Assembly (NCBI RefSeq): GCF_000423845.1
Contig: NZ_AUIT01000010.1
Location: 1 to 64,000, forward strand
DNA: 64,000 bases
From: Thermodesulfobacterium hveragerdense DSM 12571
GTDB lineage: Bacteria > Desulfobacterota > Thermodesulfobacteria > Thermodesulfobacteriales > Thermodesulfobacteriaceae
Direction of reading: 5' to 3'
Part shown: piece by piece, positions 1-64,000 of the stretch
Position numbering within the stretch: position 1 is the stretch's first letter
Layout of the letters: every line of letters begins with the position of its first letter
The notes under the pieces: generated by a model
What the model was told of the DNA's origin: nothing
Seen by the model: only the letters and a program-made list of their open reading frames with translations
The model's database searches: none
Made by a program: the position numbers and the translations under genes

Positions 1-91
1 CCACTTCCTTTAATTAAGTCTGCTTTATACGAATTGAGGCAAATGTTTGTAAAGAGATTTTATAAGGAGACACAATTCTCTTGACAAGTGT

Positions 92-269
92 CTAAGAAGC
101 CTCCTTCCTAAAATTAGATATCGCTTCTTTAAATCCAGGTAAACTCCTACTCCTGTATCTCTCGTTCATCTCCAACAATACCAAATATACCACCTTGTAA
201 ATCTAACCGCTTCCCCTCCTTCTTAATTTTGAGTTTAACTTCATCATTTTTACCAGGAGAGGGAGCTTT
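92..269 (-). pseudogene. Degenerate minus-strand coding remnant (unidentified)
   Basis: The 428 bases before gatB hold no intact gene. On the minus strand a reading starting after a stop at 272-270 gives about 40 residues including the run LQGGIFGIVGDER and then stops. A second frame continues from the same point with about 20 plausible residues (ERYRSRSLPGFKEAISNF) and stops at 94-92. This looks like the 3' end of an old gene with one frameshift and no start. A 10-bp direct repeat (agacacaatt at 68-77 and 285-294) brackets it. I do not recognise the family, and chance coding in this small region is possible. Confidence 0.2.
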
Positions 270-356
270 TTACCCCAAAAATTTAGACACAATTAATGAA
301 ACACCACCTCATAGTAGATAAAAGGAAATTTTAAATACATCTTCTACAGGTTAATA

Positions 357-384
357 TTGACACAGAATAAAAAAATTGTATGAT
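357..384 (+). promoter_or_regulatory. Sigma-70-type promoter for gatB operon
   Basis: TTGACA (357-362), a 16-nt spacer and TATGAT (379-384) lie 45 nt upstream of the gatB start. This is a near-consensus housekeeping promoter. It is the only good one before the tightly spaced run gatB-mtnA-rex-dut-thyX. Confidence 0.65.
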
Positions 385-428
385 AACGTTTATATTCTCA
401 ATATCAAATTCCTCTAAAGGAGTGGTTT

Positions 429-1859
429 ATGGAATTTGAGGCAGTAATAGGATTAGAAGTCCATGCCCAGCTTAACACCCAAACTAAGATGTTTTGCTCA
501 TGTTCCACCAAGTTTGGTAACCCGCCTAATACTCAAGTTTGTCCGGTATGTACAGGACAGCCAGGGGTACTTCCAGTAATCAATAAAAGAGCAGTAGAAT
601 TTGCTATAAAATTAGGTTTAGCCCTTGGTTGTAAAATCAACAAAACCTCTGTAATGGCTCGTAAAAACTATTTTTATCCAGACCTACCCAAAGGATATCA
701 AATCTCTCAGTACGAACTTCCCATAGCTGAGGGCGGCGAAATAGAAATAGAGGTAAACGGGACACGGAAAATCATACCCTTAGTTAGGATTCATATGGAA
801 GAAGATGCGGGTAAGCTAATCCATGACGAGAAACAACCCTTTTCTTACGTAGATTTTAACCGGTGCGGAACCCCACTTTTAGAAATAGTAAGCACTCCCA
901 CTCTTTCTTCCCCTGAAGAAGCTGTAGCTTATCTTAAAACTTTAAGAAGAATCGTAAGATATTTAGGTATTTGTGATGGAAACATGGAAGAAGGAAGTTT
1001 AAGATGTGATGCTAATGTTTCGGTTAGACCTAAAGGAAGTGATAAATTTGGTACTAAAGTAGAACTTAAAAACATGAACTCATTTAAACACGTAGAAAAG
1101 GCCTTATCTTACGAAATAAAAAGACAGATAGGATTGCTTCTCGAAGGTAAAACCATAGTTCAAGAAACCAGACTTTATGATGAAGCTACCCAAACTACCC
1201 ATCCGATGAGAGGAAAAGAAGAAGCCCATGACTACTGTTATTTTCCTGATCCAGACCTTATAGAAATCCAGATTGATGATGACATGTTACAAAAGGTAAA
1301 AAATGAACTTCCAGAACTTCCTCATGTGAAAAAACAGAGATTTTTAATGCAATATCAACTCACCCCTTATGAAGTAGAAATTTTGATAGAAGAAAGAGAT
1401 TTTGCTGAATTTTTTGAAAAAACCTTAGAATTTTATCCTAATCCAAAGATGGTTTCTAATTTTATGTTAACAGAAGTTTTGCGTTATTTAAATCGAGATA
1501 ACATAACCATTACTCAGTCAAAACTTACCCCTGAAAACTTAGCCCAACTTCTTAAGTTGGTTGAAGATAACCTTATTTCTATAACCATAGCCAAACAAAT
1601 CTTTCCAGAGGTTTACGAAAAGGGTGTTGATCCTAAAAAATTGGTAGAAGAAAAAGGGTTAGTCCAAGAAAGTTCAGAAGAAAAATTAAAGGCTATCTGC
1701 GAAGAAGTAATCAGAGAAAATCCTGCAGAAGTAGAAAAATATAAAGCAGGAAAAAAAGGATTACTTGGTTTCTTCGTAGGACAAGTTTTAAAGAAAACCC
1801 AAGGAAAAGCCAATCCTAAAGTAGTTAATAACCTTTTGGAGGAGTTGTTAGAAAAATGA
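429..1859 (+). CDS. gatB: Aspartyl/glutamyl-tRNA amidotransferase subunit B
   Basis: GatB activates mischarged Asp-tRNA(Asn) and Glu-tRNA(Gln) by phosphorylation so that ammonia from GatA can amidate them in the cytoplasmic GatCAB complex. The 476-residue length is normal for the family. The N-terminal VIGLEVHAQL signature (about 6-15), the zinc-ligand pairs CSC and CPVC (23-41) and the YFYPDLPKGYQ segment (about 81) are all present, followed by the helical and YqeY-like tail domains. AAAGGAG at 416-422 precedes the ATG. gatA and gatC are not in this window. The last codons overlap mtnA by 4 nt (ATGA), so the two are translationally coupled. Confidence 0.97.
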   Translation: MEFEAVIGLEVHAQLNTQTKMFCSCSTKFGNPPNTQVCPVCTGQPGVLPVINKRAVEFAIKLGLALGCKINKTSVMARKNYFYPDLPKGYQISQYELPIAEGGEIEIEVNGTRKIIPLVRIHMEEDAGKLIHDEKQPFSYVDFNRCGTPLLEIVSTPTLSSPEEAVAYLKTLRRIVRYLGICDGNMEEGSLRCDANVSVRPKGSDKFGTKVELKNMNSFKHVEKALSYEIKRQIGLLLEGKTIVQETRLYDEATQTTHPMRGKEEAHDYCYFPDPDLIEIQIDDDMLQKVKNELPELPHVKKQRFLMQYQLTPYEVEILIEERDFAEFFEKTLEFYPNPKMVSNFMLTEVLRYLNRDNITITQSKLTPENLAQLLKLVEDNLISITIAKQIFPEVYEKGVDPKKLVEEKGLVQESSEEKLKAICEEVIRENPAEVEKYKAGKKGLLGFFVGQVLKKTQGKANPKVVNNLLEELLEK

Positions 1860-2986
1860 AAAAGAAAAAAAACAACATAAAAGCCCCAGCTCAAGCAGAC
1901 ATAATACAGGCCTGGATCTGGGATGAAGAAGGACTTTTTTTATTAGACCAAAGAAAGCTTCCTTTAGAAGAAAAATATGTTTTTTGTAACACCGTAAATA
2001 AAGTCAGGAAAGCAATCAAAGAATTGGTAGTAAGAGGGGCTCCTGCTATCGGAATAAGTGCTGCCATAGGATTCACCATAGGGTTTAAAAACTTTTTAGA
2101 AAAAACTAAGACTAAAAAATTTTCCATCAAACGTATAAGCGAAGAAATAGGAAAGATTAGTCTACTTTTAGAAACAGCCAGACCTACGGCTGTTAACCTT
2201 AAATGGGCTGTAAACAGAATGAGAGGGGTTTGTGAAAAATTTCTTAAAGAGGTTGAAAAACAACCAATAACATTAAAAACTTTAACAAAGCTTTATTCTA
2301 TTTTAGAAAAAGAAGCTTTAAAAATCTGGGAAGAAGACATAAAAGGAAATCTATCGATGGCAACCTTTGGGAAAGATCTTATTTCTGAGGGAGGGGTTCT
2401 CACCCATTGTAATACCGGAGCGTTAGCTACAGGAGGTTATGGAACAGCCTTAGGAGTGATAAGAGAGGCTTATAAACATAAAAAAATCTTTGTGTTCGTA
2501 GATGAAACAAGACCTTTTTTACAGGGTGCAAGACTTACTGCCTGGGAACTTAGTAAGCTTAACATACCTTATGCTATCATCACTGACAACTCTGCGGGCT
2601 ATCTTATAAAAAAAGGGAAAATCAAGGCTATCATAGTAGGTGCTGACAGGATCGCCTTAAACGGAGACACAGCAAATAAAATAGGAACCTATAGTTTAGC
2701 TGTCCTTGCTAACTATCATAAAATACCCTTCTTTGTAGCTGCTCCATCCTCTACGTTTGATTTAGAAATCTCATCAGGAGAAGAAATTCCTATAGAAGAA
2801 AGAACCTCTAAAGAGGTACTCTCTTGTGGAAAATCGAGGATTGCTCCTTTAAATGCTAAGGCCTATAACTTTGCCTTTGACATAACACCAGGAGAGTTGA
2901 TTACTGCTATCATTACAGAAAAAGGGGTGATATATCCTCCTTACAACCAAAATATACCGAAAATCATAAAAGGGAATGAAAATTAA
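1856..2986 (+). CDS. mtnA: S-methyl-5-thioribose-1-phosphate isomerase
   Basis: MtnA converts methylthioribose-1-phosphate to methylthioribulose-1-phosphate in methionine salvage. It belongs to the eIF2B-related aldose-ketose isomerase family. The protein has RGAPAIG (60-66), the MtnA-type RPTAVNLKWA segment (109-118), the catalytic cysteine in HCNTG (C185) and the GADRIALNGD motif (262-271) with catalytic aspartate. At 376 residues it is slightly longer than usual because of a Lys-rich N-terminus. No other salvage gene is nearby, so its in vivo substrate is inferred from family. A ribose-1,5-bisphosphate isomerase relative is the main alternative. The 3' end overlaps rex by 11 nt. Confidence 0.9.
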   Translation: MKKKKNNIKAPAQADIIQAWIWDEEGLFLLDQRKLPLEEKYVFCNTVNKVRKAIKELVVRGAPAIGISAAIGFTIGFKNFLEKTKTKKFSIKRISEEIGKISLLLETARPTAVNLKWAVNRMRGVCEKFLKEVEKQPITLKTLTKLYSILEKEALKIWEEDIKGNLSMATFGKDLISEGGVLTHCNTGALATGGYGTALGVIREAYKHKKIFVFVDETRPFLQGARLTAWELSKLNIPYAIITDNSAGYLIKKGKIKAIIVGADRIALNGDTANKIGTYSLAVLANYHKIPFFVAAPSSTFDLEISSGEEIPIEERTSKEVLSCGKSRIAPLNAKAYNFAFDITPGELITAIITEKGVIYPPYNQNIPKIIKGNEN

Positions 2987-3599
2987 GGACCTACCAGAAA
3001 ACACCTTAGAAAGATTAATTTTTTATCTTAAGATCCTCGAAAGCCTTGAGGATAAAGGTATCGTTTCCCTTTCTTCTGGAGAGTTGGCAGAACTTGCTGG
3101 AGTAACCTCTGCTCAACTAAGAAAAGACTTAAACTTTTTAGGAACCCTTGGCACTAAAGGTGTAGGCTATAACGTTAAAACTTTAAAGTTTAATATAAAA
3201 AAATTCTTAGGTCTTTCCCGAGAATGGAACCTAATATTAGGGGGCATTTCTCCCTTAGGGATATTTCTGTTAGAAAATAAAGAACTCCAGAAAGAAGGCT
3301 TCTACTTTATGGCAGCCTTTGATACCAGAGAGGAGCATATAGGAAGAATCTATAACGGAATTTCTGTTTACAACTTAGACCAGGTTTCCTATGTGTTTAA
3401 AGCAATTCAAGTAGACATAGGAGTTATTACCGCAGAAGAAAACGCAGAGGTTTACATAAAGACTTTTTTGGATCATGGATTACAGGCTATTTTAAACCTA
3501 ACCAAAATCCCATTTTTTTCCAGGAATGATTCAATTCGGATAGAAAACCTTTCGTTTAGTTTAGGTTTAACCAAATTATCTTATTTTTTAAGTAGATAA
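2976..3599 (+). CDS. rex: Rex-family redox-sensing transcriptional repressor
   Basis: Rex dimers bind operators when NADH/NAD+ is low and release them when NADH binds, controlling anaerobic respiration and fermentation genes. The 207-residue protein has the N-terminal winged helix (residues 1-80), with ELAGVTSAQLRKDL as recognition region and the LGTLGTKGVGY turn. A Rossmann domain follows, with the typical FMAAFDTREEHIGR strand. The usual glycine loop (GxGNLG type) reads GGISPLG, so the dinucleotide-binding loop is altered. I found no clear Rex operator in this window. It is co-transcribed with mtnA and followed 41 nt later by dut. Confidence 0.88.
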   Translation: MKIKDLPENTLERLIFYLKILESLEDKGIVSLSSGELAELAGVTSAQLRKDLNFLGTLGTKGVGYNVKTLKFNIKKFLGLSREWNLILGGISPLGIFLLENKELQKEGFYFMAAFDTREEHIGRIYNGISVYNLDQVSYVFKAIQVDIGVITAEENAEVYIKTFLDHGLQAILNLTKIPFFSRNDSIRIENLSFSLGLTKLSYFLSR

Positions 3600-3640
3600 A
3601 AATTTAAGTAAATAAAAATGTAATCGTAAAAGGAGTTAAA

Positions 3641-4081
3641 ATGAAGGTAGAGGTTTGGAAAAAGGACGAAAGAGCCAAGCTTCCTGAGAGAAGTACCGAG
3701 GGTTCGGTAGGATATGATATTTTTGCTTTGGAGGATTTAGAAATTTTACCAGGAGAGTTTAAACTTATAAGAACAGGTTTAGTCATGAAAGCTCCCTACC
3801 CTTATGCCCTTTTAATTTTTCCTCGTTCTTCCCTTTTTAAAAATAAAGGACTTATCCTTCCTAACTCAGCAGGAATTATTGACTTTGATTACTGTGGTGC
3901 TGAGGATGAGATAAAAATACCTGTAGTTAACATCACCCAAAAGACTGCTTTTATAAAAGCTCAAGAAAAGGTAGCTCAGGCCATATTTATCCAGGTGGGA
4001 TTTCCTGAAATAGTAGAAACTAAAGAACCACCCCAAAAAGCTTCCAGAGGTGGTTTTGGGTCAACAGGTGGCTACAAATGA
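3641..4081 (+). CDS. dut: dUTP diphosphatase (trimeric dUTPase)
   Basis: It hydrolyses dUTP to dUMP and pyrophosphate, keeping uracil out of DNA and supplying dUMP for thymidylate synthesis. All five family motifs are visible in 146 residues: GYDIFA (near 24), PRSSLFKNKGL (about 62), the catalytic-Asp-type NSAGIIDFDYCG segment (about 76), KVAQAIF and the C-terminal P-loop-like SRGGFGSTG. AAAGGAG lies 5 nt before the ATG. The stop overlaps the thyX start (ATGA), which fits, since ThyX uses the dUMP made here. Confidence 0.97.
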   Translation: MKVEVWKKDERAKLPERSTEGSVGYDIFALEDLEILPGEFKLIRTGLVMKAPYPYALLIFPRSSLFKNKGLILPNSAGIIDFDYCGAEDEIKIPVVNITQKTAFIKAQEKVAQAIFIQVGFPEIVETKEPPQKASRGGFGSTGGYK

Positions 4082-5034
4082 AACTTGAGAAGTTAAGACA
4101 TCTTCAAAAAGAACTTATTTCTGTAGTATTTGAAAACTCTGATATTAAGGCTATCACTGATTTTCTTTTTTTTAGCTATTTAGGAGCAAGAATATGTTAT
4201 GCCTCTTCCCATCCTTTGGCCCTTTTTTCTGAAGAAAAATTTAAAAACTTTGAGACCTTTAAAAATTTTCTTCTTCATCTAAAAAAATTAGAACACTACA
4301 GTGTTTTTGCCCATACTCCGGTTTTCGTCAACACTGAAAATATCGAAGTTGAGCAAAAACTTGTGCTTGCACAAATTTACTTTAAAGTATTTTGGGATGA
4401 ACCTAAAAAACAGGCCTTGTTTAATCTTAGACATCTTGCAGAAAATCTTTCAGAGGAACAATTTGCTAAACTAATAGAAATTCCTCCTGACTTAACCTCG
4501 ATTGAGATTGTTTATTTTAAAAATAACCAAAACTTATATCAGGGCACACTCTTAGAGTTCCCTTACCATCTTCTTGAAGAAGACCATAATAACTTTTTTG
4601 CTACCCCTGAGGTCATCATCATAAAACAACTGAAACCTTATCCCTTTAACTGGGTTGGAGTAATCGTTCATAATTTTTCAAGAATCTTTAGTCACCAATT
4701 CGTAAGACACACCTGGCTTAATTTCAATCAACGTTCTCATAGATATACCGAGGTTGACAAGTTTATCTTACCTAAAAATTTTAGCGACTACCATGTTAAA
4801 ACCTACCAAGAAATCATAGAATATACGATGAAGTATTACAAAGATTTTATGAAAGAATTAAAAAGAGAAAGTGCAAGGTTTTTAGTTCCTCAAGGTGTAG
4901 CTACCACTCTTTTAGCTACAGGGCCAGAATTCGTATGGGAAGATTTTATCAACAAAAGGGCGATACCTCAAGCTCAAGAAGAAATAAAAAATTTAGCGTT
5001 CCTGTTAAAAGAACATCTTTTTAAGAATCGTTAG
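4078..5034 (+). CDS. thyX: Flavin-dependent thymidylate synthase
   Basis: ThyX methylates dUMP to dTMP with methylene-tetrahydrofolate, FAD and NADPH. The signature region, around residues 211-224, reads [14 protein letters not shown]. It matches the RHRx7S family motif except for Thr at the third position. The preceding [10 protein letters not shown] helix and the downstream [15 protein letters not shown] segment are typical. At 318 residues it is longer than the 220-250-residue classical enzymes; the N-terminal 100 or so residues are extra. It overlaps dut by 4 nt, giving a dUTP-to-dTMP gene pair. Its stop codon overlaps the stop of the convergent fmdB-like gene. Confidence 0.93.
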
Positions 5035-5264
5035 AATTTTTTTTGAGAACCCTCTTCTTTAGAATTGCTTTTCTGGCCTTTTTCTTTACGGGCATAATCT
5101 GTAACATACCAACCAGAACCTTTTAAAATAAAACCGGTATTTCCGATAAGTCTTCTTAACTCTCCTCCACACTTTTCGCAAGTTTTAAGAGGATCTTCAG
5201 TAATTTTTTGCCAAATCTCAAACTGCTGTCCGCAAGCCAAACACTCATATTCATAAATAGCCAT
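5031..5264 (-). CDS. FmdB-family zinc-ribbon protein (copy 1)
   Basis: This is a 77-residue protein with the FmdB N-terminus MAIYEYEC and two zinc-ligand pairs (CLACG and CEKCGG) about 22 residues apart, followed by a Lys/Ser-rich tail. FmdB-like proteins are small putative regulators of unproven function. I chose ATG 5264 because family members begin at this Met. A TTG at 5270, which has better-spaced GGAG, would add two residues. It lies downstream of infC on the same strand. Two further FmdB copies occur in this window. Confidence 0.85.
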
Positions 5265-5384
5265 AAGCAACCCCCTTCTCCAAAATTCAAAACTTACCTG
5301 TGAATTTGAAGAAAAAATTCGTTGGAAAATATAATGCAGAATGATAACTTTTAAAGAGGATTAAACACAAAAATTATTAAAAAC

Positions 5385-5912
5385 CTATTTTTTGACCAAA
5401 GGAGCCAGGATGGTTATCAGCTGTTTTCCCTCTAACTTAGGAGGACTTTCCACCTGAGCCTTATCCTTTACCGCCTCCAAAATAGCTAGTAACACCTTAT
5501 CTGCCATTTCGGGATGAGCTATTTCTCTTCCTTTAAAAACAATTCTCACCTTTACTTTATTTTTGTCTTCTAAGAACCTGATAATATGTTTAATTTTTAC
5601 TTCCAAATCATGTTTATCTGTTTTAGGACTAAGTTTAATTTCTTTGGTTTCAACCTGAACCTGTTTCTTTTTAGCTTCTTTAGCTTTTTTAGCCTCTTGA
5701 TATAAAAACTCTCCAAAATCCATTATTTTACATACAGGAGGGTTGGCAGTAGGGACTATTTCTACCAGGTCTAAACCATAATCTTCGGCATACCTTAAGG
5801 CTTCGTTTAAAGAAACAATACCTATCTGTCTACCCTCAGGACCTATCAGTCTCACTTCTTTAGCCTTAATCTGTTCATTAACCCGATATTTTTTCTTCAA
5901 CTCTTTTTGCAT
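5385..5912 (-). CDS. infC: Translation initiation factor IF-3
   Basis: IF-3 binds the 30S subunit, prevents 50S joining and checks start-codon selection. The protein begins with the family sequence YRVNEQIKAKEVRLIG and has the N-domain (to about 80), a Lys-rich linker and the C-domain with KHDLEVKIKHIIRFL and VFKGREIAHPE. AGGAGG lies 11 nt before the ATG. The start is an ordinary ATG, not the AUU used for autoregulation in enterobacteria. thrS is 80 nt upstream as in many bacteria, but rpmI and rplT, which usually follow, are missing here. Confidence 0.97.
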   Translation of the reverse strand: MQKELKKKYRVNEQIKAKEVRLIGPEGRQIGIVSLNEALRYAEDYGLDLVEIVPTANPPVCKIMDFGEFLYQEAKKAKEAKKKQVQVETKEIKLSPKTDKHDLEVKIKHIIRFLEDKNKVKVRIVFKGREIAHPEMADKVLLAILEAVKDKAQVESPPKLEGKQLITILAPLVKK

Positions 5913-5958
5913 GCTAACACTTTCCTCCTAAGTGAATTTTAGTTTTTGGAGATGTTAA

Positions 5959-5976
5959 AACCTTAACCTTAACCTT
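5959..5976. repeat. Three tandem 6-bp repeats in thrS-infC spacer
   Basis: The hexamer aacctt is repeated exactly three times between the thrS stop and the infC start. Its role is unknown; it may be chance in AT-rich spacer DNA. Confidence 0.5.
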
Positions 5977-5992
5977 ATGACGAAGAGAAAAC

Positions 5993-7936
5993 CTAAGACC
6001 TTTCATTAAGTTGATAATAAGGCTGATTTTCAGTTTTTAGTTTAGAGATAAGATCTTCCAAGGAAAGATTGTTTAAGACCTCTCCTGTACGGGACCTAAG
6101 GCTTATCACTTGATTTTCTTCTTCTTTATCTCCAAGGATTATCATGTAGGGCACCTTTTCTTGTTGAGCTATCCTTATTTTATAGTTAAGTTTCTCACTT
6201 CTAAAATCTCTTTCTACTCTAAAACCTGCTTTTTCTAAAGTTTGAGCGACTTTCTCTGCGTAAGGAATGGTTCTATCGGTAATGGTTAAAACCTTTAACT
6301 GTACAGGTGAGATCCAAAAAGGAAAGGCGCCTGCATAGTTTTCTATCAAAACCCCTAAAAATCTTTCTAAAGACCCTAACAAAGCTCTATGCACCATGAT
6401 AGGACGATAAAATTTATTGTCTTCTCCTACATAAACCAAATCAAACCTTTCAGGCAGGTTAAAATCTACCTGAATGGTAGAACATTGCCAAAAACGACCA
6501 AGGACATCTTTAATCTTAAGGTCTATCTTAGGGCCGTAAAAAACTCCTTCTCCCGGGTCTATCTCATAAGGAAGTCCCTTGTTTTCTAAAGCCTTTTTAA
6601 GCGCCTCTTCTGCTTTGTCCCAAACTTTAGGATCTCCTACAAACTTTTCTGGTCTGGTAGAAACGAAAATTTTGTATTCATAAAACCCAAACACCTTAAG
6701 AAAATAAACTACTAAATCAAGAACATTGGTAAGTTCCTCTTCAAGCTGATCCTCACGACAAAAGATATGGGCATCGTCCTGAGTAAATCCTCTAACCCTT
6801 AAAAGGCCATGTAAAACCCCACTTCTTTCAAAACGATATACCGTCCCAAGCTCACAAAAACGGATAGGAAATTCTCTGTAGCTCCTTCTTTTTTGGTTGT
6901 ACACATATATATGGAAAGGGCAATTCATCGGTTTTAACTGATAAGCTCTGTTTTCAAGCTCCATAGAAGGAAACATGTTTTCTGCATAAAAATCTAAATG
7001 TCCAGAAACCTTCCACAGGTCTCTTAAGGCTATATGAGGGGTATATAATAACTGATATCCTCGGTTAAAATGTTCTTCTTTCCAAAAATTTTCTATCAAA
7101 TTTCTAATAAGTGCACCTTTCGGCAGCCAGATAACTAATCCAGGACCTATGTCTTCTTCTATCGTAAAAAGCTCAAGCTCCTTTCCTAATTTTCTGTGGT
7201 CTCTCTTTTTGATTTCTTCAAGTCTTTTTAGATATTCCTCAAGATCTTCTTTACTAAAAAAAGCAGTTCCGTAAATACGCCATAACATAGGATTTTTTTC
7301 ATCACCTCTCCAATAAGCACCAGACACAGAAAGAAGTTTTATTGCCTTGATGTCTCCTGTTGAAAGAATATGGGGACCTCTACAAAGGTCTACAAACTCT
7401 CCTTGAGTATAGACAGAAAGAACATCTTCGTTAATCTCTTTTATAAGTTCAAGCTTAAACTCCTCTTTTAACGAAGAAAACAGTTTTTCAGCTTCTTCTT
7501 TGCTAATTTCCTTCCTTTCTAACGGTAATCTTTTTTGAATGATTTCTTTAACTTTTTTTTCTATTTTCTGCAGATCTTCCTCATTAAAAGGTCTTGTATA
7601 ATAGATGTCGTAATAAAAACCCTCTTCTATCGCAGGTCCTATACCTAACTTTGCCTCTGGAAAAAGCTCCTTTACTGCTTGAGCAAGGACATGGGAAGCA
7701 GTATGTCTCAAAAACCATAAAGCTTCTTTGTTGTCAGGATAAACAGGGATAAGCTCGATTACCTCTCCGTTGCCCAAAGAAGTAGTAATTGGTGTATGCC
7801 AATCTAAATACTCTTCTTGAAACTTAAAACCTACAGGAATTTTTTTGAAAACCTTTTTGATTTCAGATAAAATTGTTTTTAAAGGTTGACCTGGCTGAAG
7901 GTCAAACTCCCCGATGTCCCGAATAACTATTTTCAA
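5993..7936 (-). CDS. thrS: Threonine-tRNA ligase
   Basis: This is a class II synthetase that charges tRNA-Thr. The 647 residues show an N-terminal TGS domain (1-64), the editing domain with HTASH (H78, H82) and the later HGPH-like zinc/editing region (CRGPH), the catalytic core with MNCPFH and the zinc/ATP region, and a C-terminal anticodon-binding domain with VRVERD-type residues. The start is a TTG at 7936 placed right at the TGS domain, with GAGGAG about 13 nt upstream; no better in-frame ATG exists nearby. The gene sits between tRNA-Val (same strand, 36 nt upstream) and infC. Confidence 0.97.
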   Translation of the reverse strand: MKIVIRDIGEFDLQPGQPLKTILSEIKKVFKKIPVGFKFQEEYLDWHTPITTSLGNGEVIELIPVYPDNKEALWFLRHTASHVLAQAVKELFPEAKLGIGPAIEEGFYYDIYYTRPFNEEDLQKIEKKVKEIIQKRLPLERKEISKEEAEKLFSSLKEEFKLELIKEINEDVLSVYTQGEFVDLCRGPHILSTGDIKAIKLLSVSGAYWRGDEKNPMLWRIYGTAFFSKEDLEEYLKRLEEIKKRDHRKLGKELELFTIEEDIGPGLVIWLPKGALIRNLIENFWKEEHFNRGYQLLYTPHIALRDLWKVSGHLDFYAENMFPSMELENRAYQLKPMNCPFHIYVYNQKRRSYREFPIRFCELGTVYRFERSGVLHGLLRVRGFTQDDAHIFCREDQLEEELTNVLDLVVYFLKVFGFYEYKIFVSTRPEKFVGDPKVWDKAEEALKKALENKGLPYEIDPGEGVFYGPKIDLKIKDVLGRFWQCSTIQVDFNLPERFDLVYVGEDNKFYRPIMVHRALLGSLERFLGVLIENYAGAFPFWISPVQLKVLTITDRTIPYAEKVAQTLEKAGFRVERDFRSEKLNYKIRIAQQEKVPYMIILGDKEEENQVISLRSRTGEVLNNLSLEDLISKLKTENQPYYQLNERS

Positions 7937-7972
7937 ACCTAAACCCTTTTCTCCTCAAGGTTTAAACAAAAA

Positions 7973-8047
7973 TGGTAGGCGCGGGCGGGATCGAACCGCC
8001 GACCTCTTGCGCGTCAAGCAAGCGCTCTCCCACTGAGCTACGCGCCT
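7973..8047 (-). tRNA. tRNA-Val (anticodon GAC)
   Basis: A full cloverleaf folds on the minus strand. The acceptor AGGCGCG pairs with CGCGCCU, the D stem GCUC/GAGC and anticodon stem CUUGC/GCAAG are intact, the loop is UUGACGC (anticodon GAC), and the T arm is GGCGG-UUCGAUC-CCGCC. A discriminator A and an encoded CCA end the 75-nt molecule. GAC reads GUC and GUU, hence valine. Confidence 0.93.
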
Positions 8048-8065
8048 ATAGTCTAATTAATCCTT

Positions 8066-8093
8066 AAAATAACAAAATTTTGGCTTATGTCAA
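8066..8093 (-). promoter_or_regulatory. Promoter for tRNA-Val (and thrS-infC)
   Basis: On the minus strand TTGACA (8093-8088), a 16-nt spacer and TATTTT (8071-8066) end 18 nt before the tRNA 5' end. The perfect -35 and the position suit a tRNA promoter. Read-through into thrS is likely because no terminator separates them. Confidence 0.6.
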
Positions 8094-8178
8094 GGTAAAA
8101 AAATAAAAATGTACCTAAAAATTTTTAGCCTGTTTATACAATTTTAACGTCCCCCTCTGGATTTTGTCATAAAGAATT

Positions 8179-8202
8179 GTATCTTTAAATGTATCTTTAA
8201 AT
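8179..8202. repeat. 12-bp tandem duplication before lpxD
   Basis: gtatctttaaat is repeated twice without mismatch (8179-8190, 8191-8202), directly before the lpxD Shine-Dalgarno sequence. The second copy contains an ATG that creates a spurious earlier start. Confidence 0.7.
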
Positions 8203-8224
8203 GAAAAAACACGGAGGTGAAAAC

Positions 8225-9247
8225 TTGAAAGCTTATAAACTATCTTTTATAGCCAAAAAAATAGGAGGAGAACTGATAGGAGAAGACCTTGAAATAAGAG
8301 GAGTTAATGCCATTCCTCTTGCCAAAGAAGATGAATTAATTTTTATAGACTCTTTTAAAAAAGTACCTCAGGCTAAAGCCTCTAAAGCAAAAGCTGTGCT
8401 TTGTCCTAAGGGTTTGGCCAATCAATTAGAAGAAAAATCTGTGGTCGAGGTAAAGGAGGTTAGGTTAGCCTTTGCTAAGATTACTGAACTTTTTAAAAAG
8501 GAACCTCGTATAAGATGGGGAATAAGTGAAAAGGCATTTATAGAAGATGGGGTGGAAATAGAAGAACCAGTTGCTATTTATCCTAACGTATACATACAAA
8601 CTGGGGCAAAAATCAAAAAGGGGGTGGTCCTTTATCCAGGAGTTTTTGTAGGGGCCTTTTGTGAAATCGAAGAAAACACAGTAGTCTATCCTAACGTCGT
8701 GCTATACCCCTATTCTAAGATAGGAAAAAACTCCATCATCCATGCAGGGGTGGTTATAGGAGCTGATGGTTTTGGTTTTGCTCAAGAACCTTCAGATGAA
8801 GGCTATAAAAACGTTAAAATCCATCATTTTGGAGGCGTCTTGATAGAAGATGACGTTGAAATAGGTGCTAATTCTACAGTTGATAGGGCTGTTTTTGGGT
8901 TTACTGTTATCGGAGAAGGAACTAAAATTGACAATTCTGTCCAAGTTGGGCATAACGTTAAAGTAGGAAAACAAAACATTTTAGTTTCTCATACTGCCAT
9001 AGGAGGAAGTGCTGTTTTAGAAGATTTTGTGATGATTGCAGGACAGGTAGGAATAGCTCCTTCAGCTAAAATTGGCAAAGGTGCAAGAGTAGCAGCCAAA
9101 TCAGGTGTGGTGGGAGAAATACCTCCCAACACCGAAGTAGCAGGAATACCGGCTATAAAAGCAAATGTTTGGAAAAGGGCAATAATAATCTTTGAGAAGC
9201 TCCCTGAAATATATAAAGAACTTAAAAAATTCCTAAAGATTTCTTAG
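8225..9247 (+). CDS. lpxD: UDP-3-O-acylglucosamine N-acyltransferase
   Basis: LpxD adds the second, N-linked acyl chain in lipid A synthesis at the inner face of the cytoplasmic membrane. The N-terminal uridine-binding domain (KAYKLSFIAKKIGGE) is followed by a long left-handed beta helix of hexapeptide repeats and a C-terminal helix. The GADGFGF stretch and the conserved catalytic-type histidine in VGHNVKVG are present. I start at TTG 8225 because GGAGGTG (8213-8219) is well placed for it. An in-frame ATG at 8201 would put the ribosome site inside the gene. It is a single gene here, away from other lpx genes. The product implies a lipid A outer membrane. Confidence 0.94.
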   Translation: MKAYKLSFIAKKIGGELIGEDLEIRGVNAIPLAKEDELIFIDSFKKVPQAKASKAKAVLCPKGLANQLEEKSVVEVKEVRLAFAKITELFKKEPRIRWGISEKAFIEDGVEIEEPVAIYPNVYIQTGAKIKKGVVLYPGVFVGAFCEIEENTVVYPNVVLYPYSKIGKNSIIHAGVVIGADGFGFAQEPSDEGYKNVKIHHFGGVLIEDDVEIGANSTVDRAVFGFTVIGEGTKIDNSVQVGHNVKVGKQNILVSHTAIGGSAVLEDFVMIAGQVGIAPSAKIGKGARVAAKSGVVGEIPPNTEVAGIPAIKANVWKRAIIIFEKLPEIYKELKKFLKIS

Positions 9248-9281
9248 TTTCTTCCACAATCCTGTGGACGTCTCCTAAACA

Positions 9282-9440
9282 TCAGGTCTTCTTGGGATTT
9301 CTAAGATGACATTCGCATTGTGCTTTTCTTTTTTTATCCATGATAAACTCTAAAATTTCAGAACGTCCTTGGTTTTCTTTTACATCTCTTACGATATCCT
9401 CTTTAGCAAAACCAAAACAATAACACACCAATTCTTCCAT
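9282..9440 (-). CDS. BFD-like [2Fe-2S]-binding small protein
   Basis: This is a 52-residue protein with two cysteine pairs: CYC near the N-terminus (C6, C8) and CEC near the C-terminus (C42, C44). Between them are the family features FGFAKEDI, GRSEILEFI and NPKK. This spacing matches small BFD-like/(2Fe-2S)-binding proteins common in sulfate reducers, which are thought to carry one [2Fe-2S] cluster. The start ATG 9440 has GAGGG 9 nt upstream; an ATG at 9449 directly abuts that site. The gene begins 25 nt after the flavin reductase stop on the same strand, so the pair probably forms one transcript. Confidence 0.85.
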   Translation of the reverse strand: MEELVCYCFGFAKEDIVRDVKENQGRSEILEFIMDKKRKAQCECHLRNPKKT

Positions 9441-9464
9441 ATCTTTCATCCCTCTTTTTTCTCC

Positions 9465-9983
9465 TTATTTCACCATATAAACCTTTTTATCGCAGAAAAC
9501 AAAAAATCTTCCTGTTTTATGTAAGGGTAACTTCCAAAACTCTTTAAAACCTTCTTCGTCAAAAGCTTTAGCCTCCCAAAACAAAACCTCTCCTATATAA
9601 AAAACATGATCTCCTACCTCGATACCCTCTAACACTTTACATTCAAAAGTTGCCATACTCTCCTCTAACAAAGGTAACTTGAAGTTAGGACTTGGTTTGG
9701 TTTTTATGGCAAATTTTTTAATTTTGTCAACCTCTCTTCCCTTGACAGAACCTACGTTAAAAATCAGCTCATAGTTTTCTGTTATGTTTACCGAAAAAGC
9801 TTGATACTTATCAATAAGCTCTTTAGTATAATGCTTAGTTGCACAGGCAAAACCTATAGTAGGAGGTTCCACAGAAATAGGGGTTACCCAGGAGCAAGCC
9901 ATAAGATTAGCCTTTCCTTGTTCTACGTTTCCACTTCCTATGATTACAGCCGGTCTTGGATGAAAGGCCCTGTAAAATTTCAT
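9465..9983 (-). CDS. Flavin reductase-like FMN-binding protein (flavoredoxin type)
   Basis: This 172-residue protein belongs to the flavin reductase-like domain family, in which FMN is bound in a split barrel. Visible family features are the N-terminal FHPRPAVIIGSG, the ACSWVTPISVEPP flavin-contact segment, SVNITENYELIFNVGS, and the VGDHVFYIGEVLF strand near the C-terminus. Such proteins pass electrons between NAD(P)H or ferredoxin systems and acceptors; the exact partner cannot be read here. A GGGGG-rich site precedes the ATG. A [2Fe-2S] BFD-like gene follows it, which suggests a small redox couple. Confidence 0.85.
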   Translation of the reverse strand: MKFYRAFHPRPAVIIGSGNVEQGKANLMACSWVTPISVEPPTIGFACATKHYTKELIDKYQAFSVNITENYELIFNVGSVKGREVDKIKKFAIKTKPSPNFKLPLLEESMATFECKVLEGIEVGDHVFYIGEVLFWEAKAFDEEGFKEFWKLPLHKTGRFFVFCDKKVYMVK

Positions 9984-10105
9984 GTTTAGCCCCCTTTAGT
10001 TTTTTAAGCTTATATTTTAAACACTGGTTATTTTATCTTACCAAAATAAAAAAACAATAACTAACCCACCGGGTCATCAACCCTGATTTTTGTTGCTATT
10101 TATTA

Positions 10106-10133
10106 TTGACAAAAAAAAATTTTAAGCTACTTT
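10106..10133 (+). promoter_or_regulatory. Possible promoter of the CBS-GGDEF gene
   Basis: A perfect TTGACA (10106-10111) is followed after 16 nt by a poor -10, TACTTT (10128-10133), 42 nt before the start codon. The -35 is convincing and the -10 is not. Confidence 0.4.
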
Positions 10134-10175
10134 TTTTACTATTAATTATAAAAAACAATATTTAGAGGTAAATCC

Positions 10176-11078
10176 ATGTTAATAAAAGACGTGATGATCG
10201 ATGAAGTCTTTAAGGTTAACCCTGAAAGTAGCCTACTAGAATTGGTTTGTTGTTTTATAGATAAAGAGATTGGAAGTGTGGTTGTAGTAGATCAACAACA
10301 AAAACCCATACAGATTATTACTCTAAGAGACCTGCCTAAAATTTTCTTATTTGCCCCAACACCTTCTAACGTAGAAGAAGTTCTTCAGGCTTTAGGTAAA
10401 GACAAGAAATCTCTTATAACTGTTAAAGTTGAAATGCCCCTTATAGAAGCCATAAACCTTATGGCCAGGTTTAACATAAGCCATCTTCCGGTAGTTGATG
10501 ATAATTCTAAACTGTTAGGTCTTCTAAGCTTAAAAGACATAATAAAGTCTGTACCTAACATGATGTATATAGACCATCTTACTGGGCTAAACAACAGACT
10601 TTACCTTGATTTGCTAATCCCTAAACTTAAAAGAACTAAAGGTCCTATTGGTTTTATTATGGCAGACATAGACAACTTCAAAAACATAAACGACATCTAT
10701 GGACATCTGGTAGGAGATGAAGTTTTAAAGGCAGTTGCCAAGACCTTGAGAAAAAACGTAAAAATAAGTGATGAGGTTATAAGATATGGAGGAGAAGAAT
10801 TTTTAATCATCCTCTACAGGTGTGATTTAGACAAGGTAAAAATGGTTGGAGAAAGGTTGAGAGAACGGGTTATGGAAATAAGTTTTGAAAATAATCCTAA
10901 TCTAAAGGTTACGATCAGTTTAGGGGGTTGTGAATACAGAGGAGAAAAAAACATAATGGGATACATTTCTTTAGCTGATCAAGCGCTTTATCGGGCAAAA
11001 CAGTTAGGTAAAAACCGGGTTGAAGTTTTAAGATTAGAGGAAAAAAATGAATTTTGTGAGATAGGCCCTATTTTATAG
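10176..11078 (+). CDS. CBS-pair diguanylate cyclase (GGDEF)
   Basis: The N-terminal 125 or so residues form two CBS motifs, which in other proteins bind adenine nucleotides or similar ligands. The rest is a GGDEF domain with DHLTGLNNR, MADIDNFKNIND and the active signature GGEEF, so it should make c-di-GMP from two GTP. The inhibitory RxxD site five residues before GGEEF reads KISD, so product inhibition is probably weak or absent. There are no membrane segments, so the protein is cytoplasmic. The last 11 nt overlap the convergent tadA gene. It is likely a nucleotide-responsive c-di-GMP synthase; the output pathway is not in the window. Confidence 0.92.
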   Translation: MLIKDVMIDEVFKVNPESSLLELVCCFIDKEIGSVVVVDQQQKPIQIITLRDLPKIFLFAPTPSNVEEVLQALGKDKKSLITVKVEMPLIEAINLMARFNISHLPVVDDNSKLLGLLSLKDIIKSVPNMMYIDHLTGLNNRLYLDLLIPKLKRTKGPIGFIMADIDNFKNINDIYGHLVGDEVLKAVAKTLRKNVKISDEVIRYGGEEFLIILYRCDLDKVKMVGERLRERVMEISFENNPNLKVTISLGGCEYRGEKNIMGYISLADQALYRAKQLGKNRVEVLRLEEKNEFCEIGPIL

Positions 11079-11538
11079 TCTCTCTCTTTAGTCTAAAGAA
11101 TTCTTTTAAAAGTTGGGCTGCTTGTTGCTTCAATAAACCTTCTTTCATTTTAATCCTGTGGTTTAACCTTAGATCACTGATTATTTGATAGAGGCTAACA
11201 CAAGCCCCTGTTTTTTCATCTCTGGTAGCAAAGATCAATTCTTCTATTCTTGCAAGCACAAGAGCATAGGCACACATCGCACAGGGCTCAAGGGTCACAT
11301 ACATCTTACATCCCAAAAGTCTAAAATTACCAATCCTTTGACAGGCCTCTCTTATGGCTAAGATTTCGGCATGAGCTGTTGGGTCGTTTTGTTTTAGAAT
11401 TTGATTTCTTCCTCTACCTATGATTTCTCCTTTAGGAGAAACAATCACTGCCCCCACAGGTACTTCATCTTCTTCAAAGGCTTTTAAAGCCTCTTTTAAA
11501 GCCTCTTCCATAAAATATAAGTCCTCTTCTCTGAACAT
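11068..11538 (-). CDS. tadA: tRNA-specific adenosine deaminase
   Basis: TadA converts A34 to inosine in tRNA-Arg(ACG). The 156-residue protein has the cytidine-deaminase fold motifs: HAE with the catalytic glutamate (HAEILAIR) and PCAMC supplying the zinc ligands, plus the N-terminal EALKEALKAFEEDEVPVGAV segment typical of TadA. It is the last gene of the minus-strand kdsA-to-tadA run, 6 nt after ispH. Its 3' end overlaps the opposite gene by 11 nt. Confidence 0.93.
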   Translation of the reverse strand: MFREEDLYFMEEALKEALKAFEEDEVPVGAVIVSPKGEIIGRGRNQILKQNDPTAHAEILAIREACQRIGNFRLLGCKMYVTLEPCAMCAYALVLARIEELIFATRDEKTGACVSLYQIISDLRLNHRIKMKEGLLKQQAAQLLKEFFRLKRETIK

Positions 11539-11544
11539 CTCATA

Positions 11545-13188
11545 CTACCCTAAACTTCTGATCAAAAGCCCACAGACTAAAAAAGTCAAGGAAACCATAA
11601 TCACCAAGGTTTCTAAGTACACCACCTGGCCAAGAGGTCTTTTTTTCACTATCAAACTAAGTAAATAAGCTACCCCCCAAATCAGATAAAATACCCCGAA
11701 CTTGTAATCTAAAAAACTTGTTAAAATAGTAATCAACAGTCCTCCTAAAACTAATAAGGTTAAAACTTTAAAGAAAATTTTTGGTTCATACGAAAAGGTA
11801 GAAAGCATAAAATTTTTCGGTAAAAAGCCATCGGTCTGAAAATAAACTATCTCTAAATAAAGTTTTAGGTATAAAATCACAAAAACAACTTGTAAAAAAA
11901 TAACTCCAAAACTAAAAGTCCAAAAAGGATATAAATAAAGAGAAAGGGCTGACAAGAAAAGTATCTCCCAAAAAAAGGTTATCGGACTTCGATAAGTAAG
12001 AAAGTCAATCAACAAAAGTGCTATCACTAAACTTATTATCCTTGGTTTATAAAAAAAAGCGGTTATTAAGGTAAAAAAACCCGTTAGCACAGCAAAAAAC
12101 AAAAGTTTTTTTTGATTTTGAGAAAGAAACCTGTGTTTTATCGGAAGGTAAAACTTAAAACTTTCTTTTAAAAGATTTTGGTTTAAAAGGTTTCTAAAAA
12201 GGCTAAAACTTAAAAACCATAAAAGAAGATAAGAAAACTTAGAGTTTAAAGGATGGTTAATCCCTAACAACAGCCCAAGAAAAATTAAAAATAGGGTTAA
12301 CGACCAGGTAGCCGAAGAAAAACACATAGCTTTTAAAAACTTATAAAAAAAAGAAGTTCTATTCTTTAAAAAATCGACTACCTCGTTGATTAGCCAGTTA
12401 GGGGTTGAGGCTCCTGCGGTTATACCTACTTTTTTGTGTTTCTTCAAATCTTCCCAAGAAAGTTCTTCAGGACTTTCGATAAGAAATACATCTTTATTTT
12501 CTTTCTTAGCTACCTCTGCTAAGCGGTTAGTGTTGGCACTAAACTTTCCTCCTATAACTACGATAGCCGAACATTCCTCACAAAGCTTTCTAACCTCGTT
12601 TTGCCTGACTGCTGTGGCATTACAGATGGTATTGATGATCTTTCCGTTAGGATAAAGAGACGTTATCCTTTTAGAAAGATGGTTAAACAGTTTTTCGTCT
12701 TGGGTAGTTTGAGAAAGAATAACATAATTTTTAAGAGGTGGAAGGTTTATAACGTCTTCTTCTGAAGAAACCACATATCCTTTACCTTCACAATAACCAA
12801 GAATACCTTTTACTTCTGCATGATCTTTATCACCTATGATCACTACCTCTTTTCCCTCTGATACAGCTTTTTTGGCCAAAGCCTGAACCTTAAGGACCCT
12901 GGGACAGGTCCCATCTATAACCTTATGTTTTTCTGCCAATGCTTTATATTCTTTTGGAGGTACCCCATGGGCACGAATGATTACCATTCCTGAGGGAAGG
13001 TTTTCTTTAAAATTTTTCAACACTCTTACCCCAAAAATATCAAGAAGTTTTAAGGTCTGAGGATTATGGATTAAAGGACCATAAGTATAGATGGATGATT
13101 CTTTCTCGTTTAAAGCCTTTAATACTAAATTTACCGCCCTTCTTACACCCATGCAAAAGCCAGCTTTTTTAGCGATCTTTATCTTCAT
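11545..13188 (-). CDS. ispH: 4-hydroxy-3-methylbut-2-enyl diphosphate reductase (IspH) with C-terminal multi-spanning membrane domain
   Basis: Residues 1-280 are a complete IspH/LytB, the last MEP-pathway enzyme, which reduces HMBPP to IPP and DMAPP with an iron-sulfur cluster. The three cluster cysteines are at C12 (AGFCMGV), C95 (DGTCPRV) and C189 (TICNATAVRQ), and RAHGVPP and TAGASTPNW are present. Residues 285-547 add about nine hydrophobic helices (roughly 290-309, 317-334, 361-379, 384-399, 402-421, 424-446, 471-491, 498-513, 522-543). The helix number resembles UbiA prenyltransferases, but I see no NDxxDxxxD motif. The better known IspH extension is an S1 RNA-binding domain, which this is not. 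The gene overlaps radC by 4 nt. Confidence 0.9.
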   Translation of the reverse strand: MKIKIAKKAGFCMGVRRAVNLVLKALNEKESSIYTYGPLIHNPQTLKLLDIFGVRVLKNFKENLPSGMVIIRAHGVPPKEYKALAEKHKVIDGTCPRVLKVQALAKKAVSEGKEVVIIGDKDHAEVKGILGYCEGKGYVVSSEEDVINLPPLKNYVILSQTTQDEKLFNHLSKRITSLYPNGKIINTICNATAVRQNEVRKLCEECSAIVVIGGKFSANTNRLAEVAKKENKDVFLIESPEELSWEDLKKHKKVGITAGASTPNWLINEVVDFLKNRTSFFYKFLKAMCFSSATWSLTLFLIFLGLLLGINHPLNSKFSYLLLWFLSFSLFRNLLNQNLLKESFKFYLPIKHRFLSQNQKKLLFFAVLTGFFTLITAFFYKPRIISLVIALLLIDFLTYRSPITFFWEILFLSALSLYLYPFWTFSFGVIFLQVVFVILYLKLYLEIVYFQTDGFLPKNFMLSTFSYEPKIFFKVLTLLVLGGLLITILTSFLDYKFGVFYLIWGVAYLLSLIVKKRPLGQVVYLETLVIMVSLTFLVCGLLIRSLG

Positions 13189-13934
13189 AAGATTTCTCTC
13201 CTTATCTCTGCCTTTAACCTATCTATATCCCCCTTTTCAGCCAAGCTGTAATAACCATTCTTACCTATGATAACATGGTCAAGTACCTTAATCTGAAGAA
13301 GTTCTCCTGCCAAAACAAGTCTTTTAGTAAGCATTAAATCCTCTTTAGAAGGGGTAGGATCTCCAGAAGGATGGTTATGGACGATCACTATGGAAAGAGC
13401 CTTTTTCTCCAGCGCTTTTTTAAAGATTTCTCTTGGATATACCGCACTTTCATGTAAAGTTCCTTCAAAAAGGGTTTCTCCTCCTAAAACCTTAGATTTA
13501 GTATCAAGAAAAAGAACTTTTAACACCTCTCGGTCTAAATTTTGCATTTCATATTTAAGATATTCGTATACCTCTTGCGGAGACCTTAGGTATTCTGACT
13601 TTGTCGCCCTACTCTGAAGATATCTTCGAGCAACCTCATGGATAACCTTTAAAGGTAAAATAGCTTTTTCCTTAAGTCCCTTAAACTTTTTAAGTTCTTC
13701 TAAAGGAGCATCAAGTACTTGGTCTAAAGTCTTATATTGCTCTAAAAGAGCTCTTGCAAGTTTTCTGGTATCTCTATAAGGTAGGCTAAACATCAAGAGA
13801 AGCTCAAGCAAGTCTTCATCTGTAAAACTTTTTGACCCTTCTTTAAGAAACCGTTCTTTTACCCTGGATCTGTGTCCTTTGGCCTTTTCATAAGCCTCTA
13901 TCAAAATTTTTTGAGAATATTTTTTTTCAGACAT
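13185..13934 (-). CDS. radC: RadC/UPF0758-family JAB domain protein
   Basis: RadC-like proteins have an N-terminal helix-hairpin-helix region and a JAB/MPN metallo-domain. Both are seen in these 249 residues: the LLELLLMFSLPYRDTRKLA segment with FKGLKEKA, then the metal motif HNHPSGDPTPSKED. The function is not settled; a direct repair role was withdrawn in E. coli, and a link to recombination or competence is suspected. It is translationally coupled to ispH (4-nt overlap) and lies 17 nt after lptC. Confidence 0.92.
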   Translation of the reverse strand: MSEKKYSQKILIEAYEKAKGHRSRVKERFLKEGSKSFTDEDLLELLLMFSLPYRDTRKLARALLEQYKTLDQVLDAPLEELKKFKGLKEKAILPLKVIHEVARRYLQSRATKSEYLRSPQEVYEYLKYEMQNLDREVLKVLFLDTKSKVLGGETLFEGTLHESAVYPREIFKKALEKKALSIVIVHNHPSGDPTPSKEDLMLTKRLVLAGELLQIKVLDHVIIGKNGYYSLAEKGDIDRLKAEIRREIL

Positions 13935-14397
13935 GTTAGAAGATAATAAGTTTAAAAACTCATCTGAAATTGAGCCCTTCCTTGCACCTGAAAATTACCT
14001 TCTTTTATATTATAGGTCATACCCTTTCCTCTAACTAACATCCCTTTTTGTTTTACTAAAACCTCTCTTTCCGTAAAAAGATAATTCTTCTTAGGGAAAA
14101 ATATCAACTCTTCGGTATATACTTCTCCGTGGTTTTCAGTAAGCAATTTTACATTGCCTTGAAAAACTATTTTGTCCTCTTTCGGATAGTAATAACCTCT
14201 CTGAGAAGAGACGTTAATTCCTTTGGATGGACTGATTAAAGTTAAACCTTCTGCCCAAAAGGCACCTTCTTTATCACGTTTAAAGAAAGATGCTTTAAGC
14301 TTCCAAAGAAGTCCTTCTTTACTGTAAAAACTGTACTCCAAATCTTTGGCTACCATACGAAAATCTTTGGATAAAGAAGGAAAAACTAAACACAACA

Positions 14398-15751
<1,354 letters not shown>

Positions 15752-15761
<10 letters not shown>

Positions 15762-15780
15762 CAATTTGACATACTTGCAA
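15752..15780 (-). promoter_or_regulatory. Promoter of the kdsA operon
   Basis: On the minus strand TTGCAA (15780-15775), 17 nt, and TAAAAT (15757-15752) lie 39 nt before the kdsA start. It overlaps the opposite promoter of the radical SAM gene. Confidence 0.55.
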
Positions 15781-15797
15781 CCCTGGGAAAAAACTAC

Positions 15798-17360
15798 ATG
15801 GACTATACAAAGTTTGAAAAAAATTTCTTTCGTAAAAAATGGACAGGAAGAATTTCTATAGCTTTAGTATTTCCTAATCATTATCAAGTTGGCATGTCTA
15901 ACTTAGGATTTCTTTATGTATATCAAAGACTTAACTTTTATCAAGAAATAGTATGCGAACGGGTGTTTTTACCAGAAAAAGATGAAAAAATAAGGTCTAT
16001 TGAAAGCTATCGTCCTCTTAAAGATTTTAACCTTGTAATTTTTTCCATACCCTTTGAAGTAGACTATATAAATGTTTTAAAAATCCTACAAAAAGGAGAA
16101 CTTGGGTTAGACCCTACTCAAAGGACACAACCTGTGTTAGCAGGAGGAGTGGCTACTTGGTTAAACCCTGAGCCAATTTCTTCTTTTGTCGATGCTTTTT
16201 TACTTGGAGAATGGGAAGAAATAGAAAAGAAGATAGTTCCTTTTTTTATAGAACATTTTAACGACAAAAAAACACTCCTTGAAAAATTAAGCACTTTAGA
16301 CTTTGTTTACCTTCCTATGTCCTCTGACCAAAAGAAAATAAAAGTAGCCAAAGTAAAAAAACCAGAAAAGATGGTTTATTCAGATCTTATCAGTCAAAAA
16401 GCAACGTTTTCTGAAACCTATCTTATAGAAGTAGCCAAAGGCTGTGGGAGAGGTTGTAGATTTTGCGCCTCAGGTTTTATGTATCGTCCTCCCAGAGGTT
16501 ATCCAGAAAAATCTCTATCTGAAGTGCTACAAAACATCCCAGAAAATTCTAAGGTTGGTATAGTAGGGCTTGAATTTGTCGATAGAAAAGAAATTCTCAA
16601 GTTTGGCAAAAAGCTTTTAGAGAAAGGTTGTATCCTTAACTTTTCTTCTCTTAGGATAGATGCCTTAAACGAAGATTTTTTAGAACTTTTAAAAGGGACA
16701 AAAAGTGTAGCCATTGCACCTGAAACAGGGTCTCAAAAACTTAAAAAAGTTATTAATAAAAACCTCAGCCCAGAAGAAATCTTTGAGGTGTTAGAAAAAT
16801 TTCAGCAAAGAGGTTTAAAAAACATAAAATTTTATTTCATGTTAGGAATACCCTTTGAAAACCAAGAGGATTTAGAAGAAACGGTGAAGTTTATAAAAAA
16901 GATACTCGCACAAAGATACAACCTTAATCTTTCTTTTACCTTCTCTTTCTTTGTTCCTAAACCTCATACCCCTTTTCAATGGACAAAATTTTTAGGTTTA
17001 AAGGATTTAAAAGAAAAAGAGAAATGGATAAAAAAAGAATTAGGACATGTTAAAAACCTAAAGGTTGAACCTCCTGAGGAGGCACTTTTACAAACTCTGA
17101 TAGCCCGAGGTAACAAAGAATTAAAAGATTTTTTAATTAGTTTAGCTCAAGGGCCAAACCTTAAAAAGGTTATAAAAAGTATGCCTAAGGTTTTAGAAAG
17201 TTTGTGCCCCCAAGATTCGTTAGAGACAGAATTCCCATGGGATAAAATAGAGTTAGGGGTAAAGAAAGAGTTCCTATGGAATGAATGGCAAAAGGCAAAA
17301 AACTTAAAACTAACTGGTTTTTGCCATCCTGAGAAATGTAAACTCTGTGGAGCCTGCTAA
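15798..17360 (+). CDS. Radical SAM protein with B12-binding-like N-terminal domain
   Basis: The N-terminal 150 or so residues have the Rossmann-like layout of B12-binding radical SAM proteins (FPNHYQVGMSNLG, LVIFSIPFEVDY, VLAGGVAT), but I do not see the DxHxxG cobalamin motif. The radical SAM cluster motif is in KGCGRGCRFCASGFMYRPPRG, placing it in the group whose members are often fused or adjacent to DUF2344 proteins. The C-terminus has another cysteine cluster (CHPEKCKLCGAC). The substrate is unknown; tRNA or cofactor modification is possible. There is no strong Shine-Dalgarno before the ATG. It stands first in a run leading to a thiamine-binding protein and argG. Confidence 0.8.
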   Translation: MDYTKFEKNFFRKKWTGRISIALVFPNHYQVGMSNLGFLYVYQRLNFYQEIVCERVFLPEKDEKIRSIESYRPLKDFNLVIFSIPFEVDYINVLKILQKGELGLDPTQRTQPVLAGGVATWLNPEPISSFVDAFLLGEWEEIEKKIVPFFIEHFNDKKTLLEKLSTLDFVYLPMSSDQKKIKVAKVKKPEKMVYSDLISQKATFSETYLIEVAKGCGRGCRFCASGFMYRPPRGYPEKSLSEVLQNIPENSKVGIVGLEFVDRKEILKFGKKLLEKGCILNFSSLRIDALNEDFLELLKGTKSVAIAPETGSQKLKKVINKNLSPEEIFEVLEKFQQRGLKNIKFYFMLGIPFENQEDLEETVKFIKKILAQRYNLNLSFTFSFFVPKPHTPFQWTKFLGLKDLKEKEKWIKKELGHVKNLKVEPPEEALLQTLIARGNKELKDFLISLAQGPNLKKVIKSMPKVLESLCPQDSLETEFPWDKIELGVKKEFLWNEWQKAKNLKLTGFCHPEKCKLCGAC

Positions 17361-17376
17361 AAGCAAACAGATTGAG

Positions 17377-17404
17377 TTGCTATCCAAAAAACCTGTGGTA
17401 AAAT
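17377..17404 (+). promoter_or_regulatory. Promoter 9 nt before the thiamine-binding gene
   Basis: TTGCTA (17377-17382), 16 nt, TAAAAT (17399-17404). The -10 ends only 9 nt before the ATG at 17414, so the transcript would start at or next to the start codon. Confidence 0.5.
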
Positions 17405-17413
17405 ATTTGTATT

Positions 17414-17731
17414 ATGAGTGTGTTGATGGCGATAAGCATCTTTCCGGTAGATAAGGGAGAAAGTTTAAGTAGTTTTGTAGCTAGGGCTGTAAAGATAATA
17501 AAAGAGTCTAACTATCCTTATGTAGTTACTCCTATGGAAACGGTGGTAGAAACAGAATCGATAGAAGAGGCTTTGAAGCTTGCCGAAGAGTGTTTTAAAG
17601 CTTTAGAAGTAGATTGCAACAGGATCATCGTTAACATAAAAATCGACTATAGAAAAGGGAAATCAGGTCGTATCAAAGGAAAAGTCGAATCGGTACAAAA
17701 GAAGATCAACGAACCCTTAAGTACTATCTAA
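17414..17731 (+). CDS. MTH1187-family thiamine-binding protein
   Basis: This 105-residue protein of the MTH1187/YkoF-like family (DUF77) forms small tetramers with a ferredoxin-like fold and in some members binds thiamine. The typical N-terminus ([19 protein letters not shown]), the PMETVVE segment and the KIDYRKGK end are present. There is no Shine-Dalgarno sequence, and the -10 box lies 9 nt upstream. It is followed 19 nt later by argG. The link to thiamine is by family only; thiL lies elsewhere in the window. Confidence 0.85.
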
Positions 17732-17750
17732 GAAGGAGGTTTTTTCTCAG

Positions 17751-18953
17751 ATGCCTAAGAAAATTGTCTTAGCTTATTCTGGTGGGCTTGATACTTCAGT
17801 AATTTTAAAATGGCTTATAGAAAAATATCGATGTCCGGTGATTGCCTTTTGTGCAGACCTTGGACAAGAAGAAGACTGGGAAGAGATTAAACAAAAAGGA
17901 CTTAGTTGTGGAGCTGAAAAGGTTATCATAAGAGACCTTAAAGAGGAGTTTGTGAAAGAATATGTATTTTTTGCCATAAAAGCTGGAGCAAGATATGAAG
18001 ACTGGTATCTCATGGGAACCTCTCTTGCTCGCCCACTTATCGCTAAAGAACAGATAAAGATTGCCCTTGAAGAAGGGGCTGATTCCGTAGCCCATGGAGC
18101 AACAGGAAAGGGAAACGACCAAGTAAGATTTGAACTTACTTTTTCCGCCTTGGCTCCTCATCTTAAAGTAATTGCACCCTGGAGAGAATGGGATTTTAAA
18201 GGAAGGCAAGACCTGATTGCTTACGCCCAAAAACATGGTATCCCAATTCCAGTAACCCCAGAAAAACCCTATAGCATCGATGCCAACCTTTTTCATATAA
18301 GCTATGAAGGAGGTATTTTAGAAGACCTGTGGACCGAACCACCAGAAGATATGTTCCTTATGACAGTATCTCCTGAAAAGTCACCTGATAAACCAGAATA
18401 TATCGAGATAGAGTTTGAAAAAGGAGAACCAGTAGCAGTTAACAGAGAAAAATTAAGCCCTGCTAACCTTCTAAAGAAACTCAACGAAATAGGAGGAAGA
18501 CACGGGGTTGGCAGAATCGACATGGTAGAAAATCGGTTTGTAGGACTTAAAAGCCGAGGCATTTACGAAACCCCAGGAGGAACCATCTTACATATAGCCC
18601 ATAGAGCTTTAGAACAGATTACACTTGATAGAGAGGTAATGAGGCTTAAAGATAGTCTTATGCCTAAGATAGCAGAAATGATATATTATGGTTTTTGGTT
18701 TAGTCCTGAGTTTCAGGCGTTGAAAACCATGGTAGAACAAACTCAAGAAAGGGTTTCTGGAACGATAAAAGTTAAACTTTATAAAGGAAATGTAATGATA
18801 GCAGGGAGAAAAAGTCCTAACAGTCTATATAAAAAGCGTTTGGTGAGTTTTGAGGAAAAAGAAGGATACAATCCTAAGGACGCAGAAGGTTTTATAAGAC
18901 TTCAGGGATTGAGATTGAAAATCTACAACCTATCGAAGGAGGAGGAAGCATGA
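17751..18953 (+). CDS. argG: Argininosuccinate synthase
   Basis: It joins citrulline and aspartate with ATP to give argininosuccinate in arginine synthesis. The 400-residue protein has the ATP pyrophosphatase loop AYSGGLDTS at the N-terminus, [13 protein letters not shown] in the middle and the conserved [10 protein letters not shown] and RKSPNSLY stretches. AAGGAGG precedes the ATG. No other arg gene is adjacent. The stop overlaps the start of the transaldolase gene by 4 nt. Confidence 0.97.
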
Positions 18954-19606
18954 AAATCTTTGTTGACACCGCTAAGATCGAAGAAATCAGAAAGGTTAAG
19001 GAATGGGGTATCCTTGATGGAGTAACTACCAACCCTACCCTTCTTTCTCAAACAGGGAAACCTTGGAAGGAAGCTGCCCTTGAGATTTTAAAGGAAGTCC
19101 CAGATTTGCCGGTTTCTTTAGAGGTTTTAGCTACAGACTTTGAGGGTATTGTTAAAGAAGCGAAAGAACTGGCTAAGATGGGAGATAATGTAGTTATTAA
19201 AATCCCCTTTACTGTAGAAGGGATAAAAGCTGTCCAAGCCTTGGCTGCAGAGCAAATTCCCACAAACGTTACCTTAGTTTTCAGTCCTATGCAAGCTCTT
19301 ATTGCTGCCAAAGCAGGAGCCACCTATGTTTCTCCCTTTGTAGGAAGAATAGATGACATCTCTTATGATGGAATATCTGTCCTGGAAGAAATCATCCAGA
19401 TTTATGCAGCTTATGGGTTTGAAACTGAAATCATCGCTGCAAGTATACGTCATGTAGACCATGTAAGAAAATGTGCTCTTTTAGGGGTAGACATTGCAAC
19501 CATTCCTTTTAAAGTAATAGAACAGATGTTTAAGCATCCTCTCACTGACATAGGCCTTGCTAAATTTTTAGAGGATGCTAAAAAAGCCAACATTTCTATC
19601 CTGTAA
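18950..19606 (+). CDS. Fructose-6-phosphate aldolase/transaldolase family protein
   Basis: This is a 218-residue protein of the small transaldolase (TalC/FSA) group. It has [10 protein letters not shown], the TNPTLLS motif, the Schiff-base lysine in NVVIKIPFT (about residue 83) and [11 protein letters not shown]. These proteins act either as transaldolase in the non-oxidative pentose phosphate route or as fructose-6-phosphate aldolase; sequence alone does not decide, and transaldolase is more common in bacteria without a large Tal. It overlaps argG by 4 nt. Confidence 0.93.
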
Positions 19607-19629
19607 AAGCCTGAGTTTTAAGGGTTGCC

Positions 19630-20223
19630 TTGTTTTTATGTGAGTTAGACCTCAAATTATTTTATGTTATCAACCATTTTAGACATAGGTTGTTAGACTT
19701 AACCTTACCTTATTTTAGCCATCCAGACCTTATTTATGTCTTTTTTGTTACGTCTGGATGGCTTATCCTTAAAAAGAAAACTTTACTACAAAGTTTGATA
19801 ATCTGGATTTTTTTAATCTTAGGGTATGTATGGGTAGATTTTAGCTGTGCTAAAATTCTTAAGCCTTATTTCCAAAGACCAAGACCTTTTGTATCTCAGG
19901 AAAACCTTTATTATTACTCTGATCAAAAACATCGGTACCTTAACCAACCTTTAAAAAAAGACACTTCCTATAGTTTTCCTTCAAATCATGCTTCAAATGT
20001 TGCTTTTACTTCTGTTTACTTAAGTCTTTTTTATCCTCCTTTTGCCTGGGGCTGGACGTTGTTTATGTTGTTGGTAGGTTGGTCAAGGATATACCTTGGA
20101 CACCATTATCCCTTTGATGTGCTGTTTGGTTTTTTCTGGGGTGGTTTTTGGGGATGGACGTTTTATCTTTTGGTAAAAACCCTTCTTAAAAAGTTAAGAT
20201 ATGAAGAAAAATTTTCTGCCTAA
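19630..20223 (+). CDS. PAP2-family membrane phosphatase
   Basis: This 197-residue integral membrane protein has the three PAP2 motifs: KPYFQRPRP (motif 1), PSNHAS (motif 2) and SRIYLGHHYPFDV (motif 3), spread over about five membrane helices. Relatives dephosphorylate undecaprenyl pyrophosphate, phosphatidylglycerophosphate or lipid A. The start is a TTG at 19630 with AAGGG upstream. The 3' end overlaps a GT39-type glycosyltransferase by 23 nt, which suggests joint work on a lipid-linked sugar or lipid A head group, as in LpxE/ArnT-like pairs. That is inference. Confidence 0.88.
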   Translation: MFLCELDLKLFYVINHFRHRLLDLTLPYFSHPDLIYVFFVTSGWLILKKKTLLQSLIIWIFLILGYVWVDFSCAKILKPYFQRPRPFVSQENLYYYSDQKHRYLNQPLKKDTSYSFPSNHASNVAFTSVYLSLFYPPFAWGWTLFMLLVGWSRIYLGHHYPFDVLFGFFWGGFWGWTFYLLVKTLLKKLRYEEKFSA

Positions 20224-21613
20224 GCCACTTTTCTTTTTATTCTTTTTGTTCTTGATAAAACTCTTATATCTACTGCTTTTAAACCTGCCTCTTTCTTATG
20301 ACGAGTCTTATTATTGGGACTGGTCAAGAGATCTTGCTTGGGGATACTACAGTAAACCACCGATGGTTGCATGGTTAATTAAGATTTCAACCGGTTTTTT
20401 TGGAAATTATGAATGGGCAGTCCGCTTACCTGCACTTTTTTCTATTACCTTTACCACCTTATTTTTTTATCTAATCCTAAAAAAACGCATTCCTTATGAG
20501 AAGGAACTTTTTTTAGGCTTAACCTGTCTTAGCTTAATACCTTTACTTACTGTTTACAGTTTTATCATGACCATAGACCCTCCTCTTATACTTTTTTGGA
20601 CTGGAGCTACCTATTTTTTCTTAAATTATTTAGAAACGCTAAGGATAAAAGAGGCTTTCTTGGCTGGTCTTTTTATGGGCTTAGGTCTTCTTACCAAACA
20701 GACGATGTTAGGTTTTATAGCGATTGCCATAGGATATATCCTATGGTTTAAAAGACCTGCCTTAAAAAAAACTGTAACTTTTCTTATGTTTGGATTACCT
20801 TTCTTGATGATTCTACCCAATCTTTATTGGAACTGGATAAATGGTTTTGTTATGTTTAAACATACAGAGGAACATTTTTCAAGAACCGGGATAGAGTTAT
20901 CCAAAGGACTAAAAACAATTCTTGAGACTTTACTACTCTATACCCCTTTAGCTTTAGGTTTTATACTCATGGCACTAAAAAACTTAAAAGATGAGATATA
21001 CAAAACCAGAGATTTTATTTATTTTCTTGGGCTTCCGTCTTTATTATTCCTGGGGCTTTCTTTTATGGTAGAAATAAACGCAAACTGGATCTTACCTTTT
21101 ATGGTTTCAGGACTAATCTGGGTAGTTTATACCCTTCCTTTTCCCAGATTTATCACTTTTCTCAGGCTTAACCTCCTTTATGGTCTTTGTTTCCTTATAC
21201 TGACCCTGTCATTTGGAGCCTTTTTTGACCGCTTTCCTGACGTTACCCGAAACCTTTTAAAAAAATTTTTAGGATGGAGAGAACTTGCCTCTTATGTTGA
21301 GACCTTTTATGATAGGAAAATTCCTATCGTTGCCTCTTATCGAGATATAGCTTCCTCTTTAGCCTTTTATCTAAAATCTCACCCAGAAAACATTTATGTA
21401 GTACAAAAGCACCCTTACCCACAAAATCAATACCATCTATGGAGAAAAGACTCAGATTTATCAGGAAAAGAGGTTATCTTTATCCAAAAGAACCCTATTC
21501 CTCCTAAAAACCTCAGGAACCCTGTTAAACTTGGGGAAGTTCGGGTTAAAATATCTAAAAAAACTTATAAAGAGTTTTTTATCTGGAAAGGAATTTGGGA
21601 AAAGGAAGGATAA
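20201..21613 (+). CDS. GT39/PMT-type membrane glycosyltransferase
   Basis: This 470-residue protein has about ten hydrophobic helices. The first loop carries the catalytic-type acidic motif DESYYWDWSRDLAWGYYSKPPMVAW, split here as DESYYW and GYYSKPP, typical of dolichyl-phosphate-mannose mannosyltransferase/ArnT-like enzymes that use polyprenyl-phosphate sugars outside the membrane. FIMTIDPPLILFW and GLGLLTKQT are further family features. The acceptor is unknown. The start overlaps the PAP2 gene, and radA follows after 3 nt. Confidence 0.88.
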   Translation: MKKNFLPKPLFFLFFLFLIKLLYLLLLNLPLSYDESYYWDWSRDLAWGYYSKPPMVAWLIKISTGFFGNYEWAVRLPALFSITFTTLFFYLILKKRIPYEKELFLGLTCLSLIPLLTVYSFIMTIDPPLILFWTGATYFFLNYLETLRIKEAFLAGLFMGLGLLTKQTMLGFIAIAIGYILWFKRPALKKTVTFLMFGLPFLMILPNLYWNWINGFVMFKHTEEHFSRTGIELSKGLKTILETLLLYTPLALGFILMALKNLKDEIYKTRDFIYFLGLPSLLFLGLSFMVEINANWILPFMVSGLIWVVYTLPFPRFITFLRLNLLYGLCFLILTLSFGAFFDRFPDVTRNLLKKFLGWRELASYVETFYDRKIPIVASYRDIASSLAFYLKSHPENIYVVQKHPYPQNQYHLWRKDSDLSGKEVIFIQKNPIPPKNLRNPVKLGEVRVKISKKTYKEFFIWKGIWEKEG

Positions 21614-21616
21614 AAC

Positions 21617-22945
21617 ATGCCTTACTATTGTCAGGAATGTGGTTATAAAAGCCTCAAATGGTTAGGACGCTGTCCTGAATGTGAGGGATGGAATACTTTT
21701 ATAGAAGAAAAAGAAAGCTCGATAAAACCAAAAAACAAAAGCAGAATAAATAATAAACCGATAAAGGTCTTAAAACTTTCAGACATAAAGTATGAAGTAA
21801 AACCAAGGATTTTAACAGGTCTTAGTGAACTTGATTTGGTATTAGGAGGAGGATTTGTGCCTGGGTCTTTTATCCTTATAGGAGGAGACCCAGGAATAGG
21901 TAAATCCACCCTCCTTACTCAAGTAGCAGGTGTGCTTGCAGAAAAGGGATTAAAAATAGTTTATCTATCTGCCGAAGAATCTGCTGAACAAGTTAAGTTA
22001 AGGGTTGAAAGACTGGGGTTGGGGGAGGAGGTTTTTTTTATAGGAGATACTGAACTTTCCACGGTAATAGAAGAGTTGAAAAACATAAAACCTGACCTTC
22101 TGATAGTGGATTCCATCCAAACAGTTTTTTTACCTGAGTTAGAGAGCCCTCCAGGTGGGGTTTCTCAAATAAGAGAGTGTGCTAATCTCCTTATGCGCTT
22201 TGCCAAAGAACAAGAGGTAGTAACGATAGTTGTAGGCCATATTACCAAAGGAGGCTTGATTGCAGGACCAAAAGTTTTAGAACATTTGGTAGACGTGGTA
22301 CTTTATTTGGAGGGAGAGAAAGAAACAGGGTTTAGAATTTTAAGAGCAGTAAAAAACCGTTTTGGTCCGGTAAATGAGATAGGAGTCTTTTTGATGACCT
22401 CAAAAGGTTTGGTTCCTCACTCTCAATGTGAAGACCTTTTTCTGTCAGGGGAAGAAAATGCGGCTGTATTTTGTGCGATAGAAGGAACAAGACCTTTGCT
22501 GGTAGAGGTACAATCCTTGGTTGCCAAAAGCTTTCTTGCTTTACCAAGAAGGACAGCGGTTGGATTTGACCCTATAAGGCTATCTTTAATGGTTGCTATC
22601 TTAGAAAAAAAACTAAATTTCAATTTTAGTAATCAAGACATTTATGTTAAAATATCAGGGGGAATCAAGATAACCGATCCTTCTGCAGACATGGCAGTAG
22701 CTGTTTCTTTGGTGTCAAGTTTATTAGAAAAACCTCTTCCAGAGAAAACCATTTTTATAGGAGAAATCGGGCTTTCCGGTGAGATAAAACCAGTAAGAGA
22801 AATAGCCCTCCGGCTAAAAGAAGCAGAAAAGAAGGGGTTTAAAAAAGCCTTTGTTTCAGAAAAAGTAAATCTTCCCCAAAATAGCCTATCGTTAGAAATA
22901 ATCCCTTGTAGAAAGCTTTTAGAAGTTTGTGAAAAAATCTTTTAG
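21617..22945 (+). CDS. radA: DNA repair protein RadA
   Basis: RadA/Sms is a RecA-like helicase that helps branch migration during recombination. The 442 residues show a C4 zinc finger at the N-terminus (CQECG and CPECEGW), Walker A GGDPGIGKST near residue 88, the LLIVDSIQT Walker B strand, the RadA-specific KNRFG motif and a C-terminal Lon-like domain ending in GEIGLSGEIKPV. It lies 3 nt after the glycosyltransferase and 30 nt before the DedA-like gene. Confidence 0.97.
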   Translation: MPYYCQECGYKSLKWLGRCPECEGWNTFIEEKESSIKPKNKSRINNKPIKVLKLSDIKYEVKPRILTGLSELDLVLGGGFVPGSFILIGGDPGIGKSTLLTQVAGVLAEKGLKIVYLSAEESAEQVKLRVERLGLGEEVFFIGDTELSTVIEELKNIKPDLLIVDSIQTVFLPELESPPGGVSQIRECANLLMRFAKEQEVVTIVVGHITKGGLIAGPKVLEHLVDVVLYLEGEKETGFRILRAVKNRFGPVNEIGVFLMTSKGLVPHSQCEDLFLSGEENAAVFCAIEGTRPLLVEVQSLVAKSFLALPRRTAVGFDPIRLSLMVAILEKKLNFNFSNQDIYVKISGGIKITDPSADMAVAVSLVSSLLEKPLPEKTIFIGEIGLSGEIKPVREIALRLKEAEKKGFKKAFVSEKVNLPQNSLSLEIIPCRKLLEVCEKIF

Positions 22946-22975
22946 TAGAAAATTAGTAGAAAAATATAAAACCCT

Positions 22976-23580
22976 ATGTTTGAAGATTTTATAAACCTTT
23001 GGGATAGCAGAGAAGAAATAAGAGGGTTCGTAAAAAATCATACGATAGCCGGAGGTATTTTATTTGTTTTTTACAAGCTTTACAAGTAATAATAGCCCCT
23101 CTTCCTGGAGAAGTGACAGGATTTTTTGCAGGTTTTCTTTTTGGAGGGATCTATGGGTTTATGTTAAGTATGGCAGGCTTGATGGTAGGATCTTTAATTT
23201 CTTTTTATATAGCAAGGTTTTTAAGAAAAAAATTTCTAAAAAAATACCGTCAATCTCCCACCTATTTGAAGGTAAAGAAAATTTTTTATAAACATGGGCT
23301 TACCGGAATGTTTTTACTTTATCTTTTTCCTGGGTTTCCCAAAGACTTGCTAAACTATTTACTCGGTTTTATGCCTGTCTCTTTAAAAGGTTTTACAGTG
23401 GTCTGTTTTTTAGGTAGAATCCCAGGCACTTTTGCCCTTTCCCTTCAGGGAGATGTAGTCTACGGTGGGCATCCTCAAAGTATAATTTTAGTAACTCTCA
23501 CTTTTGTTATAGTTTTTTCAATTTTTTTGCTGATTAAAAAAAGAATTGAAGGTTGGTTAGAAAGAGATCCTACCACTTAG
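22976..23580 (+). pseudogene. TVP38/TMEM64 (DedA-like) membrane protein with one-base frameshift
   Basis: From ATG 22976 the reading runs through IRGFVKNHTIAGGILFVF and stops at a TAA. In the -1 frame the text continues at once as LQALQVIIAPLPGEVTGFFAGFLFGGIYGF and runs intact to 23580. The join falls in a six-T run (23067-23072), where a seventh T would restore one protein of about 201 residues. The family fold, including GEVTGFFAG and FPGFPKDLLNYLLG, is otherwise undamaged. It may be a real mutation, slippage-decoded, or an assembly error. A GTG at 23113 could give a truncated product. The last 11 nt overlap hisF, which is convergent. Confidence 0.8.
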
Positions 23581-24349
23581 TTCTTACCTTTACCCCCTTT
23601 TTAGCTAAGTAATCCTTGATTTCTTTCACGGTATACATTCCATAGTGAACCATAGAGGCTATAAGCGCTGCATCAGCTTTACCTTCGGTAAGAACCTGAT
23701 ATAAATGTTCAGGGTGACCTGCACCACCTGAGGCAATAACTGGAATGTTTACCGCCTCTGCTATCATCCTGGTAACGGTTAACTCATAACCTTCTTTAGT
23801 GCCGTCTGCATCTATAGAATTAAGACAAATCTCTCCTGCCCCTAAGTTTTCTGCTTCTTTTGCCCACCAAACAGCATCTATCCCCATCGGTTGCCTTCCA
23901 CCTTTTATCCAAACCTCATACCCAGAGGGTATCTTAGAAGATGGTTCAACCTTTTTCACATCCATACCAAGCACGATACATTGAGAACCAAAGGCCTTAG
24001 CTCCTTCATAAATCAGTTTTGGATTAAGCACAGCCGCGGTATTAACCGAAACCTTCTCTGCTCCTGCAAGCAAGACCTGTCTCATGTCTTCGACTGACTT
24101 AATTCCACCTCCCACTGAAAAGGGAATAAAAATCCGTTCAGCAGTCCTTCTAACCACGTCTATCATGATCCCTCGATGTTCTGCACTGGCAGTAATATCG
24201 TAAAAAACTATTTCATCAGCCCCTTCTTGATAATACTTTTCTGCCATCTCTACAGGGTCGCCTACCTCTACATTGTCTTTAAACTTTATTCCTTTAGTCG
24301 TTTTACCATCCTTTACGTCAAGGCATACAATTATTCTTTTACTTAACAT
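23570..24349 (-). CDS. hisF: Imidazole glycerol phosphate synthase subunit HisF
   Basis: HisF is the cyclase half of the HisFH complex that makes imidazole glycerol phosphate and AICAR in histidine synthesis. It is a TIM barrel of 259 residues with the catalytic aspartates in CLDVKDGK (D11 type) and [11 protein letters not shown] (D130 type), FSVGGGIKS and [11 protein letters not shown]. hisD lies separately at 50427; the other his genes are not here. Confidence 0.97.
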
Positions 24350-24372
24350 GTAAAACCCCTTTACACTTTTTT

Positions 24373-24397
24373 AAAAGGCAACCTGCCTTTTTATTTT
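24373..24397 (+). terminator. Hairpin with T-rich tail between fmdB2 and hisF
   Basis: AAAAGGCA-acc-TGCCTTTT (24373-24391) is a perfect 8-bp stem followed on the plus strand by TATTTTT. On the minus strand, which carries both flanking genes, the tail is A-rich after the four T of the stem, so termination there is less certain. No plus-strand gene precedes it closely except the DedA-like gene beyond hisF. Confidence 0.4.
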
Positions 24398-24402
24398 TAA
24401 AC

Positions 24403-24606
24403 TCAGCTAAAACCAAACCCTCCTCCACAAGAACTCTTTTTATAATCACCTACCCCTTTCATCATCGCACATACATTAGATACTACCTTTTCTACCTTTT
24501 CTGAACCACAAAAGGGACATTTTACCTCTTGTTCTTCTGTTTTACTAAAAATAAGTTTTTCAAAAATCCTTCCACAATCATAACACCTAAATTCATAAAT
24601 AGGCAT
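24403..24606 (-). CDS. FmdB-family zinc-ribbon protein (copy 2)
   Basis: A 67-residue protein beginning MPIYEFRC with zinc-ligand pairs CYDCG and CPFCGS, then a Gly-rich end (SSCGGGFGFS). It belongs to the FmdB-like putative regulatory protein family; its actual role is unknown. It lies between cutA and hisF on the minus strand. GGAGGGGAA before the ATG supports the start. Confidence 0.87.
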   Translation of the reverse strand: MPIYEFRCYDCGRIFEKLIFSKTEEQEVKCPFCGSEKVEKVVSNVCAMMKGVGDYKKSSCGGGFGFS

Positions 24607-24662
24607 ACCCTTCCCCTCCTATATCCTTAAATTTAGCTTCGTAGTAAAATAATAAAAAATTT

Positions 24663-24995
24663 TTAAATTTCAACCCCTGCTTCTTGTAAAAGCCATCTAT
24701 AAAAACAAGGTGTAACCTCAGAAACCTCTATTTTTGCGATGCAAGGGCAAGAATAAGAATGGTTTTTAAGTACCTCTTTTTCTACCTCAGGATAGAGAAA
24801 TTCGCGGGTTTTTACTATTAAAACAGCTTCTTGAGAACTTTCTATCTTACCTTCCCACCAATACATAGAGTTAATGTTAGAAAAAAGGTTAACGCAACCA
24901 CAAAGTCTTTTTTCAAGGAGTATCCTTCCAACTTTTTGAGCCTCTTCTGAATTGGGAAAGGTTATGTAAACAAATACAATCTTATCTTGTGCCAT
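24663..24995 (-). CDS. cutA: Divalent-cation tolerance protein CutA
   Basis: CutA1 is a small, very stable trimer with a ferredoxin-like fold; its physiological role is still debated. The 110 residues include the family features VYITFPN, KRLCGCVNLF, YWWEGKIESSQEAVLIVKT, and the HSYSCPCI segment in place of the usual HPYEVPEI. AGGAGG precedes the ATG, and a strong promoter lies 45 nt upstream. It is divergent from ndk. Confidence 0.94.
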   Translation of the reverse strand: MAQDKIVFVYITFPNSEEAQKVGRILLEKRLCGCVNLFSNINSMYWWEGKIESSQEAVLIVKTREFLYPEVEKEVLKNHSYSCPCIAKIEVSEVTPCFYRWLLQEAGVEI

Positions 24996-25039
24996 ACTTA
25001 CCTCCTGTTTAAACTTCCTTCTAAAAGAGCTAAAGTATA

Positions 25040-25068
25040 ATTATACCTTAATTGTTATAAATTGCCAA
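25040..25068 (-). promoter_or_regulatory. Promoter of cutA
   Basis: On the minus strand TTGGCA (25068-25063), 17 nt, and a perfect TATAAT (25045-25040). Together with the ndk promoter it forms a divergent promoter region. Confidence 0.65.
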
Positions 25069-25090
25069 AAAATAAAGGTTTTTTCTGCTG

Positions 25091-25118
25091 TTGGAAAATA
25101 ACAAAAAAGTTTTATAAT
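25091..25118 (+). promoter_or_regulatory. Promoter of ndk-thiL
   Basis: TTGGAA (25091-25096), 16 nt, TATAAT (25113-25118), 32 nt before the ndk ATG, leaving a short leader with a strong GAGGAGGGG ribosome site. Confidence 0.6.
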
Positions 25119-25150
25119 TGAGCAAAAATCAGTTTATGAGGAGGGGTTAG

Positions 25151-25573
25151 ATGGAAAGAACGTTGGTTATGATTAAACCTGACGGAGTCCAGAGAAACCT
25201 TATAGGAAAGGTTATTAGTATTTTTGAAGAAAAGGGGCTCAGGGTGGTTGCTTTAAAAAAGGTTAAACTATCTAAGGAACAGGCAAAACAATTTTATGTC
25301 GTACACAGGGAACGTCCTTTTTTTGAGAGTTTAACTGATTACATGAGTTCTGGTCCTGTAGTGGCTATGGTTTTAGAAGGAGAACAGGCTATAAAAAGGG
25401 TACGTGAAATCATGGGAGCAACCGACCCTAAGGAAGCTCAAGAAGGTACCATAAGAAAACTCTTCGCGATAGACAAGGAAAAAAATACTGTTCATGGTTC
25501 AGACAGCCCTGAATCTGCCGCTAAGGAAATACCCTTTTTCTTTAGCGAATATGAACTTCTTAGCGCTGAATAA
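25151..25573 (+). CDS. ndk: Nucleoside diphosphate kinase
   Basis: Ndk moves the gamma phosphate from ATP to other nucleoside diphosphates through a phosphohistidine. The 140-residue protein has the N-terminal TLVMIKPDGVQRNLIG and the active-site histidine in NTVHGSDSPESA (about residue 117). The last base of the stop codon is the first base of the thiL ATG (TAATG), so the two genes are coupled. Confidence 0.98.
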   Translation: MERTLVMIKPDGVQRNLIGKVISIFEEKGLRVVALKKVKLSKEQAKQFYVVHRERPFFESLTDYMSSGPVVAMVLEGEQAIKRVREIMGATDPKEAQEGTIRKLFAIDKEKNTVHGSDSPESAAKEIPFFFSEYELLSAE

Positions 25574-26523
25574 TGACCGAAAAAGAATGGATAGGTTATT
25601 TAAAAAAATATCTTTTTGAAAAACCTCCTGTTTTTAAAACCTATAACGAAGACTGTACTGTTATTCAAACAGGTGAGACAGAATTTTTACTTATTACAAC
25701 TGATGCTCTGGTAGAAAAAATTCATTTTAAGTTAGACTATTACTCTTTTTTTGACTTAGGCGTTAAATTAGCCAACTCTAATTTAAGCGACATCGCTGCC
25801 TGTGGAGGAGAGCCTAAATGGGCTCTCCTTACCTTAGGAAGTCCTATCCCTATCGACGTTAATTGGGCAGAGCCTTTTTTACAAGGGCTTAATCAAAGTT
25901 TAAATAAGTTTGGTGCCTTTTTGGTAGGTGGAGACACTGTTAGAAGTCCCTTTTTCTTCTTTAATCTAACTTTGTTTGGTAAAACCAACTTACCTCTTTT
26001 AAGAAAAGGAGCCAAAGAAGGAGATTTGATCTTTGTTTCAAGACCCTTAGGAGGAAGTTCTGCTTTTTTAAGAATGGTTAAAACCTCTCCTTTAAAAGAA
26101 ATACCTGAAAATCTCAAAAAAGCCCATCTTTACCCAGAACCAGAGATAATCTTAGGTAAAGAACTTTCTTCGAAAAATTTAGTTACCTCAGCCATAGACA
26201 TCTCCGACGGTCTTTTACTTGACCTTTGGAGGATATGTGAGGAAAACTCGGTTGGTGCTGAGTTATTACAAGAGGCTATACCTATCGAGCCCGGAGCCAC
26301 CTTAGAAGATGCCCTTTCAGGAGGAGAGGACTACGCCCTTCTTTTTACTGTTTCTCCCTCTAACTTACACCAAATAGGTGAAATCGAAACAAAACTAAAA
26401 AGAAAGCTTTTCTACATAGGAAAAATTTTGCCTGAAAAAACTCTTTATTTGGTTAACGAAAAAAAAGAAAGATTAAAGCTAAAACCCGAAGGGTTTGACC
26501 ACTTTAGTTTTAAAGATGTTTAA
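25573..26523 (+). CDS. thiL: Thiamine-monophosphate kinase
   Basis: ThiL phosphorylates thiamine monophosphate to thiamine pyrophosphate. The 316-residue protein belongs to the PurM-like ATP-binding family, with TTDALVEKIHF, the metal-binding NLSDIAACGGEPKWALL segment, VGGDTVRS, AIDISDGLLLDL and LSGGEDYALLF. It ends in the A-run of a strong hairpin that serves the convergent hsp20 gene. The only other thiamine-related gene in view is the MTH1187-type protein at 17414. Confidence 0.95.
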   Translation: MTEKEWIGYLKKYLFEKPPVFKTYNEDCTVIQTGETEFLLITTDALVEKIHFKLDYYSFFDLGVKLANSNLSDIAACGGEPKWALLTLGSPIPIDVNWAEPFLQGLNQSLNKFGAFLVGGDTVRSPFFFFNLTLFGKTNLPLLRKGAKEGDLIFVSRPLGGSSAFLRMVKTSPLKEIPENLKKAHLYPEPEIILGKELSSKNLVTSAIDISDGLLLDLWRICEENSVGAELLQEAIPIEPGATLEDALSGGEDYALLFTVSPSNLHQIGEIETKLKRKLFYIGKILPEKTLYLVNEKKERLKLKPEGFDHFSFKDV

Positions 26524-26549
26524 AAAAACCCCGAGGAGACCTCGGGGTT
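26522..26549 (-). terminator. Intrinsic terminator of hsp20
   Basis: A perfect 10-bp stem AACCCCGAGG/CCTCGGGGTT with a 3-nt loop (26527-26549) is followed on the minus strand by seven T (26528-26522). It lies 15 nt after the hsp20 stop and overlaps the thiL stop codon. On the plus strand the tail is not T-rich, so it mainly ends hsp20 transcripts. Confidence 0.85.
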
Positions 26550-26563
26550 ATTCTGTGGAAGAT

Positions 26564-27007
26564 TTATTTCTCTACGTTAATCTTAATAACCTTTTTCTTT
26601 TCTTCAGGCTTTTTAGGTAGAGTTATCTTTAAAACACCATCTTTATAAGAAGCTTCTATTTTTTCTTCTTCAATCTCGCAGGGAAGAGGTATAGACCTCA
26701 TAAAACTTCCATAAAACCTTTCAATCCTATAGAAGTTTTCTTTCTTCTCCTCTTCTTCCTTTTTCTTTTCTCCTTTAATAACTAAAACATTATCCATCAA
26801 ACTGATTTCCATATCTTCAGGTTTTACACCTGGTATATCAACCTTTACGATAACTTTGTCTTCTGTTTCTGAAACATCTACAGCAGGTACCCAACTTATA
26901 CCTTCCCATCTTTCTATTGACAATTCTTTACCAAAAAATTCTTGCCATATACGATCCATTTCTTTTTTTAAGTCTTGTAATGGACGCCAAAGGATTAAAT
27001 CTGCCAT
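26564..27007 (-). CDS. Hsp20-family small heat-shock protein
   Basis: This is an ATP-independent holdase with an alpha-crystallin domain. The 147 residues start MADLILWRPLQDL, as in many bacterial HSP17-18 proteins. The core has VPAVDVSETEDKVIVKVDIPGV, ENFYRIERFYGSFMRSIPLP and ASYKDGVLKITLPK, and the C-terminal anchoring motif reads IKINV. ATG 27007 is chosen because AGGAGG (27020-27015) is well placed for it; a GTG at 27016 would overlap that site. It is divergent from the chaperone gene clpB, so the two share a control region. Confidence 0.95.
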   Translation of the reverse strand: MADLILWRPLQDLKKEMDRIWQEFFGKELSIERWEGISWVPAVDVSETEDKVIVKVDIPGVKPEDMEISLMDNVLVIKGEKKKEEEEKKENFYRIERFYGSFMRSIPLPCEIEEEKIEASYKDGVLKITLPKKPEEKKKVIKINVEK

Positions 27008-27057
27008 ATTTATCACCTCCTTTTTACTTTATTTTTTTATTTTCAACTTTAAAAATA

Positions 27058-27087
27058 AGTATACACTCGAAAAGTTTCAAGTATCAA
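27058..27087 (-). promoter_or_regulatory. hsp20 promoter overlapped by a palindrome
   Basis: TTGATA (27087-27082), 18 nt, TATACT (27063-27058) on the minus strand. An imperfect inverted repeat, actcgaaa-ag-tttcaagt (27065-27082), sits between and over the -35. The same stretch contains CTTGAAA, the -35 of sigma-32-type heat-shock promoters, although no CCCCAT -10 follows. It is a candidate heat-shock operator but not the CIRCE sequence of HrcA. Confidence 0.45.
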
Positions 27088-27180
27088 TTTACCAAAATTT
27101 TTAAAGGTTTTGACTATTGAAAGTGTAAACATCGTATTTAATTTTTAAACAAATAACAATATTAAAATGGAGGTTAAAGA

Positions 27181-29772
27181 ATGAAGCTTGACAGATACAC
27201 TTTTAAAGCTCAAGAGGCTTTACAAGAAGCTCAAAAATTGGCTGAGAGGAAAAATAATACTCAGTTAGAGCCAGAACATCTCTTATTAGCTTTGGTCACC
27301 CAAGAAGGTGGGATTATCCCTATCATTCTCGACAGGTTGGGTGTAAACTCGAAAATCATTGCTTCTGAGCTTGAAGAAATTTTAGATAAATTTCCTAAAC
27401 TTACCCAAGGAGCTTACCAGTTATATCTTTCTTTAAACCTTAAGCAGATTTTAGATAAAGCCGAGGGATTAGCCCGAGAAATGAGAGATGAGTATGTTTC
27501 CACAGAACACCTATTTTTAGCTATCATAGATAGTCCGACTAAAGCAGGAGAAATTTTAAGGAAACGTGGGGTTACCTTTAGCAACACAAAAGAGGTTATC
27601 AACAAAATAAGAAAAGGACAAAGAATTACTGACCAAAATCCAGAAGAAAAATATCAATCTTTAGAAAAGTTTGGTAGAGACCTTACTGCTCTTGCCAAAG
27701 CCGGAAAACTTGACCCTGTGATAGGAAGAGACGAAGAAATAAGAAGGGTTATGCATATTTTAAGTAGAAGAACCAAAAATAACCCGGTGTTGGTCGGAGA
27801 GCCAGGTGTAGGTAAAACAGCCATCGTAGAAGGATTAGCTCAGAGGATAGTAGCTGGAGATGTTCCTGAGATTTTAAAAAACAAAAGAATTATTCAACTT
27901 GATTTGGGCTCTTTGATAGCAGGAACTAAGTTTAGAGGAGAATTTGAGGAAAGACTAAAGGCGGTTTTAAGAGAGGTGCAAGCAAGTGAAGGAGAAATCA
28001 TCCTTTTTATAGATGAGATACATACCTTGGTTGGAGCTGGTGCTGCTGAAGGAGCTATGGATGCTGCTAACATGTTAAAACCAGCCTTGGCAAGAGGCGA
28101 ATTAAGATGTATAGGAGCTACTACCATCGATGAATACCGTAAGTACATAGAAAAAGACCCTGCCTTAGAAAGGCGTTTCCAACCTGTATATGTAGATGAA
28201 CCCTCTCCAGAAGAGGCTATCGCTATTTTAAGAGGGCTAAAAGAAAAATATGAGGTTCATCACGGAGTTAAGATTACAGACAACGCTATCGTAGCAGCGG
28301 TAATGCTTTCTCATAGATATATTACAGATAGATTTTTACCTGACAAAGCCATAGACCTTATAGATGAAGCGGCAGCTAAACTTAGGATTGAAATAGATTC
28401 TATGCCTACAGAAATAGATGAGATAGAAAGGAAAATCAAACAGTTAGAAATAGAAAAAGTGGCTTTAGAAAAAGAAACCGACCCAAAGGCCAAAGAAAGA
28501 CTTGCTAAGATTTTAGAACAACTTCAAGACCTTAGAAATAAGGTAGAACAGTTAAGAGAACGGTGGCTTAAAGAAAAAGAAATAATTCAAAAAATTAGAA
28601 AACTTAAAGAGAGGATAGACCAATTAAAGGTCGAGGCTCAACAAGCAGAAAGAAAGGGAGACCTAAACCGGGTAGCAGAAATTATCTATGGTATCATACC
28701 TCAGCTCCAAAAGGAACTTGATGAGGAAAACGAAAAACTTGCTGCAATCCAAAAAGAACATAAATTCTTAAAAGAAGAGGTAGACGCAGAAGATATAGCC
28801 CAGATTATCTCTAAATGGACGGGAATTCCTGTAAGCAGGCTTTTAGAAAGCGAAAGAGAAAAACTTCTTAGGATAGAAGAAAAACTAAAAGAACGGGTAG
28901 TAGGACAAGATCATGCGATTAAGGTTATCTCAGATGCTTTAAGAAGAGCCAGGGCTGGACTAAAAGATCCCAACAGACCTATTGGTTCTTTTATGTTTAT
29001 AGGTCCTACAGGGGTGGGAAAAACTGAGCTTGCTAAAGCTTTGGCTGAGTTTATGTTTGATACCGAAGATGCTATGGTTAGGATCGACATGACAGAATAT
29101 ATGGAAAAACATTCGGTATCAAGGTTGATAGGTGCCCCTCCAGGATATGTAGGTTATGAAGAAGGAGGACAACTTACAGAAGCTGTAAGAAGAAGACCCT
29201 ATTCAGTAATACTTTTTGACGAAATAGAAAAAGCTCATCCTGATGTGTTTAATATCTTATTACAGGTACTTGATGACGGAAGACTTACAGATGGAAAAGG
29301 TAGAACAGTAGACTTCAGAAATACCATCATCATCATGACTTCAAACGTAGGTAGCTTTTACTTCCAAGACCTTTCCTTGAGTCATACTGAGATAGAATCT
29401 AAAATACATGAACTTTTAAAGGCTACTTTTAAACCTGAATTTTTAAACAGAATTGACGAAATCATCATCTTTAATAACCTGCAAAGAGAACATATCATAA
29501 AAATAGTGGACATACAAATCAAGTATCTAAACGAAAGATTAGCTGAAAAGAACATGAGTTTGGAACTCACCGAAAAAGCAAAGGAATTAATAGCTACCTA
29601 TGGATACGATCCTACTTTTGGAGCAAGACCTCTAAAAAGGGCTATACAGCGTTACATAGAAAACCCTTTAGCCTTAAAGATTCTTGACGGGACCTTCGTA
29701 GAAGGGGATAAAATCATCGTAGACGTAAACGATTTTGGAGAGTTTGTATTCACCAAACCACCAGTTCATTAA
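27181..29772 (+). CDS. clpB: ATP-dependent disaggregase ClpB
   Basis: ClpB is a hexameric AAA+ machine that rescues aggregated proteins with DnaK. The 863 residues show the N-domain (two Clp_N repeats to about 150), NBD1 with Walker A GEPGVGKT (about 207), the long coiled-coil M domain (about 410-525), NBD2 with GPTGVGKT (about 607) and the C-terminal D2-small domain. GGAGG lies 8 nt before the ATG. It is divergent from hsp20. ClpP contact loops (IGF type) are absent, as expected for ClpB. A long hairpin follows the gene. Confidence 0.97.
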
Positions 29773-29788
29773 TAACCTTAGTAACTTC

Positions 29789-29834
29789 CCCTATCCTCTA
29801 TATCCTTCCAACTTTAAGGGTATGAGGGGTAGGG
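29789..29834 (+). terminator. Long hairpin after clpB
   Basis: An inverted repeat folds into about 18 bp with two single-base bulges and an 8-nt loop: arms 29789-29807 and 29816-29834. The sequence after it (attgaatttt) is only weakly T-rich. It probably ends or stabilises the clpB transcript. Confidence 0.5.
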
Positions 29835-29853
29835 ATTGAATTTTACGTGAAAA

Positions 29854-29883
29854 TTGGTAAACTTTATCATAAAAATGTAAAAT
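29854..29883 (+). promoter_or_regulatory. Possible promoter of the hpf operon
   Basis: TTGGTA (29854-29859), 18 nt, TAAAAT (29878-29883), 35 nt before hpf and after the clpB hairpin. It would drive the long hpf-to-rsfS run. Confidence 0.45.
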
Positions 29884-29918
29884 GAATCTTTTAAACTTTA
29901 TTTAAGGAGGGTTTACGA

Positions 29919-30428
29919 ATGATGGAATTTAATTTTACGTTTAAAGGTCTTGATCCTTCAGAGGCTATCAAACAGTATGCTGAAAAAAAGATTAGTAAGT
30001 TTGAAAAATATTTTGAAGGGCCTGTAAACGTACAAATAGTTTTCAAGAGAGAAAAGTTCAGAGAAATCGTAGAAATAGTTCTTAAAGGTGATGGGGAAGT
30101 ATTGGTGGTAAAGGAAGAAACTTCAGATATTTATGAAGCCATAGACCTTGCTTATGAAACTTTAGAAAAACAGGTGAAAAAATTAAAGGAAAAAAGAAAA
30201 GAGTTTAGAAAAGGAAGAACCGTTGAAATGTCAGGAGAAGCCTCAGTTCCTAATTATGAAGTCAAAAAAGTTGAGATTAACCATCTTTCCACCGCAGAGG
30301 CTATAAACTGGTTTAAGAAAAACGATAAAGAGAATTTTTTTGTTTTTTACAACACCGATTATGATAAAATATGTGTTCTTTACTTAAAGGATGATAAACC
30401 AGTGGTTCTGGTACCAGAATTTGCTTAA
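29919..30428 (+). CDS. hpf: Ribosome hibernation-promoting factor, long form
   Basis: Long HPF proteins bind the 30S decoding site and dimerise ribosomes to 100S in stationary phase. The 169-residue protein has the N-terminal HPF/RaiA domain (FTFKGLDPSEAIKQYAEKKISKFEKYF) and, after a charged linker, the C-terminal dimerisation domain (STAEAINWFKKNDKENFFVFYNTD). AAGGAGGG precedes the ATG; two adjacent Met codons make the exact start uncertain by one residue. rapZ follows after 2 nt, as in the rpoN-hpf-rapZ clusters of other bacteria. Confidence 0.93.
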   Translation: MMEFNFTFKGLDPSEAIKQYAEKKISKFEKYFEGPVNVQIVFKREKFREIVEIVLKGDGEVLVVKEETSDIYEAIDLAYETLEKQVKKLKEKRKEFRKGRTVEMSGEASVPNYEVKKVEINHLSTAEAINWFKKNDKENFFVFYNTDYDKICVLYLKDDKPVVLVPEFA

Positions 30429-30430
30429 AG

Positions 30431-31303
30431 ATGCCTAATTTAATCATCATAACTGGCACCTCAGGTTCTGGGAAAAGCACAGCTTTAAAGGCTTTTGAGG
30501 ATTTAGGCTACCTTGCCATAGACAACTTTCCTACAAGACTTTTGATTCCCTTTTTAAAGGAAGTCAAAGAAAGCCTGTCTACAGACAAGGTAGCCTTAGT
30601 AATGGATTTAAGGGATAAATATTTTTTGTCTGAGTTTAAAACCGTACTTTCTGAAATAGGCACCTTAGGTTATTTTTGGGAGCTCATCTTTCTTGATGCA
30701 AGGACAGATGTTATCATTTCAAGGTTTAACCTTACAAGAAGATTGCATCCTCTTTTAAGAGAAAAAGAAGTTGGTTTAGAAGAGGTTATAGAGAGGGAAA
30801 AAGAACTTTTAGCAGACATCAGAGAACTTGCTACTCTCTTTATAGACACCTCTAACTACAACGTCCATCAACTAAGAAATGAAATTTTTACAAGGTACCA
30901 GACAAGAACTGACCTGAAAAATTTAGTCTTACATTTTATCTCTTTTGGATATAAATATGGAATACCTCCTGAAGCAGATTATGTCGTTGATGCAAGAATC
31001 CTTCCTAACCCTTATTTTAACCCAGAATTAAAACCTCTTAGCGGAGAAGACTTTCTTATTAAACAATATTTACTAAACTACGATGTAACCAAAATATTCT
31101 TAAATTTTTTAACTGAGTTTTTAAATTGGTTAATACCTGTTTATGCCAAAAGCAACAAAAGATATCTTACTTTAGCCATAGGATGTACTGGGGGTAGACA
31201 TCGTTCAGTTGCTCTAATCGAATTTTTAGTAGAAAATTTAAAGAAATCTGCGTTTGAAGTAGAGTTTATAGTGTCTCATAGAGATATTAAAAAAGATGTT
31301 TAA
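30431..31303 (+). CDS. rapZ: RapZ-family nucleotide-binding protein
   Basis: RapZ has an N-terminal P-loop kinase-like domain (GTSGSGKST, residues about 8-16) and a C-terminal domain with the family signature GCTGGRHRS. In E. coli it controls GlmS mRNA decay through small RNAs. Here glmS lies about 7 kb downstream in the same operon, which fits a link to amino sugar supply, although the RNA partners need not be conserved. The 290-residue length and the DARILPNPYF motif are typical. The end overlaps the GNAT gene by 8 nt. Confidence 0.95.
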   Translation: MPNLIIITGTSGSGKSTALKAFEDLGYLAIDNFPTRLLIPFLKEVKESLSTDKVALVMDLRDKYFLSEFKTVLSEIGTLGYFWELIFLDARTDVIISRFNLTRRLHPLLREKEVGLEEVIEREKELLADIRELATLFIDTSNYNVHQLRNEIFTRYQTRTDLKNLVLHFISFGYKYGIPPEADYVVDARILPNPYFNPELKPLSGEDFLIKQYLLNYDVTKIFLNFLTEFLNWLIPVYAKSNKRYLTLAIGCTGGRHRSVALIEFLVENLKKSAFEVEFIVSHRDIKKDV

Positions 31304-31733
31304 AATCGAAGTTTTGAACCAAGAAACAGACCTTGAGTTTATAGCCCTTACTGAAAAAGAATTGTTTAAAGATGACCCTTGGGACTATACAAGGCTTTTG
31401 TCTGAGTTTAAGAATTCTTTTTCTCAAATATGGGTGTTAACCAAAGAAAAAGAAAAACTTGGCTATCTGGTGTTTAGGATGATCTTAGACGAAGCAGAAC
31501 TATTAAGGATAGGAATAAAAAAGGAACATCAAAACAAAGGGTTAGGAACTTATTTTTTAAAGGATTTTTTAAATTATCTTAAACAGCAAGGGGTTAAAAA
31601 AGTACATTTAGAACTAAAAATAGACAACCATCCTGCACTTAAGTTATACCAAAAAATGGGGTTTCAAAAAGTCTACGTTAGGAAAAATTACTATCAAAGT
31701 AGCGATGCTTTAGTTATGACCAAAGACCTTTAA
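31296..31733 (+). CDS. GNAT acetyltransferase, RimI-like
   Basis: This is a 145-residue GCN5-type N-acetyltransferase. The acetyl-CoA loop is KEHQNKGLGTYF (Q/RxxGxG/A), preceded by the ELLRIGIKKEH strand and followed by ELKIDNHPALKLYQKMGFQKVYVRKNYY, the end typical of RimI (ribosomal protein S18 alanine acetyltransferase). RimI is the closest assignment, but the substrate is not proven. It overlaps rapZ by 8 nt and touches the next gene. Confidence 0.8.
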   Translation: MFKIEVLNQETDLEFIALTEKELFKDDPWDYTRLLSEFKNSFSQIWVLTKEKEKLGYLVFRMILDEAELLRIGIKKEHQNKGLGTYFLKDFLNYLKQQGVKKVHLELKIDNHPALKLYQKMGFQKVYVRKNYYQSSDALVMTKDL

Positions 31734-31736
31734 GTG

Positions 31737-34700
31737 ATGATAGAAAAGTTCACTTCTAAAGCCTTATTAGCCAATTTAGCCTACACTTTTGTAGAAAATG
31801 TACAGTATGACCCTAAGTATAACGTTTTCCCAGAAATTTATGCTAAGTTTCCAGGTCTTAGACAACAAATAGAAAACCTCTTAAAAGAAGCCTTCCATCC
31901 TTATAAAAATAACCTTCTTGTTTTAGAAGAACTTAGAAGTTACTTCTTAAAAAACCTTTCGATTTTACTTAAACATTCATACAGAAACAGGGCTTACTGG
32001 TTGATTTTTGACCTTTTGTTTAAGTTTTTTGGTAAAGACCAGGAAATTAACATCAAGACTACAGAGACTATCTTTTCTATCCTTGATAAAACAGCTGACC
32101 TAATCGACCAAGAAAGTTTTTACGAGCTAATCCCTGTTTTAAAAGAAATTTTAAAGGCCATAACCAACCTTCCAGAAGAATATTTTTTAAATTTTTTAGA
32201 AAACTACTATTCTTTTAAACGTTTAGTTCAAAAACTGAGCAAACTTTCTTTTTCCCGAGAACTTGAGTTAGTTTATATAGACCTTCTTAAAAAAACTTAT
32301 GTTTCAACCTATACTTTTTGGGGAAAATTAGCCAAAACCTGTGAGGCTAATCTTATACAAAACCCCTCGGACATAAAACTTAAAGAGAATTTTTTAACCT
32401 CAAACTATTTTGAAAGTCTCATCAACTCATTAACTGAAAAATCTGTTACCTTATCTCATCTTTTATCTCTTCCAGATCATTTAGACCTACTTAAAAAATT
32501 AAAAAATTTTATATCTTCTATCAATCAACTGAACCACTACAATATTTCTGACGAACTAAAAATCAATTTTCTTTTTGATTTGATAAAAGCCCCTATTCTT
32601 AAACTCATCCATGAAGAATTAATCAAAGAAGTAAACCATAATTTAATCTTAATGATTAACGCTAAACCTTACCAAAACTTAGACGAATTTATCAGAAAAT
32701 TTTTTGATATTCTAAAAGAAAAACTCAACCTTTATCCACGGACTGCCCTTGAATGTATTAAAAACATAGGGATTTGTATTTTAAACAAAAAAGAGGTTTA
32801 TCTTATAGAAGTTTTGATAAATGAAATCATAAAGTTTGGGTTTCAACCTCCACAGATCAAAGGGATAGGTCTAAATTGGAAAATCATCCAAAACCCGCAC
32901 CATCTCCTTAACATAAAAACTTGGCTTGAGATTTTTAAGGTTAATCCTGAATGGTGTAGTAGTCTCTTGGCTGCTATGATCTTAAATCTAAGACTATATG
33001 GAATTTCTATCAAAGATACAGATCTTTTTCAGAAAGAGATTACCCAGCTACTTAACGCTCCTATCAAACCGGTTTACAACCTTACCAAACAGTTTTGTAA
33101 ACTACTACCTGTTTATTACAACGAAATCGGAGCAGAAGGTCTTATAAGAGACCTATCAACAGAATTAGATGAACTTTTTAACAGGCAAGATTCTTTAATC
33201 CATTTTTTAAGAAAGTTTATACATATCGAAAACTCAAGCTTAGCAGTTGAATTCATAAAAGATATTCTTAAATACTGGTTTACCTTGGAAGATAGACATG
33301 TTTTAAAATATTTACCAGAAATACTTCATACCAAGTTGAAAAATGAAGAAATTGAAATGCATATCAAAATGCAAGGTTTACTTCAAGCTGTTTTTCAGAA
33401 AGCAAATTTAAAAAATTTTGAGGAACTTTTAAACATAGACCTTTCATCTTTGGAAAAAATCCTTAAAGAAATAGACTTTGAAGAAACATATAAAAAGAAA
33501 CTTTATCTTACGGTTTCTTTGTACCATTTAGAATATCAGAAGTATTTTGGAGTTTTAAAAGATATAAACCTTTTGTTAACCCAATATGACGAAAAGGAAT
33601 TTCCTTTTATCGCCGAACTAAAGGAGCTTTTACAAAAAGAGCCTCAAGATTTATATGAGGTTTTAGAAAAAATCTTAGCTTGGATGTCTGACCTGAAAGA
33701 GGTTATCCTGTCTAAGCAGACCTATCCTCCTATAGAAGAAATCCTTCAGAAAAGGCATGTAGCTGTAGACATTCCCTCTATGTATGGTAGATATAAAGAA
33801 AAAAAATTTGATGCGTTAGGACTTACCTTCCGTCTGGAATATCTTGCCAACCTTTTTTTTGAAAAGCTTATAGAACGGTTTGACCTTCAGTTTATCACAA
33901 GAGCCTCTTTTTTTAAAATCCTAAAAATATTAAAGCTCTTTAAAATGGCCTTAGACATAGATGGGATTTTTTCACAAAAATTTGAATCCTCGTTAAACCT
34001 TCTTGAATATTCTTTGAAAAGTTATCCTTTAACCTATAATCAATACCTGGACATTTTTCGTGGATTATTAGAGGGGGTTCAACATATAGTAAAAGTTTAC
34101 TATGTAAACCCCTTCCTCAAGGTCTTTCCCTTGGTATTTCAGACACTAAGCGAAGAAGAAATTTTAGAAAAGTACAAAAAATGTTTCTGTGGTTTAGAAA
34201 AAGAGCAACGTTATTTTTGTATAAGTGAGGTAGTAATAAAAGACCTTATAGGAGAGGCTTTTGGTCTAACCCATTTAGACCGTTTTCTTAAAAAGATCTA
34301 CGATATCCTTTCTTCTTATTTAGAAAAAATCGCTAAAGAAGACTTGAATTTATTAATGAGCTATGACCCCAGAAGAACCCTCTCTTTTATACATAAACCC
34401 AACAATTTAGTAACAGACTTGATTTATCTCGGAAACAAAGGATACATTCTTACGGTGTTAGCTCAGCAACAAGAAATAAAAAACAAAATACCCCCAGGTT
34501 TTATTCTAACTACAGAAGTGTTTAGATGTTACCCTCTTATAAAAAAATATCCTGAATTATGGCTTGATTATACTGAAAAAATTGAACAAAATATAAAGAT
34601 GTTAGAAAATATTTCTCAGAAAAAATTTGGAGGAAAGGAAAATCCTTTAATATTAAGTATAAGAAGCGGGGCTGCTCTTTCTATGCCTGGGATGATGAAC

Positions 34701-35903
34701 TCTATCTTGAACGTTGGTCTAAATATTGAGACGGTGGAGGGATTGGCCAAGGTTTCTGGGAATACATGGTTTGCTTGGGATACATACCGCAGGTTTATTC
34801 AGAGCTGGGCCATGGCTTTTGGGGTACCTCGAGATTTTTTTAACCATCTTATGCGAGAGCATAAACGAAAGTATAAAGTAAAGAAAAAAAGGGAGTTTAG
34901 CGGAGAACAGATGCAAGAACTTGCGTTACTCTACAGGAAAAGTATTCAAGAATTAGGAATTCCAATGATAGATGACCCTTGGGAACAGCTTTTTAAGGGA
35001 ATTGAATTGATTTTAACCTCTTGGTTTAATGAAAAAGCGAAGTCCTATCGAGAGATAATGGAGCTTTCTGATGAATGGGGAACGGCTGTAATAGTTCAAC
35101 AGATGGTTTTTGGAAACATAGGCGACCAAACAGGTACAGGGGTAACACTTACCACCTCTCCTGTAGGCAAGTTTCCAAGAATTCTTCTGTGGGGGGATTA
35201 TACTTCTTACAACCAGGGAGAAGACATCGTATCAGGTTTAGTCAACGCCTACCCAATTTCAATAGAACAAAAGAAAATAGAAGAAAGAGAAGGGCCTTGT
35301 TTGCAAGAAGCCTTTCCAGAGGTATATAAAGCTTTACTTGATTTAGCGTATTATCTTGTCTATGAAAAAGGATGGGGACACCAAGAAATCGAGTTTACTT
35401 TTGAAGGAAACTCCATAGACTCTCTTTATATTTTACAAGTAAGAGATATAATTCTTAGAGAAGAGAGGGATATTCCTTTCTTCTCTAAAGAGTTGCTAAA
35501 AAATTTAGATTATATCGGGAAAGGGATAGGAGTTACAGGGGGTTTAATCTCAGGAAGGATAGTTTTCGGTTGGGAAGACATCGTAACCATGGATGCAGGA
35601 GACCCTTTGGTGTTAGTAAGATATGATACCGTACCAGACAACATTAGAGAAATCCACAGAGTAGATGGAATCCTTACGGCAAGAGGAGGGCAAACCTCTC
35701 ATGCTGCTATCGTAGCCTCAAGATTAGGCAAAATCTGTGTAGTTGGCTGTGAAAACTTAAGTATAGATGAACTAAAGAAAGAAGTGAGAATTAATGGACA
35801 CAAACTAAGGTTAGGAGAATGGATTACGTTAAACGGTATAACCGGTCAAGTTTTTAAAGGGAAGATCAACCTTTTAACCAAAGCCTCTAAATATAACCTA
35901 TAA
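31737..35903 (+). CDS. Large PPDK-like dikinase lacking the PEP/pyruvate barrel
   Basis: The protein has 1388 residues. The first 870 or so are helical, without a domain I recognise. Residues about 900-1270 are a pyruvate-phosphate-dikinase-type ATP-binding domain with IRSGAALSMPGMMN (about 975) and the FGNIGDQTGTG and NQGEDIVSG signatures. The phosphohistidine domain follows, with ILTARGGQTSHAAI (His about 1321). The sequence ends 65 or so residues later, so the C-terminal PEP-binding TIM barrel is missing. Known dikinases of this layout (glucan water dikinase, rifampin phosphotransferase) pass phosphate to other acceptors, so the N-terminal region may bind the true substrate. The start ATG 31737 follows a GTG at 31734. 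A long GAPDH follows after 14 nt. Confidence 0.85.
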   Translation: MIEKFTSKALLANLAYTFVENVQYDPKYNVFPEIYAKFPGLRQQIENLLKEAFHPYKNNLLVLEELRSYFLKNLSILLKHSYRNRAYWLIFDLLFKFFGKDQEINIKTTETIFSILDKTADLIDQESFYELIPVLKEILKAITNLPEEYFLNFLENYYSFKRLVQKLSKLSFSRELELVYIDLLKKTYVSTYTFWGKLAKTCEANLIQNPSDIKLKENFLTSNYFESLINSLTEKSVTLSHLLSLPDHLDLLKKLKNFISSINQLNHYNISDELKINFLFDLIKAPILKLIHEELIKEVNHNLILMINAKPYQNLDEFIRKFFDILKEKLNLYPRTALECIKNIGICILNKKEVYLIEVLINEIIKFGFQPPQIKGIGLNWKIIQNPHHLLNIKTWLEIFKVNPEWCSSLLAAMILNLRLYGISIKDTDLFQKEITQLLNAPIKPVYNLTKQFCKLLPVYYNEIGAEGLIRDLSTELDELFNRQDSLIHFLRKFIHIENSSLAVEFIKDILKYWFTLEDRHVLKYLPEILHTKLKNEEIEMHIKMQGLLQAVFQKANLKNFEELLNIDLSSLEKILKEIDFEETYKKKLYLTVSLYHLEYQKYFGVLKDINLLLTQYDEKEFPFIAELKELLQKEPQDLYEVLEKILAWMSDLKEVILSKQTYPPIEEILQKRHVAVDIPSMYGRYKEKKFDALGLTFRLEYLANLFFEKLIERFDLQFITRASFFKILKILKLFKMALDIDGIFSQKFESSLNLLEYSLKSYPLTYNQYLDIFRGLLEGVQHIVKVYYVNPFLKVFPLVFQTLSEEEILEKYKKCFCGLEKEQRYFCISEVVIKDLIGEAFGLTHLDRFLKKIYDILSSYLEKIAKEDLNLLMSYDPRRTLSFIHKPNNLVTDLIYLGNKGYILTVLAQQQEIKNKIPPGFILTTEVFRCYPLIKKYPELWLDYTEKIEQNIKMLENISQKKFGGKENPLILSIRSGAALSMPGMMNSILNVGLNIETVEGLAKVSGNTWFAWDTYRRFIQSWAMAFGVPRDFFNHLMREHKRKYKVKKKREFSGEQMQELALLYRKSIQELGIPMIDDPWEQLFKGIELILTSWFNEKAKSYREIMELSDEWGTAVIVQQMVFGNIGDQTGTGVTLTTSPVGKFPRILLWGDYTSYNQGEDIVSGLVNAYPISIEQKKIEEREGPCLQEAFPEVYKALLDLAYYLVYEKGWGHQEIEFTFEGNSIDSLYILQVRDIILREERDIPFFSKELLKNLDYIGKGIGVTGGLISGRIVFGWEDIVTMDAGDPLVLVRYDTVPDNIREIHRVDGILTARGGQTSHAAIVASRLGKICVVGCENLSIDELKKEVRINGHKLRLGEWITLNGITGQVFKGKINLLTKASKYNL

Positions 35904-35917
35904 AAGAGGAGGGTGCT

Positions 35918-37141
35918 ATGAAATTAGGAATAAATGGATTAGGAAGAATTGGAAAACTTACTTTGTGGCATCACATAGCAAGAAAGTATTTTGACGAAAT
36001 CGTAGTAAATGTAGGGAGGGAAGTTGGAACTTCGTTTGCTGATATCGCAAGTTACTTAGAAAAAGACAGCACCTATGGATGGCTTCCTGTATATCTTTAC
36101 GGGCATAAAGGTAAAAGAGTTATCGAAAATTTAGACGAAAAACAGGGAACGATGTATATAGACGGTATTAAAATAAAAATCTTAAGAACCAGCAGAAACC
36201 CTAAAGACATAAACTGGAGAGAAGAAGGGGTAAAACTGGTGGTTGATTGTACCGGAAAGTTTAGAGATCCAAACGTAGACCCAGAGGATTCTAAAGGTTC
36301 AATCAGAGGTCATTTTTTAGGGGGAGCTGAAAAAGTAATTCTTTCAGCTCCTTTTAAAATTAAAGATAAAGAAAAAGGCATCCCAGAAGACGCAACCACC
36401 ATAGTTTATGGAATAAATGAAGAAGTATATCAACCTAACAAACACAATCTTATTTCAGCTGCTTCCTGCACCACTACTTGTTTAGCTTATATGATCAAAC
36501 CTCTTTTAGACTATTTTGGAGTAGATAGGATACTTTCTGCTTCGATGGTTACAGTTCACGCTGTAACAAGTTCTCAGGTAGTACTTGACCGTTTACCCAA
36601 GGAGGGGACAAAAGATCTAAGGAGGATGAGGAGTATCTTTAATAACATCATCCTTACCACTACTGGTGCTGCAGAAGCTCTTAGTTTGGTCATACCTGAG
36701 ATGAAAAAAGTAGGATTTATGGCAGAAAGTGTAAGAGTTCCGTTAAACACCGGAAGCTTGATCATCCTGACGGTTAACATCCAAGATGAAAGCATAGAAA
36801 ATCATATAGATAGAGAACTTATCAACAACATTTATAAAGAGGCAGCCAATACTAAATACAAAGAGTTTTTGATTTTCACCACAGAACAAAACGTCTCTTC
36901 TGACATCATAGGCTATCCTAAAGCAGCCGCAATAATTGAGGGAAGTGAAACCCATACCAGAACTGCAGCTGCCAAGGTAGACATCTGTAAAGCTCTTCCA
37001 GAAGGTAACAGCACGATATGCACTCATGTAGAGATACCCATTACCCAAGTGGTGGTTTACGGTTGGTATGATAATGAGCTGGGTTCTTACACCAACATGT
37101 TAGGAGAACTGACGGTCTATATAGCTGAAAAGATGCTTTAG
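35918..37141 (+). CDS. Glyceraldehyde-3-phosphate dehydrogenase, long divergent form
   Basis: The Rossmann start GINGLGRIGKL, the active-site cysteine in SAASCTTTCLA (about C184), the catalytic histidine in TVHAVTSSQ and the C-terminal WYDNELGSYTNM show a GAPDH. It is 407 residues against the usual 335. The extra residues lie between the NAD-binding strands and around KIKDKEKGIPEDATT, and the almost universal Asn after CTT is Thr. It is probably phosphorylating GAPDH of glycolysis/gluconeogenesis; a different aldehyde substrate is possible. GAGGAGGG precedes the ATG. It sits between the PPDK-like gene and nusB. Confidence 0.87.
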   Translation: MKLGINGLGRIGKLTLWHHIARKYFDEIVVNVGREVGTSFADIASYLEKDSTYGWLPVYLYGHKGKRVIENLDEKQGTMYIDGIKIKILRTSRNPKDINWREEGVKLVVDCTGKFRDPNVDPEDSKGSIRGHFLGGAEKVILSAPFKIKDKEKGIPEDATTIVYGINEEVYQPNKHNLISAASCTTTCLAYMIKPLLDYFGVDRILSASMVTVHAVTSSQVVLDRLPKEGTKDLRRMRSIFNNIILTTTGAAEALSLVIPEMKKVGFMAESVRVPLNTGSLIILTVNIQDESIENHIDRELINNIYKEAANTKYKEFLIFTTEQNVSSDIIGYPKAAAIIEGSETHTRTAAAKVDICKALPEGNSTICTHVEIPITQVVVYGWYDNELGSYTNMLGELTVYIAEKML

Positions 37142-37159
37142 GCGTGGTTAGTGTCAGTT

Positions 37160-37603
37160 ATGATTAGAAGAAAAGGTAGAGAAATAGCTTTACAAATTTT
37201 GTACCAAAAAGAACTATCTAACGTCTCTATAGAAGAGGCTATAGATCTTTATAAAAAATTTCTTAACATAAACAGTCCAGAGGCTCTAAAGTTTGGAGAA
37301 GATTTAGTAAGAGGTATTACTGAAAACTTAGAGTTTATTGATTCTATCATAAGAAAATATACCCCTTCCTGGCCTTTAGAACGGATAAATGTTACAGACA
37401 GAAATATATTGAGAATAGCGGTATATGAAATGTTTTTTAGACCTGACATTCCTGAAATAGTTTCTATCAACGAAGCAATAGAAATAGCGAAGATTTATGG
37501 CACTGATGATTCGCCAAGTTTTATAAACGGTGTCTTAGACAGCATCTATAAAAAAGAACTAAAGGCGCATAAAAATGAAAAAGCCCAAGATAATAACCAT
37601 TGA
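37160..37603 (+). CDS. nusB: Transcription antitermination factor NusB
   Basis: NusB with S10 forms the boxA-binding part of the rRNA antitermination complex. The helical protein has the typical start RRKGREIALQILYQ, ERINVTDRNILRIAVYEM and SINEAIEIAKIYG with the C-terminal FINGVLD. The start is uncertain: ATG 37160 fits the family N-terminus, while a GTG at 37151 would add three residues; neither has a clear ribosome site. The last 29 nt overlap cmk. Confidence 0.94.
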   Translation: MIRRKGREIALQILYQKELSNVSIEEAIDLYKKFLNINSPEALKFGEDLVRGITENLEFIDSIIRKYTPSWPLERINVTDRNILRIAVYEMFFRPDIPEIVSINEAIEIAKIYGTDDSPSFINGVLDSIYKKELKAHKNEKAQDNNH

Positions 37604-38255
37604 CGGACCTGCAGCCTCTGGGAAAACCACCATAGCTAAGCTTTTGGCTAAATCCCTTGGATATTGTTTGTTAGAATCAGGGGCTTTTTATAGGTTGGTT
37701 ACCTACCTACTTTTAAAACACAATCTTTACGAAAAATTTATCCAAAAAAACTTAAACCTTATAGAAACATTAAGCAAGCTTTTTTCTTCAGTAAAGATAA
37801 ACCTTACGGCTGAGGCAACACAAATTTTTTACGAAGGAAGAGAAATAAAATCTGAACTCAGAGAAATCCAAGTAGAGGAAAGAGTTTCTGTGGTAGCTTC
37901 TATACCAGAAGTAAGAGAATTTATCAAAGATTTTTTAAGAAAGTTGGTGAACAACCGTTTAGTAGTAGCAGAAGGGCGTGATATGGGAAGTGTGGTTTTT
38001 AAAGATGCTGAGGTTAAAGTTTTTCTTACAGCTGATGAAAGGATCAGGGCTGAAAGAAGATATAAAGAAAAAACCGAAAAAGAAAGTCTACCTTATACAC
38101 AAGTGATGGATAGTTTAAAAAAAAGAGACCAACTTGACAGCACAAGAAAGGTAGCACCTTTAACTGTTCCCGAAGGAGCTTTAATCTTAGATACCTCTGA
38201 ATTAACCCCTAAAGAAGTATTAACCAAAATTCTTCATCACTTAGAAAAAGTATGA
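37575..38255 (+). CDS. cmk: Cytidylate kinase
   Basis: Cmk phosphorylates CMP and dCMP. The 226-residue protein has the P-loop IDGPAASGKTT at residues about 9-19, the ESGAFYRLVTYLL segment (usually DTGAMYRA), the VVAEGRDMGSVVFKDAEVKVFLTA region and RRYKEK. It overlaps nusB by 29 nt and the HNH gene by 4 nt. Confidence 0.96.
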   Translation: MKKPKIITIDGPAASGKTTIAKLLAKSLGYCLLESGAFYRLVTYLLLKHNLYEKFIQKNLNLIETLSKLFSSVKINLTAEATQIFYEGREIKSELREIQVEERVSVVASIPEVREFIKDFLRKLVNNRLVVAEGRDMGSVVFKDAEVKVFLTADERIRAERRYKEKTEKESLPYTQVMDSLKKRDQLDSTRKVAPLTVPEGALILDTSELTPKEVLTKILHHLEKV

Positions 38256-38560
38256 AAGGTGATTTTTTAAGTATAGAGGAGTTTATCAAAAAAGAAAAGG
38301 AAAAAGCTCGTAAACTTAGACAAACAAGATGGTGGAGAAGACAGTTAGAAAGAGGGATGTGTTATTATTGTGGAAGAAGAGTAGGTGTGAAAAACCTTAC
38401 GATGGATCATAAAATTCCTCTTTCAAGAGGAGGCACCTCAGACAGGCTTAATATAGTCCCTTGTTGTAAGGAATGTAACAATAAAAAAAGATATCTTTTG
38501 CCTTGGGAATGGGAAGAATACACTAAAAAACTCAAATCCGAAAAAGTAGATGGAGAATGA
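38252..38560 (+). CDS. HNH endonuclease-domain protein
   Basis: This 102-residue protein has the zinc pair CYYCG, the HNH core MDHKIPLSRGGTSDRLNIVP and the second pair CKECN, and so is a complete HNH nuclease fold with a basic N-terminal helix (KARKLRQTRWWRRQLERG). There is no sign of an intron, intein or phage around it. It lies inside a housekeeping operon, overlapping cmk by 4 nt and ending 1 nt before glmS. The role is unknown; a host repair or RNA-related nuclease is as likely as a selfish one. Confidence 0.88.
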   Translation: MKGDFLSIEEFIKKEKEKARKLRQTRWWRRQLERGMCYYCGRRVGVKNLTMDHKIPLSRGGTSDRLNIVPCCKECNNKKRYLLPWEWEEYTKKLKSEKVDGE

Positions 38561-38561
38561 T

Positions 38562-40406
38562 ATGTGCGGAATAATAGGGTATATAGGAGATAGACCGATC
38601 ATTCCTGTTTTGTTGGAAGGTTTAAGAAGGCTTGAATACAGGGGTTATGATTCAGCAGGGATAGTGTTTTTAGAAGATGAAGAAATAAAAATAGTTAAGA
38701 CTAAAGGAAAAATCTTAAACTTAGAAGAAAAACTCTTTAATGATTTCCCTAAGAAAGCTAAAGCTCCTGGGTTAGGACATACCAGATGGGCTACCCATGG
38801 AGAACCTTCTGACGAAAACGCCCATCCTCATTTTGACTGTCACAAATCTTTAGCCTTGGTGCACAACGGCATCATAGAAAATTACTATGAGTTAAAGACT
38901 AAACTTATAGCTAAAGGTCATAAGTTTTACTCAGCAACTGATACTGAAGTAATCGTGCACTTAATAGAAGATTTTTTAAACCAAGGGATACCACTTAAAG
39001 AGGCGTTTTTTAAGGCTCTAAAAGAACTAAAAGGTGCCTATGCTGTGGCTTTGATTCATAAAGAAAATCCAGATTTCATCTTGGTTGGAAGAAACCAAAG
39101 TCCTGTAGTAATAGGTTTAGGGCAACAAGAAAACTTTATAGCCTCTGACATCCCTGCCCTTTTACCTTTTACTAAAGAAGTTTTGTTTTTAAACGACGGG
39201 GAAGTAGCTATCCTGAGCAAATATCAAGTAGAAATCTATGATTTATCAGGCAATCCTGTTGCAAGAGCCCCATATCATGTGACCTGGGATATAGCCTCAG
39301 CTGAAAAGGGTGGTTTTGACCACTTTATGCTAAAAGAAATCTATGAGCAACCTGAAGCCATAAAAAACACGATGTTAGGAAGGATTGATTTGGATAAAAA
39401 CCAGATTGATTTTTCTCAGGAAGGATTAGACCTAAAATTTTTAAAGGGAATACAGCGATTTTATATCGTTGCTTGTGGTACCTCTTATCATGCTGGATTG
39501 GTGGCAAAATATCTCATAGAAAAAGAGTTAGGTCTTCCTGTAGAGGTAGACATTGCCTCTGAATTTAGGTATAGAAATCCTATCTTGGATGAGAAAACCC
39601 TTTTCATAGGAATTTCACAATCAGGAGAAACAGCTGATACCCTTGCCAGTTTACGTTTAGCTAAAGAGAAAGGTGCTAAAACCCTTTCTATCTGTAATGT
39701 GGTAGGAAGTACTATCGCCAGAGAAAGCGAGGTTGTATTATATACTAAAGCTGGGCCTGAAATAAGTGTGGCTTCTACTAAGGCTTTTTCTACTCAGGTT
39801 TTAACCTTTATCCTCTTTACCTTTTATCTAAAACAGCTATTATTCGGAGAAAATGAAAAAAAACAAAAAATTGAGGCCTTGATAAAACTATCATCTCAAC
39901 TGAAAATTTTTATCGAAAAGGTCCATCCTAAAGTTAAAACTTTGGCTCAAAAGTGGTATCAAGCACAAAATGCACTTTATTTAGGAAGAAACATCCTTTA
40001 TCCTATAGCCTTAGAAGGTGCGTTAAAACTTAAAGAAATATCTTATATCCATGCAGAGGGTTATGCAGCAGGTGAGATGAAACATGGACCCATAGCCCTG
40101 ATAGAGGAAAAAGTTCCTACTGTAATCCTTGCAGCCAAAGAAACGGGCATTGTTTACGAAAAAACTTTGTCTAACGCTGAAGAAGTAAGGTCACGTAGAG
40201 GGCCTATTATCTCATTGGTAACCGAAGGGGCCAAAGAATTCCAAAAAATTTCTGACGAATACATAGAAGTTCCCTTGACTTTCTATGAATTTTTACCTAT
40301 TTTTTATGTAGTTCCTCTTCAACTTTTAGCCTATGAAATAGCTACTTTAAGAGGTTGTGACGTAGATAAACCAAGAAACTTAGCCAAAAGCGTAACAGTT
40401 GAATAA
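38562..40406 (+). CDS. glmS: Glutamine-fructose-6-phosphate aminotransferase (isomerizing)
   Basis: GlmS makes glucosamine-6-phosphate for peptidoglycan and LPS. The start is ATG 38562, because the next codon is the catalytic Cys (MCGIIGYIG) that must be N-terminal after Met removal; GGAG lies 6 nt upstream. An in-frame ATG at 38550 would bury it. The glutaminase domain (to about 240) and two SIS domains (CGTSYHAG, SQSGETADTL, SVASTKAFSTQ, ending DKPRNLAKSVTVE) are complete at 614 residues. RapZ, a GlmS regulator in E. coli, is in the same operon. I see no glmS ribozyme; only 1 nt separates it from the HNH gene. Confidence 0.98.
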   Translation: MCGIIGYIGDRPIIPVLLEGLRRLEYRGYDSAGIVFLEDEEIKIVKTKGKILNLEEKLFNDFPKKAKAPGLGHTRWATHGEPSDENAHPHFDCHKSLALVHNGIIENYYELKTKLIAKGHKFYSATDTEVIVHLIEDFLNQGIPLKEAFFKALKELKGAYAVALIHKENPDFILVGRNQSPVVIGLGQQENFIASDIPALLPFTKEVLFLNDGEVAILSKYQVEIYDLSGNPVARAPYHVTWDIASAEKGGFDHFMLKEIYEQPEAIKNTMLGRIDLDKNQIDFSQEGLDLKFLKGIQRFYIVACGTSYHAGLVAKYLIEKELGLPVEVDIASEFRYRNPILDEKTLFIGISQSGETADTLASLRLAKEKGAKTLSICNVVGSTIARESEVVLYTKAGPEISVASTKAFSTQVLTFILFTFYLKQLLFGENEKKQKIEALIKLSSQLKIFIEKVHPKVKTLAQKWYQAQNALYLGRNILYPIALEGALKLKEISYIHAEGYAAGEMKHGPIALIEEKVPTVILAAKETGIVYEKTLSNAEEVRSRRGPIISLVTEGAKEFQKISDEYIEVPLTFYEFLPIFYVVPLQLLAYEIATLRGCDVDKPRNLAKSVTVE

Positions 40407-40425
40407 AAAAGATAGGAGTAGGCTT

Positions 40426-40629
40426 ATGGAATGTAATAGGGATAAAAACCTTAAAAATTGTAATTGCTCTTATGATCCATGTCCTAAAAAGGGGATTTGT
40501 TGTGAATGTTTACATTACCATAGAAAGATGAGACAACTACCAGCTTGTTTTTTTCCACCTGAGTATGAAAAAACCTATAATAGAAGTTTTGAACTTTTTG
40601 CTAAATTAGTTTCTGAAGGGAAGGTATAG
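40426..40629 (+). CDS. DUF6485-like cysteine-rich small protein
   Basis: This 67-residue protein has seven cysteines clustered in its first 40 residues (NCNCSYDPCPKKGICCECLHYH) and then RQLPACFFPPEYEKTYNRSFE. I recognise it as the DUF6485-like family seen in anaerobic bacteria; its function is unknown, and metal binding by the cysteines is likely. The start ATG 40426 has AGGAG 8 nt upstream. A TTG at 40399 overlaps glmS and has no site. rsfS follows after 3 nt. Confidence 0.83.
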   Translation: MECNRDKNLKNCNCSYDPCPKKGICCECLHYHRKMRQLPACFFPPEYEKTYNRSFELFAKLVSEGKV

Positions 40630-40632
40630 AAA

Positions 40633-41013
40633 ATGGAAAGCAAGGTATTGGCAGAGGTAATCTTAAACTTACTTGAAGATAAAAAAGCAGAAAACATAGT
40701 GCTTATTGATGTGAAGGATAAAGTAGATTATGCTGACTATTTTATCATATGTAGTGCCCATTCAACCAAACATACTCAAGGACTTTCAGACCATGTTTTG
40801 TTTGAATTAGAAAAAATAGGTATCGAGCCTTTAGGTATAGAAGGAGCTGAGCTGGGACAATGGATAATTCTTGACTTTGATTCTGTTATAGTCCATCTTT
40901 TTTACGAACCTATACGTCAAGTTTATGCGTTAGAGGATCTTTGGATGGATTTTCCTCTTCCAAGGAAACAGGCTCAAGCCCCTCTTCCTTTGGATACTCA
41001 AGAGGAGGTTTAA
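40633..41013 (+). CDS. rsfS: Ribosomal silencing factor RsfS
   Basis: RsfS binds L14 and blocks 30S-50S joining when nutrients fall. The 126-residue protein carries VDYADYFIICSAHSTKHTQGLSD, GAELGQWIILDFDSVIVHLF and YALEDLW, all typical. It ends the long hpf operon, so one transcript holds two ribosome-silencing factors. The last 104 nt overlap the 3' end of hflX on the other strand. Confidence 0.95.
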   Translation: MESKVLAEVILNLLEDKKAENIVLIDVKDKVDYADYFIICSAHSTKHTQGLSDHVLFELEKIGIEPLGIEGAELGQWIILDFDSVIVHLFYEPIRQVYALEDLWMDFPLPRKQAQAPLPLDTQEEV

Positions 41014-42685
41014 ACAACTTTTCTTCTATTTTTGTTAAAAGTAGGTCAAGGTTATCTCCTTTTTTAGCTGAGATAGGAATGGCTTGATATCGATTAGAGA
41101 GGGCTTTTAGTAGTTGAAGCTCTGAAGGAGGTAAAAGGTCAATTTTGTTAAAAACCATCAACAAAGGATAATGTAAAAGTTCCATCTCTTCTAAAATCTG
41201 GTTTACGGTTTCTATTTGGTTTTCAAAATCTGGGTTACTTATGTCTACGACGTGAAGCAATAAGTCTGCTGAGTATAATTCTTCAAGGGTGGCTTTAAAG
41301 GCTTTTTTAAGGTCTTCTGGTAGGTTTCTTATAAAACCTACGGTGTCTGTGATAAGAAATACTTGATTGTTTGGGGTTCTTATAGCTTTGGTTACAGGAT
41401 CAAGAGTAGCAAAAAGTTTATCTTCTGCCAGGTATTGACTTTTTGCCAAAGTATTAAACAAGGTAGTTTTGCCTGCATTGGTATAACCTATTAAGGCAAC
41501 GGTCTTAAAGGCTAATTTTTTCCTGCGTTTTCTTTTTATATCTCTTTCTTGAGAAATCTTTTCTAACTCCCTTTCTAACTTAGCAATACGGTCCTTTATC
41601 CTTCTTTTATCTATTTCTAACTTAGTCTCTCCTGGACCTCTACCTCCTATACCTCCGGTAAGTCTGGAAAAAGCATCGTCCTTAGCCCTAAGTCTTGGGA
41701 GAGTGTATTTCAACTGAGCTATTTCTACCTGGATTTTTCCCTCTTTAGACTTTGCTCGTTGAGCAAAGATATCTAAAATAAGTTGAGTTCGGTCTATAAC
41801 CCTTAAATCAGTACTCTCAGTAATGGCTCTTACTTGAGAGGGGGTAAGCTCCCGGTCAAAAATCAAAAGATTAGCACGGTTTCGCAAGGCAAGGATCATC
41901 AGCTCAAGCAGTTTTCCTTTTCCTATTACATATCTTGGGTCTGGACTTGTCTTTTTCTGAACTATTTCTCCTACCACCGTTACCCCTGCGGTACGGGCTA
42001 ACTCTCTTAACTCAAATGCCCTTCCCTCTAAATGAGGATCGTTATGTTCTCTTAAAAAAATAAGAATAGCCCTATCTTTTTGTTCCTCTACCTCCTTAAG
42101 TGGTTTTACCCGTTCAAGCTCATCCTCTAAGTTTTTTATTAGCTCTAAAAAGTTTTCTTTTAACTCCCAAACATAACATGGTCTTAAAAAATAAAAAAAC
42201 TGATTTTCTTTGTCTGAAAGAGACCCTCCTGCAAAAAACTCTGGATTAGGGATAATATGAGCTATATGAATTTTACCTGGTTCTCCGTTTGGATTAACCT
42301 CTAAAGCCCCTATTAAATCAAGTCTTAAAAGAGCAAGGTCTATCAAATCATCCTGATCAAGCTCAGAATGTGTGGTTTTAGAGGTTAAAAGATGGGTATG
42401 AACAAACCGTAAACCCTTTAACCTTGCGATGTGATCACGATATCCTCTTAATTCTGGGATTTCAATCCGGTTAAACGTACCCACTATCACATAATCTATC
42501 TCACCCTTTCGGTTAATAAGAAGGCCGACCTGACGGTTTAGGTCTGCTGAAACCTTAGCCAGTTCTCTTGCCAATTCATGAGAAATAATAGACGCAGAAG
42601 GAACCCTCCTTCTATAGAACCTTTCTAAGTTTTTTAACTCACTTGGCTTTAAACCTACGGTATATCCAAATACGTTATATCCCAT
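40910..42685 (-). CDS. hflX: Ribosome-associated GTPase HflX
   Basis: HflX splits stalled 70S ribosomes under stress. The 591 residues are longer than E. coli HflX (about 426): residues 1-200 hold an extra N-terminal region found in long HflX proteins (GLKPSELKNLERFYRRRVP), then the classical N-domain, a coiled coil with GGIGGRGPGETKLE, and the G domain with GYTNAGKT (about 398), DTVGFIRNLP and NKIDL. AGGAGG lies only 1 nt before the ATG, which is unusually close. The tail overlaps rsfS for 104 nt; both encode ribosome-stress factors. Confidence 0.95.
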   Translation of the reverse strand: MGYNVFGYTVGLKPSELKNLERFYRRRVPSASIISHELARELAKVSADLNRQVGLLINRKGEIDYVIVGTFNRIEIPELRGYRDHIARLKGLRFVHTHLLTSKTTHSELDQDDLIDLALLRLDLIGALEVNPNGEPGKIHIAHIIPNPEFFAGGSLSDKENQFFYFLRPCYVWELKENFLELIKNLEDELERVKPLKEVEEQKDRAILIFLREHNDPHLEGRAFELRELARTAGVTVVGEIVQKKTSPDPRYVIGKGKLLELMILALRNRANLLIFDRELTPSQVRAITESTDLRVIDRTQLILDIFAQRAKSKEGKIQVEIAQLKYTLPRLRAKDDAFSRLTGGIGGRGPGETKLEIDKRRIKDRIAKLERELEKISQERDIKRKRRKKLAFKTVALIGYTNAGKTTLFNTLAKSQYLAEDKLFATLDPVTKAIRTPNNQVFLITDTVGFIRNLPEDLKKAFKATLEELYSADLLLHVVDISNPDFENQIETVNQILEEMELLHYPLLMVFNKIDLLPPSELQLLKALSNRYQAIPISAKKGDNLDLLLTKIEEKLFKPPLEYPKEEGLEPVSLEEENPSKDPLTHKLDV

Positions 42686-42903
42686 GCCTCCTCTTTATAT
42701 TTTTGGTTTTGTCTAAAATTTTAATACACGTTTAGCATGTTTAAAGTCTATAACATTAAAAATTAAAAAAATTATCCCCACCAATCGGTCCCAAATTATT
42801 ATAGCCTTTATTAAACTTTTTCTAAAAATTTAGTATCATAAAGGCTTTAGTACAAATTTTAAGTATATAAATTTCTATGGTTAATAAAATCTCTGTTCTT
42901 ATC

Positions 42904-42948
42904 TTGATACTATCATAAAGTTGGTTTAAAATATTTTTAAAGTATAAA
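42904..42948 (+). promoter_or_regulatory. Two overlapping promoters before the zinc-ribbon gene
   Basis: TTGATA (42904-42909)-17-TAAAAT (42927-42932) and TTGGTT (42921-42926)-16-TATAAA (42943-42948) both point to the zinc-ribbon gene at 42968. The remaining 282-nt hflX spacer is very AT-rich and holds nothing else I can support. Confidence 0.5.
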
Positions 42949-42967
42949 AAGCTTGAGTAAAAATTAG

Positions 42968-43171
42968 ATGATAGTAGTTACAGTAAAATGTTTTAAATGC
43001 AGGCGTACCTTTGACAAGGTTTTCCCTGATAGCGAGCTTTTTTTTATGTCAAAAACCATAACCTGCCCCTTTTGTCGGTCTCTCAACACACAAAAAGTAA
43101 TGGTCAGTCAAGTACCTGATGAAAAAGAACCTAAATGCGATTTTATCATCGAGTGTCTTAAAAAAGGCTGA
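42968..43171 (+). CDS. Small zinc-ribbon protein
   Basis: A 67-residue protein with two cysteine pairs, CFKC (8-11) and CPFC (33-36), the second followed by RSLNTQKVMVSQ, and a further CDFIIEC near the end. It looks like a zinc ribbon distantly like FmdB, but it lacks the MPIYEY start. The function is unknown. There is no clear ribosome site before the ATG. It stands alone between hflX and tyrS. Confidence 0.65.
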   Translation: MIVVTVKCFKCRRTFDKVFPDSELFFMSKTITCPFCRSLNTQKVMVSQVPDEKEPKCDFIIECLKKG

Positions 43172-43184
43172 TAGTCCCATTTAA

Positions 43185-43202
43185 CCCTGCTTGAAAGCAG
43201 GG
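43185..43202. other. 18-bp palindrome between zinc-ribbon gene and tyrS
   Basis: ccctgctt-ga-aagcaggg is a perfect 8-bp inverted repeat, which would fold with a UGAA loop. Neither strand has a T-run after it, so it is a poor intrinsic terminator. It lies between convergent genes and may protect 3' ends or be a remnant of a small palindromic element. Confidence 0.4.
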
Positions 43203-43254
43203 CAAAAGTTTACTGCTACTTAAAATAAAACAACAAAAATGATAAAGACTTGAC

Positions 43255-44463
43255 CTAATTTACAATTACTTTTAAAAACTTCTTTTTCCCTATCCTAAAT
43301 GTATACTCCCCTGGTGAAAGATTTAGTTCCTCTTGAGTCAAAACCTCTTTATTTAAATCTATAGCCCTTTGAGCTATAAGACGCCGGGCCTCAGAGTTAC
43401 TCTTTACTAAGCCTTGATCTTTTAAAAGTCCCGGTACCCATACCTTGCCTGCTGGGATTACTACCGTAGGCACCTCGGTAGGTAGCTCTTTTTTACTAAA
43501 CACTCTTTCAAACTCTTCTTCTGCCTTAAGGGCTGCCTCTTTTGAATGAAACTGGGTAACGATATGCTTGGCCAACCTCTTTTTTACTTCCTTAGGATGT
43601 AACTCTCCTTTCTCTACAGAAGCTTTCATGTTATCAATCTCTTCTTCTGAAAATTCGGTAAGAAGTAGATAGTATTTCCACATAAGCTCATCTGGTATAG
43701 ACATAAGTTTTCCAAACATTTCATAAGGTGGTTCCATAATTCCTACGTAGTTACCAAGGCTTTTACTCATCTTTTGGACACCATCAAGCCCCTCTAATAT
43801 AGGTAAGGTAAGAATAACCTGAGGTTCTTGGTCATATTCTCTTTGAATGTCTCTTCCTATCAATAGGTTAAAAAGTTGGTCGGTACCTCCTAATTCTACG
43901 TCTGCCTCAAGTGCTACTGAATCATAGGCCTGAAAAAGAGGATAAATAAGCTCATGAATACTTATAGGAAGTCCACTTTCAAACCTTTTTTTAAAGTCCT
44001 CTCTTTCTAAGATCCTTGCAACGGTATATTTAGCACATAACCTAATCATGTCTTCAGCAGTCATTTTAGACAACCATTGACTGTTAAACACAATCTTCGT
44101 TTTTTCTGGGTCTAAAATCTTAAAAACCTGTTCTTTGTAGGTTTTAGCGTTCTCTAAAACCTGTTCTTTAGTAAGAGGAGGACGGGTTTCAGACCTACCA
44201 GTTGGGTCCCCTATCATAGCAGTAAAATCACCTATTAAAAAATAGACTTCATGGCCAAGGTCCTGGAATTGTTTCATCTTCCTTAAAAGTACCGTATGCC
44301 CAAGGTGAAGGTCCGGAGCTGTAGGGTCAAACCCTGCTTTTATCCTAAGAGGACGTCCCTCTTTATAAGACTTCTCAAGTTTTTTTATTAACTCATCTTC
44401 TTCTATCAAATCAACCGTTCCCCTTTTAATGAGCTCTAATGCCCTTTTTATTTCTTCATTCAT
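43255..44463 (-). CDS. tyrS: Tyrosine-tRNA ligase
   Basis: This class I synthetase charges tRNA-Tyr. It has the HIGH-type motif [18 protein letters not shown], and the C-terminal S4 RNA-binding domain ([17 protein letters not shown]), 402 residues in all. ATG 44463 is chosen because GGAGGG sits 4-5 nt upstream; a GTG at 44475 would overlap that site. It is the last gene of the fmdB-hemC-cobA/hemD-tyrS run, 15 nt after cobA-hemD. Confidence 0.97.
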
Positions 44464-44478
44464 CACTCCCTCCACTTT

Positions 44479-45993
44479 TTAAACGGTTTTATCTGTAAAA
44501 TAAGTTAAAATTGCCTCTACCAGACCTGGTATGGTATATTCTTTAGCCTCTATCTGTGGGGTAACACCATGCTTTATAAGTTCTTGAGAGGTAATAGGGC
44601 CAATAGAAGCAAAAAGCGTATTTTTTAAGTCTCCTTCTTGTTCTAATTCTAACAAAAGCCTAAAGAAATTCTTAACCGTAGAAGAACTGGTAAAAGTTAT
44701 GACGTCTACCCCCTGTTTTAACTCTTCTTTAAACGCATTTTTTGTTTCTTCAGGAAGTACGGTTTGATAGATTGAAACTATGTCTACGATGGCTCCAAGT
44801 TCTTCTAACCCTTTAGGTAACACATCTCTGGCTTCTTTAGCCCGTGCAATAAGCACCTTCTTTCCTTTCATAGGTATTTTTGAAAAAGCTTCTAAAAGCC
44901 CCTCTTGGGTAAAGTTTTTTTCAGGAATAAGGTCAGCCTTAATACCCCAACCTTCTAAAGCCTCAGCCGTTGCCTTTCCTATTACAGCTATTTTTAAATC
45001 CTTTAAAGCCCTCAAATCCCTTTCGGTTTCTAACAGAGCTTTTATAAAAAACCTAACCCCGTTTTCAGAGGTAAAAACCAGCCAATCATAAAGGGTTAAT
45101 CTTTCTAAAAATTCGGTGTTATAAACTGGTACAACCTTTATCAAAGGCAACTCTACCACCTCTGCCCCAAGTTCTTCAAGCAAAGAAGAAAGTTTACTTG
45201 CCTGTTCTCTGGTACGTGTAACCGCTATTCTTTTACCAAAAAGAGGTTTCCTTTCAAACCAGTTAAATTGAGGTCTTAGTTTTACCACCTCTCCTACTAC
45301 GATGATAGCCGGAGGTTTTAGCCCTACCCTTTCTACCTCGGCTACGATGTTTTCTAAACATCCGGTAACTACTTTTTGCTTAGGAAGGGTTCCCCACTGG
45401 ATCAAAGCTACTGGGGTTTTAGGGTCTTTGCCTTCTTTTATCAAATTTTCGACGATATATTTAAGATTTTTAACCCCCATCAAAAAAACTAAAGTTCCAA
45501 GTTTAGCTAAAGCTTTAAAATCGATTTTACTTTCAGGTTTTCCTTCTGCCTCATGTCCGGTGATGATGGCTAAGGTAGAGGTATAGTCACGATGGGTAAC
45601 AGGAATCCCAGCATAAGCCGGGACTGCAATCGCAGAGGTAATACCAGGAACTACCTCAAAAGGAATACCCTCTTTAACAAGCTCCTCTAACTCTTCACCA
45701 CCTCTACCAAAAAGAAAAGGATCTCCCCCTTTAAGCCTTACGACTTTTTTCCCTTCCTTGGCTTTTTTTACTAAAAGTTTATTGATTTCTTCCTGTGGTA
45801 ATGTGTGTTCTCCTCCTTTTTTACCTACATAAATCTTTTCAGCCTCTTCTTTACAAAAAGAAAGAAGTTTGGGGTTAGCTAAATAGTCATATACCACTAC
45901 CTCTGCTTGTTCTAAAATTCTTTTTCCTTTAAGTGTAAAAAGATGTGGATCTCCTGGACCAGCACCTACCAGATATACCTTTCCTTGAGTCAT
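44479..45993 (-). CDS. cobA-hemD: Fused uroporphyrinogen-III methyltransferase/uroporphyrinogen-III synthase
   Basis: Residues 1-245 are SUMT (CobA), with VGAGPGDPHLFTLKG, RLKGGDPFLFGRGGEE, VVPGITSAIA and PVTHRDYTST; it makes precorrin-2 from uroporphyrinogen III. Residues 250-504 are HemD (KRIAVTRTREQASKL, FTSENGV, TFTSSSTVKNF), which closes the ring. The fusion channels hydroxymethylbilane to precorrin-2 for sirohaem, cobalamin and, in sulfate reducers, the sirohaem-dependent haem pathway. It lies 15 nt after hemC. The many cytochromes at the right end of the window need this product. Confidence 0.95.
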   Translation of the reverse strand: MTQGKVYLVGAGPGDPHLFTLKGKRILEQAEVVVYDYLANPKLLSFCKEEAEKIYVGKKGGEHTLPQEEINKLLVKKAKEGKKVVRLKGGDPFLFGRGGEELEELVKEGIPFEVVPGITSAIAVPAYAGIPVTHRDYTSTLAIITGHEAEGKPESKIDFKALAKLGTLVFLMGVKNLKYIVENLIKEGKDPKTPVALIQWGTLPKQKVVTGCLENIVAEVERVGLKPPAIIVVGEVVKLRPQFNWFERKPLFGKRIAVTRTREQASKLSSLLEELGAEVVELPLIKVVPVYNTEFLERLTLYDWLVFTSENGVRFFIKALLETERDLRALKDLKIAVIGKATAEALEGWGIKADLIPEKNFTQEGLLEAFSKIPMKGKKVLIARAKEARDVLPKGLEELGAIVDIVSIYQTVLPEETKNAFKEELKQGVDVITFTSSSTVKNFFRLLLELEQEGDLKNTLFASIGPITSQELIKHGVTPQIEAKEYTIPGLVEAILTYFTDKTV

Positions 45994-46008
45994 GTTTTAT
46001 CTCCTTGT

Positions 46009-46923
46009 TTAGCTGCTTTGATATATTTCGGATAAAATCTTTTCTCCTCCTAAAGAAAGAAGACACTTTGCAAGCCTTTCCCCTAAGATTTCTGGATTTT
46101 CGACCTCCCCCTTTTCAACCTGTTTGTAGAACCTTTCTCCTTCTAAATCACTTATAAAACCCACCATAAAAATTTCGTTTCCTTCTAACCAAGCATAGGC
46201 TCCAAGAGGAACTTGACAGCCACCTTCCAAAGTTTTTAAAAAGGACCGCTCAGCCCTTATACATATCTCTGTAGGCTCATGATGAATACAGGAAAGCAAA
46301 TTTTTTATATCTAAGTCGTCCTTTCTTATCTCTACAGCTAAAGCTCCTTGACCTACAGCTGGAACCATTTCTTCTATAGAAAATCTTTTATATTCTATGC
46401 AAAGATTTAACCTTTTTAAACCAGCCTCAGCAAGCACAATCCCTGCAAACTGACCTTCTTTCCATTTTCTTAAACGGGTATCTACATTTCCTCTTAGAGG
46501 TAAAATTTCTAAATCCTTTCTGAGTTTTTTAAGCTGCGACATCCTTCTTAGACTACTTGTTCCTACTCTTGATTTAGATGGAAGGTCTAAAAAATCCCGA
46601 TCTGAAATCCAAACATCAAAAGGAGACTCTCTTTCAGGAATACAACCTAATTCTAAACCATCAGCCAGCACCGAAGGAACATCTTTAAGACTATGAACTG
46701 CCAAATCTATCTCCTTTCTTAAAAGAGCCTCTTCTATCTCCTTAACAAAAAGGCCTTTTCCTCCTATTTTACTCAGAGGGGAGTCTAAAATTTTATCTCC
46801 TGTGGTCTTGATGATTACCTTTTCAAGGTGAATGTGGGGGAAAAACCGTTTAAGACGCTCTATTACCCAATCGGTTTGAGCTAAAGCTAACTTACTTCCT
46901 CTGGTACCAACTTTTATTTTCAC
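46009..46923 (-). CDS. hemC: Hydroxymethylbilane synthase
   Basis: It joins four porphobilinogen units using a dipyrromethane cofactor. The 304-residue protein has VGTRGSKLALAQ, DLAVHSLKDVP, RRMSQL and the cofactor cysteine in LEGGCQVPLGA (about residue 238). It sits between an FmdB gene and cobA-hemD in one operon. Confidence 0.97.
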   Translation of the reverse strand: MKIKVGTRGSKLALAQTDWVIERLKRFFPHIHLEKVIIKTTGDKILDSPLSKIGGKGLFVKEIEEALLRKEIDLAVHSLKDVPSVLADGLELGCIPERESPFDVWISDRDFLDLPSKSRVGTSSLRRMSQLKKLRKDLEILPLRGNVDTRLRKWKEGQFAGIVLAEAGLKRLNLCIEYKRFSIEEMVPAVGQGALAVEIRKDDLDIKNLLSCIHHEPTEICIRAERSFLKTLEGGCQVPLGAYAWLEGNEIFMVGFISDLEGERFYKQVEKGEVENPEILGERLAKCLLSLGGEKILSEIYQSS

Positions 46924-46943
46924 AAACCCTCCGATAGACGAAT

Positions 46944-47159
46944 TTATCCACAGCTACTGCAACTTCCACCTTTACAGGTGGCGCAAGCAGAACCAGATGA
47001 GCTTACAAACTTAGAACCTGATTTAAAAGCTACTTGTGAAATAAGTTTAGTAACTTTTGGGCTTTTACATTTTTTACATCTTACTTCTTCTGTAGGTTTT
47101 AAAACAAGCTCTTCAAAGACCTCTCCACATTCTTCGCATTTAAACTCATAGATAGGCAT
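46944..47159 (-). CDS. FmdB-family zinc-ribbon protein (copy 3)
   Basis: A 71-residue protein beginning MPIYEFKCEECGEVFEEL with the second pair CKKCKS, and then a Ser-rich tail with an extra cysteine cluster (CATCKGGSCSSCG). This tail sets it apart from the other two copies. It leads the hemC-cobA/hemD-tyrS operon. A role in metal or haem supply is only suggested by position. GGAGGG precedes the ATG. Confidence 0.88.
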   Translation of the reverse strand: MPIYEFKCEECGEVFEELVLKPTEEVRCKKCKSPKVTKLISQVAFKSGSKFVSSSGSACATCKGGSCSSCG

Positions 47160-47205
47160 GGAGCTTAACTCCCTCCTTTTAAAAAACTTTAACTAAAACG
47201 ATTTT

Positions 47206-47233
47206 AAAATAAACCTTTCTACCGTTTAGTCAA
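47206..47233 (-). promoter_or_regulatory. Promoter of the fmdB-hemC-cobA/hemD-tyrS operon
   Basis: On the minus strand TTGACT (47233-47228), 16 nt, TATTTT (47211-47206), about 47 nt before the fmdB start. Confidence 0.5.
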
Positions 47234-47305
47234 GCCTTAAAGAACGTTGGAAAAACTTTAAAGATATAATAATCAAAATATTCCACAAACCTCCACTTGC
47301 AGGGA

Positions 47306-47334
47306 TTGAAAAAAATAGCAAAAAATGATATATT
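47306..47334 (+). promoter_or_regulatory. Promoter 8 nt before the purL start
   Basis: TTGAAA (47306-47311), 17 nt, TATATT (47329-47334). The -10 ends 8 nt before ATG 47343, so transcription would begin at or beside that ATG. This favours 47343 over the ATG at 47325, which lies inside the promoter. Confidence 0.5.
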
Positions 47335-47342
47335 CAAAATCT

Positions 47343-50300
47343 ATGAAAGCCATAAGAATAGAAGTAGCGGTTAAACCTGAAATTAAAGACGTTTTTGGTC
47401 TAAAAGTCCAAAAGAAGATCGCTACAGACCTTAATCTTGAGGTTGAAGCTGTTAAATTTATCAAAGTCTACTTGGTAGAAGGGGATTTTTCCCTTGATGT
47501 TTTAGAAAAATTTGCTCAGTCTGCCCTTTGTGATCCGGTAATTCAAACTTACACCCTTAACCATCCGATAGGGTTAAAGCTCCAGTATGATTTCGATTGG
47601 GCTTTAGAAATCGGATACAGGCCAGGAGTTACAGATAACGAAGGGAAGACAGCCGAAGAAGCTCTTTCCTACCTTATTGAAAGACCCTTAGATTCACAAA
47701 AAGAGGGGGTTTATTTTGCTAAACAATTCCTGATTAAAGGAAAACTTTTAAGGAAAGACATAGAAAAAATTGCTAAAGAACTTTTGGCTAACGAGCTTAT
47801 AGAAAGATGGTTTATTCTTTCTAAAGAAGAATTTTTAGAAAAAATTGGATTTACTTATCCTGTTCCAAGGGTCACTGAATATTTTCCTCCTTTAGTTAAC
47901 ACTTTTGACTTAAAATCTTTTTCAGACGAACACTTATTAAATCTTTCCAAGCAAAGACTTTTAGCCTTAAATTTAGAAGAAATGAAAAAGATCCAAAGTT
48001 TTTTTTCTGATCCAGAGTTCATCCAAAAAAGAAAGGAAGTTGGGCTTAACGAAGAGATTACCGATGTTGAGTTGGAAAGTCTTGCTCAAACCTGGTCTGA
48101 ACATTGCAAACATAAGATTTTTAACGCCAAAATTTTTTACAAAGATTTAGATACTGGGCAAGAAAAAGAGATTGATAGTCTTTTTAAGACCTATATCAAA
48201 ACTTCTACCGAAGAAATTCGTAAAGAAAAAGGAGAAAAGGACTTTTGTTTGTCTGTTTTTGTAGATAACGCAGGCGTTATAAAACTCGATGAAAACTGGG
48301 CTTTAGCATTTAAAGTAGAGACCCATAACAGCCCTTCAGCCCTTGACCCCTACGGTGGTGCTTTAACAGGAATAGTAGGGGTTAACAGAGATCCTTTGGG
48401 CACAGGAATGGGTGCTAAACTAATCTTTAACACCGATGTCTTTTGTTTCGCTCCCCCTAATTGGGACAAGCCTTTACCTCCGAGGGTACTCCATCCCAAA
48501 AGAATTTTTGAAGGGGTAAGAGAAGGGGTAGAGCATGGTGGTAATCAGAGTGGTATTCCTACGATAAACGGTTCTATCGTTTTTGATCCAAGATATATAG
48601 GTAAACCTCTGGTTTATTGCGGAACAGGTGGACTTTTACCTTTATATCTGAACGACAAACCTTCTTGGAAAAAAAAGGCTAACCCGAATGATTTAGTAGT
48701 GATGATAGGTGGAAAGATAGGTAAAGATGGAATTCACGGTGCTACCTTTTCTTCAGAGGCTTTACATGAAGGTTCTCCAGCCACAGCTGTACAAATAGGG
48801 GATCCTATTACCCAAAAAAAATTGGTTGATTTTATCTTAAAAGCACGAAAAGAAGGTCTTTACAATTCTATAACCGACAATGGTGCTGGAGGGTTGTCTT
48901 CCTCAGTAGGAGAGATGGCTAAAGAAGCTGGTGGGGCCGAAATAGACTTAGCCAAAGCTCCTTTAAAATATCCTGGTTTAAGACCTTGGGAGATTTTAGT
49001 TTCAGAAAGTCAGGAAAGAATGACCTTAGCTGTTCCTCCAGAGAAAATCGGAAGGTTTTTAGAGTTGGCTGAAAAAATGGGGGTTTTAGCGACAGTCTTA
49101 GGAAATTTTAACGATTCTGGTTACTTCCACGTAAAGTATCAAGAAAAAACAGTAGCCTTTTTACCTTTAGAGTTTTTACATGAAGGGGTACCGCAACTAA
49201 GACTTTTTGCCGAATGGAAGACCCCTCAATATCCGAAAAAGTTAAATCTTGAACCTCCTCAAAATTATGGAGAAGTTCTTAAAAATCTTTTAAGTTCTTA
49301 CAATATCTGTTCTAAAGAATACGTAGTCAGGCAGTATGACCATGAGGTACAAGGAGGTAGTGTTATTAAACCTTTAGTAGGGGCTGAAAATGACGGTCCA
49401 AGTGATGCCGCTATCCTCCGTTATGACCTAACCTCTGAACGTGGAATAGTAGTTTCTCACGGCATATGTCCCAAGTTTTCAGATTATGATACCTACTGGA
49501 TGGTAGCTAATGCTATAGATGAAGCTATAAGAAATGCTGTAAGTGTGGGGGCTGACTTAGAACATATGGCAGGTCTTGACAACTTCTGCTGGTGTGACCC
49601 TATAGAAGGAGAAAAAAATCCTGACGGAAGGTATAAATTAGCTCAGTTAGTAAGGGCCAACATGGCTCTCTATGATTTTACCAAAGCTTACGGAGTCCCT
49701 TGTATCTCAGGAAAAGACTCTATGAAAAATGACTACCTAATGAATGTAGGGTTAAAACCAGATGGACCTAATCCTTATGGTGTAGGAGTAATTCTTCCTG
49801 ATGGGACCCTTAAAATTTCCATACCCCCTACCCTACTCTTTTCTGTAGTAGCAACCATTCCTAAAGTTGGTTTAGCGCAAACGATGGAAGTGAAAGCTCC
49901 GGGAGATTTAGTCTACCTTTTAGGAATAACCAAAGAAGAACTTGCTGGGTCAGAATACTTCAGTCTACTTGGACTAAAAGGAGGGGTCGTTCCCAAGCCT
50001 AATGCCTACCTTAACAAAAAACTCTACCTAAAACTAAGAGATGCTATTTATTCAGGACTTGTTTCTTCTGCCCATGACGTTTCAGACGGTGGTTTAGGGG
50101 TATGTCTTGCTGAGAAGGCTTTTTCTGGTGGTTTTGGTCTTTTTATCGACCTAACGACCGTTCCTTATGAAGGAGAAAAAAGAGAAGATTTTATTCTATT
50201 TTCTGAAAGTGCTGGGAGAATAGTAGTAACGGTAAAAAAAGAAAAAGCTAAAGATTTTGAAGCTTTGATGAAAGATGTCCCTTGTTCTTTGATAGGAGAA

Positions 50301-50411
50301 ACCACCGAAGAACCTTACTTAATGATAAAAGGTTTCGGAGAAAAGGTGCTAATAAAAGAGCCTCTTAAAGAGCTTAAAGAGGCCTGGCAAAAACCCTTCA
50401 AAAATTGGTAA
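47343..50411 (+). CDS. purL: Phosphoribosylformylglycinamidine synthase, PurS-PurL fusion
   Basis: This is the fourth step of purine synthesis, FGAR to FGAM. The 1022-residue protein has two PurS-like modules in tandem at the N-terminus (about 1-80, MKAIRIEVAVKPEIKD, and 85-165), and then a full PurL body with TWSEHCKHKIF, VETHNSPSALDPYGGA, a second ATP-type region (CISGKDSM) and VSSAHDVSDGGLG. The glutaminase domain of large enterobacterial PurL is missing, so a separate PurQ must supply ammonia; it is not in this window. hisD follows after 15 nt. Confidence 0.93.
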   Translation: MKAIRIEVAVKPEIKDVFGLKVQKKIATDLNLEVEAVKFIKVYLVEGDFSLDVLEKFAQSALCDPVIQTYTLNHPIGLKLQYDFDWALEIGYRPGVTDNEGKTAEEALSYLIERPLDSQKEGVYFAKQFLIKGKLLRKDIEKIAKELLANELIERWFILSKEEFLEKIGFTYPVPRVTEYFPPLVNTFDLKSFSDEHLLNLSKQRLLALNLEEMKKIQSFFSDPEFIQKRKEVGLNEEITDVELESLAQTWSEHCKHKIFNAKIFYKDLDTGQEKEIDSLFKTYIKTSTEEIRKEKGEKDFCLSVFVDNAGVIKLDENWALAFKVETHNSPSALDPYGGALTGIVGVNRDPLGTGMGAKLIFNTDVFCFAPPNWDKPLPPRVLHPKRIFEGVREGVEHGGNQSGIPTINGSIVFDPRYIGKPLVYCGTGGLLPLYLNDKPSWKKKANPNDLVVMIGGKIGKDGIHGATFSSEALHEGSPATAVQIGDPITQKKLVDFILKARKEGLYNSITDNGAGGLSSSVGEMAKEAGGAEIDLAKAPLKYPGLRPWEILVSESQERMTLAVPPEKIGRFLELAEKMGVLATVLGNFNDSGYFHVKYQEKTVAFLPLEFLHEGVPQLRLFAEWKTPQYPKKLNLEPPQNYGEVLKNLLSSYNICSKEYVVRQYDHEVQGGSVIKPLVGAENDGPSDAAILRYDLTSERGIVVSHGICPKFSDYDTYWMVANAIDEAIRNAVSVGADLEHMAGLDNFCWCDPIEGEKNPDGRYKLAQLVRANMALYDFTKAYGVPCISGKDSMKNDYLMNVGLKPDGPNPYGVGVILPDGTLKISIPPTLLFSVVATIPKVGLAQTMEVKAPGDLVYLLGITKEELAGSEYFSLLGLKGGVVPKPNAYLNKKLYLKLRDAIYSGLVSSAHDVSDGGLGVCLAEKAFSGGFGLFIDLTTVPYEGEKREDFILFSESAGRIVVTVKKEKAKDFEALMKDVPCSLIGETTEEPYLMIKGFGEKVLIKEPLKELKEAWQKPFKNW

Positions 50412-50426
50412 GAAGAGGTAAATAAC

Positions 50427-51752
50427 ATGCCTCTAAAAATTTTTTCCTATCCTTCTAAAAGAGCTGAAACCTATCTCAATAAGCTTTTAAACCGGGTAGA
50501 AACCTTTCCTACTAAAAAAGAAAAATATGTAAAGTCTATAGGAGATAAGGTAAAAAAGTTTGGAGACAAAGCTCTTTTAGAGTATACCCATATCTTTGAT
50601 AAAGTCTCTTTAAATCCATCAGACCTTAAGGTAAAAGAAACAGAGATAGAAAAGGCTTACCAAGAAGTATCTGAAGAACTTGTCAGTGCTATCAGGCTTG
50701 CAGTAGGAAAGGTTAAACGTTTCCATGGTCAGCATTTACCTACTTCTTGGTTTATTAAGCAGGAAAAAGAGGTACTTCTTGGTCAGTTGGTTACTCCGGT
50801 AGAGGCGGCAGGAATTTATATACCTGGAGGTACTTCAGGAGAAACCCCTTTAATTTCTACCGTGGTGATGACAGCAGTTCCTGCAAAGCTTGCAGGGGTT
50901 AAAAGAATAGTTATGGTATCTCCTCCTCGAAAGGATGGAAGCTTACATCCTGGACTTCTTGTTGCAGCTAAGGAAGCAGGAGTAGATGAAATTTATAAAG
51001 TAGGTGGCCCTTGGTCTATTTTTGGATTGGCCTATGGGACAGAAACTTTACCTAAGGTTGATGTCATCTGTGGTCCAGGTAATATCTATGTTACCATAGC
51101 TAAAAAACTGGTCTCGTCTCAAGTAGGCATCGATATCTTAGCAGGCCCAAGTGAGGTTTTAATAATAGCGGACGAAACCGCTAACTCTGAGTTTGTGGTT
51201 TGGGACTTACTTGCCCAGGCTGAGCACGACCCTATGAGTCTCGCTGTGTTGGTTACTACCTCTTCTTCTCTTATAAAAGAAGTTAAAAAACTTCTTCCTT
51301 TGGCTCTAAAGAAAGGATTAAGAAGTGAGATAGCAGAAAAAGCCCTAAAACAAAGAGGTGCGGTTTTTAAAGTAAGAACTCTTGAAGAAGCTTTTTATCT
51401 TGCTAATATCATCGCTCCTGAACATTTAGAGTTGATGATAACAAACCCTATGGATCATCTTTTTAAAATAAAAAATGCCGGGGCGGTGTTTTTAGGTGCC
51501 TTTACCCCAGAAGCTGTAGGAGACTATATAGCAGGGCCTAATCATGTTTTACCGACTATGGGGCTTGCAAGATTTTCCTCTTCTCTTTCTCCAGAAAAGT
51601 TTCTAAAAAAAATAAACTTTATCCAGTATTCAAAAGAGGCATTGGTTAATGAAGCTTCTAAGGTTATCCTTCTTGCTGAGACTGAAAACCTTCCTTCTCA
51701 TGCAGAAGCTATAAGGGTTAGAATAAAAACTTTAAAAAAGGGGAACCTATGA
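50427..51752 (+). CDS. hisD: Histidinol dehydrogenase
   Basis: This zinc enzyme oxidises histidinol to histidine in two NAD-dependent steps. The 441 residues contain IYIPGGTSGETPL, ICGPGNIYVTIAKK, DILAGPSEVLIIAD, the zinc/catalytic AQAEHD and IIAPEHLEL and GDYIAGPNHVLPT. It overlaps the phosphofructokinase gene by 4 nt (ATGA). hisF is far away at 23570. Confidence 0.97.
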   Translation: MPLKIFSYPSKRAETYLNKLLNRVETFPTKKEKYVKSIGDKVKKFGDKALLEYTHIFDKVSLNPSDLKVKETEIEKAYQEVSEELVSAIRLAVGKVKRFHGQHLPTSWFIKQEKEVLLGQLVTPVEAAGIYIPGGTSGETPLISTVVMTAVPAKLAGVKRIVMVSPPRKDGSLHPGLLVAAKEAGVDEIYKVGGPWSIFGLAYGTETLPKVDVICGPGNIYVTIAKKLVSSQVGIDILAGPSEVLIIADETANSEFVVWDLLAQAEHDPMSLAVLVTTSSSLIKEVKKLLPLALKKGLRSEIAEKALKQRGAVFKVRTLEEAFYLANIIAPEHLELMITNPMDHLFKIKNAGAVFLGAFTPEAVGDYIAGPNHVLPTMGLARFSSSLSPEKFLKKINFIQYSKEALVNEASKVILLAETENLPSHAEAIRVRIKTLKKGNL

Positions 51753-53095
51753 AAAACCCCTTCTGTTATTATGAATTTTTAGAAGAAATCACTGAAGAAG
51801 TTTCTACTGAGATAGAAACCTTAGGCCCTTGTAAAATACCCAATCCTATGTCACTTTCTCCAGGTTGTTTTGTAGATGATACTACAAAAATAACTTTAAG
51901 ACTTAACGTAGATTATTTAAAAGCTCAACTAACCCAAGAAAAATCAGTTATTTCTTTAGAGGTAGCTGGACCAAGACCTTATATCTATTTTGATCCGTCT
52001 AAATTAAAAGTAGGTATAGTAACCTGTGGGGGGTTATGTCCTGGTATTAACGATGTTATAAGATCCTTAGTTATGACTCTTTATTATTCTTATGGAGTTG
52101 ATAAAATCTTAGGGTTTAAGTATGGGCTTCAAGGTTTTATCCCAAGGTATGGACATGAAGTGATAGAGCTTTCTCCAGAAAAGGTAAAAGACATTCATTC
52201 GATGGGAGGGACCTTTCTTGGTACCTCCAGAGGACATCAATCTGTAGAAGAGATAGTTGACACCCTTGAAAGGTTAAACATCAACCTTTTATTTATGATA
52301 GGAGGGGATGGTACTTTTAGAGCAGCTAACAAGATTAAAGAAGAGATAGATAGGAGAGGAGTAAAAATAGGAATTGTTTGTGTTCCTAAAACGATAGACA
52401 ACGACATCTGGTTAGTTTCAAAAACCTTTGGGTTTAACACGGCGGTAGAAATGGCTTGTTATGCCATAAGATGCGCCCATACAGAGGCTATCGGAGTGCC
52501 TAATGGTATAGGGTTAGTAAAACTTATGGGAAGACATTCAGGGTTTATCGCTGCTGCAGCAACCTTAGCTACCAGAGAAGTCAACTTTTGTCTTATTCCA
52601 GAGATGGATTTTGACTTGGAAGGACCTCAGGGACTTCTTTGTAAGTTAGAAAAAAGATTGTTAGCAAGAAAACATGCGGTTATAGTGGTGGCTGAAGGGG
52701 CTGGACAAAAATATGTACAAAAAGACCCTCCGGAATATGATGCTTCAGGTAATCTAAAATTAGGAGATATAGGCAAGTTTTTAAAGGAGAAAATCGAGGA
52801 ATATTTTAAGCAAAAAGGGCTTCCTGTGGTCATACGTTACATAGACCCAAGTTATATCATAAGAAGCGTTCCTGCCAACGCAGAAGACAGAATCTTTTGT
52901 GGATTTTTAGCTCAGTATGCCGTTCATGCTGGTATGGCAGGAAAAACCGGTCTTATGATAAGTTATCTCAACGATCAGTTTGTCCATGTACCGATAAAAG
53001 AGGCGGTTAAGAAACGAAAACAGGTAAATCTTTATGGCCGATTCTGGCTTTCGGTTTTAGAATCTACAGGACAAGGTACGCTTAAAAATAGCTGA
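51749..53095 (+). CDS. 6-phosphofructokinase (PPi-PFK-like family)
   Basis: It phosphorylates fructose-6-phosphate. The 448-residue protein is of the longer type related to plant PFK, with a 90-residue N-terminal extension, TCGGLCPGINDVIR, GGDGTFRAA (about 184) and PKTIDNDI (about 212), MGRHSGF and GVPNGIG. Gly in GGDGT argues for ATP, while Lys in PKTIDND is the PPi-type residue; this Gly/Lys mix is known from ATP-using plant and trypanosome PFKs. I favour ATP, with PPi not excluded. It is coupled to hisD and ftsH. Confidence 0.9.
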   Translation: MKNPFCYYEFLEEITEEVSTEIETLGPCKIPNPMSLSPGCFVDDTTKITLRLNVDYLKAQLTQEKSVISLEVAGPRPYIYFDPSKLKVGIVTCGGLCPGINDVIRSLVMTLYYSYGVDKILGFKYGLQGFIPRYGHEVIELSPEKVKDIHSMGGTFLGTSRGHQSVEEIVDTLERLNINLLFMIGGDGTFRAANKIKEEIDRRGVKIGIVCVPKTIDNDIWLVSKTFGFNTAVEMACYAIRCAHTEAIGVPNGIGLVKLMGRHSGFIAAAATLATREVNFCLIPEMDFDLEGPQGLLCKLEKRLLARKHAVIVVAEGAGQKYVQKDPPEYDASGNLKLGDIGKFLKEKIEEYFKQKGLPVVIRYIDPSYIIRSVPANAEDRIFCGFLAQYAVHAGMAGKTGLMISYLNDQFVHVPIKEAVKKRKQVNLYGRFWLSVLESTGQGTLKNS

Positions 53096-54942
53096 TGAAA
53101 AGGGCTCAAAAATTAGTTTTAGTTATCATTTCTTTTTTGATTCTTTTAACTTCTGTGGTAGCGATTGAAAAACTTTATCCCAAATACGAGCTTCTTACTT
53201 ATAGTGAGTTTAAAACCTTAGTAAGGTTTGGATTGGTTGACAATCTTACCCTAAAAAAACTTGAAATTACAGGAGATTTCCGTGGACAAGCTGCAGATAA
53301 ACTTTATGAAATTAGAAACAAACCAGTAAAGATTTCCAGTTCTTTTAAAGTCTACAGAACAGAGGACCCTGACCTTTTAAAACTCCTTGAAGAAAAAGGG
53401 ATCAGATATCAGGTTAAACCCGAGAACAACCACTGGATTGGGTTATTTTCCTGGTTAATACCGTTGATAATACTTATTGCCTTTTGGCTTTTCCTTTTTA
53501 AACGGTTTACGTCGTCAGACGGAGGGATCATCAGTTTTGGTAAAAGTAAGGCTAAAATCTATGTGGAAGACGAAATACAAGTAACCTTTAAGGACGTAGC
53601 TGGGGTTGATGAGGCTGTAGAAGAACTAAAAGAAATCATAGAGTTTTTGAAATATCCTGAAAGGTTTACCAAGCTTGGAGCCAAAATTCCGAAAGGAGTA
53701 TTATTAGTAGGTCCTCCTGGTACAGGAAAAACCCTTCTTGCAAGAGCTGTAGCAGGTGAAGCAGGTGTCCCCTTTATTTCTATTTCAGGGTCTTCTTTTG
53801 TAGAAATGTTTGTGGGAGTAGGAGCTGCCAGGGTGAGAGACCTTTTTTCTCAGGCAGAAAAAATGGCTCCTTGTATCATTTTTATAGATGAAATAGATGC
53901 AGTTGGAAGAGTTAGAGGGATTTCTCCTGCAGGAGGTACTGAAGAAAGAGAGCATACCCTGACCCAGCTTCTTACTGAAATGGATGGGTTTGACCCAAAA
54001 AAAGGAGTCATCATCATTGCAGCCACCAACCGTCCTGAAATTTTAGACCCTGCCCTTCTCCGTCCAGGAAGATTTGACAGGGTGGTTGTGGTTGATAGAC
54101 CTGATTTAAAGGGGAGAGAAGAAATCCTTAGGTTGCACAGCAAAAATATCTCTCTTGGTCCAGATGTGGACTTAAAGGTTATTGCCGCAAGAACACCTGG
54201 GATGGTGGGAGCAGACCTTGCTAATGTTGTAAACGAAGCAGCTTTGCTTGCCGCAAGAAAGGGCAAAAATTATGTTGAGATGGAAGACTTTGAGGAAGCT
54301 ATCGATAGAGTAATAGCAGGCCTTGCTAAGAAAAACCGTTATATCTCCCACGAAGAAAAAACCAGAATAGCCTATCATGAAGCAGGACATGCGGTGGTAG
54401 CCTCGGTGTTAACACCCCAGGAAAAGGTGCACAGGATTTCTATCATCCCGAGAGGTATTTCTGCCTTAGGTTACACCTTGCAACTTCCTACTGAAGAAAG
54501 ATATTTGATGACCAAAACTGAGCTTTTAGCCAAAATCTCTGTACTTTTAGGTGGTAGAGCTGCCGAAGAATTATTTTTTAAAGAGGTTTCTACAGGAGCT
54601 CAAAACGATTTAGAAAGAGCTACCGAAATAGCAAGAGCTATGGTCATGGATTACGGAATGAGTGACATCTTAGGACCGCAAACCTTTAGAAAAAGAGAAC
54701 ATCTGTTTTTAGATGTCCCTTTTAAAGAAAGGGAAATGGTTTCTGAACAAATAGCCTCTCTTATAGACCAAGAAATAAGTCAAATTCTAAAAACTTGTTA
54801 CGAAACTTCTCTTAAAATTCTTTCAGAAAGGATAGAAATTTTAGAAACCATTGTTAAGATTTTAATGGAAAAAGAAGTTTTAGAAGGAGAAGAATTGGAA
54901 AAATTGCTCTATCAAAACCCAAAAGGAGGAAACAGTCAATGA
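53095..54942 (+). CDS. ftsH: ATP-dependent zinc metalloprotease FtsH
   Basis: FtsH is a membrane-bound hexameric AAA protease. The 615 residues show TM1 (about 8-24), a periplasmic domain, TM2 (about 118-137), the AAA module with Walker A GPPGTGKT (about 205) and SRH region [19 protein letters not shown], and the protease domain with HEAGH (about 428). In diderms it often degrades LpxC to balance LPS. Start and stop overlap its neighbours (TGATG and ATGA). Confidence 0.98.
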
Positions 54943-56600
54943 AGTTCATATCTAAAGTCTTAACCTTAGTCTTTTTTATTCTTTTTACCTACCAACTCAG
55001 TTTTAGCAGTCTTCCCCCTGAAGTTTATGAACAGGTCAAAAAAGACTTTTCTCCTCTTCCCGGGTTGCTTATCGGTATAGAAGAAAGAGAGCTCATAATC
55101 GATAAAGGTTTGGTGCAAGGGGTTAAAAATAAAGATATTTTTATGGTTTATAAAAGAGGAAAAAAAATCGTCCACCCTGAAACTCAGAAAACCCTTGGAT
55201 ATCTAAAAGAACCTGTCGCTAAAATAGAAATTGTCAGAACAGACGAAAACTTTGCCATGGCAAAGGTTATCTATCAAAAAGAGCCTTTAACCGTTCCTAT
55301 GCCGATTACCAGGTATACAGACTTAAAAATTCTTGTTATCATTGAACATACCAATCCCAACGAAAATCTCTTTCTAACCCTTAAAAACAACCTTCCAGAC
55401 TGTACTATAATTTTTGATCCTAATCTCAGATTTAACCAAATAACTCCTGAATACTTATTAGCTGAAAAGTTTGACCTTCTCTTTGTAGAAGAGGAAAACA
55501 CCATAAAGGTATATAACTCAAAGTTAGACCTTATAAGATATTATGGAGGACTTTCTTATTCAAAGGTATCTACCTTACCCTATCTTAAGCCTTCCCAACC
55601 TAAGGCAGAACCTAAACCCTTAGGTGTGGTACAACCATCCATCATAGGTAGAACTAAAGGGGATGTGGTACAAGCTGAAATTACAGATATAGATAACGAC
55701 GGAATCCCAGAAATGATTTACTTTAACTCACAAGGACTTTTTATCGTCAAACTAAAAGGAGGGCTTTTAGCCTATTACAAACCTGCTTCAGGAAAGATAG
55801 TAAATTTTTCTGTAGGACCAACTGGTTGGATCGCTTTAAACGTATACGACGATAGAGTTGGGATGAAAAGTGAAATTTTATATTATACTAATCAAGGACT
55901 TAACCCAGTCATAACCAATATCAACCTGATTTTAAACTTTGTAGATTATACTGCAAGAGGAATTAAAGATACCCTTTTAGGACAAACCTTTGACCCAGAA
56001 ACCTTTTTTGGGAAAGAGGTATTTATTCTGAAAAGAGAGAACAATCAGCTTATCTATGCCAACAAACTTAACCTTTTTGAAGGATATCAAAATATAGGGA
56101 CCAGCTTTGTAGACTTTAACCTGGACGGACAACCTGAAATTTTAACTTACTTAGATGACGGAAGATTAGGGGTGTATAAAAACAATCAGCTTCAATGGAC
56201 TTCTCCTTATGCTATAGCCCAACATTTTTATGAAATAAGGCTTACAAAAGGGAAAAAGGGACAAGAAGTAGTTAAAAAAGTGGTATTACCCTTTGTTTCC
56301 CCTCTGGTTCAGTATGCTAACGGTAAAACCTTTGTATTTTTTGCTTCAACAGAGTTTCCTTTAAACACCGTTAAAAAAGATCTAAAATACCTTCCTTTAG
56401 ATAGCGCTACTTCCCAGATTTTTGTCTTAGGGTTTGAAGGAAACTATTATTATAAAAACCTTACTTCTGCTCAAAGAGGATTTATTACCGGAATTGGATA
56501 CGATAATAATCTTCTTTATTTTACAGTAGTAAGAGGAAAATATCCTGTGGATACAGAGACAGAGCTTTATAGCCTTATTTTGGGAAGGTCTTCTTTTTAG
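54939..56600 (+). CDS. Exported FG-GAP/VCBS repeat protein
   Basis: This 553-residue protein has an N-terminal signal peptide (KVLTLVFFILFTYQLSFS). Residues about 30-115 look like an exported beta domain (LLIGIEERELIIDKG, KNKDIFMVYKRG), and the C-terminal half is beta-propeller-like with calcium-type repeats DIDNDGIPEMIYF and DFNLDGQPEILTY. Such proteins are periplasmic or surface-exposed. The function is unknown. It overlaps ftsH by 4 nt, so it is expressed with an inner-membrane protease. Convergent queF begins 4 nt after its stop. Confidence 0.75.
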   Translation: MKFISKVLTLVFFILFTYQLSFSSLPPEVYEQVKKDFSPLPGLLIGIEERELIIDKGLVQGVKNKDIFMVYKRGKKIVHPETQKTLGYLKEPVAKIEIVRTDENFAMAKVIYQKEPLTVPMPITRYTDLKILVIIEHTNPNENLFLTLKNNLPDCTIIFDPNLRFNQITPEYLLAEKFDLLFVEEENTIKVYNSKLDLIRYYGGLSYSKVSTLPYLKPSQPKAEPKPLGVVQPSIIGRTKGDVVQAEITDIDNDGIPEMIYFNSQGLFIVKLKGGLLAYYKPASGKIVNFSVGPTGWIALNVYDDRVGMKSEILYYTNQGLNPVITNINLILNFVDYTARGIKDTLLGQTFDPETFFGKEVFILKRENNQLIYANKLNLFEGYQNIGTSFVDFNLDGQPEILTYLDDGRLGVYKNNQLQWTSPYAIAQHFYEIRLTKGKKGQEVVKKVVLPFVSPLVQYANGKTFVFFASTEFPLNTVKKDLKYLPLDSATSQIFVLGFEGNYYYKNLTSAQRGFITGIGYDNNLLYFTVVRGKYPVDTETELYSLILGRSSF

Positions 56601-56604
56601 GATT

Positions 56605-56976
56605 TTAAGGTTTTTCTACGGTTATGACGGTATGAACGTTTCCTCTGGGGTGAAAATCCCCTATTACTTTTAATTTTTTAGGTTCTAAAGCCTTCCAGAG
56701 GGCATCGAAGATCTCGTTGGTAGCGGCTTCATGAGAGATGTAGCGATTTCTGAACTTGTTAAGCCATAGCTTTAACGACCTAAGCTCAACGATTTTTTCA
56801 TTAGGTACATATTCGATCTTGATTACGGCAAAATCTGGATATCCAGACCTGGGGCAAAGGCAGGTAAACTCAGGAAAAGTTATGGTTATGGTGTAATCTC
56901 TGTCAGGATAAGGATTAGGCCAAGGCTCAAGTTCTGCCTGTTCTATGGCTAATTCACCATACTTTTTCTCACTCAT
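56605..56976 (-). CDS. queF: NADPH-dependent 7-cyano-7-deazaguanine reductase
   Basis: QueF reduces preQ0 to preQ1 for queuosine in tRNA. The 123-residue unimodular form has the catalytic cysteine in [14 protein letters not shown] and the NADPH motif ELRSLKLWL, with SHE further on. The promoter -10 lies 7 nt before the ATG and there is no Shine-Dalgarno sequence, so it may be translated from a leaderless mRNA. It stands alone, divergent from ligA. Confidence 0.95.
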
Positions 56977-56983
56977 GTGGTTA

Positions 56984-57011
56984 ATTATAACATCTTAATA
57001 ATTAATGCCAA
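56984..57011 (-). promoter_or_regulatory. Promoter 7 nt before the queF start
   Basis: On the minus strand TTGGCA (57011-57006), 16 nt, and a perfect TATAAT (56989-56984). Only seven bases separate the -10 from the ATG at 56976. Confidence 0.6.
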
Positions 57012-57081
57012 GAGTGAAAACCTTTATTTTAGAAAAAAAACCTAAAAACTAAACCTTGGAACAACTGTCTTCATTTGATAA

Positions 57082-60183
<3,102 letters not shown>

Positions 60184-60338
60184 TGTCCCCACCCTTCCTT
60201 CTAAATTTTATTATGATAACTCTTTAAATTACCATAATTTCTAAAAATTTGTAGTAAAAACATCTTTTAAAATGTTTAATTTTGGATAAAATATTTTTTA
60301 TACTTTTTAAGGGAAATAGCCAGGGAGGTACAATTAAA

Positions 60339-60617
60339 ATGAATTGCGATAGATTAAAAACCCTCATCAGAGATTGGTATCAAGAAGTAAGGTCTTTTAC
60401 CCTTTCTCCTGTAAAAATGATGGATTTAGTAGAAAAACATGTGCAAAACTGTGAAGTTTGTCAACAAGATGAAACTTTACCTTTAGAGTTAGAACAATTA
60501 AGAGAGATAATCAGGGTCCCTTATAAACCTCCTAAGGAAACTGATTTTAAATTTTCTGAAGAAGTAGAGTATATCTATGATGAAGATTTAGAAGAATTAG
60601 AAGAAGAGGAAATTTAA
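60339..60617 (+). CDS. Small HxxxCxxC protein with acidic tail (unknown function)
   Basis: This 92-residue protein has an N-terminal helix with a lone Cys, then the motif KHVQNCEVCQ, which is the H-x3-C-x2-C pattern of zf-HC2-type anti-sigma zinc domains, and a very acidic C-terminus (about 15 Glu/Asp in the last 26). No membrane segment follows, unlike most anti-sigma factors. I do not recognise a named family. AGGGAGGT 10 nt before ATG 60339 decides the start. It is convergent with the cytochrome operon. Confidence 0.7.
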   Translation: MNCDRLKTLIRDWYQEVRSFTLSPVKMMDLVEKHVQNCEVCQQDETLPLELEQLREIIRVPYKPPKETDFKFSEEVEYIYDEDLEELEEEEI

Positions 60618-60620
60618 TCT

Positions 60621-60645
60621 GAGAGGTGGCTTATATTAGCCTCTC
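60621..60645. terminator. Hairpin between convergent genes
   Basis: GAGAGG and CCTCTC (60621-60626, 60640-60645) can pair, with an inner GGCT/AGCC stem as an alternative. The tails (ttctccatttt on the plus strand) are only partly T-rich. It may end both the small acidic gene and the cytochrome operon. Confidence 0.35.
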
Positions 60646-60654
60646 TTCTCCATT

Positions 60655-61023
60655 TTAAGATCTTTTATGGCAATCGTTACACTTAACAGGTGCCTGTTTA
60701 CTTTCTTCGGCATTAACTTTTTTATGGCATTCAATGCAGGTCTTATGATAAGCATCCATAGCTTTTAACACCTTATCTTTAGCCTGAGCTATATCATGAC
60801 ATTCTATACATTTTTTCACTTCTTTGGTAGGGTCTGCTTCTGCGTGATGACACACTTTACAATCGATTTTATATACATCTACATGGTTTGCATGATTAAA
60901 TTTAACACCTGGAAACTTAGCTCCTTCAAATTTTAATTGTATTTCTGTTGGAAGAGCAAAAACTAAAGTAAAACAGGACAAAATTCCTCCTATAATTAAC
61001 CCTATCCCAACCTTCTTTTTCAT
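60655..61023 (-). CDS. Tetrahaem cytochrome c3 (class III)
   Basis: This 122-residue precursor has a signal peptide (about 1-24), so it is periplasmic. Four haem sites are seen: CKVCHH (55-60), CIECH (72-76), CIECH (96-100) and CNDCH (115-119). The HANHVD pair (H44, H47) and the double His after the first site are the axial-ligand pattern of class III c3. It is the last gene of the multihaem operon and is the likely soluble partner linking this complex to hydrogenases or other periplasmic redox proteins. GAGGGGG precedes the ATG. Confidence 0.92.
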   Translation of the reverse strand: MKKKVGIGLIIGGILSCFTLVFALPTEIQLKFEGAKFPGVKFNHANHVDVYKIDCKVCHHAEADPTKEVKKCIECHDIAQAKDKVLKAMDAYHKTCIECHKKVNAEESKQAPVKCNDCHKRS

Positions 61024-61046
61024 GGTTTTACCCCCTCGTTTTTTAA

Positions 61047-61688
61047 TTAATGCTCCGTATGTTCTTCATGTTCTTCTTCATATCCAGTAAACATAGCTAT
61101 AATGTGAGCTAAAGGAGTATGTCCTAAAGTACTTAAATAAATATGAACAAAAAGGAAAAATCCGTAAAACACCCAAAGGCCATTATGAATTAGAGAAACA
61201 ATCTGAATACCACCCATCAAACTTTCTAACCAGCCAAACTGAACAGGATCCCAAAGAACAAGCCCTGTCAAAATTTGTAAAGGTATACAAAAAATCATGA
61301 TGATAAAATAAAAAACCTGTTGAAGAGGATTAAATTTGCTATCAGGGGTCGGATGGTGAGGATTTTTATCTCCTACCATGATACCATAGGCATAATACTT
61401 GGCCTGGTTAAAAGCCTTTTTGATAAACTCTATAGGTCTCCAAAAAGGAGGAATGTAAATCTTAAAAATTTTTCCGGTAAACAGATAGTAACATAACCAG
61501 ATAAAATAATTAGCAAGCAAAATAAACCCTAACCAGCTATGTATCTTAACCGCACTTTCAAAAGACATAAGATTTATCTTATCTACCAATCTGATCTGTA
61601 ATCCGGTAATTATCAATACTATAAAACTAAGTGCATTGATCCAGTGCCATATTCTTACAGGTAAAGGATGTAAATATACCTTCTTCAT
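61047..61688 (-). CDS. Cytochrome b561-like diheme membrane subunit
   Basis: This 213-residue membrane protein has about four helices. Histidines placed to bind two b haems are H15 (RIWHW), H50 (VKIHSW), H168 (SLIHNG) and H182 (FVHIYLSTLGH). This is the layout of Ni/Fe-hydrogenase-type or thiosulfate-reductase-type cytochrome b subunits (cytochrome_B561 family), which exchange electrons with menaquinone. The C-terminus is His/Glu-rich. It overlaps the preceding cytochrome fragment by one base and is followed by the c3 gene, so it likely links quinone to the multihaem partners. Confidence 0.9.
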   Translation of the reverse strand: MKKVYLHPLPVRIWHWINALSFIVLIITGLQIRLVDKINLMSFESAVKIHSWLGFILLANYFIWLCYYLFTGKIFKIYIPPFWRPIEFIKKAFNQAKYYAYGIMVGDKNPHHPTPDSKFNPLQQVFYFIIMIFCIPLQILTGLVLWDPVQFGWLESLMGGIQIVSLIHNGLWVFYGFFLFVHIYLSTLGHTPLAHIIAMFTGYEEEHEEHTEH

Positions 61689-62107
61689 TATTTCCCCTCC
61701 CTTCTTTTTCTTCTAATAGGTGTGGTTATAATTCTTAAAGATAGATGCCCTAAACCAAAACCTATACCGCAAACCACAGCCAAAACAAACAATATATCTA
61801 AAACACTAATCCTTGACAGACCTAAAACGTAAAAATCCTTAACATTTGGTATGGCATATAACGAATTTAAAATCTTTCTATCTACTAATGCCTTTAAGGT
61901 TTTATCTCCCTCTTTATTGATTTCTAAAACCCCAACAAACTTAGCCTCAGAACTATGGCAGACAGTACAATCTTTTATAGCTTCTTTCTTAGAAAGAATT
62001 TTATGAGCATCATTAGAGTTTACTAAGTCTAATCTTCCTTTTAATTCAACTTTCACCTTTTGTTTAACCGTATTCAAAAACTGCCAGAACTCTTTTTCCT
62101 GGACCAA
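61688..62107 (-). CDS. C-terminal part of multihaem cytochrome: EF-hand remnant, one haem site and membrane anchor (frameshifted from preceding gene)
   Basis: The open frame contains a single haem site CTVCH (47-51 counting from TTG 62107), one membrane helix (about 100-122) and a basic end. The frame is open further upstream and spells a perfect EF-hand loop, DLNKDGLVQEKE, encoded at 62125-62090, which the TTG at 62107 would cut. No ribosome site precedes that TTG. One extra base in the A-run (coding strand; T5 at 62133-62137) would join this frame to the 12-haem protein, reading VEEVKNKIDLNKDG. I therefore think it is the end of that protein, displaced by a frameshift, rather than a gene of its own. 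Confidence 0.7.
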   Translation of the reverse strand: MVQEKEFWQFLNTVKQKVKVELKGRLDLVNSNDAHKILSKKEAIKDCTVCHSSEAKFVGVLEINKEGDKTLKALVDRKILNSLYAIPNVKDFYVLGLSRISVLDILFVLAVVCGIGFGLGHLSLRIITTPIRRKRREGK

Positions 62108-62124
62108 ACCATCTTTATTAAGAT

Positions 62125-63390
62125 CTATCTTATTTTTACCTCTTCAACCGGCCAATTTAAAGCTTTACTTAGATCTTCTACCGTTATGCCTGTTTTTTTA
62201 GCTTTATCTACCAAAGACAACATCACTGCCTTTTCCCCTTTTGCATGACACACACTACAAGAAGCACTCTTAAAATGGACATCTACAAAGGATTCTAAGG
62301 TAAAAGGTGGATTATAAAGCCATTTACTATGAGCCTTTTTAGAGTCCTTATGGCAGGACAAACAAGAGTCGTTTAATTTTGCCATACTAACAGGTAAAAC
62401 GTCATGGGCTTTATGGCAGTTAGAACAATTAGGAGCATTAGGCTTGGATTCAGAAAGGGCTTTAAAATGAATGCTATCTTTGTAAGCCTTGGCCTCTTCT
62501 CCATGGCAACTTGCACAGAGATTGAACTTTAACTCATTATTAGGTAAAATACGCGCTACTTTATGGTAGTCGTGGCATCTTATACAGTCAGGAGCCTTCT
62601 CTTTCCCTTGATAAAAAGCCTTGGCATGGATACTCTTGTTAAACTGATCTACCTCTTTAGTATGGCATTGCTTACATATTTCCATAGCCTGTTTTCTATA
62701 CTCTTTTAGTGATGCTATTTTTTTAATAGGATGCTCTGTTTTAGAATAACCTTTATGACAATCAGTACACTTAAGATCTTTATGTACGGAACTTAAAAGA
62801 TGAGACCCATCTACCTTTACTGAAAGAACTTCACCATTTTCAAGCTTTTTAGTGATTGATTTACTATGGCAAGTCAAACAATATTGATTTTCAGGTAAAT
62901 TTTTACCTATCTTAGCTGGCTTAACTCCATGGTATCCATGACATTCTATACAAGAGGCAGTCTTAGAAATGGTGTAGTGTACCTGATTTCTTCTTAATGT
63001 GGCATCGGTATGACATTTCTGACATATTTGTTTAGAAAGATTAGCCGCATACTCTCTTTTATTCTTAAACGTATATGAAGGATGTTTACTTTTTGAAAAA
63101 TCACTATGACATACGATACACTGAAAGTTACCATGAACAGATTGCTTAATTTCATTTAAATTAACCTTAAGATTTAATTTTTCACCAGTTTTTAACGTTT
63201 TGCTTAGATCCATTTTATGACAAGACATGCAGTATTCATTAAAACTTGCTTTTTGCTTCCATTCTTTAAAACTTAGGTCTTGAGAAGGTAAACTTCCGAT
63301 AACCCTTTTAGAGGTAGCAGCAAGCAAACCGGTTGTTAACAAAAGAAGACTTAACAACAAGAAAGAAAAATATAGCGTCTTTTTTTTCAT
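62125..63390 (-). CDS. Multihaem cytochrome c with twelve CxxCH sites
   Basis: Signal peptide 1-25, then twelve CxxCH motifs at about 54, 91, 123, 147, 171, 208, 239, 269, 292, 322, 343 and 378. Residues 54-155 and 171-276 are clear copies of one tetrahaem module: CxxCH, GExLxxKV, SVH, CxxCH, HP, EY, CxxCH, CxxCH.YH. The protein is exported and periplasmic. The reading ends at VEEVKIR and the text continues in another frame with an EF-hand and a membrane anchor, so the intended product is probably about 567 residues with 13 haems, tethered to the inner membrane. The ATG overlaps the upstream cytochrome stop (TAATG); GGGGG precedes it. Confidence 0.88.
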   Translation of the reverse strand: MKKKTLYFSFLLLSLLLLTTGLLAATSKRVIGSLPSQDLSFKEWKQKASFNEYCMSCHKMDLSKTLKTGEKLNLKVNLNEIKQSVHGNFQCIVCHSDFSKSKHPSYTFKNKREYAANLSKQICQKCHTDATLRRNQVHYTISKTASCIECHGYHGVKPAKIGKNLPENQYCLTCHSKSITKKLENGEVLSVKVDGSHLLSSVHKDLKCTDCHKGYSKTEHPIKKIASLKEYRKQAMEICKQCHTKEVDQFNKSIHAKAFYQGKEKAPDCIRCHDYHKVARILPNNELKFNLCASCHGEEAKAYKDSIHFKALSESKPNAPNCSNCHKAHDVLPVSMAKLNDSCLSCHKDSKKAHSKWLYNPPFTLESFVDVHFKSASCSVCHAKGEKAVMLSLVDKAKKTGITVEDLSKALNWPVEEVKIR

Positions 63391-64000
63391 TATTTAACCC
63401 CCACAGGAATATTTGTATGATATCCGTGGCAATCAATACACATAAACCTCTTATCTTTAGCTACCATAGCATGACCTGGATGTTTAGAAATACTTTCATA
63501 AGTATGACATTTAGTACAACGAGAACCTATTTCTTTAGTGTATTCCTTTACAGATCTGATGTTAATAGGTTTGGGATGAAAATCTGTGTTATAAATATCA
63601 TAATGGCAAGCAAAACAACCTATTTTACCGTGAGGAGTTTTGTCAAATTTTTCTGGATTAACATAAAGATACATCTTTTCACCGTTACCTAAAACCTTAG
63701 GCAACCTTTCTACTTTATGGCACTTTATACACTCTTGGGTCTGTTTTCTTACCAATTTGATAGGTTTAATATAGTGAAAATTATGACATTCAGAACAAAG
63801 GGTCTTTCCTTCTTTTACTATGTTTTGATGAAAAGAAGAAAGTCCGGACGCAGGATGACAGGTTAAACAGTTTTGGTTTACCCCTTTGGAATAGCTATAA
63901 CGACTTTCTATTTTGATCGGTTTAGGATGGGTAGATTTATCAATATCCTGGTGACAGAATAAACAGTGAACCTTATTTCCGTGCGCAGAATCATAAAACT
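63390..64000 (-). CDS. Multihaem cytochrome c, partial (N-terminus outside window)
   Basis: The frame is open from the window edge to its stop at 63392-63390, about 203 residues. It shows seven haem sites in order: CLFCH, CLTCH, CSECH, CIKCH, CFACH, CTKCH and CIDCH. It contains the same tetrahaem module as the next protein, for example CIKCH, GNGEKMYLYV, TPHGKIGCFACH, HPKPINIRSVKEY, CTKCH, CIDCHGYH. Start and signal peptide must lie beyond 64000; the TTG at 63755 is internal, not a start. The stop overlaps the next ATG by one base, so the two cytochromes are coupled. Confidence 0.88.
   Translation of the reverse strand, partial: FYDSAHGNKVHCLFCHQDIDKSTHPKPIKIESRYSYSKGVNQNCLTCHPASGLSSFHQNIVKEGKTLCSECHNFHYIKPIKLVRKQTQECIKCHKVERLPKVLGNGEKMYLYVNPEKFDKTPHGKIGCFACHYDIYNTDFHPKPINIRSVKEYTKEIGSRCTKCHTYESISKHPGHAMVAKDKRFMCIDCHGYHTNIPVGVK

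Follow-up and report, generated by a model that had tools for sequence, protein, structure and literature searches.

The window, a stretch of 64,000 nucleotides from Thermodesulfobacterium hveragerdense DSM 12571, contains a gene in which IspH, the essential LytB-type enzyme of isoprenoid precursor synthesis, continues into an integral membrane domain (Table 1). The two parts lie in one uninterrupted frame of 547 residues, with no stop between the domains, which agrees with the original prediction made from the sequence. Separate genes or a frameshift artefact were ruled out by the same single frame being open in independent genomes of the genus, the family and the order. The closest named relative is Thermodesulfobacterium thermophilum DSM 1276, at 92% identity. 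The gene is part of a tight run on the minus strand, at 11068–15718 of the window, of genes resembling kdsA, kdsC, lptC, radC, ispH-ubiA and tadA, names that were assigned by reading the translations.

Table 1. Features of the fusion gene and its neighbours, in window coordinates
Feature	Coordinates	Strand	Remarks
IspH-UbiA fusion gene	11545..13188	minus	547 codons plus stop; ATG start, no internal stop
IspH (LytB) domain, residues 1–277	12358..13188	minus	PF02401, E 4.7e-91; Foldseek 3dnf/3f7t
UbiA-fold membrane domain (predicted), residues 278–547, nine TM helices	11548..12357	minus	AlphaFold2, VIA-align, profile-profile comparison
TM2-TM3 cytosolic loop, residues 340–358	12115..12171	minus	Place of UbiA motif 1, without the Asp motif; alignment of 72 fusions
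Remodelled motif 2, residues 444–460, YLEIVYFQTDGFLPKNF	11809..11859	minus	Only the last Asp (D453) kept
Clade-specific third motif, residues 517–528, RPLGQVVYLETL	11605..11640	minus	Cytosolic TM8-TM9 loop
Upstream neighbour, RadC-like gene (named by reading the translation)	13185..13934	minus	Stop overlaps the fusion start (ATGA)
Downstream neighbour, TadA-like deaminase gene (named by reading the translation)	11068..11538	minus	

The two halves of the protein

The IspH part has a mean hydropathy of −0.20. The LYTB family model (PF02401) covers residues 3–274 with 305 bits, against a cut-off of 24.5, and TIGR00216 scores 281, against a cut-off of 187.9; NF000907 also matches the IspH part only. 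The three cluster cysteines (C12, C95 and C189) are invariant in 67 aligned fusions, as are the residues H41, H74, H123, E125, T161/T162, S217, N219 and S261, which we take to be the substrate pocket by their presumed correspondence to positions in E. coli IspH. As far as can be read from these residues, the IspH half is complete and catalytically intact, and it is very probably the working enzyme. A search of the genomes of the order found one IspH in the window genome and no second copy; the same genome also encodes IspG and two polyprenyl synthases.

The membrane part (residues 278–547) has a mean hydropathy of +1.05. Nine transmembrane helices were modelled, at residues 293–309, 316–339, 359–380, 384–398, 402–419, 425–450, 469–493, 495–515 and 529–546. 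Searched alone, this part matched nothing in Pfam or NCBIfam, and PF01040, the UbiA family, was not matched by the window protein. PF01040 is matched within the order by the fused frames of sister families and of other genera of the same family (E 8e-11 to 2e-5), and across the phylum by each of the 27 fused domains that were scanned in genera and families other than the window's (E up to 0.01, best 7e-17). A profile of the window clade aligned with these PF01040-matching domains along almost all of its length (hhalign probability 97%, E 2.9e-11).

The AlphaFold2 model of the membrane part (pLDDT 95.8, pTM 0.93) is a nine-helix UbiA fold. Its best Foldseek matches are UbiA structures, with probabilities up to 1.0 and TM-scores of about 0.6, every E-value being at least 0.001. 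VIA-align 2 puts UbiA-family entries in all of the first ten places (Z 11.8–16.0 over about 240–257 residues at 8–12% identity), led by UBIAD1 in its complex with HMGCR (8djk_B, Z 16.0), and soluble polyprenyl synthases rank after them. A profile of the fused UbiA domains searched against PDB sequences gave one weak UbiA match (4tq3, E 0.006), which is superseded by the fold comparison. A non-UbiA membrane fold was ruled out by Foldseek and VIA-align, though the window protein finds no family by sequence. Given the predicted fold, the VIA-align matches and the homology traced through intermediates, the nine helices and the resemblance to UbiA that had been proposed from the sequence are therefore right. 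The profiles and models together indicate that the membrane half descends from UbiA prenyltransferases. A single-chain model of the whole protein has a pTM of 0.87, a value that is compatible with, and suggests, halves held in a defined, fixed arrangement.

The fusion as such had been reported before. Rao et al. (2015, Chem Sci, PMC4746011) described 47 IspH-UbiA sequences from sulfate reducers, mainly Desulfobacterales, as 'Rosetta stone' proteins. These authors named the UbiA part PT_UbiA_5, of function not known, and reported that it holds two DXXXD motifs. Their attempts at expression, including that of the fusion from Thermodesulfatator atlanticus (a species that probably belongs to the order of the window genome), gave only truncated or aggregated protein, and a full-length active IspH-UbiA was not obtained (PMC4746011). 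No later functional work on IspH-UbiA was found in the literature searched. The window protein has the same order of parts, comes from the same phylum and has the same nine predicted helices as the published fusions, and like them it has a UbiA-like domain C-terminal of IspH in one polypeptide, by common descent. Another C-terminal IspH fusion that recurs in anaerobes, IspH-RPS1 (PMC4746011), differs in that its partner is the soluble ribosomal protein S1.

Distribution and origin of the fusion

The fusion extends across the order and, beyond Thermodesulfobacteria, over much of the phylum, where many families have it. Of the 41 genomes of the order, 38 yielded an IspH, and all but three of the copies lie in frames of 546 aa or more, enough to hold the fusion; the three exceptions end at or near contig ends. 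Used as a query, the membrane half hit these frames again in most members of the genus and the family. The fusion is thus conserved in Thermodesulfobacteria, and the homologues are joined, not always separate, as they would have been had the prediction been wrong. In 395 sampled genomes of the phylum, the IspH frames form a long set of about 565–690 aa and a short set of about 280–440 aa, split largely by family.

The profile of the fused UbiA domain matched 41 places in 40 of 108 genomes, a number below the true count of fused genomes, since members of the window clade have diverged too far to pass the profile cut-off chosen. Forty of these places are in frames of 507–904 aa. The remaining one, with a far weaker score, is a separate frame of 293 aa (L158, G069:C6:208084–208851), and the same genome carries a fused copy as well. 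This UbiA subfamily hardly ever occurs unfused.

In a tree of the IspH domain, a quick one in which some rows have long branches, a single branch (SH-aLRT 99) parts 67 fused from 15 stand-alone proteins. The tree fits a single fusion event, most likely early in the phylum Desulfobacterota/Thermodesulfobacteriota and followed by retention. A match from Nitrospirota (L056) is a stand-alone IspH of 280 aa. In the one neighbour survey, the genes around the fusion recur in clusters only within sub-lineages. The few clusters inspected hold genes like those for dihydrouridine synthase, glycosyltransferase, rRNA methylase and ParB (named by reading), none of which suggests isoprenoid metabolism.

For one relative (L005, G023:C10:30607–31404), the genome search reports a single TAA in the matched region, probably where the match overruns the terminal stop; the extracted frame is 545 aa and free of stops. 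A MAG of family f25 (L157, G062:C37:2500–7000) has an intact IspH frame, 321 aa when counted from the start of IspH, and a UbiA half broken by a TGA and a TAA, either through decay of that half or through an assembly error.

Replacement of the UbiA motifs and constraint on the membrane domain

The motifs were surveyed in an alignment of 72 fusions, with conservation counted over 67; the window clade comprises 19 proteins from three genera. Across the phylum, most fused UbiA domains carry subfamily forms of the two UbiA motifs, N(R/H/N)xxD-x6-NDPxR for motif 1 and (D/E)xxDxQGDxxxGxET for motif 2. Motif 1 is gone from the window clade: the Asp at N+4 and the NDP are each found in 0 of the 19 proteins, and neither canonical form (NDxxDxxxD or NxxxDxxxD) is present. 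Motif 2 reads YxExxYxQ[ST]DGFLPxxF, so that the canonical DxxDxxxD type is replaced by ExxYxxxD in 19 of 19 and only the last Asp survives, a residue that is present in 66 of the 67 fusions. Y444, E446, Y449, D453–P457 and F460 are invariant in the clade, and a third motif, RPLGQxxYxE, has become fixed, with L519, G520, Q521, Y524 and E526 likewise invariant in 19 of 19. E526 is kept in 60 of the 67 fusions. The absence of Asp-rich motifs noted in the original prediction thus holds for the window protein, save for one retained Asp (D453).

Neither of the two DXXXD motifs of the published fusions is intact in the clade, which has fixed new motifs in their place; this pair of motifs, reported for the published set and not necessarily defining it, is likewise incomplete in several more of the phylum's families. 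The UbiA superfamily prenyltransferases (4tq3, 4od4, 6m31/7bpu, 8j8j and UBIAD1, 8djk) share the nine-helix fold and the cytosolic motif loops with the window protein, which differs from them in lacking motif 1, in having motif 2 cut to one Asp, and in an identity of 8–12%.

Other lineages show other states. Six proteins from sister genera within the family have Ala in place of the motif-1 Asp and an intact motif 2, an intermediate state. Several other families have Gly, Asn, Ser, Leu or Ile at this position. On the tree, the motif-1 Asp must have switched state at least five times, a count that cannot tell gain from loss and that comes from a quick tree with some long branches; a description of these changes as losses only was not adopted for this reason. 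Seven proteins of families f105, f68, f75 and f32 form a second lineage in which the NDP is lost and motif 2 is kept, with the motif-1 Asp lost in most members (such as MHTLNRFIN...IGSFRE). Their sequences indicate that this lineage changed by a different route from the window clade.

In informative pairs of the window genome and its relatives, dN/dS is 0.20–0.24 for the membrane half and 0.07–0.09 for the IspH half; one pair with almost no synonymous change gave an uninformative 0.5. At 0.20–0.24, the membrane half is constrained and is not decaying freely. Identity of the membrane part to the window protein ranges from 27 to 66% within the clade, and fifteen of its columns are invariant, mostly in two cytosolic motifs. 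Of the 21 membrane-part positions that at least 90% of the clade share, 19 are found in cytosolic loops or no more than six residues from the cytosolic ends of helices, mostly at 444–460 and 517–528, in a topology that was taken from the predicted model with IspH placed inside. By this model, the conserved face is the side of the UbiA active site, where IspH must also lie. No description of motif loss with retained constraint in this domain was found in the literature searched, and this is what is new here.

Possible roles of the membrane domain

The reading that best fits these sequences and models, with a probability of about 60%, is that the UbiA half of the window clade is no longer a standard prenyltransferase and serves as a conserved membrane module that holds or regulates the cell's only IspH. 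This IspH is joined in one polypeptide, by a continuous helical linker, to the UbiA-derived nine-helix domain. Because the metal-diphosphate-binding Asp of motif 1 and most of motif 2 are gone, the usual Mg-dependent prenyl transfer has most likely been lost, this loss being measured against a subfamily whose motif 1 departs from the canonical UbiA form even in members that retain the Asp and whose own activity is putative. The module would have been retained with a rebuilt, invariant cytosolic site on the IspH side. We infer that the membrane half would hold IspH at the membrane in vivo, and the rebuilt site may bind an isoprenoid, a lipid or a partner protein. That a UbiA half without the catalytic motifs is conserved all the same speaks against prenyl transfer as the reason, or as the sole reason, for the fusion. 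E446, D453, Q521 and E526 are specific residues at which an anchoring role in the membrane, or feedback on the final MEP pathway step, could be probed.

Three of the invariant residues stand against this reading. Since D453, E446 and E526 remain, some metal or diphosphate chemistry is possible, and the UbiA half could be an active prenyltransferase with altered metal or diphosphate ligands. Local feeding of such a transferase by IspH is the Rosetta-stone reading of Rao et al. (2015), who argue for prenyl transfer by the UbiA part (PMC4746011), and it draws on the last motif-2 Asp being so widely kept, on the D/E-rich motif 2 of many fusions, and on the many members that match PF01040 and retain NxxxD...NDP. 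Against it stand the missing motif-1 Asp and the lost motif-2 DxxD of the window clade and the repeated changes of the motif-1 Asp on the tree. IspH, moreover, makes C5 units, and known bacterial UbiA enzymes mostly take long prenyl diphosphates; an active transferase is a possible but unlikely explanation here. A purely passive anchoring role, without a site in the membrane part itself, is quite unlikely. It would account for the low identity of the membrane part within the clade, for a dN/dS about three times that of IspH, and for the broken UbiA half beside an intact IspH frame in L157, but the fifteen invariant columns exceed what such an anchor needs. IspH takes two electrons per turnover, and its hosts are anaerobes with membrane respiratory complexes, so the membrane part might place IspH next to an electron donor in the membrane that serves its iron-sulfur cluster. 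In the clade alignment, no conserved His or Cys able to bind heme or a cluster was seen in the membrane part, and among the neighbour clusters inspected in the one survey no redox gene recurs beside the fusion, making this role very improbable.

Another role that may be considered, by analogy and at rather low odds, is that of a pseudoenzyme that senses a prenyl diphosphate, a quinone or another membrane isoprenoid and sets the activity of IspH. Mammalian UBIAD1 is described as a member of the UbiA proteins with a link to geranylgeranyl diphosphate, and as a binding partner of HMG-CoA reductase (PMC8641950, PMC9314443); it is also described as an active enzyme (PMC8641950). In both systems a UbiA-fold partner is coupled to a reductase of isoprenoid precursor synthesis; UBIAD1 and HMGCR differ from the fusion in being separate proteins, in belonging to the mevalonate pathway and in the activity of UBIAD1. 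Such a sensor may be a one-chain bacterial counterpart of the control of HMG-CoA reductase by UBIAD1, and is worth testing.

The window genome encodes one other UbiA (L103), which scores well above the TIGR01475 cut-off and near the MqnP models, below their own cut-offs. A separate, complete UbiA is therefore present, as the prediction had suggested looking for, and because this MqnP-type protein has full motifs (NRLVDKPFDEKNPRT, with SGFDVLYSLQDYEFD as motif 2), quinone prenylation could be carried out by it and need not involve the fusion.

Follow-up and report, generated by a model that had tools for sequence, protein, structure and literature searches.

The DNA analyzed here, a stretch of 64,000 nucleotides from Thermodesulfobacterium hveragerdense DSM 12571 referred to as the window, encodes the ribosomal silencing factor RsfS and the ribosome-splitting GTPase HflX on opposite strands, with their 3′ ends running into each other. 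The rsfS gene (40633..41013, + strand) begins with ATG and encodes 126 amino acids, and hflX (40910..42685, − strand), likewise with an ATG start, encodes a long form of the protein of 591 amino acids. The identity of rsfS is based on its open reading frame and on the family models PF02410 (E 1.7e-29, residues 9-104) and TIGR00090 (E 6.7e-32). That of hflX is based on the open reading frame, on TIGR03156 (E 6.4e-135, residues 205-557) and on structure searches with the HflX model, which matched the folds of HflX/HflXr and SsGBP structures over residues 202-562. According to the open reading frame coordinates, the tail-to-tail coding overlap spans 104 bases (40910..41013, both strands), and it recurs in relatives. 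With both partners belonging to known families, lying on opposite strands and sharing their 3′ ends over more than 60 bases, this is a real long overlap. Gene names, coordinates and overlap length are as given in a preliminary description of this DNA, and its statement that the two 3′ ends are complementary holds for the shared bases 40910-41013. Since the coding 3′ ends overlap, the two mRNAs would be complementary over at least 104 bases if both are made.

The phase of the overlap, worked out from the coordinates, is 123:132, meaning that codon position 1 faces position 1 and position 2 faces position 3. Because TIGR03156 stops at residue 557, the HflX share of the overlap corresponds almost exactly to residues 558-591 beyond the family domain; the RsfS share comprises the end of its domain from residue 93 and a 22-residue tail. 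Upstream of rsfS, on the same + strand, lie glmS (38550-40406) and a small DUF6485 open reading frame (40399-40629) whose true start is uncertain.

Conservation of the overlap across the family

A search of 30 genomes of the family detected rsfS in 27, the three others (G015, G026 and G029) being 64-83% complete. Within the clade formed by genera g1, g2 and g6, rsfS was found in 20 genomes and is directly faced by hflX in 18 of them. Fifteen of these 18 convergent pairs overlap by 89-119 bases in one and the same phase. The overlap measures 104 bases in G000, G013 and G001 and, in the rest of the genus, 107 (G010), 101 (G002 and G011), 92 (G008, G004, G012 and G005) or 89 bases (G009); outside the genus, the same phase is found with 119 (G014), 110 (G022), 95 (G028) and 92 bases (G020). 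Single-contig assemblies are among those with the long overlap (G013, G010 and G005). The preliminary description had suggested conservation in relatives as a check on its account, and the overlap is conserved accordingly. In the three remaining convergent pairs the overlap shrinks to 38 bases in G007, in the phase of the long overlaps, and to 40 bases in G024 and 4 bases in G018, both in another phase. G007, although labelled g1, sits at the base of the clade in an HflX tree without support values.

No hflX was found within the 1,500-base flanks of rsfS in G003 and G006. In these two genomes hflX faces other genes, overlapping them by 33 bases in G003 (L045:1420-1452) and by 15 bases in G006 (L046 reverse complement, 1453-1467). 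The two genes also lie at separate places in seven g4/g5 genomes. In 11 of 12 outgroup genomes read, the exception being G030, rsfS is followed immediately on the same strand by what appears by eye to be the start of a phosphoglycerate mutase gene (MDGW; neighbors read at loci L023-L029, L031, L032, L137 and L138). The rsfS neighbor therefore changed when the convergent pair arose. Judged from these sequence comparisons, the overlap is old within this bacterial family.

Anatomy of the shared region

The conserved core of RsfS ends near position 40947 (conservation extends to about residue 105) and that of HflX at 41015, leaving a spacer of 67 bases between them (40948..41014, both strands). 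The spacer contains no hflX stop, and neither frame is interrupted before the rsfS stop codon at its far end (41011-41013). It encodes the poorly conserved tails of the two proteins, namely RsfS residues 106-126 and HflX residues 558 to about 579, and is 40-70 bases long across the long-overlap genomes. The HflX frame continues beyond the spacer, its poorly conserved tail being antisense to the conserved RsfS end EPIRxxYALEELW (40910..40947, both strands). It stops at 40910-40912, opposite the Pro-Ile pair of RsfS (codons 93-94). Each of the 15 long-overlap genomes has its hflX stop on the strand opposite a Pro-Ile, Ile-Arg or Val-Arg codon pair of the motif EP(I/V)R. Measured from the HflX core, the rsfS stop is at the same place in 11 of 11 long-overlap members of the genus and falls 16-40 bases inside that core in G022, G028, G020 and G014. 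Given these core and stop positions, the overlap is made up of the spacer and of whatever part of the RsfS core the HflX frame has to traverse before reaching its stop.

Both tails are predicted to be disordered. In AlphaFold models, the last helix of HflX spans residues 546-558 and residues 561-591 have a pLDDT below 50 (whole-model mean 74), and the last helix of RsfS spans residues 100-105, with residues 109-126 below 50. The input alignments held 22 and 23 sequences, and because many of these end before the tails, the low confidence there is weak evidence of disorder.

The HflX tail past the core measures 24-35 residues in long-overlap genomes, 6 residues in the seven g4/g5 genomes read and 4 residues in G007. 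Tails of 20-30 residues occur in genomes lacking a long same-frame overlap (21 residues in G024, 23 in G018, 22 in G006 and 30 in G003) and in the more distant G040, G033 and G032 (20-21 residues). In a thin alignment, the HflX overhang is poorly conserved; by eye, the tail of G003, which lies away from rsfS, carries a similar SLKEED stretch. The RsfS tail, again judged by eye, is within the length range of the outgroups.

Comparison with other convergent gene pairs

The frequency of such overlaps was estimated from a 464-kb sample consisting of the window and 20 stretches of G013, using a home-made gene caller; the rsfS-hflX pair of G013 itself falls outside the sampled stretches. Among 56 convergent neighbor pairs, 26 overlap, 7 by at least 30 bases, 4 by at least 60 and a single one, rsfS-hflX, by at least 90 bases, making it the longest convergent overlap of the sample. 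The other three overlaps of at least 60 bases involve Mutator-family transposases in two cases and a glucokinase gene facing TsaE in the third. The glucokinase/TsaE overlap in G013 spans 65 bases in the same phase as rsfS-hflX (L155:8535-9861).

Long convergent overlaps have been described before. PMC2174442 gives 123:132 as the commonest convergent phase in Escherichia coli (46% observed, against 39% expected if overlaps arise by stop-codon mutation). PMC2478687 classes 124 of 178 long convergent overlaps as misannotations and describes most plausible ones of more than 60 bases as conserved only in very close species. The rsfS-hflX pair resembles overlaps of the stop-codon-mutation type in being convergent with phase 123:132, in taking its hflX stop from the complement of the partner's coding sequence, and in an hflX 3′ end longer than in the nearest outgroups, the last likeness being tempered by the 20-30-residue tails of some genomes without the long same-frame overlap. 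It differs in that 104 bases are kept here across three genera rather than in very close species only, and in having an rsfS tail no longer than those of the outgroups. Our verdict is that rsfS-hflX is an unusually well conserved example of this known class, with an ordinary mechanism. Among the titles listed by a literature search none pointed to an rsfS-hflX overlap, although an earlier report is still possible, and nothing was found on Thermodesulfobacterium with overlapping genes.

Codon usage and selection in the overlap

In this phase the third position of each RsfS codon is paired with the second position of an HflX codon, so that silent change in RsfS should be slower if the HflX tail is useful. 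Selection was assessed by the frequency of identical codons, Fitch changes on the HflX tree, stops in unused frames, a column scan and a small neutral simulation, with G007, G018, G024, G003 and G006 as the comparison group lacking a long same-frame overlap; G001, which has the same RsfS protein as G013, was left out of these counts. The frequency of identical RsfS codons is not raised within the overlap, either among 10 genomes of the genus (0.609 observed, 0.639 expected) or among 14 genomes (0.553 and 0.572). Third-base changes per column number 3.19 in the overlap compared with 3.58 outside (rank test, p 0.58). Across the overlap as a whole, RsfS shows none of the silent-site slowing expected of an overprinted tail. 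Slow columns with 0-1 third-base changes make up 6 of 28 in the overlap and 6 of 81 outside (p 0.07). Beyond column 106 the same-codon frequency of RsfS is 0.728, against 0.593 and 0.521 expected, a value that counts amino-acid-agreeing columns only and thereby favors close pairs.

The HflX frame of the spacer contains no stop among 261 codons in 14 related genomes, where about 6% would be expected from base composition. Stops are also rare in three of the four unused spacer frames (4/261, 2/247 and 4/261; 29/247 in the fourth), so the open HflX frame is not far out of line. A single position stands out, RsfS codon 108 (Pro, CCT; 40954..40956, + strand), which lies opposite a codon for Glu or Lys in the HflX tail. 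All 14 long-overlap genomes have T as its third base, with which the HflX frame retains Glu (in 11) or Lys (in 3); the five other genomes all lack this T and have G, A, A, A and C. The column scan found this pattern nowhere else (1 of 23 columns in the overlap, 0 of 81 outside). In the neutral simulation the joint pattern arose at one column with a frequency of 0 to 0.0005, depending on the rate, for a column that was chosen after looking. Codon 108 may thus be taken as a weak hint from the sequences at a function of the HflX tail.

RNA signals between the genes

A simple consensus scan found no terminator-like site on either strand between 40100 and 42590, and in the larger region 38400-43200 it found 3 such sites, compared with 3.8 expected from shuffled sequences. 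Transcription of each gene may hence continue further into the other, no terminator-like site having been found between rsfS and hflX. The predicted folding of four stretches is unremarkable (z-scores of −0.77 to −1.66, the strongest being matched by 9 of 200 shuffles). A nested inverted repeat at about 40954-41006 could fold on both strands in the window. It was considered as a regulatory RNA element and set aside, as the fold predicted for G013 and G010 is not the same; the absence of terminator-like sites between the genes and the ordinary z-scores weigh against such an element as well.

Origin of the overlap and alternative explanations

We hypothesize, with a probability of roughly 0.8, that the overlap arose passively, each gene running on into the tail of the other, and that the conserved cores of the two partners hold it in place. 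A rearrangement in an ancestor within this branch of the family would have brought rsfS and hflX face to face with about 40-70 bases between the core ends. With a spacer free of hflX stops, and of rsfS stops before its far end, each ribosome would read on to the first in-frame stop, which for hflX would fall antisense to the EP(I/V)R codons of RsfS and for rsfS, within the genus, at the edge of the HflX core. Conservation of the partner's core would keep the stops in place, and the overlap would persist in one phase even as the spacer changes. The HflX tail would thereby have become longer than in the nearest outgroups, to be lost again in at least one relative, and the RsfS tail would have remained of ordinary length. 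In favor of this scenario, convergent overlaps are common (26 of 56 pairs) and hflX overlaps other partners in G003 and G006. Counting against it are the persistence over three genera, the stop-free HflX frame, the codon 108 pattern and the HflX tails of 21-30 residues in G003, G006, G018 and G024. The arrangement can be explained without any regulatory use, and we infer that the overlap as such has no function. The locus would then be a clean case of a long convergent overlap that may arise and last without evident function, two close conserved cores supplying or bounding each other's stop codons, and a caution against reading a tail-to-tail overlap of functionally related genes as regulation.

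Such regulation was what the preliminary description had proposed, namely transcriptional collision or antisense control. In its excludon-like form, a 3′-end duplex or colliding polymerases would let high expression of one gene lower the other. If this is true, ribosome silencing and ribosome rescue would be coupled in a thermophile. PMC7154746 describes excludon-type control between convergent genes that lack a terminator, and PMC3027695 reports convergent Rickettsia prowazekii transcripts whose ends do not lie between the two genes. The rsfS-hflX pair resembles the terminator-less excludon in being convergent, in lacking a detectable terminator-like site and in the complementary 3′ ends expected of its mRNAs, and the pair is kept in 18 of 20 clade genomes; it differs from the excludon as presented there in that its overlap is coding on both strands and known from sequence alone. 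The proposal found no support in our analysis: two stop-free frames suffice, the hflX partner is exchangeable, the overlap dwindles in three relatives, and neither a silent-site excess nor a terminator-like site nor clear structure was detected, the predicted folds being weak and variable between genomes. We regard excludon-like control as unlikely, and antisense control in general as possible but unsupported by the sequences.

The HflX tail might alternatively be a short acidic peptide that has a function and whose coding sequence is overprinted on that of rsfS, with selection on it also limiting RsfS codon choice. The codon 108 pattern and its rarity in the simulation, the SLKEED-like stretch seen by eye in G003, the tails of 21-30 residues in four genomes and the open HflX frame are all consistent with this, but the pattern concerns one column found after the fact, silent sites are not slowed overall, model confidence in the tail is low, and the tail is nearly absent in G007, short in g4/g5 and different in G018 and G024; we consider such a peptide quite improbable. 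A weakly selected variant, also improbable, would have codon 108 held T-ending during the overlap, to preserve Glu or Lys at that site of HflX, and released once the long same-frame overlap was lost. On this reading, the overlap would offer a minor natural instance in which the codon choice of one ribosome-factor gene is constrained by another. That one gene in fact ends earlier, the overlap being an annotation or sequencing artefact, is scarcely credible despite the many misannotations tallied in PMC2478687, since the stops are read directly from the sequence and 15 of 18 convergent pairs, from separate assemblies that include single-contig ones, show the same-phase overlap.

The HflX N-terminal extension and a local sequence likeness

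The long form of HflX carries an N-terminal extension of about 200 residues (42083-42685, − strand), for which neither a Pfam family nor a PDB sequence match was found in the window protein. The HflX fold searches covered mainly residues 202-562, i.e. the core. The best match to HflX nevertheless starts at residue 1-6 in 51 of 60 genomes. Inspection of the alignment by eye revealed an HTH-x8-S-x2-D stretch in the extension with invariant H96 and H98, which we take to be reminiscent of the JAMM/MPN motif. At the end of the hflX core, 31 bases (41009-41039) are 90% identical to contig C32 of the same genome (L002:1501-1531); this likeness is probably due to chance, and by eye both stretches could encode the same short KIEEKLFK.
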